A stretch of 64,000 nt of DNA. Source: an uncultured Algoriphagus sp. GTDB lineage: Bacteria > Bacteroidota > Bacteroidia > Cytophagales > Cyclobacteriaceae. Position 1 is the stretch's first letter, and every line of letters starts with the position of its first letter. The notes under the pieces were generated by a model that saw only the letters and a list, made by a program, of their open reading frames with translations, was not told the DNA's origin and ran no database searches. The stretch lies in assembly GCA_903952135.1 (NCBI GenBank), contig CAJBER010000051.1:38178-102177 (forward strand), given 5' to 3'. The position numbers and the translations under genes are program-made. This document shows positions 1 through 64,000 of this stretch, piece by piece.

Positions 1-2
1 CT

Positions 3-911
3 GGGGTGTCGGGGAGTGGAAAAAGTACGCTGATCCATGAAACCTTGTTTCCCCTGTTGAATCGGGAGTTTTACAACTCCAAAAAGGAGCCCATGCCTTT
101 TGACCGAATTGATGGGTTGAAGCAGTTGGATAAGGTGATTGAAGTGGATCAAAGTCCGATTGGCCGGACCCCTAGATCCAATCCTGCAACCTACACAGGC
201 ATGTTTTCGGACATTCGCACGCTATTTACCGAACTTCCAGAGTCCAAGATTCGGGGCTACAAGCCGGGCAGATTCTCTTTCAATGTCAAAGGGGGGCGCT
301 GTGAAGATTGTGAGGGAGCAGGGATGAAGTTGGTGGAGATGGATTTTCTTCCCGATGTCCACATTCCTTGCGAGACCTGCAAGGGCAAGCGCTACAATCG
401 GGAAACCCTCGAGGTACGCTTCAAAGGAAAGTCCATTTCCGATGTGCTTGACATGACCGTCGAACAGGCGGTAGAATTCTTTGAATTTCAACCCAAAATC
501 CTTCGAAAGGTCATTACCCTCAGTGAGGTGGGCTTGGGTTACATTACCTTGGGACAGCATGCCACCACACTTTCTGGAGGCGAGGCGCAGCGGGTGAAGT
601 TGGCCACGGAACTGTCCAAAAAGGATACGGGCAAAACCTTCTACATTCTAGATGAGCCGACCACGGGCTTGCACTTTCAGGACATTGACTTGTTGATGAA
701 TGTACTACAGAAACTGGTGGATAAGGGCAATACCGTCTTGGTGATTGAGCACAACTTGGATGTAATCAAGGTGGCAGACTACTTGATTGATATGGGGCCC
801 GAAGGAGGCAATAAAGGCGGTACGGTGGTGGTGCAGGGAAGCCCAGAAAAAGTGGCTGCTCATCCAGACAGTCATACAGGAAGATTCTTGAAGCAGGAAT
901 TACATCGCTGA
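3..911 (+). CDS. uvrA: Excinuclease ABC subunit A (UvrA), C-terminal part, truncated by window start
   Basis: GVSGSGKST Walker A at the window edge, CxxC zinc motifs ([18 protein letters not shown]), [12 protein letters not shown] signature, [11 protein letters not shown] Walker B. Confidence 0.93.
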
Positions 912-990
912 AAATAGGCTTAAAATCAAGCCAATCACCCTCTTATCAAAATAGGAGGTCAACCTAGACTTCCTTCCTTAACTTTCACAC

Positions 991-2043
991 ATGAACAGAA
1001 GCACACTCTATTGGCTATTGCAGGTCTTGGGCTGGGGAAGCTTTGCTTTTGTCAATGTGTTTTTTGCTTCCTTATCGGAGGGGATTACGCCCCTTCAAAC
1101 CTGGGCTTTCGTGGCTTTGTCTGCGTTTTATTTAGCCTCTACCCATGCTTTCAGGCTCTTAGTCAAGGCTTTCGGCTGGTTTAATCTGGGGGTTTTTCGA
1201 TTGCTTGCTCAGGTAATCTTGGCAGTGATCGTCTTGGCGGTAAGCAACGTGTTTGCGCAGGTGCTGATCAATTTGGCTTTTGGAACGCTCAATCCTAATG
1301 CAGATTTCCGTGCCCTGGTGATCTCAGTCAACCTTTTTGTGAGCTCGCTCTACTACGGGTTTTGGGTCTTGCTCTATTTTGTGTTTCACTTTTTGGACAA
1401 CTACAATACCACCCTTCGGTACGAAGCAAAAATCAATGAGATTCGGCTCAACCATTTGAAAAGCCAGCTCAACCCCCATTTTATTTTCAATGCCCTGAAT
1501 TCCGTTCGTGCGCTTGTCGATGAGGATCCGGTCAAGGCGAAATCCGCCATCACGCAAATATCCAATATGCTCCGGTTCTCGCTGATGCTGGACAAAAAGC
1601 AGGTGATTGACCTGGCCGATGAGTTGGCCACTGTCAAAGATTATTTGGCGCTGGAATCCATCCGATTTGAGGAGCGCTTGCAAGTGGAATACCATATTGA
1701 GGAAGCGGCGTATTCCTACAAGATCCCGCCGATGATGCTGCAGACCATCGTGGAAAATGCCATCAAGCATGGCATCTCCAACTTGGTGAAAGGGGGCTTG
1801 ATCGAAATAAAATGCCGAGAAGGACTAGAAGATGAATTGTACATCCAAGTCAAAAATAGTGGACATTACGAAGCCCAGTCTGCTAGCAAGCGCAAAGAAG
1901 AGGAAGGCCATGGGATAGACAATACCCAACAACGTTTAGCCCTTCTTTATGGCGATAAGGCAAGCTTCCGAATCTTCAATTCTGGAAGTCAATTTGTGAT
2001 TACTGAAATTAAAATTCCGAAACAAAGACTTACTTTAGACTAA
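991..2043 (+). CDS. LytS/YehU-type membrane sensor histidine kinase
   Basis: Multiple N-terminal hydrophobic segments; LKSQLNPHFIFNALNSVRALV His-kinase motif; followed by a LytTR regulator. Confidence 0.9.
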   Translation: MNRSTLYWLLQVLGWGSFAFVNVFFASLSEGITPLQTWAFVALSAFYLASTHAFRLLVKAFGWFNLGVFRLLAQVILAVIVLAVSNVFAQVLINLAFGTLNPNADFRALVISVNLFVSSLYYGFWVLLYFVFHFLDNYNTTLRYEAKINEIRLNHLKSQLNPHFIFNALNSVRALVDEDPVKAKSAITQISNMLRFSLMLDKKQVIDLADELATVKDYLALESIRFEERLQVEYHIEEAAYSYKIPPMMLQTIVENAIKHGISNLVKGGLIEIKCREGLEDELYIQVKNSGHYEAQSASKRKEEEGHGIDNTQQRLALLYGDKASFRIFNSGSQFVITEIKIPKQRLTLD

Positions 2044-2057
2044 TTAATCCAATTGAT

Positions 2058-2792
2058 ATGAGAGCCCTGGTAATTGATGATGAACGCCTAGCCCGCAAGG
2101 AGCTAATCAATTTGTTGAATCAGCTGGAAACAGTGGAAGTGGTAGGGGAGGCCGTGAATGTGGAGGACGCCAAAGAAAAGATTGATCAACTCCAACCGGA
2201 CGTCATATTTCTAGACATTCAGATGCCTGAGAAAACAGGCTTTGATCTCTTGGAGGAGTTGGACAACTTGCCCCATGTCATTTTCACCACTGCCTACGAC
2301 GAGTATGCGCTGAAGGCTTTTCAGGTCAATGCGCTAGACTACTTACTCAAGCCGATTGAGCCGAAGCGGTTGGAAGATGCTGTACTGAAACTTCAGGGAA
2401 AAATGGAGGGCATCGCCAAACGTGAAGAGCAGGAAGGAATTGGTAATTCTAAGAAACTTACCCTAGAGGATCAGGTATTTGTCAAGGATGGTGACCGCTG
2501 CTGGTTTGTGCGATTATCCAATGTGCGCCTTTTTGAGTCAGATGGCAATTACATCAAAGTCTATTTTGACAACTTCAAGCCGATGATTCACAAATCCTTG
2601 AATGCCTTGGATGAGCGCTTGGACGAGAAATCATTCTTTAGAGCCAGTCGCAAGCACATCATCAACCTGGGCTGGGTGGAGGCCATTGAACCTTGGTTTA
2701 ACGGGGGTCTAGTAGTCACCCTCAAGGGAGGAGATCGTATCGAAGTCAGCCGACGACAGGCAGCACGCTTCAAAGAAATGATGAGTTTGTAA
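2058..2792 (+). CDS. LytTR-family DNA-binding response regulator
   Basis: Receiver domain (ALVIDDERLARKEL, VIFLDIQMPEKTG, NALDYLLKPIEP) plus C-terminal LytTR (RCWFVRLSNVRLFESDGNYIKVYF). Confidence 0.93.
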   Translation: MRALVIDDERLARKELINLLNQLETVEVVGEAVNVEDAKEKIDQLQPDVIFLDIQMPEKTGFDLLEELDNLPHVIFTTAYDEYALKAFQVNALDYLLKPIEPKRLEDAVLKLQGKMEGIAKREEQEGIGNSKKLTLEDQVFVKDGDRCWFVRLSNVRLFESDGNYIKVYFDNFKPMIHKSLNALDERLDEKSFFRASRKHIINLGWVEAIEPWFNGGLVVTLKGGDRIEVSRRQAARFKEMMSL

Positions 2793-2861
2793 GAAAGCAG
2801 GCTTCAGTTTCAAGCCAGAGTTTTCTCAACCTTCACTTTATTTTATCTCAAAAAAGAGGAC

Positions 2862-3278
2862 ATGCCTTTTACCAAAATTACAATTCAGGCTGCCGTATTA
2901 GCCGACCGAACTAAAGCCTGGTCACATTATACCGAGCCCGCCCACATTACCCAGTGGAATTTTGCTTCTGAAGACTGGTGCTGCCCTACAGCTAGTACTG
3001 ATTTAGTACCGGGAGGAAAATTTTCTTGGCGAATGGAAGCAAAGGATGGAAGTTTTGGCTTTGACTTCGAAGGAGAATTTACCGAGATCGTTCCACTTGA
3101 AAAACTAAAGTATGTTTTCATGGATCAACGAGAGGCTGAAATCACGTTTACTGACCTGCCTGAAGGAACCCTGGTCCAAATTGTCTTTGATGCTGAAAAC
3201 GAGAATAGTTTGGAACTTCAGCAATCTGGATGGCAATCCATTTTGAATAACTTCAAGTCCCATACGGAGAAAAGTTAA
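2862..3278 (+). CDS. SRPBCC / AHSA1-like domain protein
   Basis: AHSA1-like sequence (AWSHYTEPAHITQWNFASEDWCCPTASTDLVPGGKFSWRMEAKDGS). Confidence 0.85.
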   Translation: MPFTKITIQAAVLADRTKAWSHYTEPAHITQWNFASEDWCCPTASTDLVPGGKFSWRMEAKDGSFGFDFEGEFTEIVPLEKLKYVFMDQREAEITFTDLPEGTLVQIVFDAENENSLELQQSGWQSILNNFKSHTEKS

Positions 3279-3316
3279 TTTTTTCCTCCAGAGGCACCTC
3301 TCCTCATTTCACCAAA

Positions 3317-4663
3317 TTACAGCAGGTCATTCGCCAAGTTGGCCAACTCAGAGCGTTCCCCTTTTTCCAGTTTCACGTGTGCATAGAGCGGATGATCCTT
3401 TACCCGATCGATGAGGTAGGATAGTCCATTGGATTGTGCATCGAGGTAAGGCGTGTCGATTTGAAATACATCTCCCGTAAAGATGATTTTGGTATTTTCT
3501 CCAGCCCGAGAAATGATGGTTTTGATTTCGTGGGGGGTGAGGTTTTGAGCCTCGTCGACGATAAAGAAAATATTGGAGAGCGACCTGCCACGAATGTAGG
3601 CAAGTGGCTGGATGACCAACTTTTCTTGGTTGACCAGCTCGGTGATTTTTTGGTATTCCTTGTCGGTTTCCTTGTATTGATTTTGGATAAATTTCAAGTT
3701 ATCCCAAAGCGGCTCCATGTAAGGGTTGAGCTTGGACTTGATGTCCCCAGGAAGGTATCCAATGTCTTTGTTGGACAGGGGTACGATGGGTCGAGCCAGG
3801 AATATTTGTTTGTATTCACGTCGTTGCTCCAGTGCTCCTGCGAGGGCAAGGAGGGTCTTTCCCGTTCCGGCCACTCCTTGGATGGATACGAGTTTGATGC
3901 GTGGATTTAGAATGGCATGCAAAGCAAAGGTCTGCTCGGCATTGCGTGGCTTGATGTTGTAGGCCAACTGCTTGTCGACCCGGGTCAACACGTTTTCATC
4001 GGAGTTGTAATAGGCGAGTACCGAATGCTTTTGGCTCTTTAAAATGTAGAAGGCATTCGCCTTTCGTTTCCGATTGCCAAGAATCACCTTTGCCTCAATG
4101 GAGCCACGTTCGTAAAGCGAGTTGATCGCGAGGGGATCCAAGTCTTCCAAGAGGTACTTGCCTGTATTCTCTAGTTCGACGATGTTTTTGATTTTCCCTG
4201 TTTCGTAATCCTCTGCGAGGATATCTAGGGATTTTGCCTTCAGGCGGAGGTTGATGTCCTTGGAAACGAGGATGACCTTTCTGTCTTTTTCATGCTGCTT
4301 GAGGTAGAGGGCGGCATTCAGGATTTTGTGGTCGTTCTTTTCCTCTCCGAAAATCACGTTGGCATTCAGGTTGTTGTCGGGATTCATCAACACCTTGAAA
4401 TTACCCTTCGTTTTACCATTCAGAGGAGTCCATTCGTGGATCATGTGATCTTGAGATAGTTTATCCAGCAGTCGGATAAATTCCCGGGCCTCAAAATTTT
4501 TGGTGTCGTTGCCTTTTTTGAATTGGTCCAGCTCCTCTAGGACGGTGATCGGGATGACCACGTCGTGCTCGGCAAAATTCATGATGGAGCTGTGGGTGTA
4601 GAGGATTACAGAGGTATCCAGTACAAAGATTTTCCGGTCTTTATCGGATTTGGCTTTAGGCAT
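3317..4663 (-). CDS. PhoH family protein with N-terminal PIN domain
   Basis: PIN-like N-terminus (KIFVLDTSVILY) and PhoH ATPase (SIQGVAGTGKTLLALAGAL, FFIVDEAQNLTPHEIKTIISRAGENTKIIFTGD). Confidence 0.92.
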   Translation of the reverse strand: MPKAKSDKDRKIFVLDTSVILYTHSSIMNFAEHDVVIPITVLEELDQFKKGNDTKNFEAREFIRLLDKLSQDHMIHEWTPLNGKTKGNFKVLMNPDNNLNANVIFGEEKNDHKILNAALYLKQHEKDRKVILVSKDINLRLKAKSLDILAEDYETGKIKNIVELENTGKYLLEDLDPLAINSLYERGSIEAKVILGNRKRKANAFYILKSQKHSVLAYYNSDENVLTRVDKQLAYNIKPRNAEQTFALHAILNPRIKLVSIQGVAGTGKTLLALAGALEQRREYKQIFLARPIVPLSNKDIGYLPGDIKSKLNPYMEPLWDNLKFIQNQYKETDKEYQKITELVNQEKLVIQPLAYIRGRSLSNIFFIVDEAQNLTPHEIKTIISRAGENTKIIFTGDVFQIDTPYLDAQSNGLSYLIDRVKDHPLYAHVKLEKGERSELANLANDLL

Positions 4664-4880
4664 CAGCAGGAAAAGGATTGGAATGAACGTTTCTAAAATT
4701 TAGAAAAATATCTCCATCTCGTTGCCAATTTCTACAATAAATTATAGTTAAGAAATTTAAAAGAAAGAGTACTTGACTGACAATCAAAGGAATAAAAACG
4801 TAGGCCAGAAAAAAATGGCAGCCACCAAGGTGGAAATCCCAGTTTGGGGTAGGCAAATGCCGGAGTCTAGGCGAATTTAT

Positions 4881-7820
4881 TTAGTCAAGTAATGCGCGGA
4901 TATCGTCATTATCCAAGCTCTTCATGAAGCTTTCCTCATTACTAATCAGCTCCCCTGCAAGGGCAAGTTTGCGGTCTTGAAGTGCCATGATTTTCTCTTC
5001 TACTGATCCACGGCTGATAAACTTGTAGATGATCACCTTATTCTCCTGTCCAATACGGTGCGCCCGGTCGATCGCCTGCGCTTCAACGGCAGGATTCCAC
5101 CAGGGATCGAGGAGAAATACATATTCTGCCTTGGTCAAGTTCAATCCCACTCCCCCAGCCTTGAGGGAAATCAAAAATACCTTGCAGTCCTCCTGGGTTT
5201 GGAATTTCTCCACCTGAGCCTGTCGGTCTCTGGTAGCACCATCTAAATACGCATAGGGGATTTTTTCGGCATCCAAAAACTCCCGAACGATGGACAAGTG
5301 ACGTACAAATTGGCTAAACACCAACACCTTGTGGTTCTCGGAGATGGTCTCTTGAAGCATGTAGGTGATGTCCTCCAACTTACCTGACTCTCCCGTGTAG
5401 TCTTCTCGAACGAGCTTGGGGTGGTTGGCAATCTGCCGGAGCTGGGTAAGTCCACGAAGGAGAGTAAACTGCTGACTTCCTCGACCAGTACCTGCCAATT
5501 CCCCAATGATTTTTTCTCGGTAATAGCTCTTTACCTCTTCATACACCTTTTCTTGGGCAGCAGTCATGTCCGAGTATTTCACGTTGGTGATTTTCTCTGG
5601 GAGATCCTTCGCTACTTGAGATTTTAGTCGGCGAAGGATAAAAGGCTTGATCATGGCATGCAAGCGAGCCGCTTTTTCTCGGTCGTGCTGCTTTTCGATG
5701 GGCTGTAGAAATTGCTTTTTGAAGATCAGCTGGTTGCCCAGCAGTCCTGGATTCACAAAGTTCATCTGTGACCAGAGGTCCATGGTGCCATTTTCTACCG
5801 GCGTACCTGTCAGGATAAGACGCCGCTTGCTTTTCAGTTTATTGACAGCGGTAGCGATATTGGAATTCGGGTTTTTGATGGCCTGAGACTCATCCAAGAT
5901 CACGTAATTGAAGTAAAACTGGCTGAGCTGCTCGATGTCCATGCGGACAATGCCGTAGGAGGTCAAGACCACATCGTATCCTCGAAATTTCCAAGGATCC
6001 TTATTCCGCTGCGTACCTGAATACACTAAGATTTTGAGGCCTGGAGCAAACTTTTTGGCTTCCAACTCCCAGTTGTAAATCAGGGAAGTAGGCATCACGA
6101 GTAAGGAAGCAAAACCATCGTTTTCCTCCTTTTCATAGGCCAAAAGGGCCAAAGTTTGTACGGTTTTACCAAGACCCATGTCGTCAGCGAGGCATCCGCC
6201 AAACTGGTATTCGTTCAAAAAGCGGAGCCAGTTGTAACCTGCATTCTGATAAGGACGAAGGGCCCCTTTGAAGGTAGCGGGCAGCGCATAGTCATCAATA
6301 GCGTCAAAGTTGCGGAGACGCTCCAGCTTCAAGCTCAGGTTGAGGCGAATCAACTCCCCGTTCTGTAGTTCTCTGGCAAAGGCCAAGTGGTGCTTTCGGA
6401 GAACGAGCTCTTCAGCACTCCGTTCTTCGATGAAGTTGAATAGCTCGGAATAGTTGACAAACCAAGAGGCAGGGATAACGGCAATTTCTCCATTTGGGAG
6501 TTCAAACTCATGCTTGCCCTGGATTAGTAGCTTGCGAAGTTTGGCAAAAGGCACCAGGTAAATGCCGAACTTGATCAGTGCCTTGACATCAAACCAGTCG
6601 ATATTTTCATTGACTTCAATCGTAATTTGGGCTCTACCGATATGGTAGGTTTTTCCATTGAGCCCCCCTTTCTGAACCACCTTGATCTTATTTTCTAGCA
6701 GGTAATCCTCGTTGTTCCCGAGCCATTCAAAAGCCTGAGTTTTGGGAAGGGCGGTTTTGCCATGCATGAATTCCAGCCCTTTTTTCTTGAGAATAGTCAG
6801 GTAGCGCTCCTCCAGTTTGGTGGTACGGACGGTTTTGAAAAAAGTAAAATTGCCATCCTTTTCTTCGTAGCGGCAGGAATTGCCACTTCCTTCTCCAGCA
6901 TTGAGGAGGGTGCCAAAATCAAATTCTCCGTACTTGAATCGAGGCTCAAGAACAATGATATCTTCGGCTGGGGTGGTGATTTCCTCTCCAAAGAGAGTTT
7001 CTGTGGATACCCCACCTGGCAGGCCACTTACGGCCAAGAGGGCCTCTGGGGTGCCTTGTTCAGTGTGAATATCAAATCCTTTGGCCACTACCTCAAATTG
7101 TGTAATCAAGGAGGTGACAAACTTGCGGTAATATTCAGGTTCAAACTTTCGTTCGATCAGAATCGCATTTTTATTCAGGAAGGGTTGCAATTTTTTGCCA
7201 TCGATTCCTTTTTCAAAGTGAAAAAGTTGCTGGTTGACGACTAGCCAGGCGGGTTCCTTGCAGACCAAATAGCCCCCCTTGTGCTGCCAGTTTAGTTTTT
7301 GTCCTTGAAACTTGATTAAGGGGTAGTACTGGGTATTGAATTCTCCTTTGTCGAAGTGAAACAGTACTGTAGCGGGCTCCGCCTGAACACTAATTTCTTT
7401 GCCGGTTGGATTTCCATCCGAAGCGGTTTCAAACAAGCGCTTCCCGATCAGTAAGGGCAAAATTTTGGCCCGTTTAATCTCCAAGTTTTTAAACAACAAT
7501 TCTTGGATGGTTGGGTCAGCAGTCTTTGGATCAAAAATTTTGCGGAGGAATTCTTTCGGTTTTAGATTCCCTTTTTTCATGTAAGGTTTGACCACCACGT
7601 CTTGCTGCATGCTGTCCATCAGGCGGATCAACTCGTAATCTTGTTCCTCTAGTCCCGTATCAAATTCTTTCGCATTCGCAGAACTTATATTTTGATAGGC
7701 ATAAGTAAGCCTTCCTTTATCATCTAAAGGAACTACATAGGATTCAAAAAGTAAGCCCAAATATTCGTGGCTGTAAATTGAATAAACAAGCTGAAATGGC
7801 TGATCTGGATCAACAATCAT
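4881..7820 (-). CDS. SNF2-family DEAD/DEAH-box helicase
   Basis: GCLADDMGLGKTVQTLALLAYEKE, YVILDESQAIKNPNS, LTGTPVENGTMDLWS, VFLISLKAGGVGLNLTKAEYVFLLDPWWNPAVEAQAIDRAHRIGQ. Confidence 0.93.
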   Translation of the reverse strand: MIVDPDQPFQLVYSIYSHEYLGLLFESYVVPLDDKGRLTYAYQNISSANAKEFDTGLEEQDYELIRLMDSMQQDVVVKPYMKKGNLKPKEFLRKIFDPKTADPTIQELLFKNLEIKRAKILPLLIGKRLFETASDGNPTGKEISVQAEPATVLFHFDKGEFNTQYYPLIKFQGQKLNWQHKGGYLVCKEPAWLVVNQQLFHFEKGIDGKKLQPFLNKNAILIERKFEPEYYRKFVTSLITQFEVVAKGFDIHTEQGTPEALLAVSGLPGGVSTETLFGEEITTPAEDIIVLEPRFKYGEFDFGTLLNAGEGSGNSCRYEEKDGNFTFFKTVRTTKLEERYLTILKKKGLEFMHGKTALPKTQAFEWLGNNEDYLLENKIKVVQKGGLNGKTYHIGRAQITIEVNENIDWFDVKALIKFGIYLVPFAKLRKLLIQGKHEFELPNGEIAVIPASWFVNYSELFNFIEERSAEELVLRKHHLAFARELQNGELIRLNLSLKLERLRNFDAIDDYALPATFKGALRPYQNAGYNWLRFLNEYQFGGCLADDMGLGKTVQTLALLAYEKEENDGFASLLVMPTSLIYNWELEAKKFAPGLKILVYSGTQRNKDPWKFRGYDVVLTSYGIVRMDIEQLSQFYFNYVILDESQAIKNPNSNIATAVNKLKSKRRLILTGTPVENGTMDLWSQMNFVNPGLLGNQLIFKKQFLQPIEKQHDREKAARLHAMIKPFILRRLKSQVAKDLPEKITNVKYSDMTAAQEKVYEEVKSYYREKIIGELAGTGRGSQQFTLLRGLTQLRQIANHPKLVREDYTGESGKLEDITYMLQETISENHKVLVFSQFVRHLSIVREFLDAEKIPYAYLDGATRDRQAQVEKFQTQEDCKVFLISLKAGGVGLNLTKAEYVFLLDPWWNPAVEAQAIDRAHRIGQENKVIIYKFISRGSVEEKIMALQDRKLALAGELISNEESFMKSLDNDDIRALLD

Positions 7821-7965
7821 GACAATTAAAAAAAGTAGTATATATATTATTCACTTTTATAATCTTCTTTTCCAAACAGGTGGACCTACTTGATAGCTAC
7901 ACGAAAAGGAAAATTACGGATTAAATCAGTATTTTTTGCGATTTACCCTGATTTTTTTGGAGAAA

Positions 7966-7997
7966 AAAAAGAGAGGCCTAACTAATGACCTCTCTTC
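7966..7997 (-). terminator. Rho-independent terminator downstream of lspA
   Basis: AAGAGAGG...CCTCTCTT stem followed (minus strand) by a T-rich tract. Confidence 0.65.
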
Positions 7998-8022
7998 TCA
8001 ACTTCTGTAAGTAGCGTTTGAT

Positions 8023-8649
8023 TTACTGTTCTTCCTCTACCTCTTGAGGAGGAGTTATTTTCTCAGATTTATTATCCGGAAAAAAGCGATTTTGAAAAAT
8101 TAAGATGATGGCAACTCCAATAAATATGGAGGCATCTGCCACATTGAAAATTGGCCAAAGTGCGGTATATCCACCACCCCAAAGCGGTACCCATTCAGGG
8201 ATGTACCCTTCCCATATGTCGAAATAAAACATATCAACCACCTGCCCATGAAACCAAGGTGTTGGTGCATTGTAGGGGGCATTATCAAGCCATACGCCAT
8301 AAAATACCGAATCCACCAAGTTGCCAATAGCTCCTCCTAAAATCAGGGCAATGCAAAAAGTATATCCTACATGTGTTTTTTGCTTTATTAGGTAATGAAG
8401 GTAATACCCAATCCCCACCATGGCCACCAAACGGAAGGAAGTAAGGATCATTTTCCCATATTCGGAGCCTAGCTCCATTCCAAAGGCCATTCCAGGATTG
8501 GTGGTGTAGTGTAATTTAAACCAGTCTCCAAAAATTTGGATTTGCCCAGGGCTGCCAAAGTCCATTTGAAAGTGCACCCACATTTTAGTGGCCTGATCTA
8601 GGGCGATCACCAAAAATGCAATTCCGAAATACTTGAGGTAGTTGTTCAT
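8023..8649 (-). CDS. lspA: Lipoprotein signal peptidase
   Basis: Four hydrophobic segments; VIALDQATKMWV, GGAIGNLVDSVFYG and FNVADASIFIGV aspartyl motifs. Confidence 0.92.
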   Translation of the reverse strand: MNNYLKYFGIAFLVIALDQATKMWVHFQMDFGSPGQIQIFGDWFKLHYTTNPGMAFGMELGSEYGKMILTSFRLVAMVGIGYYLHYLIKQKTHVGYTFCIALILGGAIGNLVDSVFYGVWLDNAPYNAPTPWFHGQVVDMFYFDIWEGYIPEWVPLWGGGYTALWPIFNVADASIFIGVAIILIFQNRFFPDNKSEKITPPQEVEEEQ

Positions 8650-8659
8650 GTGCGAAAAG

Positions 8660-11600
8660 TTAAGCCTTAATTAGGCGTACTGCCAATTCAAATTCATCCA
8701 TATCTAAAACGGTTGCTTCTCCTTCCAATTTGCCTACGGCAAGAGAGATGGCCTGCGTTTCTTCTTGGATATATCCTCCAAACAATGCGATGGAAGCATT
8801 GACTAAAGGATTGCTGTCGGATACGAGGAGCGTGATTTTATCCTGTACCTCCAGACCAAGGTCCTTGCGTAGGTTTTGGATGCGATTGACCAAATCACGG
8901 GCAACCCCTTCTTGCTTCAATTCTTCGGTCAGGGTTACATCCAGCGCTACAGTCACCCCTTGATCCGAAGCAACTGACCAGCCTGGTATATCTTGGGAGC
9001 TGATCAATACTTCTTCGAGTAGCAGGTCGATTTCTTCCCCTTCTACCGAAAGCAGGTAATGTCCCTCACGCTCGATTTGGTTGATTTCTGTGGCTCCCCA
9101 GCTTTGTAAGGCGGCCACCACAAAACGCATTTTTGGACCCAATTTCTTGCCCAATACGGGTAAGTTGGGCTTGATATTCTTTACCAAGATTCCGGATGCA
9201 TCATCTAGGTATTCGATCTCCTTGATGTTGACTTCCGTTTGGATTAGCTCCGCCATCTTAGCTACTTGTGACTTGAATTTTTCGGAAAGTACAGGCACCA
9301 GGATGCGCTGCAAAGGCTGACGCACCTTGATTTTTTCCTTCTTTCTCAAGGAGTGTACCAAGGAAGAGATCGTCTGTGCCAGGTCCATGCTTGTTTCCAA
9401 GTCAGGATTGATCAGCGAATGATTGGCAGTGTTCCAGTCAGTCAAGTGCACGGAGGCCTTTCCGGATTCTCCTGCCTCGGTCAAGTTTTTGTACAACCAG
9501 TCCGCATAGAAAGGCGCAAAGGAAGACATCAGTTGGCTGAGCGTAAAGAGGCACTCGTACAAGGTCTCGTAGGCGGCCTGCTTGTCGGCCTGCATGTCAC
9601 CTCTCCAGAATCGCTTCCGAGCAAGACGTACGTACCAGTTGGACAGTTGATCTACCGTAAAATTTTGGATCGCACGGGTAGCCTTGGTGGCGTCGTAGCC
9701 ATCCATGGCTACTTCTACTTCCAGGATAAGAGATTGCAACTTAGATAGGATCCATTGATCGAGCTCTGCTCGCTCTTGCACTGGAACGGCCTTTTCTGCC
9801 CGGTAGATGAAAGCATCGAGGTTGGCATACAAAGCAAAGAAATTATAGGTATTCTGCAGGGTACCAAAGAAGCGTCGCTGCACTTCGGTCACTCCGTCCA
9901 AGTTGAATTTAAGGTTGTCCCAAGGGTTGGCATTGCTGAGCAAGTACCAGCGCAAGGCGTCGGGTCCGTACTCCTTCAAGGTTTTGAAGGGGTCAACGGC
10001 ATTGCCGAGGCGCTTGGACATCTTGTTTCCATTTTTGTCCAGCACCAAACCGTTGGCGATGACATTTTTGAAGGAAACGCTGTCAAATAGCATCACCGAC
10101 AAAGCGTGAAGTGTAAAGAACCAGCCTCGAGTCTGATCTACCCCTTCCGCGATGTAATCCGCAGGGAAGTTGGCGGCAAAAACGTCCTTGTTTTCAAATG
10201 GATAGTGCCACTGGGCATAAGGCATGGCGCCTGAATCAAACCAAACGTCAATCAAGTCGGTCTCACGGAACATTTTTTGTCCTTTGGGAGAAAGCAAGAT
10301 TACGTCATCCACATAAGGACGGTGTAGGTCGAGCTCCTTGCCTGCATAAGGTGAAGCAGTCATGAAGCCTGCGGCCACTGACTTGTCGATTTCTGCTTGC
10401 AGCTCTGCGATGGAGCCGATGCATTTCTCCTCAGTGCCATCGGCAGTTCTCCAGATGGGTAGCGGGGTGCCCCAGAAACGGGAGCGGCTCAAGTTCCAGT
10501 CCACCAAGTTCTCCAGCCAGTTGCCAAATCTACCAGTGCCTGTGGCCTCTGGTTTCCATTGGATGGTTTTGTTGAGTTCCACCATGCGGTCTTTGTAGGC
10601 GGTGGTTTTGATAAACCAACTTTCCAGCGGGTAGTACAAAATCGGCTTGTCCGTTCTCCAGCAATGTGGATAACTGTGCTCGTATTTTTCGACCTTGAAG
10701 GCCTTGTTTTCATTTTTGAGGAGGATCGACAAGATCACGTCCGTGTTTTTGTAATCCTGTGCCGCCTCGTCATCCTGGGTGTAATTTTTGACATAGAAAT
10801 CATTCGGCCCAAAGGTCTTGTGGGCGCTGATTCCATGTTCCTGCATCTTGGCCACCAGGTATTCGCCGACGATGGGTAGGAATTTACCTTGACGGTCTAC
10901 CACGGGCACTTCGTTTCCGAGCTCGTCCTGGACAAAGATTCCAGGCACCTTTTGCTGAACTAAGGTTCTAAAGTCATCCGCACCAAAGGCCTTGGCCAAG
11001 TGCACAATGCCCGTACCGTCTTCGGTGGTCACGTAATCCCCGGCCACTACCGTAAAGGCAGGATGTGGAAGGGACAAGCCTGGGATTGGGAGCAGCTGTT
11101 CGTATTCCCAGCCGATCATGCTTTTTCCTTTAAACTCTTCCAGTACTTGGTAAGGAATCAGTTTGTCTCCAGGACGGTAGTCTTCTAGCGGGAGTTCTGC
11201 GGCTTTTGGAGAAAAGTAGGATGCTACCCTTGCTTTCGCCAAAATCACATCTACAGGCAAGTGGGTGTAGGGATTGAAGGTGCGCACCTTCACATAGTCT
11301 AGGTTTTCACCGATGGCCAAAGCCGAGTTGGAAGGCAGGGTCCAAGGCGTAGTAGTCCAGGCTAGGATGTAGGTATTAGTTTGCCCTTTGAGTTTAAACT
11401 GCCCCGTGATGGAGGTGTCTTTTACCTCGCGGTAGCAGCCTGGCTGATTGAGTTCGTGTGAACTGAGTCCCGTCCCTGCTGCAGGGGAGTAGGGCTGTAT
11501 GGTGTAGCCTTTGTAGAGCAGTCCTTTTTCGTAAAGCTGCTTGAGGAGGTACCAAAGGGACTCGATGTAATTGGAATCAAAGGTGATGTAAGGATCTTCC

Positions 11601-12034
11601 AAGTCCACCCAATAGCCGATTTTCTCGGTGAGCTCGTCCCACTCATTCTTGAAGCGCATCACCGTTTCCCGGCACTTTTTGTTGTACTCGGCTACGGTGA
11701 TCTTTTTTCCAATATCTTCTTTAGTGATGCCTAACTCCTTTTCTACTTGAAGTTCCACAGGGAGGCCGTGTGTATCCCATCCTCCTTTGCGTTTGACTTG
11801 AAATCCGCGCAGGGTTTTGTAGCGGCAAAAGATATCCTTGAGGGTACGGGCCATGACGTGGTGGATACCGGGCGTACCGTTGGCAGAAGGAGGTCCTTCA
11901 TAAAAAGTAAAGGTCTTGGCCCCTTCTCGGTTGGAGATGGATTTCTCGAAAATCTGATTTTCTTTCCAATACTGAAGGACCGACTCACCGATGTGGGGGT
12001 AGTCAACCTGCTTAAATTCCTGGTACGTTTTCAC
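8660..12034 (-). CDS. ileS: Isoleucyl-tRNA synthetase
   Basis: GPPSANGTPGIHHVMART (HIGH region), KMSKRLGNAVDP (KMSKR), GVDQTRGWFFT; about 1124 aa. Confidence 0.95.
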   Translation of the reverse strand: MKTYQEFKQVDYPHIGESVLQYWKENQIFEKSISNREGAKTFTFYEGPPSANGTPGIHHVMARTLKDIFCRYKTLRGFQVKRKGGWDTHGLPVELQVEKELGITKEDIGKKITVAEYNKKCRETVMRFKNEWDELTEKIGYWVDLEDPYITFDSNYIESLWYLLKQLYEKGLLYKGYTIQPYSPAAGTGLSSHELNQPGCYREVKDTSITGQFKLKGQTNTYILAWTTTPWTLPSNSALAIGENLDYVKVRTFNPYTHLPVDVILAKARVASYFSPKAAELPLEDYRPGDKLIPYQVLEEFKGKSMIGWEYEQLLPIPGLSLPHPAFTVVAGDYVTTEDGTGIVHLAKAFGADDFRTLVQQKVPGIFVQDELGNEVPVVDRQGKFLPIVGEYLVAKMQEHGISAHKTFGPNDFYVKNYTQDDEAAQDYKNTDVILSILLKNENKAFKVEKYEHSYPHCWRTDKPILYYPLESWFIKTTAYKDRMVELNKTIQWKPEATGTGRFGNWLENLVDWNLSRSRFWGTPLPIWRTADGTEEKCIGSIAELQAEIDKSVAAGFMTASPYAGKELDLHRPYVDDVILLSPKGQKMFRETDLIDVWFDSGAMPYAQWHYPFENKDVFAANFPADYIAEGVDQTRGWFFTLHALSVMLFDSVSFKNVIANGLVLDKNGNKMSKRLGNAVDPFKTLKEYGPDALRWYLLSNANPWDNLKFNLDGVTEVQRRFFGTLQNTYNFFALYANLDAFIYRAEKAVPVQERAELDQWILSKLQSLILEVEVAMDGYDATKATRAIQNFTVDQLSNWYVRLARKRFWRGDMQADKQAAYETLYECLFTLSQLMSSFAPFYADWLYKNLTEAGESGKASVHLTDWNTANHSLINPDLETSMDLAQTISSLVHSLRKKEKIKVRQPLQRILVPVLSEKFKSQVAKMAELIQTEVNIKEIEYLDDASGILVKNIKPNLPVLGKKLGPKMRFVVAALQSWGATEINQIEREGHYLLSVEGEEIDLLLEEVLISSQDIPGWSVASDQGVTVALDVTLTEELKQEGVARDLVNRIQNLRKDLGLEVQDKITLLVSDSNPLVNASIALFGGYIQEETQAISLAVGKLEGEATVLDMDEFELAVRLIKA

Positions 12035-12401
12035 TGCGTCTATTCTGGTGTACTTGAAGAAATGTTTGTATTGAACTCCTCCCGACGAACATAAGTTGGG
12101 TCGAGCTTAGCACGCATGGCTAGGCATCTTGCTCAAAACAAGCCACAAAGATAGAAGAATTGGCCGTTCGTGGAAAGAAAATGACAGGAGGATTCTAGTG
12201 TTAAGGCCCTGTTGACATTCACTTCTTTTTGGAGTGCAGAAGACTTCGAAGATGGTTTTAGAATGTCACCTGGAACCTGAAAAATTTTATTCGCTAGTTT
12301 CATTGCAAATCTGGCCCAATTGGCCTCATTTTTGAGCTGAACCTATAACTGAAAGAATTTTAGTTCTGAACCTCTTTTTTCACCCCAAAAAAACCACTGC
12401 G

Positions 12402-12578
12402 ATGACCGAACAACAACTACTTGCCTTGGAAGAAGCCATTACGGCTTTGAGAGCAAAACTAACCGGGGACATGTTTGCCGACATGGAAGTCCGTGACGAG
12501 ATCCACAACTTAGAAATGCAGCTCAAGGGAGTAAAGCCCCTCGACTCCCATTTTGATTGTGTAGGCTGCGGCAGCTAA
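12402..12578 (+). CDS. Small 58-aa protein with C-terminal CVGCGS
   Basis: Read directly: MTEQQLLALEEAITALRAKLTGDMFADMEVRDEIHNLEMQLKGVKPLDSHFDCVGCGS; ends 11 bp before the pseudouridine synthase start; below the ORF-track cut-off. Confidence 0.7.
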   Translation: MTEQQLLALEEAITALRAKLTGDMFADMEVRDEIHNLEMQLKGVKPLDSHFDCVGCGS

Positions 12579-12588
12579 GCCTACCGCT

Positions 12589-13215
12589 TTGGCCAGTTAT
12601 TTTATTACCTACAAGCCCTTTGGGGTGCTCACCCAGTTTAGTGGAGAAGGACCCACCCTGGCTACCTTAGGAGAATTTCCAAAGGAGGTGTATCCAGTGG
12701 GTCGCTTGGATAAGGATAGCGAGGGTTTGCTCCTCCTTACCGACGACAAGAGCTTGAACCACCAGTTGCTCAACCCCCGATTTGCGCACCAGCGTACCTA
12801 TTATGTGCAGGTGGAGGGAATTCCTACTCCCGAAGCTTTGGCCCAATTGCAAGCCGGTGTGACCATTCAAGTGGATGGAAAGCCGTATCGCACCAAGCCT
12901 GCGTTGGTCAAATTATTAGCCGAAGCCCCAACACTTCCCGATCGAGATCCTCCCATTCGCTTCCGTGCAGCTATCCCAGATCGCTGGCTGGCCCTTACCT
13001 TGATTGAAGGCAAAAACCGCCAAGTGCGAAAAATGACCGCTGCGGTAGGTTTTCCTACCCTCAGGCTGGTTCGCTCTTCCATGGAAAAAATCACGCTAGA
13101 TGGGATGGAAGTTGGGGAAGTTCGGGAACTCAGCCAGGAGGTAGTGTACCGCGCACTGGGGCTGACAGGATTTGCCAAGCCTAGGGCTGGAGGAAGTATA
13201 AATCGGAGGTCTTAA
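12589..13215 (+). CDS. 23S rRNA pseudouridine synthase, RluE/RsuA-type (TTG start)
   Basis: YPVGRLDKDSEGLLLLTDD, IEGKNRQVRKMTAAVGFPTLRLVR. Confidence 0.88.
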   Translation: MASYFITYKPFGVLTQFSGEGPTLATLGEFPKEVYPVGRLDKDSEGLLLLTDDKSLNHQLLNPRFAHQRTYYVQVEGIPTPEALAQLQAGVTIQVDGKPYRTKPALVKLLAEAPTLPDRDPPIRFRAAIPDRWLALTLIEGKNRQVRKMTAAVGFPTLRLVRSSMEKITLDGMEVGEVRELSQEVVYRALGLTGFAKPRAGGSINRRS

Positions 13216-13333
13216 AAATTCCTAAAAATCAGCCTGGCGTTCGGGAATGCGCTCCGGAAACTGTAAGATTGGGGATTGGTACAATTTCTCCTAATTTAGC
13301 CAACCCAAACAAGTACATATAAAGACGAGTCAT

Positions 13334-14305
13334 ATGCATCAGGAAAAAATTGCTGAAGTCATTCAGGAAGTGAAGAAAGTAGTGGTAGGCCAAGACAAGA
13401 TGATCAATCGCTTGTTGATTGGCTTGTTTACCAATGGACACATTCTATTGGAAGGTGTGCCAGGACTTGCCAAAACCTTGACCGTAAACACGCTTGCCAA
13501 GGTGCTTCATTTAAATTTCAACCGCATTCAGTTTACCCCCGATTTATTGCCTTCAGACTTGATTGGTACGATGATTTACAATCAGCAAAAATCCAATTTT
13601 GAGGTAAAGAAAGGGCCTATTTTTTCGAACGTTATTCTAGCGGATGAGGTCAACCGTTCTCCTGCAAAGGTGCAGTCGGCCCTCCTGGAAGCCATGCAAG
13701 AAAAGCAGGTGACCATTGGGGAGACTACCTACCCCTTGGATCGTCCTTTCTTGGTATTGGCAACCCAAAACCCTGTAGATCAGGAAGGAACTTATCCGCT
13801 ACCCGAAGCCCAGGTGGACCGATTCATGATGAAGGTGCACATTGATTACCCGAGCAAATCCGACGAGATGGAAGTAATGCGCAGGATGTCCAACATGCAG
13901 TATTCAGCTGATGTGAAGCCCATCCTGTCCAAGCAAGATATTTTTGACATCCGCGACCAGATCAATGCAGTTACTTTGGCGGAGCCATTGGAGCATTACA
14001 TCATTGAACTGGTGTTTGCCACCCGTTTCCCTGCGGACTATGGCTTGAAGGACGAAGCGAAATACATTCTATTTGGAGTATCGCCTCGTGCGAGTATCAA
14101 TTTGAATTTGGCAGCCAAGGCGGTAGCCTTCATGGATGGCCGCGATTATGTGTTGCCTGAGGACATCAAAGAAATTGCCGAAGACGTGTTGAATCACCGA
14201 ATTTTGCTCAATTACGAGGCAGAAGCAGATCAAATAAGTACGCGTGATCTCGTAAAAACTTTACTTGAAAAAGTGCCGATTAATAAGTCCGTAACATTAA
14301 AGTAA
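13334..14305 (+). CDS. MoxR-family AAA ATPase
   Basis: LLEGVPGLAKTLTVNTLA, NVILADEVNRSPAKVQSALLEAMQE, FLVLATQNPVDQEGTYPLPEAQVDRF. Confidence 0.93.
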   Translation: MHQEKIAEVIQEVKKVVVGQDKMINRLLIGLFTNGHILLEGVPGLAKTLTVNTLAKVLHLNFNRIQFTPDLLPSDLIGTMIYNQQKSNFEVKKGPIFSNVILADEVNRSPAKVQSALLEAMQEKQVTIGETTYPLDRPFLVLATQNPVDQEGTYPLPEAQVDRFMMKVHIDYPSKSDEMEVMRRMSNMQYSADVKPILSKQDIFDIRDQINAVTLAEPLEHYIIELVFATRFPADYGLKDEAKYILFGVSPRASINLNLAAKAVAFMDGRDYVLPEDIKEIAEDVLNHRILLNYEAEADQISTRDLVKTLLEKVPINKSVTLK

Positions 14306-14322
14306 CACGAATCCGCTGTTAG

Positions 14323-14356
14323 AAAGGGCTTCTCGAATGAGAAGCCCTTTTTTTTG
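14323..14356 (+). terminator. Rho-independent terminator after moxR-like gene
   Basis: AAAGGGCTTCTC-GAAT-GAGAAGCCCTTT followed by T-tract. Confidence 0.85.
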
Positions 14357-14422
14357 TGCCTGCTGTTAATTCAAGGTTAATTACCCCCTGTTTTTTTAAA
14401 AAAAGGATAACTCGTTTTTTTC

Positions 14423-14451
14423 TTGGAGGCATAAAATCCGCTGCACATTTG
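14423..14451 (+). promoter_or_regulatory. Candidate Bacteroidota-type promoter (TTG-N18-CACATTTG)
   Basis: CACATTTG resembles the TANNTTTG -7 element, with TTG upstream at -33-like spacing; about 40 bp before the lipoprotein start. Confidence 0.3.
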
Positions 14452-14491
14452 TATCATAATCGCTTCGCAAATTCTTAATCACACATAACCA

Positions 14492-16015
14492 ATGAAAAAG
14501 TTCACGTACGCACTTACTTTGTTAACTGCATTTACACTTGTGTTTACAAGTTGTACTGAAGAAGAAAAGCCGGACAATGGTGTAACCATTTCAGGTATCC
14601 CTGCTACTGCAAAAATTGATGCAGGCGCAAAACTAGGTCCCGTTACTGGCACCGCTGAAGGTCTTGACGGTTTGGTTTCTTTGGCTATCACTAAAGACGG
14701 AGCAGCACTTTCTACTGCACCTTTGAGCGGAACTTCTGCTACTTTTCCTTTTGAATACACTGCTGTTGCAGCAGATGCTGGCAAAAACTTGGTATTCGAA
14801 TTTACTGTAACTGACACAGACGGTGATGTAGCCAAGACTACACACGTATTGACTGTAGGCGCTGAGCCAACTACCATCCGCGTTACAAGCAATATCACTG
14901 CAAATACCACTTGGGTAACAGGTAAAACTTACATCTTGGGAAGCAGAATTGTAGTTACTTCTCCTGCTAAATTGACTATCCAAAAAGGAGTAATCATCAA
15001 AGGTGAAGCTGGAACTGGTGCCAACGCTACTGCACTACTTATCGCTAGAGGCGCGCAAATCGACGCACAAGGAACCGCTACTGAGCCAATCATTTTTACT
15101 TCCGTAGCTGACGAAATTGCCCCTGGTCAAATTTCTTCTCCAAACTTAGAACCAACTCAGGAAGGTCTTTGGGGAGGCTTAATCATTCTAGGAAAAGCGA
15201 AGTGCTCGCTTGCAGGTGACGTAGCCGAACTTCAAATTGAAGGTATCCCAGCATCTGACACCAACGGATTGTACGGAGGAACAAATGATGCAGACAACTC
15301 TGGTATCCTTAAATTTATCTCTATCCGTCACGGTGGTGCCTTGATCGGTGCTAGTAACGAGATCAACGGATTGACTCTTGGTGGTGTAGGTTCCGGAACC
15401 GTAATCGAAAACGTAGAAGTAGTAGCTAACCAGGACGATGGTATCGAATGGTTTGGTGGAACAGTTTCTGTAAAGAATGCTTTGATATGGAACTCAGGTG
15501 ATGATGCAGTAGATACTGACCAGTCTTGGGCAGGTACTTTGGACAACTTTATCGTAATCGCTGGCGTGAATACAGACCACGGTCTTGAAATTGACGGACC
15601 TGAAGGCGCATACAATGCTGCTCATACCGTGAAAAACGGTTCTGTTAAAGGTCACCCAGCTTCTGAATTCGGTGACTTCAGATCTAAGGCTAGAGGTACT
15701 TTTGAAAACTTGTACTTCTTCAACTTTCCTGCTCCAGCAGATACGTACAATGGTGTAGCGAACGCCGGTAGAGGTGATCTTTCTCTAGATGCCGCTACTG
15801 TTCCAAACTTCACAGGAACTACTGGCCCACTTGTTTTCAACAAACTTGAGGCTACACTAAAATCAGGTGTCACTTTGGCAACTGCTTTCCGCAACGGTAC
15901 AGATGCTTATGCTACTGAAGTTGCCTTGAAGGCAAACACAGTTGGCGCTACCAAGTCTGCCTTCACAGGTTGGACCTGGGCTGACAAAGCTGGTGCACTA
16001 GCCGATTTCAAATAA
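14492..16015 (+). CDS. Predicted lipoprotein with right-handed beta-helix-like repeats
   Basis: Lipobox TLVFTSC; repetitive beta-helix-like region (LIARGAQIDAQGTATEPIIFTS, GLWGGLIILGKAKCS, LKFISIRHGG, IENVEVVANQDDGIEWFGGTVSVKNALIWNSGDDAVD). Confidence 0.75.
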   Translation: MKKFTYALTLLTAFTLVFTSCTEEEKPDNGVTISGIPATAKIDAGAKLGPVTGTAEGLDGLVSLAITKDGAALSTAPLSGTSATFPFEYTAVAADAGKNLVFEFTVTDTDGDVAKTTHVLTVGAEPTTIRVTSNITANTTWVTGKTYILGSRIVVTSPAKLTIQKGVIIKGEAGTGANATALLIARGAQIDAQGTATEPIIFTSVADEIAPGQISSPNLEPTQEGLWGGLIILGKAKCSLAGDVAELQIEGIPASDTNGLYGGTNDADNSGILKFISIRHGGALIGASNEINGLTLGGVGSGTVIENVEVVANQDDGIEWFGGTVSVKNALIWNSGDDAVDTDQSWAGTLDNFIVIAGVNTDHGLEIDGPEGAYNAAHTVKNGSVKGHPASEFGDFRSKARGTFENLYFFNFPAPADTYNGVANAGRGDLSLDAATVPNFTGTTGPLVFNKLEATLKSGVTLATAFRNGTDAYATEVALKANTVGATKSAFTGWTWADKAGALADFK

Positions 16016-16031
16016 TTCAACATTCCCAAGA

Positions 16032-16070
16032 GGAAAGGAAGGTCTTGCAAGGATCCTTCCTTTCCTTTTT
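16032..16070 (+). terminator. Stem-loop between lipoprotein and TonB receptor (possible attenuator/terminator)
   Basis: GGAAAGGAAGG ... CCTTCCTTTCC followed by TTTTT. Confidence 0.6.
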
Positions 16071-16102
16071 CCCTTTACTAATAGATTTTCTCTTAACGCT
16101 GT

Positions 16103-19006
16103 ATGAACAAGAAAAAACAAGAACTGCCCATTAAACCACTGGTCGTTCTACTCCTTATCATTGCATTTCAATTGGTTACGGGCTTTGTATTTGCCCAGAA
16201 TGGCACCATCCGTGGCGCCATTTTTGATGAATCCACCGGAGAGCCACTTTACGGGGTTTCGGTGTTGGTCAAAGAAACATCAACCGGTGCTGTCACCGAT
16301 TTTGATGGAAAGTTTGAAATTCAACTTGCTCCTGGAGCGTACACCCTTCAAATTTCGTACATCTCCTTTGCTACGGTCAACTTGACCGAGGTAGTAGTGG
16401 AGTCTGGAAAAGTGAATGTACTTTCCGATGTCCTCCTGAAGTCAGAGGAGTCAGAACTGGAGACCGTCACTGTCTCTGCTGCCGCTATTCGTACCACGGA
16501 ATCCGCCTTGTTGTCGGTGAAGCGAAATGCACCCAATTTGCTAGATGGAATCTCCTCAGCGACCTTTCGTCAGATTGGCGATGGAGATGCTGCTTCTGCC
16601 GTGAAGCGTGTTACGGGGGTATCTATCGAAGGGGGTAAATACGTGTATGTACGTGGTTTGGGTGATCGTTACACCAAGACCGTATTGAATGGAGTGGATA
16701 TTCCTGGTTTGGATCCAGACCGCAATACCATCCAAATGGATATTTTTCCGACGAATGTGATTGACAATATCGTGGTATCCAAGTCCTTTACTGCGGAGCT
16801 TCCAGCTGATTTTACAGGTGGGGTAGTAGATATTGAAACCAAAGATTTTCCTGAAGAGAAAACCTTCCGAGTAAGTATTTCTGGAGGGGTAAATCCTTCC
16901 ATGCACTTCAACAAAAATTACTTGACTTACCAAGGAGGTAAGACTGACTGGTTGGGTTATGATGACGGTACTCGTGCCAATCCTACAGGCGGAAGAACCA
17001 ATATTCCACAGTTTGCTGAAGTAATCGGTAATCCAAACGGAGCCAAAGGACAAGAGTTTCAGCAGTTGCTGAGAGGCTTCAACAAAACCTTAGGCGCATC
17101 TACCCAAACTTCCATGATGGATTTTGGTTTGAGCCTTTCCTTCGGAAATCAAATTGCAAGACCAAAAGCAACTTGGGGTTACAATGCTGCCTTGACTTAT
17201 AAAAATGATACGGAGTTTTATCAGGATGCGCAATTCAACTTGTTTGCCAAGCCAATCGATTCCAACCAAAATGAATTGGAGGCACTTCAAATCCAGTCAG
17301 GTAACTACGGAGTAAATAGTGTGCTTCTTGGAGGTATAGCAGGTATTGCCTTGAAAACAAAGGCTTCCAAATTCAAGCTCAACTTCCTTCATCTACAAAA
17401 CGGAGAGACCAAATCGGGTATTTTCGATTACGAAAACTCCAACCTAGGTGCCAACTATGAAGCAAAGCAGTACAACTTAGAATATAGCCAGCGTGGACTT
17501 TCTAGCATCTTGCTATCTGGTAATCACTTTTTGAACGGGAATGCATGGGAAATTAACTGGAAGTTAGCTCCCACACGTTCCACCATCGAAGATCCAGATA
17601 TCCGCTTTACTCGATTCAGATTGCCAACCAATACCATCTCTCCAGAAGTAGGTTTGCCTGCACGTATCTGGAGAAACTTGGAAGAAAACAACTTGGTAGG
17701 TAAGTTGGACCTAACCAAAAACCTGAGCCTTTGGAATCAAGATGCCAAGTTTAAATTTGGAGGATCCTACACCTATAAAGAACGTGATTTTGAAATCCAG
17801 TCCTTCCAATTTCCAACGGGAACAACTCCGCTAGATGGTAATCCTAATTCCGTATTGAAGGAAAGCAACTTGTTTTCTGCTACCAATAGAAATGGGGTTC
17901 GTTATAACCCAGATTTTATTCCAAACAACCCGAATAAATTCCAGTCTAACCTAACCAACATGGGTGGGTATGCAAGCGTAGAAGCTAATCCACTGCCTAA
18001 ATTGAAATCTATCGTAGGCCTTCGTGTAGAGAAGTATACGCAATACTATTCTGGTACCAACCAAAATGCATCTATTGTATTTGATCAAGAGCAGGTATTG
18101 GATGATTTGGATTTCTTCCCAACCTTGAATTTGGTGTTGGCATTGAAAGAAACTCAAAACCTTCGTTTTTCTGCTGCAAGAACCATCGCGCGTCCTTCTT
18201 TTAAGGAACTCTCTTTTGCAGAAATCATTGATCCCATCACAGGTAGAACTTTTGTAGGAGGTTTGTTCCAAGAAACAACCAATGGGGGTACAGAAATCCT
18301 TTGGGATGGTAATTTGCAATCTACCCGCATCAACAACTTTGACGTACGTTGGGAAATGTTCCAGCCTAAAGGTGAAACCTGGTCTGTAGGTGCATTCTAC
18401 AAGACTTTTGAGAACCCGATTGAAATCGTACAATTCCTTTCTGACCCTGGATCCTTCCAGCCAAGAAACGTTGGAAATGGTACCGTGCTTGGTTTGGAAT
18501 TGGAATTCAGAAAGTCTTTGAAATTCATCAGCCCTAGCCTAGAAAAATTCCTTTGGACCAGCAACATCACCTTGACTGAGTCTCAAATCTCCATGTCTGC
18601 TACCGAGAAAAGATCTCGCCAATTGACTGCTAGAGAGGGTCAAAAAATCGGTGACACGCGTGATATGGCGGGTCAGGCTCCGTACATTGTGAATACCGGA
18701 ATTGCCTATTCTGATTATAGCACAGGATGGGAAGCAGGGATCTACTACAACGTGCAGGGACCTACTTTGAATATGGTTGGTTTCGGTAACCGTACCGACA
18801 CCTATGCAGTTCCTTTCAATTCCCTGAACTTGAATGTCAACAAGACCTTCGGTGCAGACGAGCGCATCCGTACCAGCTTGGGTGTACAAAACCTACTCAA
18901 CGACAAGCGTGAATTTATCTTCAGTTCCTACGGTGCTCAAGACCAATTCTTCACTCAGCTTGCTCCAGGTATGCGTGTCAACTTTAGCGTAGGATTTTCT
19001 TTCTAA
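16103..19006 (+). CDS. TonB-dependent outer membrane receptor with CarboxypepD_reg-like N-terminus
   Basis: GTIRGAIFDESTGEPLYGVSVLVKETSTGAVTDFDGKFEI; plug (VKRVTGVSIEGGKYVYVRGLGDRYTKTVLNGVDIPG); terminal beta-strand NFSVGFSF. Confidence 0.92.
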   Translation: MNKKKQELPIKPLVVLLLIIAFQLVTGFVFAQNGTIRGAIFDESTGEPLYGVSVLVKETSTGAVTDFDGKFEIQLAPGAYTLQISYISFATVNLTEVVVESGKVNVLSDVLLKSEESELETVTVSAAAIRTTESALLSVKRNAPNLLDGISSATFRQIGDGDAASAVKRVTGVSIEGGKYVYVRGLGDRYTKTVLNGVDIPGLDPDRNTIQMDIFPTNVIDNIVVSKSFTAELPADFTGGVVDIETKDFPEEKTFRVSISGGVNPSMHFNKNYLTYQGGKTDWLGYDDGTRANPTGGRTNIPQFAEVIGNPNGAKGQEFQQLLRGFNKTLGASTQTSMMDFGLSLSFGNQIARPKATWGYNAALTYKNDTEFYQDAQFNLFAKPIDSNQNELEALQIQSGNYGVNSVLLGGIAGIALKTKASKFKLNFLHLQNGETKSGIFDYENSNLGANYEAKQYNLEYSQRGLSSILLSGNHFLNGNAWEINWKLAPTRSTIEDPDIRFTRFRLPTNTISPEVGLPARIWRNLEENNLVGKLDLTKNLSLWNQDAKFKFGGSYTYKERDFEIQSFQFPTGTTPLDGNPNSVLKESNLFSATNRNGVRYNPDFIPNNPNKFQSNLTNMGGYASVEANPLPKLKSIVGLRVEKYTQYYSGTNQNASIVFDQEQVLDDLDFFPTLNLVLALKETQNLRFSAARTIARPSFKELSFAEIIDPITGRTFVGGLFQETTNGGTEILWDGNLQSTRINNFDVRWEMFQPKGETWSVGAFYKTFENPIEIVQFLSDPGSFQPRNVGNGTVLGLELEFRKSLKFISPSLEKFLWTSNITLTESQISMSATEKRSRQLTAREGQKIGDTRDMAGQAPYIVNTGIAYSDYSTGWEAGIYYNVQGPTLNMVGFGNRTDTYAVPFNSLNLNVNKTFGADERIRTSLGVQNLLNDKREFIFSSYGAQDQFFTQLAPGMRVNFSVGFSF

Positions 19007-19025
19007 GCTCGATAGACCAAATTTG

Positions 19026-19052
19026 AAAGCCACCTTCGGGTGGCTTTTTTTA
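19026..19052 (+). terminator. Rho-independent terminator after TonB receptor
   Basis: AAAGCCACC-TTCG-GGTGGCTTT plus T-tract. Confidence 0.88.
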
Positions 19053-19107
19053 TGTCTAATCCGATGGAAGGAATGACTTTCCCCTTAAATTCGGTAATTT
19101 CCCAGCT

Positions 19108-19686
19108 ATGAAAAATACCAGCCTATTCCTTTTTGTTGCGATCCTATTTTTAGGGTGCCTTCCTCAAGTTTTTGCTCAAGATAAAGCTCCTTCCCAGCAG
19201 TTTTGGGAGACATTGTCTAGCCATTGCGGAAAAAGCTATGCCGGCAAATTGGTATCCCCCGAGTCTGATCCCCGTTTTGCTGGTAAGTTGGTCATGCATG
19301 TGCGCAGTTGTGAGGATGGGCGCCTTCGGATTCCCTTTTTTGTGGGGGAGGATCTTTCCCGCACTTGGGTGCTGACGATGGATGAGCAGCAGTTGATCCA
19401 ACTCAAGCACGACCACCGGCATGCCGATGGGTCTGAGGATGCGGTGACGCAGTATGGGGGTAAGGCTACGAATACGGGTTCCGCCAGCACGCAATTTTTC
19501 CCAGCAGACGCTTTTACTGCGGGCTTGCTTCCTGCTGCTGTAGGGAATGTCTGGTGGATTAGTATGGATGAAACCTCCTTTACCTACAACCTGAGAAGGC
19601 TTGGATCGGCTACGCTATTCTCGGTTCGATTTGACCTGACCAAGCCTATCGATACTCCCCCTGCTCCCTGGGGCTGGGTAGATTGA
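19108..19686 (+). CDS. Hypothetical secreted protein
   Basis: Signal peptide (KNTSLFLFVAILFLGCLPQVFAQ); uninterrupted ORF with codon use typical of the region; no family recognised. Confidence 0.75.
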   Translation: MKNTSLFLFVAILFLGCLPQVFAQDKAPSQQFWETLSSHCGKSYAGKLVSPESDPRFAGKLVMHVRSCEDGRLRIPFFVGEDLSRTWVLTMDEQQLIQLKHDHRHADGSEDAVTQYGGKATNTGSASTQFFPADAFTAGLLPAAVGNVWWISMDETSFTYNLRRLGSATLFSVRFDLTKPIDTPPAPWGWVD

Positions 19687-19724
19687 TCCACTCGCTCTAG
19701 GCAGTCAAAAAAATAATTCACTCA

Positions 19725-20016
19725 AAGCCGCAAATAAGGGAAGGCGCAAAGAACTTAAGTAAGCTCTTTGCGCCTTCTCTTCTTTGCGAGAAATAAAAAT
19801 ACTCACGCGAAGCCTTCCTGCCTGCGGTAGGCAGGCCTTGACGAAAACAAAAAGAAGTTATCGCGCAAAGGCGCCAAGACCTACCTGCGGAAGGCAGGCG
19901 CAAAGGGTTATTTCTTCGTGGCTTCCTTTCTTTGCGAGAGAAAAGGATAATTTCTCGCTAAGACACAAAGCCGCCAAGGATAGTATTTCTTTGAGCCTTC
20001 GCGGTTTGCGCGCAAA
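19725..20016. repeat. R2 dispersed repeat (degenerate CGCAAAGN units) with two R3 palindrome insertions
   Basis: CGCAAAGG-CGCCAAGA-[CCTACCTGCGGAAGGCAGG]-CGCAAAGG and related units; related copies near 50.9 and 63.6-63.9 kb. Confidence 0.8.
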
Positions 20017-20021
20017 TTTTT

Positions 20022-21116
20022 CTAACAGTATTGCTCGAGGAGCACATCCACGATGCGCTCGGCGGTCTTGCCATCCCAAAGCGGGATCCCCTGGTACTGT
20101 TTCCACTCTCCTCGGAGGATTTGATCCAAGTAAGGCTTTAGGTTTTTGGGATCCGTGCCCACCAGCACATTCGTACCGAGGTGGATGGTCTCTGCGCGCT
20201 CCGTACTATCCCGTAGCGTAAGACAAGGCACATTCATCACGGAGGCTTCTTCTGTCACTCCGCCTGAATCTGTAATGATTCCCTTGGCGTGCTGCACGAG
20301 ATAGTTAAATTCCAAGTAGCCCAGTGGGCTGATCAAGTGGAGGTTTGGCGCTGCGATTCCCAAGCGCTCCAAGTTTTTGGCGGTTCGGGGGTGCACCGGG
20401 AAAATCAAAGGCAGCCCCGCGGTTCCATTCAAAATGGCCTCCATCAACTCCCGTAAGGAGTCTTCATTGTCCACATTGGCAGGTCGATGCAGGGTTACTA
20501 CAAAGTATTCCTTGGGAACCAATTCGTCAAAAGGGCTTTCTTGAGGCTTGGTGAAGCGAGGTTGCTGCGCGAGCAGCGTATCGATCATCGTATTGCCCAC
20601 AAAGTGAATTTTTTCTTCCGGCACGCCTGCAGCTCGCAAGTTGGTGTTGGCGATTTCGGAGGTGGTAAAAAAGTGATCCGTGATCGAGTCCGTCACCATG
20701 CGGTTGATTTCTTCGGGCATGCTCAGGTCACCGGAGCGGATGCCCGCTTCCACGTGTGCGACCTCGATTTGTAATTTTTTGGCCGCGATGGAGCAGGCAA
20801 GGGTGCTGGTCACATCTCCCACAACCAATACCAAGTGTGGGCGATGGGCCATCAATTCCTGTTCAAAGGCCACTAGGATCGCAGCAGTTTGCTCGGCCTG
20901 TGTGCCTCCTCCTCCTCCCAAGTTGGCATCGGGCGCTGGGATATTCAACTGCTCAAAAAAGGCTCCAGACATGTTTTTGTCGTAATGCTGTCCCGTGTGC
21001 ACGAGGCGAAATTCCACAGCAACTCCTTCGCGCTGCTTCTTTTGCAAAGCATGAATCAGAGGAGCGATTTTCATGAAATTGGGCCGGGCACCGGCCACTA
21101 GCGTAAAAAGAGGCAT
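20022..21116 (-). CDS. wecB: UDP-N-acetylglucosamine 2-epimerase (non-hydrolysing)
   Basis: VAGARPNFMKIAPLIHAL, RLVHTGQHYDKNMS, VVGDVTSTLACSIAAKKL, HVEAGIRSGDLSMPEEINR, GIITDSGGVTEEASVMNVPCLTLRDSTERAET. Confidence 0.93.
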   Translation of the reverse strand: MPLFTLVAGARPNFMKIAPLIHALQKKQREGVAVEFRLVHTGQHYDKNMSGAFFEQLNIPAPDANLGGGGGTQAEQTAAILVAFEQELMAHRPHLVLVVGDVTSTLACSIAAKKLQIEVAHVEAGIRSGDLSMPEEINRMVTDSITDHFFTTSEIANTNLRAAGVPEEKIHFVGNTMIDTLLAQQPRFTKPQESPFDELVPKEYFVVTLHRPANVDNEDSLRELMEAILNGTAGLPLIFPVHPRTAKNLERLGIAAPNLHLISPLGYLEFNYLVQHAKGIITDSGGVTEEASVMNVPCLTLRDSTERAETIHLGTNVLVGTDPKNLKPYLDQILRGEWKQYQGIPLWDGKTAERIVDVLLEQYC

Positions 21117-21322
21117 AGCGGAATGGGTTGGAACAGTAAAAGTAACCGATAATCCCTTATTTTTTGAAAAAGCCAGGTGGAGACTGGTTTGATATATGAA
21201 CAGCGGCCTACTTCTAGTTTGGAAAGGAGCAATTGAAACGGGAGAATGTCCTTCGTAAATTGGAAGAAATGCTTCGTTTTTTGTTTCTTTGTTTGATCAA
21301 ATTTTTAATCAACCCCTACCCC

Positions 21323-21979
21323 ATGGGAAAGTTGCTGCGTAGCCTTCATCTTTTTGCTTTATTGCTGTTTCTCGGATTGACCTCCTGTGTAGAATCTGTT
21401 GAAAACCAAGTTCAAATCTACAACAACAACTTTTCAAAATTGGATCTGGCCAACTTTGAAAATGGGCGTCTATTAATCTGGAGAAACGATACCATTGCAG
21501 GATGGTACCACAATGAGGAAGTAGCCGTTACGCTTTACGACTTGCCTGCGCACAACTATTTAAAGTTGACTGCAGAGATTTTTATTCACGACAGCTGGGA
21601 CGGCAACTGGGACGATGGTTATTCTGGACCAGATTACTGGTTTATGGGAATCGATAGCACGGATGTCGTTCGCACTACCTTTTCGAACAGCCCTTGTGAA
21701 TCTTCTTATTGCTTGTACCAGTCTTACCCTAATGAATTTTTCCGGCAGAATACCCCCAAAACTGGGGCGATAGAAACCAACCTGCCAAGCTTGTGCCTTG
21801 GAGGACAAACCACCACCAGCCGCTACCGAGTAGAGAAGCTCATTGAACATTCAAAGGTAGACTCCGTACGGTTTTTTATGCGGGATGAATTGAAGCAAAC
21901 CAATAGCTATTCGCCCAAGTGTGATGAGTCCTGGTCGATTGGGAAAATTTCCATTTTAGCCATTCAAACTAACTCCTGA
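21323..21979 (+). CDS. Hypothetical lipoprotein
   Basis: Lipobox LFLGLTSC after internal ATG; overlaps the next ORF by 1 nt (TGATG). Confidence 0.75.
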   Translation: MGKLLRSLHLFALLLFLGLTSCVESVENQVQIYNNNFSKLDLANFENGRLLIWRNDTIAGWYHNEEVAVTLYDLPAHNYLKLTAEIFIHDSWDGNWDDGYSGPDYWFMGIDSTDVVRTTFSNSPCESSYCLYQSYPNEFFRQNTPKTGAIETNLPSLCLGGQTTTSRYRVEKLIEHSKVDSVRFFMRDELKQTNSYSPKCDESWSIGKISILAIQTNS

Positions 21980-23670
21980 TGCAACTACGACTACTACTAG
22001 CGGCGATTGGACTGTTTGGGATGCTATCATTCAGTCAGAGCACAAAGGCTCAAAGTATTGCTGTGGGCGCCCCTTCTTTGGAAGACTACCTGCGAAGATT
22101 GCAGTTGACCGGCAAGGTGGATTCGGCATCCTCATTTATGATTCGCCCGTTGATTCCTACGGCCGCTTTTGGTCTTGCTCATGGCTTTGACTTGGATGGA
22201 GGCTTGGTTAATCTGGACTCTTCCAGCTACCACCAACGTATCGGGAAGCGAGGCAAATTTTTGCTCCTTCCCGCACTTTACAAAAGTCAATTTACGTCCA
22301 ACTACCCCTTTGCTACCAACGATGGCGCCATGATTCCAAATCGTGGGTTGCAACAGGTATTTAGCTTGGGAGCTTTTGTAGAATGGTGGAAATTCAGTTT
22401 GCAGGTGCAGCCCGAACTGGTAATGGCCCAAAACAAGGAGTTTATCGGTTTTCCCATTGAGCAGCAGTCCACCATCCTTTTCTATTACGAATACCTCAAC
22501 CGAATTGACCTGCCTGAGCGCTTTGGGGATCGCGCATATCAAAAATTAGTTCCAGGACAATCCAGTTTCCGTCTGAACTTGGATGCGATTTCCTTGGGAA
22601 TATCCACTGAAAATCTTTGGTGGGGACCTGGAAGACGAAATTCCTTGCTGATGGGAAATTCTGCCCCAGGCTTCCTGCACTACACGATGAATACGCGTCG
22701 ACCAATTAAGTCTGCTATTGGTTCATTTGAAGGGCAAGTCATGACTGGAAGGCTGGAAGCATCCAATTTTCTACCTCCACATTCTGATTATAACTTTCAG
22801 CAGATGGATGTTTACTATCCAAAAAAGGAGGATGGTCAGCGTCAGCTTTCAGGGGTAATTTTCACCTACCAACCCAAGTGGGTACCTGGTTTATTTTTTG
22901 GCTATGGCTCCACCAATAATGTGTACCGCTCCGAAGTATCCGATTTAGAGGATGTGCTTCCGGTATTTAATGGAAGAAAAAAGAACCAACAGGTACTGGA
23001 TACCATCCAATCCAAGCGGCAGCAGTTTAGTGCAGGCTTTTTCCGATGGATAGATCCCAAGGGGCGTTTTGAGTTTTATGGGGAATTCGGTACCCGTGAC
23101 AACGACCGCCCTTTCATCGACTTCATCACTACCCCCGAATCAGGTAGGGCCTTTACCTTTGGATTTTCCCACTTGATGGACTTGAAAAAGGAAAATCGAT
23201 TTTTGGAGCTGAGCTCCGAGATGACCTTTTCTGGGCAGACGATCCGAGAAGATATCCGACAACTCCGAACCTGGTACATCCATGACCATGTGCGTCATGG
23301 CTACACCCATCGAGGGCAGATGCTTGGATTAGGGAATGGGCCTGCCAGCAACCAAATTTTTGCAGGCGTAGCCTGGATTGAGGGGATGAAAAAAATTGGG
23401 ATAGAGCTGGAGCGTATCGAGTACAACAATGATTTTTACTACTACCGTTACGAGGAAGTGAAGGATTTCCAAAACAAATACGTGGACCTGGTCTTCTCGC
23501 TTGCCCCGGAATGGAAATTTGGGAATGTGCTCCTTGCTGGCAAATTTCAATACGTGAATACCTTGAACTACAAATGGTACCTGGAAAACAAACCGGAAAA
23601 ATGGTTTATTCCAGGCTATGACCGTACTAATTTTGTAGGGCAACTCTCAGTTACCTACCTATTTCGCTAA
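21979..23670 (+). CDS. Capsule assembly Wzi-like family outer membrane protein
   Basis: Signal peptide; Wzi-like motif (SLGISTENLWWGPGRRNSLLMGNSAPGFLHYTMNTRRPIKSAIGSFEGQ). Confidence 0.8.
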   Translation: MQLRLLLAAIGLFGMLSFSQSTKAQSIAVGAPSLEDYLRRLQLTGKVDSASSFMIRPLIPTAAFGLAHGFDLDGGLVNLDSSSYHQRIGKRGKFLLLPALYKSQFTSNYPFATNDGAMIPNRGLQQVFSLGAFVEWWKFSLQVQPELVMAQNKEFIGFPIEQQSTILFYYEYLNRIDLPERFGDRAYQKLVPGQSSFRLNLDAISLGISTENLWWGPGRRNSLLMGNSAPGFLHYTMNTRRPIKSAIGSFEGQVMTGRLEASNFLPPHSDYNFQQMDVYYPKKEDGQRQLSGVIFTYQPKWVPGLFFGYGSTNNVYRSEVSDLEDVLPVFNGRKKNQQVLDTIQSKRQQFSAGFFRWIDPKGRFEFYGEFGTRDNDRPFIDFITTPESGRAFTFGFSHLMDLKKENRFLELSSEMTFSGQTIREDIRQLRTWYIHDHVRHGYTHRGQMLGLGNGPASNQIFAGVAWIEGMKKIGIELERIEYNNDFYYYRYEEVKDFQNKYVDLVFSLAPEWKFGNVLLAGKFQYVNTLNYKWYLENKPEKWFIPGYDRTNFVGQLSVTYLFR

Positions 23671-23688
23671 TTCTAATTCGCTCTACCT

Positions 23689-24204
23689 ATGATTGCTACA
23701 ACTAATATGGTCATCGCAGTTTCCTATACCCTGATGGTAGACGACGGGGAGACAGGGTTCCGTTGGTACGAAACGGTGACGGATGCCGATCCTTTTTACT
23801 TCCTTTTTGGGCACCACAACCTACTTCCTGCTTTGGAAAAGGTCTTGGAGGGCAAATCGGTAGGGGATTCTTTTTCGGTACTTATTGGCTTTGAAGAGGG
23901 CTATGGCGATTACGATGATTCAAAAAGGGTCATCATCCCCAAAGCCAATTTTAAAGAAGATGGCAAAAAAAATAGAGACCTACTTCGCGTCGGAAACGTC
24001 ATCCCCATGCAGGATGACAAGGGCAACCATCTCCGAGGAGAGGTGCTCAAGGTAGATTACATGGGCGTGCACTTAGATTTCAACTCCCCTTTGGCAGGCC
24101 TAGATCTTCAGTTTGAAGGAAAAATCGTGAGCATCCGCGAAGCAGTCCCTGTGGAAATTGAGCATGGACATGTGCATGGTCCGGATGGACACCACCACCA
24201 TTAA
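23689..24204 (+). CDS. SlyD-like FKBP-type peptidyl-prolyl isomerase with His-rich tail
   Basis: VAVSYTLMVDDGETG, FGHHNLLPALEKVLEGKSVGDSFSVLIGFEEGYGDYDD; C-terminal EHGHVHGPDGHHHH. Confidence 0.9.
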   Translation: MIATTNMVIAVSYTLMVDDGETGFRWYETVTDADPFYFLFGHHNLLPALEKVLEGKSVGDSFSVLIGFEEGYGDYDDSKRVIIPKANFKEDGKKNRDLLRVGNVIPMQDDKGNHLRGEVLKVDYMGVHLDFNSPLAGLDLQFEGKIVSIREAVPVEIEHGHVHGPDGHHHH

Positions 24205-24231
24205 ATCTGCTTCTCCAATTTTTTTGAAAGA

Positions 24232-25044
24232 CTACTTTCGGATATCTACGCCGTAAGTATGGTAGGCAAGATCTATGCTTAGGTCTTTCAATCCTTCGAT
24301 CCGTTCGGAAGGATAAAGCACCAAGGCTTTAGAAAGCAAGTCGATGGCTTGGCGGTATTCTTGCTGGTTGAAATGCACAATGGCCTCGTTGTAATGCTGC
24401 AAGCCTGCCAATTCGGACAAATTCACTTTTCGGAAGATGGTGTTATCGGAGGTATCTACTTTGGTGCCAGCAAGTCCTTCGTTGATGTTTCGTGCCACAG
24501 GCTTTCCCTCGTTGAGGTAAGCGCCCAGGTAGTCACTAACAGCCGAAGACGTAGTGATCATCCCACCCACAGGGAGGGTGCTTTCAAGAATAATCGTTTT
24601 CCCATCTAGGTATACCTGAATAAACACATGGTAATCGGTTTCCACCACTTCGTAGGAATACCCATAGCGATCCAATAGGAGGCCGAGCGCTGCAGAGCCA
24701 CTCACGCAGTCATAAGAACCGGTTTCTAATAGGTCAGCGAAGGAGGAATGTTGGGTGTAGTCTTTCAATAAGCGCTGGTGTGTTTTTTGAAAAATTACGC
24801 GGAGCAGGGAAAGTGAATCCAGTTTTTTGGAAGCTTTGGCATCCAATTCCAGTTGAAGGGCTTCCCAATTTGTGGGAGCAGGGGTCTTTTCAGTTTCATC
24901 TAAAAAGAGAAAAAATGACGCCGGTTGAACCGGTTGAATTTGTTCAGAAATGCCAGAAATAGCAGTCTGAGAGGCGTTTTCTTGGCTAAAGCCAAGGGAT
25001 GCGACTCCTAGAGAGAAGAGCAAGAAAGGGAGTATTTTTTTCAT
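24232..25044 (-). CDS. Secreted transglutaminase-like protein with C-terminal TPR-like segment
   Basis: Signal peptide; TGSYDCVSGSAALGLLLDRYG and ETDYHVFIQVYLDGKTIILEST look like transglutaminase-fold Cys/His motifs; TPR-like YNEAIVHFNQQEYRQAIDLLSKAL. Confidence 0.65.
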   Translation of the reverse strand: MKKILPFLLFSLGVASLGFSQENASQTAISGISEQIQPVQPASFFLFLDETEKTPAPTNWEALQLELDAKASKKLDSLSLLRVIFQKTHQRLLKDYTQHSSFADLLETGSYDCVSGSAALGLLLDRYGYSYEVVETDYHVFIQVYLDGKTIILESTLPVGGMITTSSAVSDYLGAYLNEGKPVARNINEGLAGTKVDTSDNTIFRKVNLSELAGLQHYNEAIVHFNQQEYRQAIDLLSKALVLYPSERIEGLKDLSIDLAYHTYGVDIRK

Positions 25045-25079
25045 AGTCCATCAAGCCAATGTTAACTGAATGGATGAAA

Positions 25080-25096
25080 GTTAACAATTTGTTAAC
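25080..25096. promoter_or_regulatory. Perfect palindrome GTTAACAA-T-TTGTTAAC upstream of 24232..25044
   Basis: Seen directly; another GTTAAC at 25061..25066. Confidence 0.4.
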
Positions 25097-25144
25097 ATTG
25101 AACAATAAAAAGACTAAAAAATTAACATTGGGGTAATTTCAGTT

Positions 25145-25618
25145 TTACTCGTGGTGGTAGGGCTCGTTGCGCAGGATGGTCATAGCCCGGTAGACCTGCT
25201 CGATGAGAAAGGGGCGAATCATCTGATGCGAAAGGGTCATTTTGGAAAGGGAGATCTTTCCATGGGCACGTGCATACACTGCCTCGGAAAAGCCATAGGG
25301 CCCTCCCACGACGAAGACCAGTTGCTTCAGACCGCTATTCATCTTCTTCTGTAAAAAATCTGCAAATTCCAGAGAAGAATAGGACTTGCCTCGCTCGTCC
25401 AATAAAATCAATTCATCGGAGGAAAGCAGTTTCTTGAGGATGAGTTCGCCTTCCTTTTCTTTTTGAAGCGCTTCGGAGAGGGACTTGCTTTGCTTCAGGT
25501 CTGGGATGACCTCCAATTCAAAGCGGATGTAGTGCCCAAGCCGCGCACTGTAGTCCTGGATCAATTCTTGGATGGCTTTACTATCTGTTTTGCCTAAGAC
25601 GATGAGTTTGATTTGCAT
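25145..25618 (-). CDS. rlmH: 23S rRNA (pseudouridine1915-N3)-methyltransferase
   Basis: MQIKLIVLGKTDSKAIQELIQDYSARLGHYIRFE, LDERGKSYSSLEFADFLQ, FVVGGPYGFSEAVYARAHGKISLSKMTLSHQMIRPFLIEQVYRAMTI. Confidence 0.95.
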   Translation of the reverse strand: MQIKLIVLGKTDSKAIQELIQDYSARLGHYIRFELEVIPDLKQSKSLSEALQKEKEGELILKKLLSSDELILLDERGKSYSSLEFADFLQKKMNSGLKQLVFVVGGPYGFSEAVYARAHGKISLSKMTLSHQMIRPFLIEQVYRAMTILRNEPYHHE

Positions 25619-25677
25619 GAGCAGGCTTGAAAAAAGGGTGAAAAAAAGGCCGGCTCAAATGGGCCAGCCTTGGTGCT

Positions 25678-26148
25678 TTAGATCAACTCTTTTCTTTTTA
25701 GAATTGCTTCCAAGAATTTTTTATCGTTATCGGAATTGAAAATTCGGAATGGGAGGTGGATAAACTGTGCCTTGGAAAGGTAAAGGACAAAGGCGTCCTT
25801 GGTGATTGCTACCCGCTTGATCATGTTCCACTGCACAGGCATGCCTTCCTTAGCATTTATTTTCATCAGGATTTGTCGGCTGTCGATTTCGTAAGCCATT
25901 TTTTGGAAGATGGGCTTGTTTTGCTCCATCTGGGTAACCCCCGTGAATTGGATGGCCCAAAATAAGACATACAAACTGTATGCAATCAATGCTCCGAAAA
26001 ACCACCAGAGTGAAGCAATCCAGAAATAGCCACAGCAGATTGCCAAAGCAATCAAGATTACCCACCACTGTTCTTTGAGGATCGAAATGAGCCCCATTTT
26101 GATGTAGGTGGTGGTGGGAAGTTGGTATTTTTTGGTTTTTATAATCAT
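25678..26148 (-). CDS. YcxB-like membrane protein (hypothetical)
   Basis: Internal Met start MIIKTKKYQLP; two TM-like stretches followed by a YcxB-like soluble domain (KINAKEGMPVQWNMIKRVAITKDAFVLYLSKAQFIHLPFRIF). Confidence 0.6.
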   Translation of the reverse strand: MIIKTKKYQLPTTTYIKMGLISILKEQWWVILIALAICCGYFWIASLWWFFGALIAYSLYVLFWAIQFTGVTQMEQNKPIFQKMAYEIDSRQILMKINAKEGMPVQWNMIKRVAITKDAFVLYLSKAQFIHLPFRIFNSDNDKKFLEAILKRKELI

Positions 26149-26284
26149 GGCTTCAAAAGTTTCGCGAGCAAATATCCACCTATCCCATTGATTAAGCAAA
26201 TGCATTGGGCCCAAACTCTACGCTTCTCCGCCTTCACCCCTTGAATTTTTGCTTGAATCCCGTACCTTTTCTAAAAAATTAGCC

Positions 26285-26491
26285 ATGAGTTCCACGCTGA
26301 TCGACTTTCTTCTTTGTGGCCTAGCCTATATCCTGCTGAGTTACTTTTTAGGGGCTTGGACCAAAAGCCGGCGCAAGCAATCCTCAGGATCAGATGATGG
26401 AATGGGGGGAAAATCGGAAACTGAACCGCCAGTACTAGACTTGCCTCCAGGGGTAACTTGGCCTAAACAGGAATTGGTAGAATCAGAATAA
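26285..26491 (+). CDS. Small single-TM protein
   Basis: MSSTLIDFLLCGLAYILLSYFLGAWTKSRRKQSSGS... hydrophobic N-terminus, acidic tail. Confidence 0.6.
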   Translation: MSSTLIDFLLCGLAYILLSYFLGAWTKSRRKQSSGSDDGMGGKSETEPPVLDLPPGVTWPKQELVESE

Positions 26492-26508
26492 GTGGGTACC
26501 TACTCGTT

Positions 26509-26943
26509 TCAATGACATTTTTCGCAGATTCCCTGAACGAGCAGGTTCATCTCTTTTTTCTGAAATCCCTTTGGAAGTGGGATTACAGGTAAGGAAATGT
26601 CTTCGAGGCAGGTAGTCTCCTCGCATTTTTCACATTTGAAGTGCACATGCTCGTGGTTGTGTACATGCGTGGCTTCTCCATGGCTGCAAAAAGCATACTT
26701 GGTGGCTCCACTGTCATCGAGGACTTTGTGGATGAGGTCTTTCTCTAAAAATGTTTTGAGTGTTCGGTAGATGGTCACCCGATCAAACTTCTTGTTGAGC
26801 GTGTCTTCCAGATCCGCATGAGAGAGGGCAACATTCTTGTCCAGGAACTCCTGAATAATCACCAATCGGCAATCCGTGATGCGCAAGCGATGCGATTGTA
26901 AGATTTGGAGAGGAGTGGCCATGGAAGAAGTATTGATTTTCAA
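26509..26943 (-). CDS. Fur-family transcriptional regulator
   Basis: DRVTIYRTLKTFLEKDLIHKV helix; HVHFKCEKCEETTCLED and C-terminal CEKCH zinc-site motifs. Confidence 0.9.
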   Translation of the reverse strand: MKINTSSMATPLQILQSHRLRITDCRLVIIQEFLDKNVALSHADLEDTLNKKFDRVTIYRTLKTFLEKDLIHKVLDDSGATKYAFCSHGEATHVHNHEHVHFKCEKCEETTCLEDISLPVIPLPKGFQKKEMNLLVQGICEKCH

Positions 26944-26964
26944 AGTAACAAAAAATCAGGTAGA

Positions 26965-26996
26965 GAAAAAAAGGGCGCCAACTTGGCGCCCTTTCT
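26965..26996 (-). terminator. Rho-independent terminator downstream of metalloprotease
   Basis: AAAGGGCGCC-AACTT-GGCGCCCTTT, T-tract on the minus strand. Confidence 0.85.
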
Positions 26997-26999
26997 AGT

Positions 27000-29552
27000 T
27001 TACTCTCCAGAAGATTCCTTCAGGATTTTGTTGATGCGTTCGTTGGCATCCTCGAGGTGAAGTTTGCTCATGCGGTCAGATGTTCTGCCGATGGCGCCTC
27101 TGATTTGGCTTTGTAGCGTCTTCAATTCTCCACGTGCCATCGGACGAATGTCAGATTGAGCCGCATTGATTTGTGCGCCGGCAAACGCTCTAAACTGAGC
27201 AGGTAGCGCAGCCACACTTCCAGTCAAAAGAAGCTCCAATCGCTCGATGTGCGCACGCTGCAAAGCTCTGCGGTGTACGTCGATGGTTTTTCCAGCACCT
27301 AGTTCGGTCCAAATGCCTTTTCTCAAATCATCGAATAATTCGGTCATTTTGTAGGCTTGAGCACCATTCAAGGCTTCGTTTTCGATCATTCTACCCAGTC
27401 TGCCCCACTCCAAGATTCCGTTGAGGGTACTTACTTGGATGCCTCGTATACGCTCAAGCGCACCGAAGTCTTCGATTCTGGCGATGATGGTTTCGTCCAT
27501 CAACCAGCTTGGGGTGGTGAAAAGCTGCTGGTTTACAAAAGCAACTGCAGCTTTCTGCATTTCTTTGGTTTGGTGCGTGTACACCGCTTCGCCTTGACCT
27601 GCAGACTTGTAGACTTCCGTCACTCCTCCCACATGGTTGCGTACGTGACCCATGTAGCGGTTAAACTGGCCAATCACCTGACCATACATTTCTTCTAGGT
27701 CTTCGTAATTTTTGTAAGGCTTTTCTTTCTCAGCCGTCCACTCCATCAAGTTGGGAAGGATACGCTTCAAGTTCTTGATTCCATACTCGGAAGCAGTTAC
27801 TGAATTGTCTCCCAAATCTTCAGATTGGGTAGTTGGATCGTAGTTATTGCCCTGACGACCGTAACGGTACACAGGATCACCCTTCTTGTCCAGAATCCAC
27901 TGGTTCAAGGTAGGGAGTTCTTCTTCAGGGCTATTAGCACTTAGGATAGGCTTGTATCCCCACATGATTGCATACTTATCGTAAGGTCCTACATCAGGCA
28001 TCAAGCTCACACCCTTGTCTTCTGGCTGAGCCACATAGTTGAATCGAGCATAGTCCATGATGGATGGAGCCGTACCAAATTCTTTGGTGAAGGCGGCATC
28101 ACGCAATTTTTCTACTGGATAGGCTACCGAAGAAGCAAAGTTGTGCGGTAAGCCAAGCGTATGTCCAACCTCGTGAGCAGATACGAAGCGGATCAATCTA
28201 CCCATCACCTCGTCGTCAAACTTGACGGATCTCGCGTCTGGGTTGATCGCAGCAGTTTGGATAAAGAACCAGTTTCTCAAAAGGTTCATCACATTGTGGT
28301 ACCATCCGATGTCAGACTCCAAGATTTCTCCGGAACGTGGATCGGATACGTGAGGTCCATAAGCATTCTGAATGTCAGAGGCAAAGTAGCGGATCACGGA
28401 ATAGCGTGCATCTTCTGGGCTCCAGGTTGGATCCTCAGCAGCGGTAGGGGCTTCTTTGGCGATAATTGCATTTTTAAAGCCAGCGGCTTCAAAACCTTTC
28501 TGCCAATCTTCCACACCTTGCTTCAAATAAGGCACCCACTTGGTAGGAGTAGCAGGGTCGATGTAGTAGACGATAGGCTTTACTGGCTCTACCAATTCAC
28601 CACGGGCAAACTTCTCGCGATCTTCTGGCTTCACTTCCAATCTCCAACGGTCTAGGTATCTTCTAGAAGTAGCGCGCTGCTCATCAGCACCGTAGTCTAC
28701 ATAGGATCTAGCAAACCAGCCTACACGCTGATCAGCAAGTCGCTGCTGCATCGGCACTTTAGGAAGGAGGATCATGGAGGCATTCATCTCCAAGGTGATC
28801 AAACCTGTTACGCTGTTGGAAGGTGGCTCAGCAGCAGCATAGGTAAGTACATACCGTGACTCCACGTTGATAGGATAGGTATTGATGTGTTGGATGTAAG
28901 AGCGCTCGTTATCCAAACGGGTAACACGGTACTGCGTTCTTCTGTTGCGATCTAGACCTAAGGCTTGGTTGTCCTTGATAAACAAATCCGTCGCGTCAAC
29001 GACCGTTCCTGTAGAATCAGTTTTTCTGGATTTGATGGGGAACTTTTGAAGGATAGGCTCCAAGTTGGAAGCCTCTACCGCCTTGGCAATAGGTAAGGAA
29101 TCAGCAGCATAATTATTTAAGGAAACTACCTTAAGCAAGATGTCGTCCTGATTTTTTTCCCAACGCACCATCATGTTGGTGGTGTTTTCTCCACCATAGC
29201 CAATGCCTTCTGCTGTTTTTGCAATACGCACGACCATTAGCATGTCTCTGCCGAGAAGCGAATCAGGAATTTCGTAGAAGTATTTGTCTTCTACTTGGTG
29301 TACTTTAAAAAGTCCAGCCTTGGTTTTTGCCTTGGCAGTAATGACTTCTTTATAGGGTTTGGGTCCATTGGCAGGAGCACCGGGAGCGCCTGGGCCACCC
29401 GGTCTGGCCGGTGCTGGTGCAGCAGGAGCGGGTGTCTCTGCACCTTTTTTCTTTTTTTTCTGTGCAAAGGAATCCTCCGCTTGTAGCATAGCGCCCATAA
29501 GGCCTAGCACAAAGGCGGTTCTCCTCAGCAACTTAGGGAAGGGTGTATTCAT
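27000..29552 (-). CDS. Secreted zinc-dependent metalloprotease (DUF5117/DUF5118-like)
   Basis: Signal peptide; Ala/Pro/Gly-rich linker; SAHEVGHTLGLPHNFASS (HExxHxxGxxH); SIMDYARFNY Met-turn-like. Confidence 0.9.
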   Translation of the reverse strand: MNTPFPKLLRRTAFVLGLMGAMLQAEDSFAQKKKKKGAETPAPAAPAPARPGGPGAPGAPANGPKPYKEVITAKAKTKAGLFKVHQVEDKYFYEIPDSLLGRDMLMVVRIAKTAEGIGYGGENTTNMMVRWEKNQDDILLKVVSLNNYAADSLPIAKAVEASNLEPILQKFPIKSRKTDSTGTVVDATDLFIKDNQALGLDRNRRTQYRVTRLDNERSYIQHINTYPINVESRYVLTYAAAEPPSNSVTGLITLEMNASMILLPKVPMQQRLADQRVGWFARSYVDYGADEQRATSRRYLDRWRLEVKPEDREKFARGELVEPVKPIVYYIDPATPTKWVPYLKQGVEDWQKGFEAAGFKNAIIAKEAPTAAEDPTWSPEDARYSVIRYFASDIQNAYGPHVSDPRSGEILESDIGWYHNVMNLLRNWFFIQTAAINPDARSVKFDDEVMGRLIRFVSAHEVGHTLGLPHNFASSVAYPVEKLRDAAFTKEFGTAPSIMDYARFNYVAQPEDKGVSLMPDVGPYDKYAIMWGYKPILSANSPEEELPTLNQWILDKKGDPVYRYGRQGNNYDPTTQSEDLGDNSVTASEYGIKNLKRILPNLMEWTAEKEKPYKNYEDLEEMYGQVIGQFNRYMGHVRNHVGGVTEVYKSAGQGEAVYTHQTKEMQKAAVAFVNQQLFTTPSWLMDETIIARIEDFGALERIRGIQVSTLNGILEWGRLGRMIENEALNGAQAYKMTELFDDLRKGIWTELGAGKTIDVHRRALQRAHIERLELLLTGSVAALPAQFRAFAGAQINAAQSDIRPMARGELKTLQSQIRGAIGRTSDRMSKLHLEDANERINKILKESSGE

Positions 29553-29626
29553 AGTTTGTTTCTAATTTTTTCGAAAATATACTAACTTCCAAAGGAGGAT
29601 GTTAGGCTTGTGAAAAAACTAATTTT

Positions 29627-30778
29627 TTGACAGGCGGTTCCCTACTAAAATTAAAGGCATTGATACAGCGTAAACAGGAGGTGTTGATTGTAGGCGGAGG
29701 GCTTGCAGGCTTGGTTGCTTCCTTGCTATTAGTCAAAGAGGGACATCCAGTCACACTCGTGGAGAAGAAAGTGTATCCTTTTCATCGGGTTTGTGGGGAA
29801 TATGTATCCAATGAGGTCCTCGACTTCTTGAAGCGAAACGGCCTCTATCCAGATTTTTTGGAACTCCCCCGGATTGATACTTTCGAGTTTTCAGACACCC
29901 GAGGCAAATCCGTATTCCTACCTCTAGACCTAGGTGGATTTGGAATCAGCCGATACCAATTGGATCTCTGGCTGTACCAACTTGCTTCCGAGCAAGGGGT
30001 AAAGTTCCTGACGGGGACTACCGTGACCGATCTGGATTTTCTGGAAAAGGAGGATGTCTTTGAAGTCAAACTCTCTGACTTCCAAGTGCTGCAGGTGCCG
30101 GTTGTTTTGGGGGCTTTTGGCAAGCGAAGCAAACTGGATCAGGTCTTGGAGCGACCCTTTTTTACCAAGCGAAGCCCCTACATCGGAGTCAAATACCATG
30201 TCCTGGCGGAAGGCTCAGCCAATACCGTGGCCTTGCATAATTTTCAGGGGGGCTATTGTGGGTTCAATGCCATCGAAGAAGGAAAGTTTAATCTTTGCTA
30301 CTTAGGCAATCGGGATCAGCTCAGGCAGTACGGTTCCATTGAAGAAATGGAGCGGGCGGTGTTGTGGAAAAATCCGGTACTCAAACGAATTTTTGAGGAA
30401 AGTACCTTCCTCTGGGAGAAGCCTGAGGTGATCACGGAAATCAATTTTGAACGAAAAAAACCGGTAGAAAATCACCTTCTGCTATTGGGCGATGCGGCAG
30501 GCTTGATCACCCCGCTCTGCGGAAATGGGATGGCCATGGCTATGCACTCCGCGTTTTTGGTGACCGAAGCACTCCGAGAAGGAAGGACAAGGCAGGAAGT
30601 GGAGCAGCGCTACAACCAAGGTTGGAACGCCCATTTTTACCAGCGCCTTGGTGTGGGAAGAGCCATTCAAGGACTTTTTGGATCGGGTAAGGGGTCTGTA
30701 GTGGCTAGAAACCTCATCCAGCGCCTGCCATTTGTGGCCCGCACCCTACTCAAAAACACCCACGGCCAGCCCTTCTAA
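29627..30778 (+). CDS. FAD-dependent oxidoreductase (geranylgeranyl-reductase-like); start uncertain (TTG?)
   Basis: VLIVGGGLAGLVASLLLVKEGHPVTLVEKK dinucleotide motif; RVCGEYVS; LLLLGDAAGLITPLCGNGMAMAMHSA. Confidence 0.85.
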   Translation: MTGGSLLKLKALIQRKQEVLIVGGGLAGLVASLLLVKEGHPVTLVEKKVYPFHRVCGEYVSNEVLDFLKRNGLYPDFLELPRIDTFEFSDTRGKSVFLPLDLGGFGISRYQLDLWLYQLASEQGVKFLTGTTVTDLDFLEKEDVFEVKLSDFQVLQVPVVLGAFGKRSKLDQVLERPFFTKRSPYIGVKYHVLAEGSANTVALHNFQGGYCGFNAIEEGKFNLCYLGNRDQLRQYGSIEEMERAVLWKNPVLKRIFEESTFLWEKPEVITEINFERKKPVENHLLLLGDAAGLITPLCGNGMAMAMHSAFLVTEALREGRTRQEVEQRYNQGWNAHFYQRLGVGRAIQGLFGSGKGSVVARNLIQRLPFVARTLLKNTHGQPF

Positions 30779-30780
30779 TC

Positions 30781-31674
30781 TCAGTTAAATACCTGCAGAA
30801 TCTGGGTGTTTTCCAGGAAATAGTAGATGAAAAAGGCATTGAGGGCAATCGCAGACAGGAAGTTCATGCCCATGGCCCAACTGTAGGTTGCATATTTTTC
30901 CGATTCCCGAAAGATGAATCCCATCCAAAGGAGAAAAAACAACCCGATAGGCGCCATGGCGGCCAAGTAGTACCCGACGATATGGGATTGCCCTTTGTCT
31001 AGAAAATACCAAATAAAGGCAGCGGTCGTCCCTGCAAATAGGAGCGCCGAAAAGATAAAGGTACCCTTGATACCCAACAATAAACTCAAGGTACGATCCC
31101 CTCTACGTGCATCTTCTCCATGCTGATAAACTTGAGTCAGTGGATAATTGCCCCAGAGCATCAAGCTGGTGAGTAATCCTGGTACAAGCACATGTGGCTT
31201 GAATAGGACTTCCCAACCCAAGTTGCTTAGCCCGGCATACGCCATCGCAAAGGTGAAATAGCCTTGGAAAAGGCCGGCAATCACCCAGCTGATCCAAGCG
31301 TATTTTTTCAAGCGTATCGTTGGATGACTGTAGGCCATGCTGACCAATCCATAGAGGCCAAGCATGCTCGCAAATTCCCAGTTGATCCATGCCCCCAAGG
31401 CCAAAGCAATGCAAAAAAAGATCAGAGACCAGACGAGTAGGTCTTTGGTTACCTTGGGTGGACGCTTCAGGCCACCGATACTTTCCTCGTCCTTGTCATA
31501 GTAACTGTTGTAGCCATTGCTGCTGGGATAGAGAAACAGGTGCAAACTCAAAAAGACTAGCAGCATGCGTTCTCCGTTGTGGTTGGGCGTCAAGGCCAAG
31601 GCAAATAAGAATACCGGCAGTAGAAAAAATGAGAAGGGGATGCGCAGGTGCAATAGGGTGGAGCGTGTGATCAT
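30781..31674 (-). CDS. UbiA-family prenyltransferase
   Basis: Polytopic; Asp motifs NGYNSYYDKDEESIGG and QHGEDARRGDRTLSLLLG; YSHPTIRLKK. Confidence 0.83.
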   Translation of the reverse strand: MITRSTLLHLRIPFSFFLLPVFLFALALTPNHNGERMLLVFLSLHLFLYPSSNGYNSYYDKDEESIGGLKRPPKVTKDLLVWSLIFFCIALALGAWINWEFASMLGLYGLVSMAYSHPTIRLKKYAWISWVIAGLFQGYFTFAMAYAGLSNLGWEVLFKPHVLVPGLLTSLMLWGNYPLTQVYQHGEDARRGDRTLSLLLGIKGTFIFSALLFAGTTAAFIWYFLDKGQSHIVGYYLAAMAPIGLFFLLWMGFIFRESEKYATYSWAMGMNFLSAIALNAFFIYYFLENTQILQVFN

Positions 31675-31763
31675 GAGTTAGGTTTCTTGAGTGCCAAGGT
31701 ACAGCTATTTCGAAAAGAGTCCTTCGACAACCTAAATTAGAACTATTTTGGTAACTTGAATGA

Positions 31764-32843
31764 ATGAATTCCAGTATCGTTAGTATCGGCCTTTCCAATC
31801 CAGGAACGCCCATACCCCAAGCGGAAATCTCACGCTTCATGCAGGTAGCCCATCAATTGGATCCCCAAGAGCGAAGAAAGCTTGATTTTTTGTACCGAAA
31901 ATCGGGAATCGATTCACGCCACAGTGTCTTGGATGATTTTCAAAGAGAGGAGGTGAGTGACTTCACCTTTTTCCCGAAAAATAAAGAACTGAATCCTTTT
32001 CCGGGTACCGCTGCCCGCATGCAGGTATTCGAAGAAAAGGGTCCCGAACTCGCTGAGCAGGCTGTTCGATCGGCTTTACTGCAGGCAGAGGTGGAAGCGA
32101 ATTCGCTGACACATTTGATTTTAATTTCCTGTACGGGCATGGTGGCCCCGGGGCTTGAACTGGACCTGATGCGGCGACTGGATATCCCGAGTTCGGTGGA
32201 GCGCTATTGCATTCATTTTATGGGTTGCTACGCGGCATTTACGGGTTTGAGGCTTGCCGATCAACTGGTAAAAGCCAACCCAAAAGCCCGAGTATTGGTG
32301 GTATCCGTAGAACTCTGCACCCTGCATTTTCAAAAAGAATATACCGAAGACAATCTCCTAGCCAATTCTCTCTTTGGGGATGGGGCGGCCGCGGCGCTGG
32401 TGATGCAGTCCGAGAAAGGTTTGCAGATCAAAAATTACTTCAGCGAAGTCCTTTGGGAAGGGGAAAAAGACATGGCCTGGAAAATCGGAGATTTTGGATT
32501 TGAGATGCGGCTTAGTCAGTACATTCCTTCCCTGCTCAACCAAGGCATTCGGCGATTGCGAGACCTGTTTGAAGTCAAGTTCAACTTTTCAAAGGTGCGC
32601 CATGTGGCGATTCACCCTGGGGGCAAGCAGATTTTGATCCAAGTACAGGAGGCTTTTGGACTTTCACCAGAAGTGAATCAACATGCGTTGGAGGTGCTGC
32701 GCACCTGTGGCAACATGTCCTCCGCCAGCATCTTATTTGTCTTGGAGCGCATGCTGCAGGATTCCAGCATTCAAGGAGATATTCTTGCCTTGGGCTTTGG
32801 CCCTGGGCTGACTTTGGAAACCACCCACTACGAAAAGCGATGA
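31764..32843 (+). CDS. Type III polyketide synthase (chalcone/stilbene synthase family)
   Basis: Cys-His-Asn triad motifs: HFMGCYAAFTGLR, VAIHPGGKQIL, CGNMSSASILFVLERM. Confidence 0.92.
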   Translation: MNSSIVSIGLSNPGTPIPQAEISRFMQVAHQLDPQERRKLDFLYRKSGIDSRHSVLDDFQREEVSDFTFFPKNKELNPFPGTAARMQVFEEKGPELAEQAVRSALLQAEVEANSLTHLILISCTGMVAPGLELDLMRRLDIPSSVERYCIHFMGCYAAFTGLRLADQLVKANPKARVLVVSVELCTLHFQKEYTEDNLLANSLFGDGAAAALVMQSEKGLQIKNYFSEVLWEGEKDMAWKIGDFGFEMRLSQYIPSLLNQGIRRLRDLFEVKFNFSKVRHVAIHPGGKQILIQVQEAFGLSPEVNQHALEVLRTCGNMSSASILFVLERMLQDSSIQGDILALGFGPGLTLETTHYEKR

Positions 32844-33544
32844 GTAGATTTGACCAGCGCTCCCGCGAAAAGGAAATCATGGACGACCTGGAATGCTCAG
32901 GTCCCGTTTTGGAGCAGACCCTCCGGGAGTTGAAAACCATCAACCGCTGGTTGGGGGGAAATAAAGTAACTACACAGGGGTTGAGCGAGGTGGTACAACG
33001 CTTCCCTCAAGCACAATTCAGTGTGGTAGATCTGGGCTGTGGAGGGGGAGATATGCTCGCAGTGATGCAGGACTGGGCCCAGCAAGAGCAGGTTTCGATG
33101 CAGTTGATCGGTGCAGATGCCAATGCGCATACCATCGCACTTGCCCAGCAGCGACAGCAACAACTCCAGGATATCCGTTGGCAAGTAGCCAATGTCTTTG
33201 ACCCCACATTCTTTGAGGAGCGGGTGGATATTGCTACTTGTACGCTCTTTACCCACCATTTTACAGACGAGGAACTCGTGACACTCTTTCAAGGTTTGAA
33301 GCAAAAGGTGCGGCTCGCCATTGTCATCAACGACCTGCATCGCCATCCCTTGGCCTACTATTCCATCAAATGGTTGACGCGCTGGTTTAGCAAGTCGCCT
33401 ATGGTGCAGCACGATGCAGCCTTGTCGGTACTTCGAAGCTTTAGGAGAAACGATTGGGAGTCAATTTTCCAGCAGGCCGGCCTGACTGAAGTACACATTC
33501 GCTGGCGCTGGGCGTTCCGTTGGCAGATTTGTGTGTATGTCTGA
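32840..33544 (+). CDS. SAM-dependent methyltransferase
   Basis: FSVVDLGCGGGDMLAVM motif I; ATGA overlap with the PKS gene. Confidence 0.88.
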   Translation: MSRFDQRSREKEIMDDLECSGPVLEQTLRELKTINRWLGGNKVTTQGLSEVVQRFPQAQFSVVDLGCGGGDMLAVMQDWAQQEQVSMQLIGADANAHTIALAQQRQQQLQDIRWQVANVFDPTFFEERVDIATCTLFTHHFTDEELVTLFQGLKQKVRLAIVINDLHRHPLAYYSIKWLTRWFSKSPMVQHDAALSVLRSFRRNDWESIFQQAGLTEVHIRWRWAFRWQICVYV

Positions 33545-33548
33545 GGAC

Positions 33549-33728
33549 TTATTTTTTTGAATTCGGAACATCCGAATCGCTGGATTTGGGCTCTTTTTTA
33601 CCTGCAGGCGAGCGTACACAGCCCAAGTTATGCGTTAAAGGGAGATCCTGAGGAAGCACTCCAAACGATTCGCTGAGATCCCATTCGATAGGCTCGGGAG
33701 GAAGTGGTTTGGTAGGCTTGGATTTCAT
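33549..33728 (-). CDS. Small 59-aa hypothetical protein
   Basis: Read directly on minus strand: MKSKPTKPLPPEPIEWDLSESFGVLPQDLPLTHNLGCVRSPAGKKEPKSSDSDVPNSKK; below ORF-track cut-off. Confidence 0.5.
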   Translation of the reverse strand: MKSKPTKPLPPEPIEWDLSESFGVLPQDLPLTHNLGCVRSPAGKKEPKSSDSDVPNSKK

Positions 33729-33843
33729 CAGGTCTGTTCAAAAATTTAGTAAAGCCTTAATTCTAAGGCTTGGATAACTAAAGCTACAAAAACTAAGGCA
33801 AAAAGAAGTCTTAAGCATCAACCACTTCTGGGAATGCCTATCT

Positions 33844-35619
33844 TTGGGAAGTATGAATCCATTTGATTTTTCTCCAGAGCAACTGGAACTCAAGCAAAAG
33901 ACAAACAAGCGAAGCGTGGCTCAATTGAGTGTCCTTCGTATTTTTTCCTTTTTTGCCTTGGGGGCAACGGTGATTTTGACCCTCTCCGAGCACTGGGCAT
34001 GGGTCCTTCCCAGCATCATTTGTTTTTTCCTCTTTGTTCGACTCATCAACCGGTTCAACCACCTCAAAGATCAGGAGCGCATTTACCTGGCCTTGCAGCA
34101 ACTCCAAACTCAAAAACAAGCCCGCCAGGAACGGAAACTGGGCGACTTGGATACGGGAATTGAATTTGCAGATAAGGAACACCCCTTTGCAGGCGATTTG
34201 GATTTGTTTGGCCCGCACTCCCTTTTTCAACTCCTCAATCACTGCACTTCGGCTGGGGGGAAAGAGCAACTTGCCACCCTCCTGAAGTCTACAGTTGATC
34301 CGAGAGCAGCCCAGCAACGCAGGGCTGCAGCGGCTGAACTCCAACAAAAGCCAGATTTTTTGCGCGCCATGGAGGCCATTGGAATCGCCTTCCCCCAAGG
34401 AAAGGTGGGGCCTTGGAAGCAGTGGCTCGAGCAAAAAGAAAGGCAACCCAATCTCCTACATTGGTTCCTTGCTATTCTAGGTCCGGTAGGAGGGGTACTC
34501 ATCCTCCTATTGACTAGCCAGGGGATTCTCCCGCAAGCCATGCTGGGTATTTGGTTTCTAGTTGGAATTCTGCTGCTCGGGATGGTATTTGTGCCGCTCA
34601 AGCGTGCTGCAGAAGCCATTCCAGTTGCTTCTCACCTCAATTCATTGCGCTTGCGAGCCGAACAAATTGAGGGCAATTCCTTCCAATCGGATCTTCTACA
34701 AGCGGAGCAGGCTCGTCTTCAAGCAGGCAGTAGTCCGGCTTCTAAGCAACTGCAAGAATTGGATCGGCTGGGCCTTTGGACCCAAAACCGGCTCAACCTG
34801 CTGTACCTTCCCATCAACCTGCTCTTTTGGACTGATTTTATCCTTTTTCTCTGGCTTGCCGCTTGGAAAAAACGGGTGAGCAACTCCCTCGTCCAACTTC
34901 CAGAAACCCTCGAAAATTGGGAAGTATGGGTATCCCTTGGAAGTTTTGAAGTGGAGGTCGGGCATTCGGGAATCTCTGCCTGGACTCAAGAACCGATCTT
35001 GGAAGGCGAAAATGTCTCCCATCCCCTCCTGCTGCCCGCCAAGGCAGTGGGGAATTCCCTGATTTTGAACACGAACCGGAAACTGGTGCTGCTTACCGGA
35101 TCCAACATGAGTGGCAAAACCACCTTTATGCGAACCCTAGGCATCAATGCCGTCCTGCTCAACCTAGGTCTCCGCCCTTTTGCAGATCGCATGACCCTAG
35201 GACCCTTGCAACTCTTTACGAGCATGCGCAATACCGACAACCTCGGCGAAAGCGTGAGTTCCTTCTATGCCGAACTTTCGCGCATCCGTACGCTCCTGCA
35301 GCGCTTGGAACAGGGTGAACCTATCTTTTTTCTCCTCGACGAGATTTTGAAAGGGACCAATACCCAGGATCGAATTTCTGGATCCGAGGCCTTGGTGGCC
35401 CAACTTTTACCTTCCCAAGGAATTGGACTGATCAGTACGCATGATATTGAATTGGCTGCCTTGGGGGAAAAAGAAGCGCGAGTTCAGAATTATTCCTTCC
35501 ACTCCGAAATCCAAGATAAGGAGATCCTATTTGACTACCGCTTGAAAGGTGGGGCTTGCCCGAGTTTCAATGCGCACAAGCTGATGGAGTTGATGGGAAT
35601 TAAGTTTGTGCCCAAGTAG
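33844..35619 (+). CDS. Membrane-anchored MutS-family ATPase (MutS domain V only)
   Basis: LTGSNMSGKTTFMRTLGINAVLLNLG, SMRNTDNLGESVSSFYAELSRI, FFLLDEILKGTNTQDR; two hydrophobic hairpins N-terminal to the ATPase. Confidence 0.85.
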   Translation: MGSMNPFDFSPEQLELKQKTNKRSVAQLSVLRIFSFFALGATVILTLSEHWAWVLPSIICFFLFVRLINRFNHLKDQERIYLALQQLQTQKQARQERKLGDLDTGIEFADKEHPFAGDLDLFGPHSLFQLLNHCTSAGGKEQLATLLKSTVDPRAAQQRRAAAAELQQKPDFLRAMEAIGIAFPQGKVGPWKQWLEQKERQPNLLHWFLAILGPVGGVLILLLTSQGILPQAMLGIWFLVGILLLGMVFVPLKRAAEAIPVASHLNSLRLRAEQIEGNSFQSDLLQAEQARLQAGSSPASKQLQELDRLGLWTQNRLNLLYLPINLLFWTDFILFLWLAAWKKRVSNSLVQLPETLENWEVWVSLGSFEVEVGHSGISAWTQEPILEGENVSHPLLLPAKAVGNSLILNTNRKLVLLTGSNMSGKTTFMRTLGINAVLLNLGLRPFADRMTLGPLQLFTSMRNTDNLGESVSSFYAELSRIRTLLQRLEQGEPIFFLLDEILKGTNTQDRISGSEALVAQLLPSQGIGLISTHDIELAALGEKEARVQNYSFHSEIQDKEILFDYRLKGGACPSFNAHKLMELMGIKFVPK

Positions 35620-35717
35620 CATTTTGGGTTTGCTCAGCCCCTATTTTCATAACTCCGCTGCTTTCTAGAATGGGATTGCTCCGAATTCAGGTTTAATCTG
35701 TTAATTTTGACCCATCT

Positions 35718-36863
35718 ATGGGTTCCATGCATCCACATCCAACATTAGGCGTACTCGGAGGAGGCCAACTTGGCCGCATGCTGATTCAGTCTGCCATCAA
35801 CTACAATCAGGACATTCACATCCTCGACCCTGATCCCAATGCGCCCTGCAAGGACATTGCCCAGCAGTTTACGGTTGGCTCCCTAAAGGATTTTGCTGCC
35901 GTCTATGCCTTTGGACAGCACTGCGATGTGATTACCGTAGAGATCGAAGCAGTCAATACCGAGGCGCTCCAGAAACTGGCCGATGAAGGCAAAAAAGTAT
36001 ATCCCCAGCCACATTTGCTTGCCTTGATTCAAGACAAGCGGAAGCAAAAGCAATTTTACTTGGAGCACGGTGTTCCTACCGCTGAATTTATCCTGACGGA
36101 AAATAAGGCCGAGGTCATGGCGAATGCCTCCTTTTTGCCAGCGGTCAACAAACTTGGAAAGGAAGGGTATGATGGAAGAGGCGTACAAGTATTGCGTACG
36201 GCTGCCGATTTAGATCTTGCATTTGATGCACCAGGGCTACTTGAAAAGCTGATTGACTTTGACAAAGAAATTGCCGTCACCGTGGCCCGCAACGAGCGAG
36301 GGGAAGTCGTAGCCTATCCCGCCGTGGAATGTGCCTTTCATCCTACCGCCAACTTGGTGGAATTTCTTTTTGCGCCAGCAGGCATTTCCCCAGAAATCGA
36401 ACAAAAGGCGCAAGCCATCGCCAAAGACCTCATCTTGAAGTTGGACTTGGTCGGCATCTTAGCCGTCGAACTTTTTGTAACCCGTACTGGCGAGGTACTC
36501 GTCAATGAAATTGCTCCCCGCCCGCACAATAGCGGACACCATACCATCGAGGCCAACTTTACCTCCCAGTTTGAGCAGCACCTCCGTGCCGTGATGAACT
36601 GGCCCCTAGGCAATACCGCGCTGCGCTGCCCGGCGGCCATGATCAACCTGCTCGGCGAACCAGGATACGAAGGGCCTGTTTTGGTGGAAGGCTTGGACCA
36701 GGCCATGTCTGAAAAAGGGGTGTACATCCACCTCTATGGGAAAAAACACACCAAGCCTTTCCGCAAGATGGGCCACGTGACCCTTTTGGGAGAAGATATC
36801 GAAGAAGTAAAAGACAATGCGCAACGAATCAAAGATCTCATCAAAATCAAATCACAGCAATGA
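35718..36863 (+). CDS. purK: 5-(carboxyamino)imidazole ribonucleotide synthase
   Basis: LGVLGGGQLGRMLIQSA; ATP-grasp; VNEIAPRPHNSGHHTIEA; directly precedes purE. Confidence 0.94.
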   Translation: MGSMHPHPTLGVLGGGQLGRMLIQSAINYNQDIHILDPDPNAPCKDIAQQFTVGSLKDFAAVYAFGQHCDVITVEIEAVNTEALQKLADEGKKVYPQPHLLALIQDKRKQKQFYLEHGVPTAEFILTENKAEVMANASFLPAVNKLGKEGYDGRGVQVLRTAADLDLAFDAPGLLEKLIDFDKEIAVTVARNERGEVVAYPAVECAFHPTANLVEFLFAPAGISPEIEQKAQAIAKDLILKLDLVGILAVELFVTRTGEVLVNEIAPRPHNSGHHTIEANFTSQFEQHLRAVMNWPLGNTALRCPAAMINLLGEPGYEGPVLVEGLDQAMSEKGVYIHLYGKKHTKPFRKMGHVTLLGEDIEEVKDNAQRIKDLIKIKSQQ

Positions 36864-37375
36864 ATCCACAGGTAGGAATTATCATGGGAAGCCAATCGGA
36901 TCTTCCTGTCATGGCCGAAGCAGCCCAATTTTTAGAGGAACTGGGTATTGCCTTTGAATTGACTGTGGTCAGTGCGCATCGCACGCCCAAGCGGATGATT
37001 GACTATGCCGAATCTGCTCGCGAGCGGGGCATCAAGGTGATCATTGCTGGTGCTGGAGGAGCCGCTCACCTCCCGGGGATGGTGGCTTCCTTGACAAGCC
37101 TTCCTGTGATTGGGGTGCCGGTACACAGTTCCAACTCCATTGATGGCTGGGATAGCATCCTTTCCATTTTGCAGATGCCTTCGGGTATTCCTGTGGCTAC
37201 GGTAGCTTTGAATGGGGGAAAAAATGCAGGAATCCTCGCGGCTTCCATCCTTGGCGCTTACGATGCTGCCGTGGGTAAGCAGATGGACGAATTTAAAAAA
37301 GGACTTCGTGAGAAGGTGGAGGAGTCTGCCGCTCAGTTGGAAGAAAAGGGCTGGAAAGGCGCCCTGAAGAAATAA
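36860..37375 (+). CDS. purE: 5-(carboxyamino)imidazole ribonucleotide mutase
   Basis: VGIIMGSQSDLPVMAEAA, VSAHRTPKRM, IIAGAGGAAHLPGMVASLT; 4-nt overlap with purK. Confidence 0.95.
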   Translation: MNPQVGIIMGSQSDLPVMAEAAQFLEELGIAFELTVVSAHRTPKRMIDYAESARERGIKVIIAGAGGAAHLPGMVASLTSLPVIGVPVHSSNSIDGWDSILSILQMPSGIPVATVALNGGKNAGILAASILGAYDAAVGKQMDEFKKGLREKVEESAAQLEEKGWKGALKK

Positions 37376-37491
37376 AATTGGTCAACAGACGACAGTCCAC
37401 GGTCCACTGCTCACCTAATTGAACCTCAAGCCTTATTTTCTTTAGTTACTGGAAAAAAGCGGTAATCCTAATTAATTACCTTCCCATTCAA

Positions 37492-37638
37492 ATGAACTGG
37501 AATAAGCCTGTCAAATTTAAAGTTGGAGACGTAGACTGGGAAATGCCCCGGTCTACCCTGGTCCTTGTTGTTGCGGTGACCCTTGTTCTGATGCTTGCTG
37601 GGGGATGGATGGGCTACCAGTTTGGGGCTGGAAAATAA
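37492..37638 (+). CDS. Small 48-aa single-TM protein
   Basis: Read directly: MNWNKPVKFKVGDVDWEMPRSTLVLVVAVTLVLMLAGGWMGYQFGAGK; followed by a terminator. Confidence 0.65.
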   Translation: MNWNKPVKFKVGDVDWEMPRSTLVLVVAVTLVLMLAGGWMGYQFGAGK

Positions 37639-37650
37639 TCTCAGTAAATA

Positions 37651-37692
37651 AAAAAAAAGAGGCTGTCCCGAACGAGACAGCCTCTTTTTTTC
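37651..37692. terminator. Bidirectional Rho-independent terminator
   Basis: AAAAGAGGCTGTC-CCGAACGA-GACAGCCTCTTTT flanked by A- and T-tracts. Confidence 0.88.
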
Positions 37693-37800
37693 AATGGATT
37701 TCTATAAAGTAGGTTTTGCCTATCAGGAACAAGGCTTGAAGTTCATTTGAATCTGCCGTAGTCCAATTCTTTACCAAGTACACTGTACAAAGTGCTTTCC

Positions 37801-37876
37801 AATCCGTATTTCAAACTATTTCACGGAGCGGCCCGCCGCGGCGGGTATTTCCATCGTATTTCGTGTCTTTTATTTC
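37801..37876. repeat. R1 repeat family, partial/right-half copy D
   Basis: CTATTTCACGGAGCGG-CCCGCCGCGGCGGG-TATTTCCATCGTATTTC, matches right arm of copies at 52.8 and 61.5 kb; ATTTC at 37847 and 37858 (11 nt). Confidence 0.75.
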
Positions 37877-40197
37877 TTCTTTGCCTTCTTCATCGGATTG
37901 TCTCCTTGAGCGGCACCTCGAACTGCGGAGCCTCCCTTGAACAATTCAAATCGGGTAGGCTGGTATTGTCTAGGCCAGTAGTTGCTGCTTTCGTCGATGT
38001 CGGCTGTTTCCCGCTTCGGATCGAGGACAAACTTGACCACTTCTTTTTCCTTGGCAAACACCTTGGTTACCTGGGATTCACTTTTTCTCCATATCTCGGC
38101 AGGAATGTGTTCTGTTTCCTTGCTGCCATCGGCATAGTGAAACTCAATAATCAAAGGCATCACCAAGCCGCCTATGTTTTTGAAGGTCATCTCGTATAAG
38201 TTCATGTTGCTATTCAGCAAACTCTTTTCCTTCTCCGATAGGCTGGCAAGGAAGGTTTTGTAGGTTGCCTCATCTTCTGGAGTTACCGTAAATGGATTGT
38301 AACTGTTGTAGAAATCCCGTGTTGCAGGGTCTGCTTCCACTACGGTAGCGGGTACCCACTTGACATTTGCTTCTTTGGATACCGAAGCCTCTTCGCGGTC
38401 GAAATCAGCCTTGGCATCCGCCTTCTTCTGTGCTGGAGTTCGGTTGTCCAACTTGTACCAAGCCACATTTTCAATGGAAATGTCTACCGGATCCGTTCCG
38501 TAGAACCAACCTCTCCAGTACCAATCCAAGTCTACCGCAGAAGCATCTTCTAGAGTACGGAAGAGGTCGTCTGGGGTTGGGTGCTTAAACATCCATCGCT
38601 TGGAGTACTCTTGGAAAGCGAAGTCAAACAAGTCTCTGCCCATCACCGTCTCGCGGAGGATGTTCAAGGCAGTGGCTGGCTTGGCATAGGCATTGGGACC
38701 AAACTGGATGATGTTTTCTGAGTTGGTCATGATTGGCTCGAGCAAGTGCTTTTCGCTTTTCATGTAAGGAACAATTTTGTGCGCAGGGCCACGTCGAGAT
38801 GGATAGTTTCTATCCCACTCTTGCTCAGCCATAAACTGCATGAAGGTGTTCAATCCCTCGTCCATCCAAGTCCACTGACGTTCGTCTGAGTTGACGATCA
38901 TCGGGAAGTAGTTGTGTCCCACCTCGTGGATGATCACGGAGATCATGCCGTATTTAATGGCATCCGAGTAGGTGCCGTCCGCATCTGGTCTTCCGTAGTT
39001 GAAGCAGATCATCGGGTACTCCATGCCGTTGCTGCCTTCTACGGAGATGGCGGTAGGGTAGGGATAGTCAAAGGTATGCGAAGAGTAAGACTTCAAGGTG
39101 TGAGCCACTACGCGGGTGGAATATTGCTCCCAAAGTGGATTGCCTTCCTTGCCGTAGTAAGACATAGCCATGACATCCTTGCCACCTTGCTTTACAGCCA
39201 TAGCATCCCAGATGAATTTACGGGAGGAAGTCCAAGCAAAGTCACGTACGTTTTCTGCCTTGAATATCCAGGTTTTCTTGCCGGGTGCTTTTTTCTTTTC
39301 TAGGGCTTCTGCTTCTGCTTGCGTACGGATGATGACTGGGGCATCGTAGGTCTGCTTGGCCTTGTTCCAACGCTGAAGTTCGGTGGCAGAAAGTACTTGT
39401 TCCGGATTCTGAAGGACCCCGGTAGCGCCTACCATGTGGTCTGCAGGCACCGTGATGCGCACTTCGTAGTCTCCAAAGGTGAGCGCAAATTCCCCTTGAC
39501 CTAGGAACTGCTTGTTTTGCCATCCTTGAAAGTCAGAATAGACTGCCATGCGTGGAAACCACTCGGCCATGGTGTAGAGGTAGTTGCCATCCTTCGGAAA
39601 ATACTCGTAGCCCGGGCGACCACCAATATAGCCTACGCGGTCGGTGATGTTGAAACTCCAGTCGATGCTGAATTGAACGGTTTCTCCTGCCTTCAAAGGC
39701 TTGGGAAGATCTATGCGCATCATGGTCTTGTTGATGGCTACGTTGAGAGGCTTTCCGGAAGCATCCTGGATGGAGAGGATCTTCACGTCGTAGTCGTCCG
39801 AATGCCAGAGAATGCCTTCCAAGGTGCGCAAGGACATTTTCGGGGTAATGCTGGATTCGGTCACTTTTGGGGTGTCGGAATCCTTGCCTCGGTTATTCTG
39901 ATCCAGCTGCAACCAAAGGTAAGTCAGCACATCTGGGGAATTGTTGATGTAAGTAACCGTCTCCTTGCCCTTGATGGACTGGTTGGCATCGTCTAGTTCT
40001 ACGTCGATGACATAGTTGGCTTGCTGCTGCCAGTACAGGTGGCCAGGTGCACCTGAAGCGGTGCGGTACACATTGGGTGTGCGGAGCATTGGGCCTAATT
40101 GCTCAAAGCGGATGCCGTGATTTTGCTCGGTATGCTGGGCGAGGGCTGGGAAAAAGGCAGCGCAAGCAAAAATGGCGAGGGCGACTATTTTTTTCAT
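37870..40197 (-). CDS. M1-family metallopeptidase
   Basis: Signal peptide from internal Met (MKKIVALAIFACAAFFPALAQ); VIIHEVGHNYFPMIVNSDERQWTWMDEGLNTF (HExxH...E). Confidence 0.9.
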   Translation of the reverse strand: MKKIVALAIFACAAFFPALAQHTEQNHGIRFEQLGPMLRTPNVYRTASGAPGHLYWQQQANYVIDVELDDANQSIKGKETVTYINNSPDVLTYLWLQLDQNNRGKDSDTPKVTESSITPKMSLRTLEGILWHSDDYDVKILSIQDASGKPLNVAINKTMMRIDLPKPLKAGETVQFSIDWSFNITDRVGYIGGRPGYEYFPKDGNYLYTMAEWFPRMAVYSDFQGWQNKQFLGQGEFALTFGDYEVRITVPADHMVGATGVLQNPEQVLSATELQRWNKAKQTYDAPVIIRTQAEAEALEKKKAPGKKTWIFKAENVRDFAWTSSRKFIWDAMAVKQGGKDVMAMSYYGKEGNPLWEQYSTRVVAHTLKSYSSHTFDYPYPTAISVEGSNGMEYPMICFNYGRPDADGTYSDAIKYGMISVIIHEVGHNYFPMIVNSDERQWTWMDEGLNTFMQFMAEQEWDRNYPSRRGPAHKIVPYMKSEKHLLEPIMTNSENIIQFGPNAYAKPATALNILRETVMGRDLFDFAFQEYSKRWMFKHPTPDDLFRTLEDASAVDLDWYWRGWFYGTDPVDISIENVAWYKLDNRTPAQKKADAKADFDREEASVSKEANVKWVPATVVEADPATRDFYNSYNPFTVTPEDEATYKTFLASLSEKEKSLLNSNMNLYEMTFKNIGGLVMPLIIEFHYADGSKETEHIPAEIWRKSESQVTKVFAKEKEVVKFVLDPKRETADIDESSNYWPRQYQPTRFELFKGGSAVRGAAQGDNPMKKAKKK

Positions 40198-40265
40198 AAA
40201 GGGGATTGAATCAAAGTTCAGTAGAGAAAGGTACGGTTTTCTAGAAAGAAATGAAGTGACTAAGG

Positions 40266-40844
40266 TTACCAAAATTTGGTTTGCAGGAGCATCATGCAAG
40301 CAACACCCAGGATAAAGGCAGAAAGGATCAAGGTCCATTCTTTGCGGTTCATTCCGGCTAGGTGTACGAGTGAGGTGATGAGCAGGAAGGCTGCTACGAT
40401 GACAATTTGCCCTACTTCAAGCCCCACATTAAATGCCAGTAGGGGCTGCCAAATGGAGGCCTCCTTACCGAGCAGGGATCTGAGGTAATTGGAAAATCCA
40501 AGTCCGTGGATTAATCCAAAAAGGAGTGCAAGCAGGTAATTCAATTGGATTCCCTTACCGGAATTTGGCTTGGGCTTGATCAGGGTCAGCAGGGCTGTGA
40601 AGGCGATCGTCACCGGGATGAGAAACTCGATAACTTCGGAGCGGATTTGCACTACCTCAAAGGTAGCGAGCGCCAAAGTGAGCGAGTGCCCAAGGGTAAA
40701 TGCAGTGATGAGGAGTAGGATTTTTGCCCAATCTCGGGCCACATACACGGCACAAAGGGAAAGGATAAACAAGATATGGTCAAACCCCTGGAGGTCTAAA
40801 ATATGCTGCAGGCCTAACTTAAAATAGAGTTCAAATGAAGTCAT
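40266..40844 (-). CDS. HupE/UreJ-family membrane protein
   Basis: GLQHILDLQGFDHILFILSLCA, HSLTLALA, FGLIHGLGFSNYL, FNVGLEVGQI. Confidence 0.85.
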   Translation of the reverse strand: MTSFELYFKLGLQHILDLQGFDHILFILSLCAVYVARDWAKILLLITAFTLGHSLTLALATFEVVQIRSEVIEFLIPVTIAFTALLTLIKPKPNSGKGIQLNYLLALLFGLIHGLGFSNYLRSLLGKEASIWQPLLAFNVGLEVGQIVIVAAFLLITSLVHLAGMNRKEWTLILSAFILGVACMMLLQTKFW

Positions 40845-40927
40845 ATTCGGAGAAATACTTCGAAAAGAAAGAATTTAAGTTCAATATTACAGCATAATTC
40901 CTACAAACGGCACAATTGGATTAGCAA

Positions 40928-41419
40928 ATGCAACTCACTGTCATTTCTTGGGCACTTTGGGCCTACCTTTCGCTCTTACATCCTTTTTTCATTTCCCTGA
41001 CCGAAGTCCGCTACAACGCGGGTTCGAAAAAAATGGAACTGGCTCAGAAAATCTTCTGGGACGATTTGGAGGTGGCTCTGAGTAAGGAGGCTGGAGTAAC
41101 GGTGGATTTTTTAAAGCCCAAAGACAAGGCCAAGTTAGAAAGCCAAGTAAAGGCCTACCTCCTCAAGCATACCCAGGTTTGGGTCAATGGAAAGTTGGTT
41201 CCACTGACATACCTGGGTTATGAAGTAGAGGAAGATGCCGCCTGGTTTTACTTGGAATCGACTGCCACAACAACCCCCAAGACCGTGGAGGTGCAAAACA
41301 CCTTGTTGCTACGAGATTTTGACGGGCAGCAAAATATTGTCCACGTGTACATCAACTCCAAGTCTCCCAAGAGTCTATTGTTAGGGGAAGGAAAGGAGAA
41401 GGGGAAGATTGAGTTTTAG
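40928..41419 (+). CDS. DUF6702-like protein
   Basis: HPFFISLTEVRYNAGSKKMELAQKIFWDDLEVAL...; divergent from HupE/UreJ gene. Confidence 0.7.
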   Translation: MQLTVISWALWAYLSLLHPFFISLTEVRYNAGSKKMELAQKIFWDDLEVALSKEAGVTVDFLKPKDKAKLESQVKAYLLKHTQVWVNGKLVPLTYLGYEVEEDAAWFYLESTATTTPKTVEVQNTLLLRDFDGQQNIVHVYINSKSPKSLLLGEGKEKGKIEF

Positions 41420-41428
41420 AAGCGAGAT

Positions 41429-41575
41429 GCTACTCCACTGAAATACCATAGAAATATACTTCGCTACGCTTCGTGAAATAAAGTTGAAATAAGTATTTGA
41501 AACACGAATTGAAGTCAATATTTCTCCGAGCTTGCTCGGATTGTTTCTACCTTATTTCCATTGTATTTCCTAACC
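41429..41575. repeat. R1 long-hairpin repeat, copy C
   Basis: CTTCGCTACGCTTCGTGAAATA left core; TCCGAGC-TT-GCTCGGA right tip; xTTTC boxes at 41543, 41554, 41565 (11-nt period). Confidence 0.8.
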
Positions 41576-41600
41576 CATTTCTGGTACTTAGTATATTTAC

Positions 41601-43076
41601 TTACAATTTCTCAAAAATCCTTCTAAAGCTCGTTGCCTCGGTGATGCGACCATGCAATTCGGAGATGGCGACGCGCTCCTGCTCGGTGCTATCACGGTGA
41701 CGGATGGTGACGGTGTTGTCTTCCAAGGTCTGGTGATCCACGGCGATACAGAATGGAGTTCCGATCAAGTCTTGACGGGTATATCTCTTGCCGATTGATC
41801 CAGAATCTTCGTAGATGATGTTGAAGTCGTACTTGAGCAATTCTACGATCTCCTGCCCTTTTTCAGGCAAACCATCTTTCTTGATGATGGGAAGAATGGC
41901 GGCCTTCACCGGAGCAATGGCTGGGTGCAATTTCAAATACGTTCTGCTCTTCTCTTCGGAATGCTCTTCGGTATAGGCATTGCAGAGGGTCAACAAGAAC
42001 AGTCGATCTGCACCGATGGAGGTTTCAATCACATAGGGGATGTAGTTCTGGTTGATCTCTGGATCAAAGTACTGCTGCTTCTTTTTGGAGTACTCCTGGT
42101 GTGATTTGAGATCAAAGTCGGTTCGGGAGTGAATGCCTTCCACTTCCTTGAAGCCAAATGGAAATTCAAATTCGATGTCCATGGCGGCGTTGGCGTAGTG
42201 GGCCAACTTCTCATGCGGGTGCTTGCGGAGTTTGTCAGCAGGTGTACCCAAGGCCAAGTGCCAAGCCATTCGGGTGGCAGCCCACTTTTCGTACCATTCC
42301 AGTTCGGTGCCAGGACGCACGAAAAACTGCATTTCCATTTGTTCAAACTCCCGCATACGGAAGATAAACTGTCGTGCCACGATCTCGTTACGGAAGGCTT
42401 TCCCGATCTGAGCGATCCCAAAAGGCACCTTCATGCGGGCGGTCTTTTGCACATTGAGGAAGTTGACAAAGATCCCTTGGGCTGTCTCAGGACGTAGGTA
42501 GATGGTAGAGGAATCTTCCGCTACAGATCCTACCTGGGTGGAAAACATCAGGTTGAACTGACGTACATCGGTCCAGTTGGAGGTGCCGGAGATCGGGCAT
42601 TTGATGCCTTCGTTGGTGATCAAGTCACGCACGCCGGCGAGGTCTTCTGCTTCAAGCATTCTCGCCAAAGCAGCGGTCAGTTCTTTACCTTTTTCGGCTT
42701 GACCTGCTTTTTCAAGGGCGGCTGCATGTTCTTCTACGAGCACATCGGCGCGGTAACGCTTTTTACTGTCCTTATTATCGATCATGGGATCGTTGAAGGA
42801 GTCCACGTGGCCAGAAGCCTTCCAGGTGGTGGGGTGCATAAAGATGGCCGCATCAATGCCGACAATGTTGTCTTGCACGCGGGTCATGCTTTCCCACCAG
42901 AGGCGCTTGAGGTTGTTTTTCAACTCTACCCCATAGGCTCCGTAGTCGTATACTGCCTGTAGGCCGTCGTAGATTTCGGAACTCGGGTACACAAAGCCAT
43001 ACTCTTTCGCATGGGAGATGATATCTTTCAATTGGGCGTTTTCGCCTGGAGTTTCTGTTTTTGCCATAGGGCGCAA
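41601..43076 (-). CDS. glyS: Glycyl-tRNA synthetase (single-chain type)
   Basis: SHAKEYGFVYPSSEIYDGLQAVYDYGAYGVELKNNLKRLWW, YLRPETAQGIFVNF, GIAQIGKAFRNEI, MREFEQMEMQFF. Confidence 0.95.
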   Translation of the reverse strand: MRPMAKTETPGENAQLKDIISHAKEYGFVYPSSEIYDGLQAVYDYGAYGVELKNNLKRLWWESMTRVQDNIVGIDAAIFMHPTTWKASGHVDSFNDPMIDNKDSKKRYRADVLVEEHAAALEKAGQAEKGKELTAALARMLEAEDLAGVRDLITNEGIKCPISGTSNWTDVRQFNLMFSTQVGSVAEDSSTIYLRPETAQGIFVNFLNVQKTARMKVPFGIAQIGKAFRNEIVARQFIFRMREFEQMEMQFFVRPGTELEWYEKWAATRMAWHLALGTPADKLRKHPHEKLAHYANAAMDIEFEFPFGFKEVEGIHSRTDFDLKSHQEYSKKKQQYFDPEINQNYIPYVIETSIGADRLFLLTLCNAYTEEHSEEKSRTYLKLHPAIAPVKAAILPIIKKDGLPEKGQEIVELLKYDFNIIYEDSGSIGKRYTRQDLIGTPFCIAVDHQTLEDNTVTIRHRDSTEQERVAISELHGRITEATSFRRIFEKL

Positions 43077-43144
43077 AATTAAGGAATCTAATTGATTTGC
43101 GGAGGTTGGGACCTGGGCTTATTTCTCGATTGAAAAGGGTTTGC

Positions 43145-44191
43145 CTACCATTTTCCCTCTTCTTGGCTGATTTTTCGTCCTTCTTTGGCCGATAAAAAGG
43201 AGGCTTGAATAATGCGCAGCACTGGAATTGCTTGTTCCAAGGTGACCAAGAGCGGAGCCTTGCTACTAATAGCCTCGGCCACATTTTCGTAAAACACGCG
43301 GTAATCTCCTCGCAGGGTGGGGTAAGCCTGGGTTTCGTGTTCGTAGTGAATGTGCCCCCAGCGCGCTTCGGGTTCTACTCCCCAATCGTCACCGGCTGGG
43401 ATTTTTTTATCCTTGAATGCCTGTTCCTGCACATCGAGGTGAAACTTTTGGTAGGTGCCTTTTTCGCCCAGAAGCATGAATTTTGGAGTAGGTACATTGA
43501 CCATGGCTCCTGCAGTGACGCGTGCTTTGAAGCCAGGATAGTCAAAAGCAATGTCGAAATAATCGTCCGAAAGGGCATTTGAGCGCTGAAATCGAATATC
43601 GGCCCAAATAGCGGTAGGCTTTCCAAAAAGTAGGACCACTTGATCGATCAGGTGGGAGCCCAGATCGTAGGTGATCCCGTTGCCAGGCACAGCCTTTTCC
43701 CGCCAGTTTTCCGATACCTGGGGGCGGAAGCGGTCAAAATGGGACTCCAGGTAAACGAGACGGCCGAGCAGGTTCTTGGCCACAATTTCTTGGAGCGTTT
43801 TGAAATCTCCGTCGTAGCGTCGGTTGTGAAAAATGCTGCAGACCAAGTTTTTGGATGTGGCGAGCACCAACAGTTCCTCTGCCTCTTCGGCCACGAGCGT
43901 GACGGGTTTGTCCACGACCACATGCTTTCCGGCGAGAAGGCATTGCTTCGCCATGGAAAAATGAAGTTCGTTTGGCGTAGTGATGCAGATCAGATCGGCC
44001 GCATCTGCAGCCAAGAGAGCTTCCAGGCTGGTGAAGGTTTGCACCTTGGGATACTTTTGCTGGCAGCGGAAGCCATTTCGCTCGACTACGGCTACGAAGT
44101 CTAAGGTAGGGCAAACTTCCAGGAGTGGAGCATGCATTTTTTCGGCAACGGAGCCGTAGCCGACTAAGGCTGCACGAAGGATTTGTGACAT
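43145..44191 (-). CDS. Gfo/Idh/MocA-family oxidoreductase
   Basis: RAALVGYGSVAEKMHAPLL Rossmann motif, CITTPNELHFSMAKQCLLAGKHVVVDKP (EKP-like). Confidence 0.9.
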   Translation of the reverse strand: MSQILRAALVGYGSVAEKMHAPLLEVCPTLDFVAVVERNGFRCQQKYPKVQTFTSLEALLAADAADLICITTPNELHFSMAKQCLLAGKHVVVDKPVTLVAEEAEELLVLATSKNLVCSIFHNRRYDGDFKTLQEIVAKNLLGRLVYLESHFDRFRPQVSENWREKAVPGNGITYDLGSHLIDQVVLLFGKPTAIWADIRFQRSNALSDDYFDIAFDYPGFKARVTAGAMVNVPTPKFMLLGEKGTYQKFHLDVQEQAFKDKKIPAGDDWGVEPEARWGHIHYEHETQAYPTLRGDYRVFYENVAEAISSKAPLLVTLEQAIPVLRIIQASFLSAKEGRKISQEEGKW

Positions 44192-44251
44192 GGTGAGTAC
44201 TGGTTTATTCAATTTTGGCGAAGCCTCAACTAAGGTAATCAACCCGCCGAG

Positions 44252-44287
44252 TACAAAAAAAAAGGGCGGGAAATTTTCCCGCCCTTC
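44252..44287 (-). terminator. Rho-independent terminator downstream of secDF
   Basis: AAGGGCGGGAAA...TTTCCCGCCCTT; T-tract on minus strand. Confidence 0.87.
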
Positions 44288-44305
44288 TTCTAGAATTAGT
44301 AAGGC

Positions 44306-47302
44306 TTAGCCTTTTTTGGTTTCCTTCTGAGAACCTTCTTCGTCGATTTCTTTCTTCATCAAATCCACGACGATAGGTGTCGCGATGTAGATAGAAGAGA
44401 AGGTACCCACGGTAATACCCACAAATAGGGCGAAGGAGAATCCTCTCAATACCTCACCTCCAAAGAAGAGGAGGACAATCACCACGATCAAGGTAGTGAA
44501 GGAGGTGATCAAGGTACGGCTCAAGGTTTCGTTGATCGAATCGTTGAATACTTTGAGCATGTGACGAGAACCTCTGTTTTCCACATTTTCACGGATACGG
44601 TCATAGATAATTACCGTATCGTTGATGGAGTAACCGATGACCGTTAAGATAGCCGCAATGAACACTTGGTCAATTTCGAAAGAGGCACCAAAAGTACCGG
44701 CAATCGAAAATGCCGCGATCACAAAGAGTGCATCGTGCGCCAAGGCCACAATCGCTCCCAAGGAGAACTGCCACTTACGGAAGCGCATCAAGATATAAAG
44801 GAAGATGGCAAGTAAAGCGAGTACGATTGCCTGCACCGAAGAGGATTTGATATCATTCGCCACCGTTGCACCCACCTTAGAAGATCCGGTGATGGAGAAC
44901 TGCTTGTCTTTAAGCTGAGTTGTGTTTTCTACGAAAGCAAATCCAGTCACTGCTGCAATGCCTTCTTTCACTTTGCTTTCTACTTCTTTGTTTGAAGCGT
45001 CATCGTCTTCGTTGATCAAGTAGGAGGTAGTCACTTTTAGGACGTTGTTTGATCCGTAAGTTTTCACTTCCACAGATCCATCAAATTCCCCATCTAGACC
45101 CACTTTCAAATCAGAAGGCACCATTGGTTGGTTGAAGGCAACGACATACGAACGCCCACCTGTAAAGTCTACACCTAGCTTCAAGCCATTGACTACAGCA
45201 AGTCCCAAACCGATCAAGATGATGGAAGAGGAAGCGATGTAAGCTATCTTTCTTTTGCTCATGAAGTCAATGTTCAATGCAGCCAAAGAATTTTTAGCAA
45301 ATGGAGTAGCGAAAGAGATGGAGCTCTTGTCTCCTTTTTTAGTCATCCAAGAAATCATTACTCGGGTAATGAATACGGAAGTAAAGAAGGAACAAGCAAT
45401 ACCAATCATCAATACGATGGCAAATCCTTTCACAGGACCTTGACCCAATGCAAACAAAATGGCACCAGTCAAGAAGGTAGTCACGTTACCATCCAAGATC
45501 GCCGAGAAGGCTTTGTCGTAACCGATATTGATTGCTGACATCAAGTTGACGCCATTACGAAGTTCATCCTTGATACGCTCGAAAATCAATACGTTCGCAT
45601 CAATGGACATACCCATGGTCAACACGATACCTGCAATACCTGGTAAGGTCAATGCGGTGCTAAGTTGCGCTAGGATACCCAAGATGAAGAAGATGTTGAA
45701 TACCAAGGCAGCAACTGCCACCAAGCCACCTTTTGCATAGTAGGCTACCATGAACAAGACCACCAAGGCAAGACCTGCGATCATGGAGATGATCCCTTGA
45801 TTTTGTGCTTCCTCACCTAGGGTAGGGCCGATGATGCTTTCTTCTACGATTTGAGTAGGTGCTGGTAGGGAACCAGATTTCAAGATGTTGGCCAAATCCT
45901 GAGCTTCCAACAAGGTGAAGTTACCTGAGATTTCAGACTGTCCGTTTGGAATCTCACCGTTCACCATTGGAGCAGTGTACACATAGTCGTCAAGGACAAC
46001 TGCGATTCTTCTGCCTACATTTTCAGCGGTAAGGTTTCTCCATTTTCTCGCTCCATCGGCATTCATTTGCATGGATACGGCAGGCTGAGAGGTTTGGTCA
46101 AGGGTCTGGCGAGCGTCTGTTACCACATCTCCTTCAAGCGGAGCCTGGTCAGAGCCTTTTTTCAATTTGATGGCATACAATTCTAGAATCTCTGTACCAT
46201 CTTCAGCTTTGGTTGGCTTGATGCCCCAAAGGAGTTTTAGATCTTTAGGCAAGAACGACTGGTAGCGCTCATTTTTTAGAATTCGATTGACAATTGCTGT
46301 GTCAAGCACATCATAAATCAATCCATAGTCTACTTTTCTTAAAGCGATCAGTGGTGAAATGCTCGCATTGGCATTGTTCATTGGGGAGATCTGTTCCAAC
46401 TGCTTTTCCAACACATTTCTTAAGGAGTCTTCAACAGACAAGGAATCGCTAGCGGTACCAGTGGAGTCGGTAGCGGTGGAATCCGAAGCAGCAAGGTCTC
46501 CGATCTTATTTTTCTGGTCGGCCACCCATGCTTGATTGACTTCTTCTATGGATCCACCGTACTCGTTCAGTTCAAGCACTTCCCAAAACTGCAATTTGGC
46601 TACGCCTTGTAGCAAGTTGCGCACACGCTCTTGGTTGTCTGCACCTGGAAGTTCGATCTGAATTCTTCCTGAACCAGCAATACGCTGAATGTTTGGCTGA
46701 GAAGTACCAAAACGGTCGATACGCGTTCTCAAGATGTTGAAGGAACGGTCGATGGCGTTTTCTACTTCGGTATCAATAATTTCTAGGATATCAGCATCGG
46801 TAGATTCCAGGGAGATTCTTCCTCTGTTAGCCGCTGTAGCAAATACAGCGCTCAATGCTTTGCCTGGATTATTTTTTTGCCATGCAGCATAAAATAAATC
46901 GACAAACTTCGCATTGGAGGTTTTAGAAGCTTCTTTAGCGGCTGCTACTGCAGCATTGAAGGCATCATTTTTAGGATTTCCTGCAATCCCTTTTACGATT
47001 TCTACTGGAGAAACCTCTAGGGTTACGTGCATCCCACCTTGAAGGTCAAGTCCAAGTCCAAGCTCGGTTTCTTTTACTTCTTGGTAGGTATAGCTTGCGC
47101 CTAGAAAGTTGTAAACGGGCTGTCTCCAAACCGAATCTAGGTAAGCTCTTTTCTTGGCAAAGTCAATGTTGCCGGAGGCGTCTGTAGCATAGGCAGTAGC
47201 CTTTTCTTGTACGCCGTTGGAAATGAACGTGAATGACAGGTAATACAAGCATAGCGCTGTAATGATCACCGTCAAAAACACGATTACACCTTTGTTTTGC
47301 AT
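44306..47302 (-). CDS. secDF: Protein translocase subunit SecDF (fused)
   Basis: LGLGLDLQGGMHVTLEV (SecD), GMSIDANVLIFERIKDELR, LGVDFTGGRSYVVAF (SecF), ILTVIGYSINDTVIIYDRIREN. Confidence 0.95.
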   Translation of the reverse strand: MQNKGVIVFLTVIITALCLYYLSFTFISNGVQEKATAYATDASGNIDFAKKRAYLDSVWRQPVYNFLGASYTYQEVKETELGLGLDLQGGMHVTLEVSPVEIVKGIAGNPKNDAFNAAVAAAKEASKTSNAKFVDLFYAAWQKNNPGKALSAVFATAANRGRISLESTDADILEIIDTEVENAIDRSFNILRTRIDRFGTSQPNIQRIAGSGRIQIELPGADNQERVRNLLQGVAKLQFWEVLELNEYGGSIEEVNQAWVADQKNKIGDLAASDSTATDSTGTASDSLSVEDSLRNVLEKQLEQISPMNNANASISPLIALRKVDYGLIYDVLDTAIVNRILKNERYQSFLPKDLKLLWGIKPTKAEDGTEILELYAIKLKKGSDQAPLEGDVVTDARQTLDQTSQPAVSMQMNADGARKWRNLTAENVGRRIAVVLDDYVYTAPMVNGEIPNGQSEISGNFTLLEAQDLANILKSGSLPAPTQIVEESIIGPTLGEEAQNQGIISMIAGLALVVLFMVAYYAKGGLVAVAALVFNIFFILGILAQLSTALTLPGIAGIVLTMGMSIDANVLIFERIKDELRNGVNLMSAINIGYDKAFSAILDGNVTTFLTGAILFALGQGPVKGFAIVLMIGIACSFFTSVFITRVMISWMTKKGDKSSISFATPFAKNSLAALNIDFMSKRKIAYIASSSIILIGLGLAVVNGLKLGVDFTGGRSYVVAFNQPMVPSDLKVGLDGEFDGSVEVKTYGSNNVLKVTTSYLINEDDDASNKEVESKVKEGIAAVTGFAFVENTTQLKDKQFSITGSSKVGATVANDIKSSSVQAIVLALLAIFLYILMRFRKWQFSLGAIVALAHDALFVIAAFSIAGTFGASFEIDQVFIAAILTVIGYSINDTVIIYDRIRENVENRGSRHMLKVFNDSINETLSRTLITSFTTLIVVIVLLFFGGEVLRGFSFALFVGITVGTFSSIYIATPIVVDLMKKEIDEEGSQKETKKG

Positions 47303-47390
47303 TTTGGTAAAATTTAAGGAATTGAATTAATTAAGATTTGACTCGTTCCGGAAAGGGACGAGGAGATGAATTCAGAATGAAAATGAATTT

Positions 47391-47735
47391 TTAGGGCCCC
47401 TGGGGGGAAATAATCCGTTCAAAAAGGATTTCAGTCAGGGAATTGACAAAGGAAACCGTTCCTGATTGAGGAAGCGGGAGCGAAAAATCAACTTGGAAAA
47501 TCTGTGAAATCAGGTAAAAAACCGTGTTTGCCACCTGAAGCACAAAAGGAATAACTGCATCAACGGCTACATCCAAAAAGCTTTGATCAGGCTGTTCGGA
47601 GGATTGTTCGGTACGCGTCTGTTCGGTAGTCGAGGGAAAAAATTCAATGCTCGATACAAATAGGCAAAATAGCAGAACCAGAGCCCACGAGAATCGTTGC
47701 TGGCTGGTACTGTGGTATGTCTTCCTATTTTTCAT
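47391..47735 (-). CDS. Hypothetical protein
   Basis: ORF from internal Met MKNRKTYHSTSQQRF with TM-like segment; no family recognised. Confidence 0.5.
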   Translation of the reverse strand: MKNRKTYHSTSQQRFSWALVLLFCLFVSSIEFFPSTTEQTRTEQSSEQPDQSFLDVAVDAVIPFVLQVANTVFYLISQIFQVDFSLPLPQSGTVSFVNSLTEILFERIISPQGP

Positions 47736-47792
47736 GGGGCACAAATATAGAAAATATTTGAAAATCACCTGCTAAGGCTTGGTTTTTTATGC

Positions 47793-48422
47793 CTAGTGTG
47801 CAGATTTTGCACGCAAGTAAGTACGGAGTACGTCCATGGCCCGGTCAAAATTTAGGTTGTTCGGGATGATGAGATCCGCCTCGTTTTTGAAGGGCTTGAT
47901 GTACTTTTCGTAAGTAGGCATCACATGATTCTCGTAGCGGTACAGCACATCGTCTAGGTCATAGCCACGCTCGACCTTATCCCGAATGATGCGTCGCTTG
48001 AGTTTGATGTGGTCTTTGGCGTCGATAAAAATTTTGAGATCCAATAAGGCCGCCAATTCAGGGTAGTACAACACAAAAATTCCTTCCACGACTACAACGG
48101 GCGCAGGAGCAAAGGTGAGCATTTTCGGTTTTTTGGTCGCGTTGTTGAAAGTGTACTCCTCTCGGATGACCGTGCCACCACCCTGGATGATGCGGATGTC
48201 TTGGGCATATTGCTCAAAATCGATGCTGTGTGGGGTGTCGAAGTTGGCGATCCCTTGCTCGTCTACTGGCTGCAGGTGCTTGGGCTTGTAATAGTTGTCC
48301 TGGGAGATCAAACACAGTTCTTCCGGAGAGAAGCTGCGCAGGAGATGTTCCAAAAACAAGGTTTTTCCAGAGGCAGATCCTCCAGTGATTCCGACGATAA
48401 AGGGCTTGGTCATGGGAGGCAA
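47793..48422 (-). CDS. udk: Uridine kinase family protein
   Basis: VGITGGSASGKTLFLEHLL, ISQDNYYKP, NFDTPHSIDFEQYAQDI, VVVEGIFVLYYPEL, RRIIRDKVERGYDLDDVLYRYENHVMPTYEKYIKP. Confidence 0.88.
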   Translation of the reverse strand: MPPMTKPFIVGITGGSASGKTLFLEHLLRSFSPEELCLISQDNYYKPKHLQPVDEQGIANFDTPHSIDFEQYAQDIRIIQGGGTVIREEYTFNNATKKPKMLTFAPAPVVVVEGIFVLYYPELAALLDLKIFIDAKDHIKLKRRIIRDKVERGYDLDDVLYRYENHVMPTYEKYIKPFKNEADLIIPNNLNFDRAMDVLRTYLRAKSAH

Positions 48423-48445
48423 ATTAACATATTTTTATGTGCATC

Positions 48446-49027
48446 TCAGAATTTTCCAGCGCGTAGAAAATTTAAGAGGGCCTTTACGGCTTTCCCGCGG
48501 TGGGAAATTTCATTTTTTTCTTCCAACGAAAGCATGGCAAAGGTTCGGTCATGCCCTTGGGGCTGGAAGATGGGGTCGTAGCCAAAGCCTCCCTCTCCGC
48601 TGGGGGAGGAAGTGATCTCCCCTTCGGCGATGCCGTCAAATTGGTACTCTTTTCCGTCTAGAATAAGAGCGATGACGGTTCGGAAACGGGCGGATCGCTC
48701 GGTTTGCCCCTGCATTTTTTCCAAAAGCAAACTCAGGTTGCGCGCATCACTCCGTGGCTCACCAGCAAATCTTCCCGAATACACGCCAGGAGCACCGTTT
48801 AGGGCCGCTACTTCCAGGCCTGTGTCGTCTGCAAAGCAATTGACCCCATAGTGCTCGGATACGTAGCGCGCCTTTTCGAAGGCATTGGCGTCAAGGGTGT
48901 CCCCTGTTTCGGGCAGTTCCTCGTTGCAACCAATGTCACGAAGGGATACGATTTCGATGAGCCCCTTCAGGGCAGCGGCTACTTCTTCGACTTTTTTGGC
49001 ATTGTTGGTGGCGAAACAGATTTTCAT
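48446..49027 (-). CDS. rdgB: RdgB/HAM1 non-canonical purine NTP pyrophosphatase
   Basis: CFATNNAKKVEEVAAAL, FADDTGLEVAALNGAPGVYSGRFAG, GFGYDPIFQPQGHDRTFAML, NEISHRGKAVKAL. Confidence 0.92.
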   Translation of the reverse strand: MKICFATNNAKKVEEVAAALKGLIEIVSLRDIGCNEELPETGDTLDANAFEKARYVSEHYGVNCFADDTGLEVAALNGAPGVYSGRFAGEPRSDARNLSLLLEKMQGQTERSARFRTVIALILDGKEYQFDGIAEGEITSSPSGEGGFGYDPIFQPQGHDRTFAMLSLEEKNEISHRGKAVKALLNFLRAGKF

Positions 49028-49130
49028 GGGCTTCTGGGATGGCCTACAAAAATGGGGGCTGGAAGTTGCCGCTGCAAACCTTCTTGAAAAATAGGTTTTG
49101 GGCTTCGGTTGAAATCTTTATTTTTCGGAC

Positions 49131-49694
49131 ATGAAAAGACTAACCGTGTACTGTGGTTCCAAGAAAGGCAACCATGCTGTTTACGAAGCAGGCGTGCGTG
49201 CTTTGGCTCAAGAAATGATTTTACGTGACTACAGCCTGGTTTATGGAGCTGGCCATGTGGGCTTGATGGGTGTCATTGCTGACGAGCTGCTCGGCGCAGG
49301 CAAGGAAGTGATTGGAATCATTCCCCAGAAGTTGGTGGACCGGGAGGTGGCTCACAAAGGCTGCACGGAACTCGTGGTCGTGGAGACCATGCGGGACCGC
49401 AAGTGGCTCATGGCGGAGAAGGGGGATGGATTTATTGCCATGCCTGGAGGGATTGGCACCTTTGAAGAGTTGTTTGAGGTGATGACCCTCAACCAGTTGC
49501 ATTACATTCAAAAGCCTGTGGCCTTGTACAACATGCACGGCTACTACGATAAGTTGATCGACTTCCTCAACCATGCGATGGAAGAGGGATTTCTCTATCC
49601 TGAGCAGGAGGAGATGCTCATCATTTCCGATGACCCAGCAGATCTCTTGGATCAGATGGCCGCCTACCAGGCCAGAAGACCTGCGGATTGGTAA
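49131..49694 (+). CDS. LOG-family protein (TIGR00730-like)
   Basis: LVYGAGHVGLMGVIADELLGAG, MRDRKWLMAEKGDGFIAMPGGIGTFEELFEVMTLNQL. Confidence 0.92.
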   Translation: MKRLTVYCGSKKGNHAVYEAGVRALAQEMILRDYSLVYGAGHVGLMGVIADELLGAGKEVIGIIPQKLVDREVAHKGCTELVVVETMRDRKWLMAEKGDGFIAMPGGIGTFEELFEVMTLNQLHYIQKPVALYNMHGYYDKLIDFLNHAMEEGFLYPEQEEMLIISDDPADLLDQMAAYQARRPADW

Positions 49695-49702
49695 GGAAGG
49701 TT

Positions 49703-49993
49703 TTATAAATCTATTTGAATCCGCACTTTTCCTCCAAGACCTTTTTCTACAATTTCGTAGAGGGTTTTTAGGGTCATGTTGGCACCGTCATTTTCGACTC
49801 TAGAGATGTAGGTTCTTTTTTTATCCACAAGCTGAGCCAACTGCTCTTGGGTAAGAAGTCGTTCTTCGCGTGCTTTTTTTAGAAGCAAGCCTATTTTGAA
49901 AGGGGCCGTTTCTCGTTCGAGCGCATCGCGGCGCGGGTGGCCCTTTTCCCCGTAGACCTTGTCTTTGATTTCTTCCCAGGATGTAGTTTTCAT
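49703..49993 (-). CDS. XRE-family HTH protein (HigA-like antitoxin/regulator)
   Basis: KKAREERLLTQEQLAQLVDKKRTYISRVENDGANMTLKTLYEIVE helix-turn-helix. Confidence 0.83.
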   Translation of the reverse strand: MKTTSWEEIKDKVYGEKGHPRRDALERETAPFKIGLLLKKAREERLLTQEQLAQLVDKKRTYISRVENDGANMTLKTLYEIVEKGLGGKVRIQIDL

Positions 49994-49994
49994 A

Positions 49995-50010
49995 GTAACT
50001 TATAAGTTAC
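49995..50010. promoter_or_regulatory. Perfect 16-bp palindrome GTAACTTATAAGTTAC at the HTH gene start
   Basis: Sequence equals its own reverse complement; ends 2 nt upstream of the ATG of the HTH gene. Confidence 0.6.
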
Positions 50011-50040
50011 CATATTTTTGATTAGAAAAAGACTTTTCAA

Positions 50041-50078
50041 TAAAAAAAGCCAAACATCTGGTTGAAGGATGTTTGGCT
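50041..50078 (-). terminator. Rho-independent terminator after nitroreductase gene
   Basis: AGCCAAACATC...GATGTTTGGCT; T-tract on minus strand. Confidence 0.87.
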
Positions 50079-50102
50079 AAATAGGTTGGTTTGGGAAGGA
50101 AT

Positions 50103-50711
50103 TTATTCCCTCACCCAACTTACTTTTTCGCTGATTGGCGTTCGCTTGCCTTCGGGTAAGGTGTCGCTTGCTGCTTTTGCGATGTAGAAGAAGCCCATGA
50201 GCATGTCCTCGCCTTCGAGTCCAAAGTCTTCTCGCGCTTCTGCCCAAAAGGTGGGTCCACCGGTGCCCCAGTAGCATGCCAGCCCATGGGCACAGGCTGT
50301 CAAGTACATGTTTTGCACAGCCATGGCTACGGCGGAGATTTCTTCCATCACGGGGATGCCCGATCCTTCAGTGCGCTTCATGAGTAGCGCGATTACATGA
50401 GAAGCCTTACTTGGTGTCTCCTTAAATTTTTGGTAGGTACCTTCTAGGAAGGGGGTGCCGTTTTTCTCAGCGCGCATTTTGTACATCTCCGCCTGGTAGT
50501 CTCCAAAAGTCTTCAAGCCCGCGCCTGTGTAGACAATGAAGCGCCAAGGTTGGGTGAGCTTGTGCGTAGGTGCCCAGTTTGCATTTTCGAGGATCTCCTC
50601 AATGATGGAATCGGCTACGGGGTCGTTTTCTTTAAACTGAGCCGGAAATTGGGAGCGACGTCCACGGATGATTTTGGTAACTTCTTCGGGATTGAATTTG
50701 GGGTGCTGCAT
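50103..50711 (-). CDS. Nitroreductase-family protein
   Basis: IIRGRRSQFPAQF, ENANWAPTHKLTQPWRFIVYTG, AVAMAVQNMYLTACAHGLACYWGTGG. Confidence 0.88.
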   Translation of the reverse strand: MQHPKFNPEEVTKIIRGRRSQFPAQFKENDPVADSIIEEILENANWAPTHKLTQPWRFIVYTGAGLKTFGDYQAEMYKMRAEKNGTPFLEGTYQKFKETPSKASHVIALLMKRTEGSGIPVMEEISAVAMAVQNMYLTACAHGLACYWGTGGPTFWAEAREDFGLEGEDMLMGFFYIAKAASDTLPEGKRTPISEKVSWVRE

Positions 50712-50903
50712 GAGTTGTATCGTGGTCTGCTAAATAATTGAGTACAAAAAGGTGGTATTAATGCTATAAGGCAAAAGTTAAAGATAGGGTTCCTTTCAGG
50801 AAGAAAGAGGAGTTATTTTTCTTAACGCGCTGCCTATGGCAGGCTAATTTATTTTGATATCTGTTCCGTCCGACGCGGTGGACGTGTCGATCTTCTTTTT
50901 TTG

Positions 50904-51022
50904 CTCGCAAAGGCGCCAAGCCGCAAAGGGATCAATTTCTTCTTTGCGTCTCTGCGTCTTCGCGCGCTTTTTTTCTTCACGCTAAGCCTCCCTACGGTAG
51001 GCAGGCTTACCGCAGGGAGGCC
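50904..51022. repeat. R2 8-nt-unit repeat plus R3 variant palindrome
   Basis: CGCAAAGG-CGCCAAGC-CGCAAAGG ... CTTTGCGT-CTCTGCGT-CTTCGCGC; GCCTCCCT...AGGGAGGC at 50986..51021. Confidence 0.8.
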
Positions 51023-51036
51023 CCAAAATGTATAAT

Positions 51037-51255
51037 CTAGGGCAATTTTTGGGGCTGATCTGCTGCATAGTCCAGGCAAGCAGTCAATTGCTCCAAGGTC
51101 AATTCTGGAAAATCCGCTAGGATTTTCTCCGAACTCATCCCCGATGCCATCCAATCCAACACATCAGCCACTGTGATCCGCGTATTTTTGAGATAAGGCT
51201 TGCCAAATCGAATTTCTGGATCAATTGCAATAAAGTATGTATAGTTAGCAGCCAT
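51037..51255 (-). CDS. DUF433-family protein (antitoxin-like)
   Basis: IAIDPEIRFGKPYLKNTRITVADVLDWMASGMSSEKILADFPELTLEQLTACLDYA. Confidence 0.85.
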   Translation of the reverse strand: MAANYTYFIAIDPEIRFGKPYLKNTRITVADVLDWMASGMSSEKILADFPELTLEQLTACLDYAADQPQKLP

Positions 51256-52773
51256 CTACTTCTTCAAAACGCCCTCTAAAAACGCTCTCACATCTTTGGC
51301 TAGCGCATCGAAGTCTTCCTGTCGGTTGTACATCATGTGCCCTGCCTCATAGTAGGTCATCGCCACGCGATCCTGCGGGAAATTGTGGCGGGCAAAGGTA
51401 AATTCTGAGTCAAAGAAGGGGGTGATCAAGTCGTAGTAGCCATTCGCTACCATCACCTGCATCTGGGTATTGCGGTGCATCACCTCGCTTAAAGCACGAG
51501 CAGTGCTGATGTAGCTTGGCTCGTAGTAGGCCCCATCCGGCACCGGCTTCCAGTTCCAACTTCCACCCATCCCACTTGCCGAGGTAAAGTAAGGGCGATC
51601 CAGGCTCACCTTCAAGTCTCGCATCAAGTAGTCGTTGAAGACGGCCGTGTACGCCGATCCAGTCATGTAACTAGCCGGGTCACCCAATACAGGGCCTTCG
51701 GCGGATTTGTCGGTTTCTAGCGCCAAATACCGTCCGTCCAAGGTGCCAATGGCCTTGCCCTCGGCACGGAGCAATTCTTTCTTGAAGCGGTGCATCAAGA
51801 TCTGGTTGTCGGAACGCAAGATGTAGGCCTTATCCAAACCGGTAAAGTAGGCCAATTTGGTTGCGATAGCTTCCTTTTGTGCAGGGCTTTGCTTCTCTCC
51901 CAAAAATAGGGATTGCAAGTAGTCGCCGTAGGCAAATGCTCTGGCTTCCTGGGTAAATGCGGCTAGCGTCTTGCCCTGCCCCGCTTTCTTGTGGTACCAG
52001 GCAGTGGCTGCTTGGGAAGGGAGGTAAGTGAAAAAGGAGGTCAGGTTATCCGCCCAACTGGACGAACCTGCATAGTCCAAGGCTTGGGAAATCAGCACCA
52101 GCCCATTCAGCGCCATGCTTTGTCCGCCCTCTTCCAGTACTTCGGCTACCTTGGCAGCGCGGGTGGTACCAAAACTTTCCCCAGCGATAAATTTAGGGGC
52201 TTGCCATCTGCCGTGCTGGGCTACCCAGGTACGGATAAATTGTGCAATGGAGGAGGCATCCTCGTTGAGTCCCCAGAAATCGGAAGTTTTGCCTACCCCT
52301 TCCACCTGGCTGAAACCTGTTCCAATCGGATCAATAAATACCAAATCTGTGAGGTCTAGGAGTGCCTGCTTGTTTTCTTCAAATCGGAAAGGAGCAGCTC
52401 CGTCATCCATGCCTGCTCCCGAATCGGTTTTGACCACTTTGGGGCCAAAGAATCCTACATGCAACCAGACGCTCGCCGAGCCTGGTCCTCCATTGAAGAT
52501 AAAGAGTACAGGTCTCTTGGAAGGGTCTAGGACTCCCTCGCGGAGGTAGGCAGTGGACCAAAGCGCACCAGTTACTTCCCCTTTGCTGTTTTTGAGAAAA
52601 GTCTCGCCAACTACGGCTTTGTAGCTTATTTTTTGTCCATTAAATGTGCCTGAATGCGTGGATTCAAATTTTTTGGGTTCTCTAGGAGTCCACTTGGATT
52701 CCGTGCTTGCCTCTTGGGCAAAAGCATTAATGGCAATAAAAAATGCGAAGAAAAGTAGATGGATTTTTTTCAT
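51256..52773 (-). CDS. S10-family serine carboxypeptidase-like peptidase
   Basis: Signal peptide; RPVLFIFNGGPGSASVWLHVGFFGP, DPIGTGFSQVEG, FIAGESFGTTRAAKVAEVL, YEAGHMMYNRQE. Confidence 0.9.
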   Translation of the reverse strand: MKKIHLLFFAFFIAINAFAQEASTESKWTPREPKKFESTHSGTFNGQKISYKAVVGETFLKNSKGEVTGALWSTAYLREGVLDPSKRPVLFIFNGGPGSASVWLHVGFFGPKVVKTDSGAGMDDGAAPFRFEENKQALLDLTDLVFIDPIGTGFSQVEGVGKTSDFWGLNEDASSIAQFIRTWVAQHGRWQAPKFIAGESFGTTRAAKVAEVLEEGGQSMALNGLVLISQALDYAGSSSWADNLTSFFTYLPSQAATAWYHKKAGQGKTLAAFTQEARAFAYGDYLQSLFLGEKQSPAQKEAIATKLAYFTGLDKAYILRSDNQILMHRFKKELLRAEGKAIGTLDGRYLALETDKSAEGPVLGDPASYMTGSAYTAVFNDYLMRDLKVSLDRPYFTSASGMGGSWNWKPVPDGAYYEPSYISTARALSEVMHRNTQMQVMVANGYYDLITPFFDSEFTFARHNFPQDRVAMTYYEAGHMMYNRQEDFDALAKDVRAFLEGVLKK

Positions 52774-52800
52774 GGATTCGTGATTTGGCTTGTAATTTAT

Positions 52801-52960
52801 GGAAATAGAGTAGAAATAGGGAAAAGAAATACTGTGGAAATAGGATGGAAAAAGACTTCGCTGCGCTTCGTGAAATAGATGGAGACCTATTCAAGAGTCT
52901 ATTTCACCGAGCAAGGCTCGGTTTATTTCTATCTTATTTCCACCGTATTTCTATTTAATA
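52801..52960. repeat. R1 long-hairpin repeat, copy A
   Basis: GAAAT-rich left arm, CTTCGCTGCGCTTCGTGAAATAG core, ACCGAGC-AAG-GCTCGGT tip, ATTTC boxes at 52925, 52936, 52947 (11-nt period). Confidence 0.85.
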
Positions 52961-55186
52961 TCTCCATCCCAACTTCACTCCCCCATACCCATTGCGCGTA
53001 GGAGCAGGTTGGTAGAATCTCCCCGCAAAGGCATTCAAGTCATTACCCAGCGAGTAACTCTCGTCCAGCAGGTTGTCTACCCCAGCAAAAATCTCCAGTT
53101 CCCAATCCCCCATGGTCTTCAACCAGCCTACCCGAAGGTTGACCAGGGAATAGGCGTCTTGGTAAATGGTATTCGCATCGTTGAGGGGGATTTCCTCGGT
53201 AAACTGATGCGTGAAATTGAGGTAAAATCCAGCCCGAGTTCTTACATCCATTCGGCTGACTACGTTGTGTGCAGGAACACCCGTCAAGGCATTGCCTGAG
53301 AAATCTTGCCCCCGCTTTTGGTAGTTTTCAAAGGTGAAAAACTGCCCCGTGTAGGCTGTGCCCAGTAAGAAATCGCGAACAAAGCCCTTCCCGTTTCGGA
53401 GGAAGGCATAATCTAGGCTGGCCTCCACACCTTTTTGGTCGGTGGCTCCGGCATTTTGAAAGAGCACCACTCCATTTGAATTGGTGTAGGTGGTGATGGT
53501 TTCCTGAAGTTTGAAGTAATAGCCGATCAGTTCCAAATTGAATCGCTCAAGCCCCATGCGGTAGCCCAATTCGTAATTCATGCCTTTCTCTGCTTCCAGG
53601 TCCAGGTTGACGCTGCCCTCGTTGGTGCGGACCTCATCGATCGTGGGAGGAGAAAAGCCCGAACTGATGGAGCCATACACCGAAGTACTTGGGGTCAGTT
53701 GGTAGTTAGCCGCTACCCGTGGAACTAGGATGGGATCGAAGCGGCGTGTTTGCAGTCCTGTTTTTCCACCCGCGGCATCGACTTGTCGGTCGATCTCAAA
53801 TCCGGAGAAATTTTCGCTGAGACCCAAGGTGAACAGAAGTTTGGAGTTCCACTGCAACTCTGCCTGCTGAAATAGAAAGCCTTGGGTTGCGGTCAGCTGG
53901 TCTGCAAAGCGCACCGTATCGGCCTTGCCGGCCCGATTGCCAAAATTTTGTGCTTGGGTGATGCTTTTTTGCCACTCCCCACCCGCAAGCAGGCGGAGGG
54001 ATTTGCCACCCAGTTGGGTATCGTAGCGAACCTTGCTTCGTGCTCCATAGCCGAAGCCCAACTCCTTTTTGTAGTCCAGAATAAAGGGGTTTTCAAAAGC
54101 ATTCGTACTCAGGTACACCGTCGTGGTGGTCGTCAATTGATCCGAATGGCGGTAGATATGCCCCAAGGAAAGGAGGAGGGCTTGTTGGTCGATCGAACTA
54201 TTTTGCCCAACGGATCCAGGCCGTGCTTGCTTGGGGTTGGCAGTTTGCTGGTCAGGAGTTAATGCCCCAGGGATTTGGTAGTTCAAGTCGGAAATAAGAA
54301 CCTGGGTTCGCAGTTCCTGCTTTTCCGAAACGGGGAAATAGCCGCTCAACTGGACCACTTGACGCTTGACGCCCGAGTGATCCCGGTAGCCGGCTGATTC
54401 CTGATTCACATAGGAGGCTTCTATGCCCCCGTCGCCAATTTTTTGAGAAAGTCCCAATCGAAATCTGGATAGGCCAAAATCCCCAACCAGGTAGTCCATA
54501 GCAAGACGATTTTCATCGACCTGGGCCTGGCTAAAAAGGGAGATGGCGCCCCCATTTCCTGCGCCATACACCGACCCCGATGGGCCTTTGATGACTTCGG
54601 CCGTTTTGATATTGCTTAGGTCGAGTAGGTTCAATGGGGTGGTGCCATCTGGCGAGGTGAAGGGCACCTCATTCCAATACACCTTTACATTGCGCACGCC
54701 GAAGGGAGAGCGAAGCGAACTGCCTCGAATGGATATGCGGTAACTGGCAGGAGCGCGCTCCTCGATGCGGATACCGGCTTTTTGGTTGAAGGCTTGAACG
54801 GGGGAATTTTCATTGAAGCGGAAAAGGTCTCGTTCGGAGAGTCGAGAAATACTGGCTGCTTGCTGAATCAGGGGGCGTTCGGAGTCAAAGGCCGATACAG
54901 TCACCGCGGCCAAGTTCAAGACTGTTGGCACTAGCGCCACGGTATGTTCTCCTGCTTGGAAAGTTTGTTCCAGTCGTTCGTAGCCTTCTAGCGAAAAAAG
55001 GAGGCGCAGGTTTTCACCTGCAAAAGTAACCGTGCCTGCCGCATTGCTTGTTTGAATGTTGGTTCCAGTACTCACCCGAACATTCGCAAGGGGTAGGTTT
55101 GAGACTTGATCGATTACCTTGACTTGGATTTGGGCCTGGAGCCCAAGACTGACTACCAAAAGCAAACAAGAAAGCAGTGTTTTCAT
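52955..55186 (-). CDS. TonB-dependent receptor
   Basis: Signal peptide; CarboxypepD_reg-like N-terminus; plug (RISIRGSSLRSPFGVRNVKVYWNEVPFTSPDG, VIKGPSGSVYGAGNGGAISL); C-terminal beta-barrel. Confidence 0.92.
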   Translation of the reverse strand: MKTLLSCLLLVVSLGLQAQIQVKVIDQVSNLPLANVRVSTGTNIQTSNAAGTVTFAGENLRLLFSLEGYERLEQTFQAGEHTVALVPTVLNLAAVTVSAFDSERPLIQQAASISRLSERDLFRFNENSPVQAFNQKAGIRIEERAPASYRISIRGSSLRSPFGVRNVKVYWNEVPFTSPDGTTPLNLLDLSNIKTAEVIKGPSGSVYGAGNGGAISLFSQAQVDENRLAMDYLVGDFGLSRFRLGLSQKIGDGGIEASYVNQESAGYRDHSGVKRQVVQLSGYFPVSEKQELRTQVLISDLNYQIPGALTPDQQTANPKQARPGSVGQNSSIDQQALLLSLGHIYRHSDQLTTTTTVYLSTNAFENPFILDYKKELGFGYGARSKVRYDTQLGGKSLRLLAGGEWQKSITQAQNFGNRAGKADTVRFADQLTATQGFLFQQAELQWNSKLLFTLGLSENFSGFEIDRQVDAAGGKTGLQTRRFDPILVPRVAANYQLTPSTSVYGSISSGFSPPTIDEVRTNEGSVNLDLEAEKGMNYELGYRMGLERFNLELIGYYFKLQETITTYTNSNGVVLFQNAGATDQKGVEASLDYAFLRNGKGFVRDFLLGTAYTGQFFTFENYQKRGQDFSGNALTGVPAHNVVSRMDVRTRAGFYLNFTHQFTEEIPLNDANTIYQDAYSLVNLRVGWLKTMGDWELEIFAGVDNLLDESYSLGNDLNAFAGRFYQPAPTRNGYGGVKLGWRY

Positions 55187-55316
55187 GACACGAAAATACG
55201 GGAAGTGACCTGCATATAAGCAGAATTATGGGGTAAAGGTTTGAATTGGGGAAGATCGCGCCTTTTTTGTTTTTAGATGTGAGGCAAAATGGCTAGGTTT
55301 TCGGAAAAATAAACCC

Positions 55317-57365
55317 ATGAGACCCTTTTTCCTTCTATTTTTTCTTCCGGTGCTTGCCTTTGCCCAGACCACTCCTCCTGCCCCGGTTTATCCCATTCCG
55401 GAGCCCCGTCAGTTGGCCTGGCAGAAGTTGCAGTACTACGGCTTTGTGCATTTCAACATGAATACCTTCTCCGATCGGGAGTGGGGTTTTGGGGATGAGC
55501 AGCCCAGCCAGTTTGCGCCGACAGCACTCGATGCACGGCAGTGGGCGCGTGTGGCCAAGGAGGCAGGGATGAAGGGATTGATCATCACGGCCAAGCACCA
55601 CGATGGCTTTGTGCTCTGGCCCTCGGCTTACACAGAGCATTCCGTCAAAAACAGCCCTTGGCGAGATGGAAAAGGAGACTTGATCCGGGAATTTGTGGAT
55701 GCCTGTCGGGAATATGGGCTGAAGGTGGGGATTTACTATTCCCCTTGGGACCGCAACCATCCCGACTACGGCAAGCCGGAATACATCACCTACATGCGGA
55801 ATCAACTCACCGAACTACTCACCAACTATGGAGAACTCTTTGAGGTCTGGTTTGATGGCGCCAATGGAGGCAGCGGCTGGTATGGAGGTGCCAACGAGGA
55901 GCGGGTGGTGGACAAGTTGACCTACTACAACTGGCCAAGCATGCATGCTTTGGTGCGGGAGTTGCAGCCGGGAGCTATGCTCTTCTCAGATGCTGGGCCT
56001 GATGTGCGCTGGGTGGGGAACGAACATGGATTTGCCTATCCGACCACCTGGTCCAACCTGATGCGGGACTCCGTCTACGCCGGCATGCCGGAGTATTCGG
56101 ATAAGTGGGCCACAGGGCAAGAAAATGGTACCCATTGGGTGCCTGCCGAGGCAGATGTGAGTATCCGACCGGGCTGGTACTACCATGCCTACGAGGACCA
56201 CAAAGTCAAAACCTTGCCCGAACTCCTAGAAATCTACTACCAAAGCATTGGGCAGAACAGTTCCCTCCTGATTAACTTCCCGATTGATACCCGAGGGCTG
56301 ATTCCTGATTCGGATGTGAAGGCGATACTTGAACTGGCAGCCAAAGTCAAGGAAGATTTTGCGGTGAACCTGGCTACTGGCGCCAAGGTGTCGGCAAGTT
56401 CCAGCCGAGGAGCAGGCTACGCGGCAAGTCAGGTATTGGATGGTGATTACAAGAGTTTTTGGAGCAGTGCTGCCAGAGAGCGGAAGGCATCGGTCGAACT
56501 TGATTTTGGGCAACCGCGGTCTTTCAATCGGATCTTGATTCAGGAATACGTCAATCTCGGTCAGCGCGTGTCGGCCTTTACCGTAGAAAAAGAAGTGGAG
56601 GGGAAATGGCTGCCTTTGGCGCAAGGCACGACGATTGGTTATACCCGTATTTTGAGAGTGCCGGACACCCAGGCCCAGAAGATTCGGATCAACTTTCTGG
56701 AAGGAAAAGGAGAACCTCTGATTGCAGAGTTGGGCGTTTATGCTGCCCCAGCCCTGGTTTTTCCTCCAAAAATCACCCGCTCCACCGCTGGGCTTGTATC
56801 GATCACCGCTGCAGACCCTGGACTTGACATCTACTACAGCTTGGATGGCAGTTTGCCCCTAGCGGGGAAAAACCGCTACGACAAACCCTTTCTATTGGAG
56901 CAGCCTGCCACGGTACAAGCGATCGTCATGGATGCGAAGACGGGGAAAAGTTCGGCTACCCGCCGCCGAGAACTAGACCTAGCGAAAGGAAACTGGAAGG
57001 TGCTTTCCACCGACTCCAAATCCCAGGCCGCCATTGATGAGTTGCCTCAGACCTATTGGACTTCGCCTAGCAATTCGTTGGAACTCGATCTTGGGGAAAA
57101 AGTAGCGCTGCAAGGAATTCGCTACTTGCCCATGCAGGCACGGTATCCGAGTGGATTTATTGCAGATTATGTCTTGGAAGGGAGTTTGGATGGCAGCACC
57201 TGGGTTCTTTTGGCCAAGGGGGAATTTGCGAATATTCAAAATAACCCCATCGAGCAGGTCATCCGGTTTGCTCCTCAGGTGCTACGGTATGTTCGGTTAA
57301 AAGCCGTGCGTACAGTCGATGGCAATGCCGCTACCTTCGGGGAATTGAGCACCATTACCCGATAA
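55317..57365 (+). CDS. GH29 alpha-L-fucosidase-like protein with C-terminal F5/8 type C-like domains
   Basis: YGFVHFNMNTFSDREWGFG, GMKGLIITAKHHDGFVLWPSAYTEHSVKNSPWRDGKGDLIREFVDACREYGLKVGIYYSPWDRN, EVWFDGANGGSG; discoidin-like repeats. Confidence 0.88.
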   Translation: MRPFFLLFFLPVLAFAQTTPPAPVYPIPEPRQLAWQKLQYYGFVHFNMNTFSDREWGFGDEQPSQFAPTALDARQWARVAKEAGMKGLIITAKHHDGFVLWPSAYTEHSVKNSPWRDGKGDLIREFVDACREYGLKVGIYYSPWDRNHPDYGKPEYITYMRNQLTELLTNYGELFEVWFDGANGGSGWYGGANEERVVDKLTYYNWPSMHALVRELQPGAMLFSDAGPDVRWVGNEHGFAYPTTWSNLMRDSVYAGMPEYSDKWATGQENGTHWVPAEADVSIRPGWYYHAYEDHKVKTLPELLEIYYQSIGQNSSLLINFPIDTRGLIPDSDVKAILELAAKVKEDFAVNLATGAKVSASSSRGAGYAASQVLDGDYKSFWSSAARERKASVELDFGQPRSFNRILIQEYVNLGQRVSAFTVEKEVEGKWLPLAQGTTIGYTRILRVPDTQAQKIRINFLEGKGEPLIAELGVYAAPALVFPPKITRSTAGLVSITAADPGLDIYYSLDGSLPLAGKNRYDKPFLLEQPATVQAIVMDAKTGKSSATRRRELDLAKGNWKVLSTDSKSQAAIDELPQTYWTSPSNSLELDLGEKVALQGIRYLPMQARYPSGFIADYVLEGSLDGSTWVLLAKGEFANIQNNPIEQVIRFAPQVLRYVRLKAVRTVDGNAATFGELSTITR

Positions 57366-57458
57366 GTTGACCCTTTCTGGATTTCAGGTAGCGTTTCTTG
57401 AAAAAAAATACCTACTTTAATTTTTCAATAACCCAAACCCAAATTTTAACCTATTTCT

Positions 57459-58031
57459 ATGAACAGACGTCATGCGTTGCGGCATATCGCCCTGATTTCT
57501 GGAGGGCTTGCGCTGATTCCCTCCTGCGACTTTAGCAAGGAAGACATCCTTGCCGCTTACGAAAACCTCAAAATCACCGCTACACAGAAGGCCCTTCTTG
57601 CAGCCATTTCCGACAGCATCATTCCTGCTGGGGAGATCAAAGGAGCCTTGGACTTGGAAGTAGTTGACTTTATCCTCGTGATGGTCAACGACTGCTATAC
57701 CCAAGAAAACCGTGAAAATTTCACCGCAGGATTGGAGGCATTTCCGGATTATGCAGAAAAAACCACTGGAAAGAAATTTGAGGCTCTTTCTACCAAAGAA
57801 AAAGAAGCCTTCCTCTTGGAAGCAGGAGCACTCACCGGGGACGATACCACCGAAGGCAAGCGTCTTGCGGGCATTGGCTATTTCCTGAGCAGCGTGAAGC
57901 GCTTTACCATCCAAGGCTACATGGCCTCCGAATACATTCAAACCGAAATCATTCCCTACTCCCTGATTCCAGGAGAATACAATGGGGCAGTCTTGATTTC
58001 AGACCTTCAAAAAACACGAGTAAATGGCTAA
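57459..58031 (+). CDS. Gluconate 2-dehydrogenase subunit 3-family protein
   Basis: N-terminal RR motif with lipobox-like LIPSC; TATQKALLAAISDSIIPA; overlaps downstream GMC oxidoreductase gene. Confidence 0.8.
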   Translation: MNRRHALRHIALISGGLALIPSCDFSKEDILAAYENLKITATQKALLAAISDSIIPAGEIKGALDLEVVDFILVMVNDCYTQENRENFTAGLEAFPDYAEKTTGKKFEALSTKEKEAFLLEAGALTGDDTTEGKRLAGIGYFLSSVKRFTIQGYMASEYIQTEIIPYSLIPGEYNGAVLISDLQKTRVNG

Positions 58032-59736
58032 TCTTAACTTACGCAGTACGCAGGAGCGTACTTATCAGGCCATTGTGGTCGGCTCTGGCATCAGCGGCGC
58101 CTGGGCAGCAAAAGAACTTTGTGACTTGGGTGTGAAAACCCTGATGATTGAGCGTGGTCCAGACGTGACTCATATTAAGGACTACCCGACTACCAACATG
58201 CTTCCGCATGAATTTCCCCACCGGGGCCAATTGACAGAGAAGATCAAGGAGGAAAATCCCGTGATCAGCAAGTGCTATGCCTTCCGAGAGGATGCCATGC
58301 ACTTCTTTGTGAAGGACGCGGAGCACCCTTATGTACAAGAAAAGCCATTTGATTGGATTCGGGGCTACCAAGTGGGAGGCAAGTCCCTGCTTTGGGCACG
58401 TCAAGTACAGCGCTGGTCCGACTTTGACTTTGAGGGACCTGCTCGCGATGGCTTTGCAGTAGACTGGCCGATTCGCTACAAAGACATCGAAAAATGGTAC
58501 AGCCATGTCGAAAAATTTGCTGGCGTATCTGGATTCAAGGATGGCATCGCCCAGCTACCCGATGGAGAATTTCTTCCCGGATACGATCTCAATGTGGTCG
58601 AGAAATACTTCGCCGAGACGATGAAGAAGGAGTATGGAGGAGAGCGTCATGTGATTTCGGCACGATGTGCCCATATCCACGGCAATGCCGATGCCTTTGC
58701 TGCACAAGGCAGAGGATCCTGTCAAAACCGCAACTTATGCCAGCGAGGCTGTCCGTTTGGAGGCTACTTTAGTTCCAACTCGTCTACCATTCCTTGGGCA
58801 TTGAAGACCGGCAACCTGACCATCCGTCCTGATGCGGTGGTGCATTCCGTGATCTACGACGAGGCAAAAGGCAAGGCTACAGGCGTGCGCATTATCGATC
58901 GCTTGACCAAAGAAGTGGAAGAATTTTATGCAGACGTGCTCTTTATCAATGCAGCTGCTTTGAATACCAATGCCATCCTACTCAACTCTACCTCCACCCG
59001 CTTCCCGAATGGATTGGGCAACGACAGTGGGGTATTGGGCAAGTATGTGGCCTTCCACAACTACCGCGCTCGCGTGTCGGGAGAGTACGAGGGTCATTCT
59101 GAGTACACCACCTCTGGGGGTAGGCCTACCAGTGGGTATTTCCCACGATTCCGAAATGTGTACAAGCAGGAAACCGACTTTCTACGGGGATATGCGGCAG
59201 GCTTTTCCGCAGGGCGAGGCCAAGGGCCCAACACGGATGGCATCGGAATGGAACTGAAAAACAACCTCCTGAATCCAGGGCAATATGGACCTTGGCATGT
59301 AGGATCGCACATGATGGGCGAGACGCTGCCAAAGGATACCAATTATGTGGCGCTTGATGGGAGCCTGAAGGACGAGTGGGGCATTCCCCAGCTCAAGGTG
59401 AGCATGGACTACGACGACAACGACGAGAAGATGGTGAAAGACTACCTCGAGCAGATGACGGAAATGTTTACCAAGGCAGGCTTCACCAACATCCAAACTT
59501 CCGACAGCAAGCAGGCGCCTGGCTTGGATATCCACGAGATGGGCGGGGTGCGTATGGGTAAGGATCCCAAGACCTCCATGTTGAATGCCAACCATCAGTT
59601 GCATGCCGTACCTAATGTGTACGTGACCGACGGATCATCCATGACCTCCACGTCTACCCAAAATCCTTCGCTGACGTACATGGCTTTTGCAGCCCGCGCT
59701 GCACACCATGCGGTAGCGGAGAGCAAGAAGAAGTAA
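58024..59736 (+). CDS. GMC-family oxidoreductase
   Basis: AIVVGSGISGAWAAKELCDLGVKTLMIERG; C-terminal VYVTDGSSMTSTSTQNPSLTYMAFAARAAHH; 8-nt overlap with subunit 3 gene. Confidence 0.9.
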   Translation: MANLNLRSTQERTYQAIVVGSGISGAWAAKELCDLGVKTLMIERGPDVTHIKDYPTTNMLPHEFPHRGQLTEKIKEENPVISKCYAFREDAMHFFVKDAEHPYVQEKPFDWIRGYQVGGKSLLWARQVQRWSDFDFEGPARDGFAVDWPIRYKDIEKWYSHVEKFAGVSGFKDGIAQLPDGEFLPGYDLNVVEKYFAETMKKEYGGERHVISARCAHIHGNADAFAAQGRGSCQNRNLCQRGCPFGGYFSSNSSTIPWALKTGNLTIRPDAVVHSVIYDEAKGKATGVRIIDRLTKEVEEFYADVLFINAAALNTNAILLNSTSTRFPNGLGNDSGVLGKYVAFHNYRARVSGEYEGHSEYTTSGGRPTSGYFPRFRNVYKQETDFLRGYAAGFSAGRGQGPNTDGIGMELKNNLLNPGQYGPWHVGSHMMGETLPKDTNYVALDGSLKDEWGIPQLKVSMDYDDNDEKMVKDYLEQMTEMFTKAGFTNIQTSDSKQAPGLDIHEMGGVRMGKDPKTSMLNANHQLHAVPNVYVTDGSSMTSTSTQNPSLTYMAFAARAAHHAVAESKKK

Positions 59737-59751
59737 TGCGGTTAGACAGAA

Positions 59752-59786
59752 AAAAAACCCGAATCAGTACTGATTCGGGTTTTTTG
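59752..59786. terminator. Bidirectional Rho-independent terminator
   Basis: AAACCCGAATCAG-TA-CTGATTCGGGTTT flanked by A/T tracts between convergent genes. Confidence 0.87.
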
Positions 59787-59806
59787 TGCGCGTTAGTTGA
59801 TGGTAT

Positions 59807-60751
59807 TTAAAAAGGCAATTTCCCCAAGTCCACATTTCCTCCGGAGAGGATAATGCCGACTTTTTTTCCGGCAAAGCGCTCCTTGTTGGCCAGTAAGGCT
59901 GCTAGCGGAACAGCACAGGAAGGCTCGATGATGATTTTCATGCGCTCATAGACCAGGCGCATGGCTTCGATGATCTGCGGATCAGTGGCGAGTAAGATAT
60001 CGCGGACATGGGATTGGATTAAGGCGAAGTTGATGGTCCCCAAAGAGGTCAAGAGTCCATCGGCGATGGTGTTTGGGCCTGTTTGTGGAATGATGTAACC
60101 AGCATGAAAAGATCGGTAGGCATCGTCTGCTCCGGTAGGCTCTCCTGCGATGACTACGATCTGGGGATTCAGGTAATGTGCGGTCAGGGCCGTGCCTCCC
60201 AACAATCCTCCTCCCCCGACGGGTGCCATTAGGATATCCAGATCCGGTTGGTCTTCTAAGAATTCGAGTGCGCAAGTTGCTTGCCCCTCGATCACGTCCA
60301 TGAAGTCGTAGGGAGGAATAAAGGCGGCTCCGGTACGGGCAACTACCGCCTCCAAGGTGCTTTCTCGGGCTTTGAGGTTGGGTTCGCATTCGATGATTTC
60401 TCCTCCATAGCCTTTGACGGCCTTCTTCTTGATTTCGGGAGCATTGGAAGGCATGACGATGTAGGAGGGGATTCCTGCTACCGTGGCGGCACGGGCTAGG
60501 GCCGCGGCATGATTGCCCGAACTGTGCGTTGCCACACCTTTTTCGCGTTCGCTGGGGGTAAGTTTCATGACCGCATTGGCCGCCCCTCGGGCCTTGAATG
60601 CGCCTACCTTCTGAAAGTTTTCGCACTTAAAGTAGATGCTACATCCTGCAATCGCATCGATAGCCTCCGAGGTGAGGATAGGCGTGCGGTGGATAAAAGG
60701 CTGGATACGGGCATGCGCCGCTCGGATATCGGAGAGGGTTGGAAAGTTCAT
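59807..60751 (-). CDS. PLP-dependent threonine dehydratase / serine racemase-like protein
   Basis: FKCENFQKVGAFKARGAANAV, HSSGNHAAALARAA, APVGGGGLLGG. Confidence 0.9.
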   Translation of the reverse strand: MNFPTLSDIRAAHARIQPFIHRTPILTSEAIDAIAGCSIYFKCENFQKVGAFKARGAANAVMKLTPSEREKGVATHSSGNHAAALARAATVAGIPSYIVMPSNAPEIKKKAVKGYGGEIIECEPNLKARESTLEAVVARTGAAFIPPYDFMDVIEGQATCALEFLEDQPDLDILMAPVGGGGLLGGTALTAHYLNPQIVVIAGEPTGADDAYRSFHAGYIIPQTGPNTIADGLLTSLGTINFALIQSHVRDILLATDPQIIEAMRLVYERMKIIIEPSCAVPLAALLANKERFAGKKVGIILSGGNVDLGKLPF

Positions 60752-60931
60752 GAGGTAAAGATAGGGGAAGGATGGAAATTGGAAGTACGAGCTACGAAAT
60801 ACGGATTGAAAACTAATGTCGAATGCTGAACGCTGATTTTCGAACGCCGAATTGGGATAACTAGTCTTTGGTCAGAAGCAGGCCTTTTTCCCCAGCAGCA
60901 TCTAGTCTTGGTTCTTGTTTCTCGGCTCTTG

Positions 60932-60950
60932 CCTGCCTACCGCAGGCAGG
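60932..60950. repeat. R3 19-nt palindrome, isolated copy
   Basis: CCTGCCTACCGCAGGCAGG, exact reverse complement of 19817..19835. Confidence 0.85.
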
Positions 60951-60959
60951 TCTCTCCCT

Positions 60960-61445
60960 TCACCCCTTCCACTGAAACGATTTTTCATCCACCGCCCGCA
61001 TGGTGCAGAGCACCCCGTCTAGGTGGTCGTATTCGTGTTGGATGAGTTCGGAGATTGCCCCTTCCACCTTCAATTCCTGCGGTTGCCAGTGCTCGTCCAG
61101 GTAATGGAGGCTGAGGGACTGGTGGCGCTTTACGCGTACGAGTAGGTTGGGGAAACTCATGCAGTCATCCCATAATTCAAACTCTTCTTCGCTCAACCCC
61201 TTCAACTCCGGGTTGATCACCACATAGGGACGGTCGAGCTGTAGGTAGAACAGGCGCTTCATGATTCCTAGCTGAGGGGCGGCGATGCCTCTCCCAAAGC
61301 CATATACTCGGCGGACATCTTCCATGGCCTCGTGGAGCTGCTGTATCCAGCCTGGGACTTTGTCAAGTTCCTCTCGGAGCACAGGCTCACATACTTCATA
61401 GAGCCGTGGATCGCCGAGTTTGAGGATATCGTGGATGGTTTTCAT
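60960..61445 (-). CDS. Peptide deformylase-like protein
   Basis: GRGIAAPQLG motif I, DDCMSFPN in place of EGCLS, ELIQHEYDHLDGVL (HExxH). Confidence 0.85.
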   Translation of the reverse strand: MKTIHDILKLGDPRLYEVCEPVLREELDKVPGWIQQLHEAMEDVRRVYGFGRGIAAPQLGIMKRLFYLQLDRPYVVINPELKGLSEEEFELWDDCMSFPNLLVRVKRHQSLSLHYLDEHWQPQELKVEGAISELIQHEYDHLDGVLCTMRAVDEKSFQWKG

Positions 61446-61451
61446 GAATTA

Positions 61452-61630
61452 AGGAAATGGAGTAGAAATATAGTGGAAATAGGGTAGAAATATACTCCGC
61501 TGCGCTCCGTGAAATAGGTTGGAATACCCGCCACGGCGGGCGAGCTCCGTTGAAACTATTTCACCGAGCCTGCTCGGTTTATTTCCATCGTATTTCTACT
61601 TTATTTCTACCCTATTTCCATCCAATTTCT
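61452..61630. repeat. R1 long-hairpin repeat, copy B (fills divergent intergenic region)
   Basis: GAAAT at 61454, 61465, 61476, 61487 and ATTTC at 61581, 61592, 61603, 61614, 61625 (all 11-nt spaced); ACCGAGC-CT-GCTCGGT tip; CCCGCCACGGCGGG inset. Confidence 0.88.
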
Positions 61631-61661
61631 CGAAGCCCCTTTTTTCCCGTACTTTTGCGGC

Positions 61662-63578
61662 ATGAATTACTTATCCGTTGAGAACCTGAGCAAAGCTTTT
61701 GGGGAGCGCAAACTTTTTTCCAACATCTCCTTCGGCATCGCCCAAGGTCAAAAAATAGCCCTTGTGGGCATCAACGGGGCAGGGAAGTCCACCTTGATGA
61801 AGATCATCATGGGCCTGGAAATCCCCGATACGGGACAAGTGGCCCTCAACCAGTCGGTCAAAATCGCCTACGTGCACCAAAATCCGGTGTTCGAAAGCAA
61901 CCTGAGCATCTACCAAACGATCTTCGACCAGAGTAATTCGGAAATCCTACAAGTCATCGAATCCTACCACAAGGCCATGCTCGATGCAGAACGTGGTGTA
62001 GACAACTCGAACGAGATGTCTACCCTCTTCGAAAAAATGGACGCCCTCCAGGCCTGGGACTTTGAATACCAGGTCAAGGAAGTGCTGGGCAAACTCGGCC
62101 TTCACGATACCGAACTTGCCGTCGGCAACCTCTCCGGAGGACAGCGTAAGCGAGTAGCCCTCGCCAAAGCGATCCTCGAAAAGCCAGACCTGCTCCTCCT
62201 CGACGAACCCACCAACCACCTGGACCTAGAGACCATCGAGTGGCTAGAAGACTACCTTTCCAAGGCCAACCTGGCCCTTTTCATGGTGACGCACGACCGC
62301 TATTTCTTGGAAAAGGTCACCAACGAAATCTTGGAATTGGACCAAGGCAAAATACACCGCTACCAAGGCAACTACGGCTACTTCCTCGATAAAAAAGCGG
62401 AACGCATGCAGATCGAGGACATCGAGATCGAGAAAGCCAAAAGCCTTTACAAAAAGGAGTTGGATTGGATCCGTCGACAGCCCAAAGCCCGAGGCACCAA
62501 AGCCAAGTACCGTGTGGATGCCTTTGAGGAAACCAAAGAAAAAGCGTTTACAAAGAGGGAAGAGCGAGACATTGAATTGACAGTTTCTACCCAGCGTCTG
62601 GGAAATAAAATCCTGGAAATCGAGAAAATCTCCAAGGCATTTGACGACAAAACCTTGGTCAAAGCCTTCTCCTACATTTTCAAAAAGAAGGACCGCATCG
62701 GCATCATTGGACCCAATGGTGCAGGGAAGACGACCTTCTTGAAAATGATTACGGGTCTACTTGATCCTGATCAGGGCAAGGTAATCGCAGGACAGACCAC
62801 TGCATTTGGCTACTACCGCCAAGAAGAGGATCGCTTTGACGAGGAAAAGCGCCTAATCGATGTGGTCAAAGAAATTGCTGAAGTGGTGGTGCTGGACAAG
62901 GGACAGACGATTACGGTGAGCCAATTTTTAACTCAGTTTGGATTCCCTCCCAAGCAGCAGTTTACGCCCATCGGGAAGATGAGTGGAGGAGAACGCAGAC
63001 GCCTGCAGCTGCTTTTGGTGCTGATCAAAAACCCGAACTTCTTAATCCTCGACGAACCTACAAACGACCTGGATTTGATGACCTTGAATATCCTGGAGGA
63101 GTTTTTGGATACCTTCCCGGGTTGCCTGATCATCGTATCCCACGACCGCTACTTTATGGATCGACTGGTCGAGCACTTATTTGTGTTTGAAGGAGAAGGA
63201 GTGATCCGTGATTTTCCAGGAAACTATACGGATTTCCGAGAGTGGGAAGAGGAAAATGCAGATCAGAAGGCTAATCCGAGTACTCAACCAAAAGTTGAAC
63301 CTAAATCGGTGCAGGTAGAAGTTCCAGTGATCCAGGAAGTAGGCTCACCCAAACTCAAAGCGAGTTACAAGCAAAAGCAGGAGTTTAAAAAAGTCAACGA
63401 AACCATCGCCCAATTGGAAGCCGAAAAGGCAACCCTCACGGATCAAATCACGGTAGGTACTCCGGATGTAGGTCTGTTGCTCACCTGGACCACAAGGCTT
63501 CAGGCTATCGATGGAGAATTGGAAGAACTGGAATTGTCCTGGTTGGAACTCAGCGATCTCGACGGTATCGCTGATTGA
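61662..63578 (+). CDS. ABC-F family ATP-binding protein (Uup-like)
   Basis: Two ABC domains (GINGAGKSTLMKII, LSGGQRKRVALAKAIL; GPNGAGKTTFLKMI, MSGGERRRLQLLLVL), C-terminal coiled-coil. Confidence 0.92.
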   Translation: MNYLSVENLSKAFGERKLFSNISFGIAQGQKIALVGINGAGKSTLMKIIMGLEIPDTGQVALNQSVKIAYVHQNPVFESNLSIYQTIFDQSNSEILQVIESYHKAMLDAERGVDNSNEMSTLFEKMDALQAWDFEYQVKEVLGKLGLHDTELAVGNLSGGQRKRVALAKAILEKPDLLLLDEPTNHLDLETIEWLEDYLSKANLALFMVTHDRYFLEKVTNEILELDQGKIHRYQGNYGYFLDKKAERMQIEDIEIEKAKSLYKKELDWIRRQPKARGTKAKYRVDAFEETKEKAFTKREERDIELTVSTQRLGNKILEIEKISKAFDDKTLVKAFSYIFKKKDRIGIIGPNGAGKTTFLKMITGLLDPDQGKVIAGQTTAFGYYRQEEDRFDEEKRLIDVVKEIAEVVVLDKGQTITVSQFLTQFGFPPKQQFTPIGKMSGGERRRLQLLLVLIKNPNFLILDEPTNDLDLMTLNILEEFLDTFPGCLIIVSHDRYFMDRLVEHLFVFEGEGVIRDFPGNYTDFREWEEENADQKANPSTQPKVEPKSVQVEVPVIQEVGSPKLKASYKQKQEFKKVNETIAQLEAEKATLTDQITVGTPDVGLLLTWTTRLQAIDGELEELELSWLELSDLDGIAD

Positions 63579-63597
63579 TTCAAGGGTTCTCGCAAAG

Positions 63598-63617
63598 CCT
63601 ACCTGCGGTAGGCAGGT
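63598..63617. repeat. R3 palindrome copy
   Basis: CCTACCTGCGGTAGGCAGGT between CGCAAAG and CACAAAAG. Confidence 0.8.
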
Positions 63618-63663
63618 CACAAAAGAGGATGTAAACTTTTCTTCTTCGAGCTATTTATTTTTT

Positions 63664-63723
63664 TCGCGCAAAGGCGCCAAGCCGCAAAGAGCTTTTTCTT
63701 TGCGCCTTTGCGTCTTCGCGCGC
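63664..63723. repeat. R2 hairpin: three 8-nt units per arm
   Basis: CGCAAAGG-CGCCAAGC-CGCAAAGA / CTTTGCGC-CTTTGCGT-CTTCGCGC. Confidence 0.85.
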
Positions 63724-63828
63724 TATTCTTTTTTTTCTCTCCCGCGCCTTTGCTGCTTGTCCGCCGCGGCGGATAGTTAGGGCGTAAAAGGAAGCTTTAT
63801 CATTTCTTCATCGAGACATTTATTTTTT

Positions 63829-63868
63829 TCGCGCAAAGGCGCAGAGACGCAAAGAGTTTTTTCTTTGC
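63829..63868. repeat. R2 repeat, second tandemly placed copy
   Basis: CGCAAAGG-CGCAGAGA-CGCAAAGA ... TCTTTGCC. Confidence 0.75.
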
Positions 63869-63926
63869 CTCCTGCCTACCGCCTTTAGATTTACAAAATA
63901 GTATTATTCTAATAATAAGGCCATAG

Positions 63927-63985
63927 TTATCAACAACGAGGGGGGTCTGGGGGGAGACTGATAATTTGTTGATAAAAGTGGATAA
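63927..63985. promoter_or_regulatory. Cluster of DnaA-box-like 9-mers
   Basis: TTATCAACA (63927..63935), TGTTGATAA (63967..63975), AGTGGATAA (63977..63985; reverse complement TTATCCACT); each one mismatch from TTATCCACA. Confidence 0.35.
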
Positions 63986-64000
63986 GTTTAATTTAAGTAA

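Follow-up and report, generated by a model that had tools for sequence, protein, structure and literature searches.

A conserved four-gene locus of Cytophagales and relatives that probably joins a type III polyketide synthase and a UbiA prenyltransferase in one lipid pathway

Do four neighbouring genes of an Algoriphagus-like bacterium form a single biosynthetic pathway, and if so, what kind of compound would it yield? The genes lie in a 64,000-nucleotide stretch of DNA, referred to here in its full length as the window, from a genome of 2.84 Mb (about 90% complete) placed near Algoriphagus-like Cyclobacteriaceae. They encode an FAD-dependent oxidoreductase (29627..30778, + strand; Pfam FAD_binding_3), a UbiA-superfamily membrane prenyltransferase (30781..31674, - strand; Pfam UbiA), a type III polyketide synthase (PKS; 31764..32843, + strand; Pfam Chal_sti_synt_N and C) and a class I SAM-dependent methyltransferase (MT; 32840..33544, + strand; Pfam Methyltransf_25), and all four proteins exceed the Pfam gathering cut-offs. 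The arrangement described in the original prediction is present in the sequence, i.e., the four open reading frames and their strands, the ATGA overlap of the PKS and MT genes (32840-32843), the convergent FAD and UbiA genes with a gap of 2 bp (30779-30780), and the UbiA and PKS genes diverging from an 89-bp intergenic region (31675-31763), in which the promoters of both are presumed to lie. Purifying selection on each of the four genes is strong, with dN/dS values of 0.03-0.07 in comparison to the locus of a relative (L008).

Conservation of the neighbourhood had been proposed earlier as a check of the functional link. By scanning the proteins of genome contigs we obtained 59 named loci, which were then searched with a profile for each gene. 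PKS and MT were matched in all 59, UbiA in 58 and FAD in 53; the full four-gene set is present in 53 of the 59 named relatives and the PKS, UbiA and MT genes together in 58, the sole locus without UbiA being a 3.4-kb contig that ends inside the PKS gene. These loci include Algoriphagus, Cecembia, Belliella, Litoribacter, Fulvivirga and Arcticibacter. The gene order varies while the set stays: it is divergent in Cyclobacteriaceae, forms a compact UbiA-PKS-MT-FAD operon in families f5, f8 and parts of f3, and in Arcticibacter the FAD gene is relocated downstream of MT. Among 60 further loci of other families, UbiA adjoins PKS in 13, and here too the two genes diverge in some families.

The association of PKS with UbiA extends beyond physical linkage. 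In 396 Bacteroidota genomes searched, strong PKS matches (families f1, f2, f3, f4, f5, f8 and f13) and strong UbiA matches (>300 bits) occur in the identical 26 genomes, as raw counts with kinship ignored, and in six of these (G146, G072, G190, G158, G388 and G166) UbiA is located away from PKS. A sample of 242 genomes of the order, likewise counted without regard to kinship, contains 178 genomes positive for PKS and 176 positive for UbiA (E below 1e-60), approximately 70% of the genomes; both are found in 173, and a lax re-search that added UbiA for G419 and G447 raises this number to 175. UbiA occurs without PKS in three genomes of the sample (G460 and the less complete G505 and G515), and PKS without the locus-type UbiA in another three (G532, G595 and G605), all of genus g8; the latter is a point against the pathway reading. 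We also checked ten genomes in which the set is broken up or seemingly incomplete. Each of them has a FAD homologue, either next to PKS or at another site. MT was missing only from G190 and G372, thus it is not essential to the gene set.

Is the prenyltransferase then a partner of the synthase, or a housekeeping enzyme that happens to lie next to it? The locus protein scores 69.8 bits to Pfam UbiA (cut-off 34.2), nine long helices make up its AlphaFold2 (AF2) model (pLDDT 91.6), and Foldseek gives a TM of 0.70 to the A. pernix UbiA (4od4). Both Asp-rich motifs had been predicted; the two motif sites are indeed conserved, however, they hold the variants NSxxDxD (residues 56-62) and QHxxD (184-188), which are kept across the subfamily, and the canonical NDxxDxxxD and DxxxD are absent from the locus UbiA. 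Since the motifs deviate from the canonical ones, the reaction of this enzyme could differ as well. A sister UbiA was also observed in family f24: it is confined to PKS-positive genomes (34/34), scores lower (117-158 bits) and does not adjoin PKS.

The same genome encodes four further UbiA proteins elsewhere, namely CyoE (heme O synthase; C26), a GGGP-synthase-like UbiA (C55), MenA (C112) and EboC (C206), of which CyoE, MenA and EboC exceed curated cut-offs (MenA with 352 bits to PRK06080, EboC with 404 bits). Among the NCBIfam matches listed for the locus UbiA there is neither a menA model nor the EboC model (NF035940). The EboC (Ubi-297) prenyltransferase of the ebo cluster, known also from Algoriphagus (PMC9235831), is of the UbiA family and occurs in the same bacteria, but here it is a separate gene. 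We thus rejected MenA, EboC and other housekeeping enzymes of the family as identities of the locus UbiA, and the menaquinone role, which the original prediction had named as an example of a finding that would speak against a joint pathway, belongs to a gene elsewhere.

These data bear directly on the possibility that PKS, MT and flavoprotein produce an alkylresorcinol or alkyl-quinone of the hierridin or polyketide-quinone type, while UbiA serves menaquinone or another isoprenoid lipid and is merely nearby. UbiA-less PKS-MT-oxidoreductase triads do exist in other Bacteroidota and on plasmids of Psychrobacter, Falsirhodobacter, Deinococcus, Sphingobium and Mesorhizobium, and the six genomes with an unlinked UbiA would fit such a separation. 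It is nevertheless improbable in view of the separate genes for the other UbiA enzymes, the co-occurrence of PKS and UbiA, which is almost perfect even where they are unlinked, and the compact operon and shared open frame (described below) of some lineages. The reading that all four genes would belong to one pathway is strongly supported, because linkage persists in several gene orders, the PKS/UbiA co-occurrence is near-perfect regardless of linkage, and MenA is separate; the joint action proposed originally is borne out to this extent.

The closest coupling was seen in five genomes of one genus (G565, G458, G508, G540 and G621), where one open frame of 653-671 aa spans both UbiA and PKS and the MT and FAD genes come next, with overlaps. 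UbiA and PKS of the sister genome G520 (locus L161) are separate open reading frames that overlap in a TTGA stop/start. All five shared frames retain this TTG, exactly where the separate PKS of L161 starts, and the shared frame therefore indicates tight coupling and not a proven fused protein. In the canonical UbiA topology, nine helices leave the C-terminus on the periplasmic side of the membrane. A fused synthase would thus come to lie on that side, a point in favour of internal initiation or of an unusual topology. On both counts we rejected a straightforward UbiA-PKS fusion.

What would the synthase supply? It scores 98.6 and 59.4 bits to Chal_sti_synt_N and C, respectively (cut-off 27 each), and its AF2 model (pLDDT 84) reaches a TM of up to 0.89 against type III PKS structures. 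The predicted intact Cys-His-Asn triad was found as Cys155-His284-Asn317, together with the GFGPG loop, and is unchanged in every one of the 72 relatives that share this gene set. Trp239, which is conserved, lies near the position aligned with Trp281 of ArsB, as judged from the range of the alignment to 3vs9 and not residue by residue. Since Trp239 is found also in M. tuberculosis Pks11 and in those PKSs that go together with an isoprenylcysteine-type methyltransferase (ICMT), it is not diagnostic, and we did not accept it as proof of resorcinol-type cyclisation. Ala128 and Cys185 align with the long-chain tunnel residues of PKS18. In the PKS tree, which comes from a quick, short search and has some weak branches, the UbiA-linked synthases fall into few groups, with 5 label changes in comparison to 22.7 in shuffles.

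The best NCBIfam match of the synthase is DpgA (NF042429), at 130 bits against a cut-off of 425; this score is far too low for the synthase to be taken for DpgA, and the match may merely mirror the scarcity of type III PKS models in the library. It does suggest an alternative in which the PKS forms a ring from malonyl units only, of the 3,5-dihydroxyphenylacetate or phloroglucinol type, and UbiA prenylates it to a prenylquinone that resembles plastoquinone and has no fatty tail. UbiA-type enzymes of plants and cyanobacteria prenylate homogentisate in the plastoquinone and tocopherol routes, and a UbiA acting on a dihydroxyphenyl ring, an MT and a hydroxylase would suffice for such a product. 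However, no DpgB/C/D-like genes were recognised around the locus, and the two residues aligned with the PKS18 tunnel would also allow a long-chain starter. We regard the malonyl-only route as unlikely.

The flavoprotein was originally described as geranylgeranyl-reductase-like. It scores 46 bits to FAD_binding_3 (cut-off 22), and its start is uncertain, TTG at 29657 being possible as well as TTG at 29627. Its best NCBIfam match is indeed the geranylgeranyl (GG)-reductase superfamily model TIGR02032, but the 87 bits obtained are below the cut-off of 158.8, and the protein also stays under the cut-offs of the MenJ, BchP and DGGGPL reductase models. Its sequence matches in the PDB are weak, the best of them being flavoprotein monooxygenases and halogenases. 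The earlier description thus stands at the superfamily level only, and the enzyme looks more like a monooxygenase. Relatives with 44% identity adjoin MT and PKS in genomes of family f7 (Flavobacteriaceae-like, named by sequence and kinship), which lack the locus-type UbiA. There the relatives of FAD and MT are found with type III PKSs of another subfamily, with neighbouring genes that appear FabZ-, KASII-, ACP- and phosphopantetheinyl-transferase-like as judged from sequence. Because FAD and MT occur together with a type III PKS even in these genomes without the locus-type UbiA, a role in reducing the prenyl chain is disfavoured, and the aromatic polyketide is the most likely substrate of the pair. 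We consider the flavoprotein most likely to be an aromatic monooxygenase of the polyketide ring; that it is a geranylgeranyl reductase saturating the prenyl chain, giving a prenyl-reduced and not an oxidised phenolic lipid, is hardly probable, as the superfamily match that suggests it is opposed by the sub-cut-off scores, the PDB matches and the f7 clusters.

The methyltransferase exceeds the cut-off of Methyltransf_25 with 46.2 bits, and its nearest NCBIfam model, PRK06202, is matched with 144 bits, under the cut-off of 243.

From these elements a pathway can be proposed. The PKS would join malonyl-CoA to a starter that is probably a fatty acyl-CoA or acyl-ACP, and cyclise the chain to a resorcinol-type phenol, probably with an acyl-derived tail. 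UbiA, judging by its family and its co-occurrence with PKS, would attach an isoprenoid chain to the ring at the membrane, with a prenyl diphosphate as donor, MT would methylate the ring at carbon or oxygen, and the flavoprotein would hydroxylate it. The end product would be a prenylated, methylated hydroxy-phenol or quinone remaining in the membrane. It seems reasonably probable that the four genes form one such small biosynthetic pathway, near-core in Cytophagales and their relatives. A prenylated, methylated and oxidised phenolic or quinone-like lipid, as predicted originally, is the most sensible reading of the enzyme families, with the exception of the chain-reductase part, which is disfavoured.

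The presence in about 70% of the genomes of the order, the retained neighbours and the purifying selection make the locus look like a part of general physiology rather than of sporadic secondary metabolism. More tentatively, most Cytophagales and several related families may use the PKS/UbiA pair, possibly a single polypeptide in one genus, to make an undescribed prenylated polyketide lipid, perhaps a membrane quinone serving as an electron carrier or antioxidant beside menaquinone. If a prenylated counterpart of the respiratory quinones is made, then a membrane lipid or redox carrier has gone unrecognised in a major group of environmental bacteria. The UbiA subfamily would in that case be a new aromatic prenyltransferase of bacteria, one that uses a polyketide as acceptor.

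In the open-licence literature we found no described type III PKS-UbiA locus in Bacteroidota; the pathway of this locus is real, conserved and uncharacterised. The logic of a UbiA-type membrane prenyltransferase acting on the phenol of a type III PKS, followed by modification by a flavoenzyme, is familiar from plant cannabinoid-type pathways. However, those consist of plant enzymes from an unrelated gene set, with a flavoenzyme of another family and without the need for a methyltransferase. In other phyla, PKS-MT-oxidoreductase triads lead to alkylresorcinols, hierridins and polyketide quinones (PMC10896814, PMC8086630, PMC9927152), and what is new with respect to these triads is the dedicated UbiA. 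The FAD proteins of the plasmid triads (Proteobacteria, Deinococcus) show 24-27% identity to that of the window, where matched at all, and are therefore distant relatives or analogues.

The nearest likeness is to hidABC of picocyanobacteria and the three-gene operon of Planctomycetota, which consist of a type III PKS, a methyltransferase and an oxidoreductase; planctomycetal PKSs make alkylresorcinols, to which the G. maris genes add one methyl group, probably C-linked (PMC8086630, PMC10896814). As in our locus, the three functions are held in one small cluster, but the gene order differs and a prenyltransferase is absent from all save one cyanobacterial cluster, that of R. mediterranea (PMC8086630); the likeness to HidA and HidB is drawn here from the gene set. 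The phenolic-lipid operon of S. griseus and pkqABC of Mycobacterium smegmatis and Streptomyces encode a type III PKS, a methyltransferase and a hydroxylase/oxidoreductase yielding modified alkyl-benzoquinones, one class of which acts as respiratory electron carriers (PMC9927152). These differ from the present case in belonging to actinomycetes, in lacking UbiA and in carrying an alkyl and not a prenyl tail. The trait common to the hid and pkq types, a PKS, an MT and an oxidoreductase that are adjacent and co-conserved, is found in our locus as well. The best reading is that the pathway would work like these operons, with a dedicated prenyltransferase added.

The gene for a DUF5117/DUF4953 met-zincin protease (27000-29552 in the window) is kept beside the locus in most Cyclobacteriaceae. 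Since this gene is not found beside the four-gene set in the other families compared, the protease is probably mere neighbourhood of the locus.

UbiA and the type III PKS are spanned by a single ORF of 653-671 aa in loci L156-L160 (genomes G565, G458, G508, G540 and G621), and a TTG is kept within this frame at the point where the sister genome starts its separate PKS. By canonical UbiA topology, the PKS part of the shared frame would lie outside the cytoplasm. A sister UbiA subfamily, with the motifs NSxWDKDEGPIGG and YPVSQ, occurs in L173-L175 (family f24), where it does not adjoin the PKS; within the sample, it was confined to PKS-positive genomes (34 of 34).

In families f22 and f24, a MATE-like transporter gene precedes a type III PKS-MT (methyltransferase)-flavoprotein cluster whose flavoprotein belongs to another family (L114, L118, L120, L121, L123, L124, L126 and L128). 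The Flavobacteriaceae-like family f7 (L142-L145, L148, L150 and L155) lacks the UbiA in its clusters, which run FAD-MT-type III PKS; the FabZ-, KASII-, ACP- and phosphopantetheinyl-transferase-like genes that follow suggest, as judged from sequence, a type III PKS fed by acyl-ACP. Type III PKS-MT-FAD triads were also observed on plasmids of Psychrobacter, Falsirhodobacter, Deinococcus, Sphingobium and Mesorhizobium (L176-L180), and thus this three-gene module is mobile.
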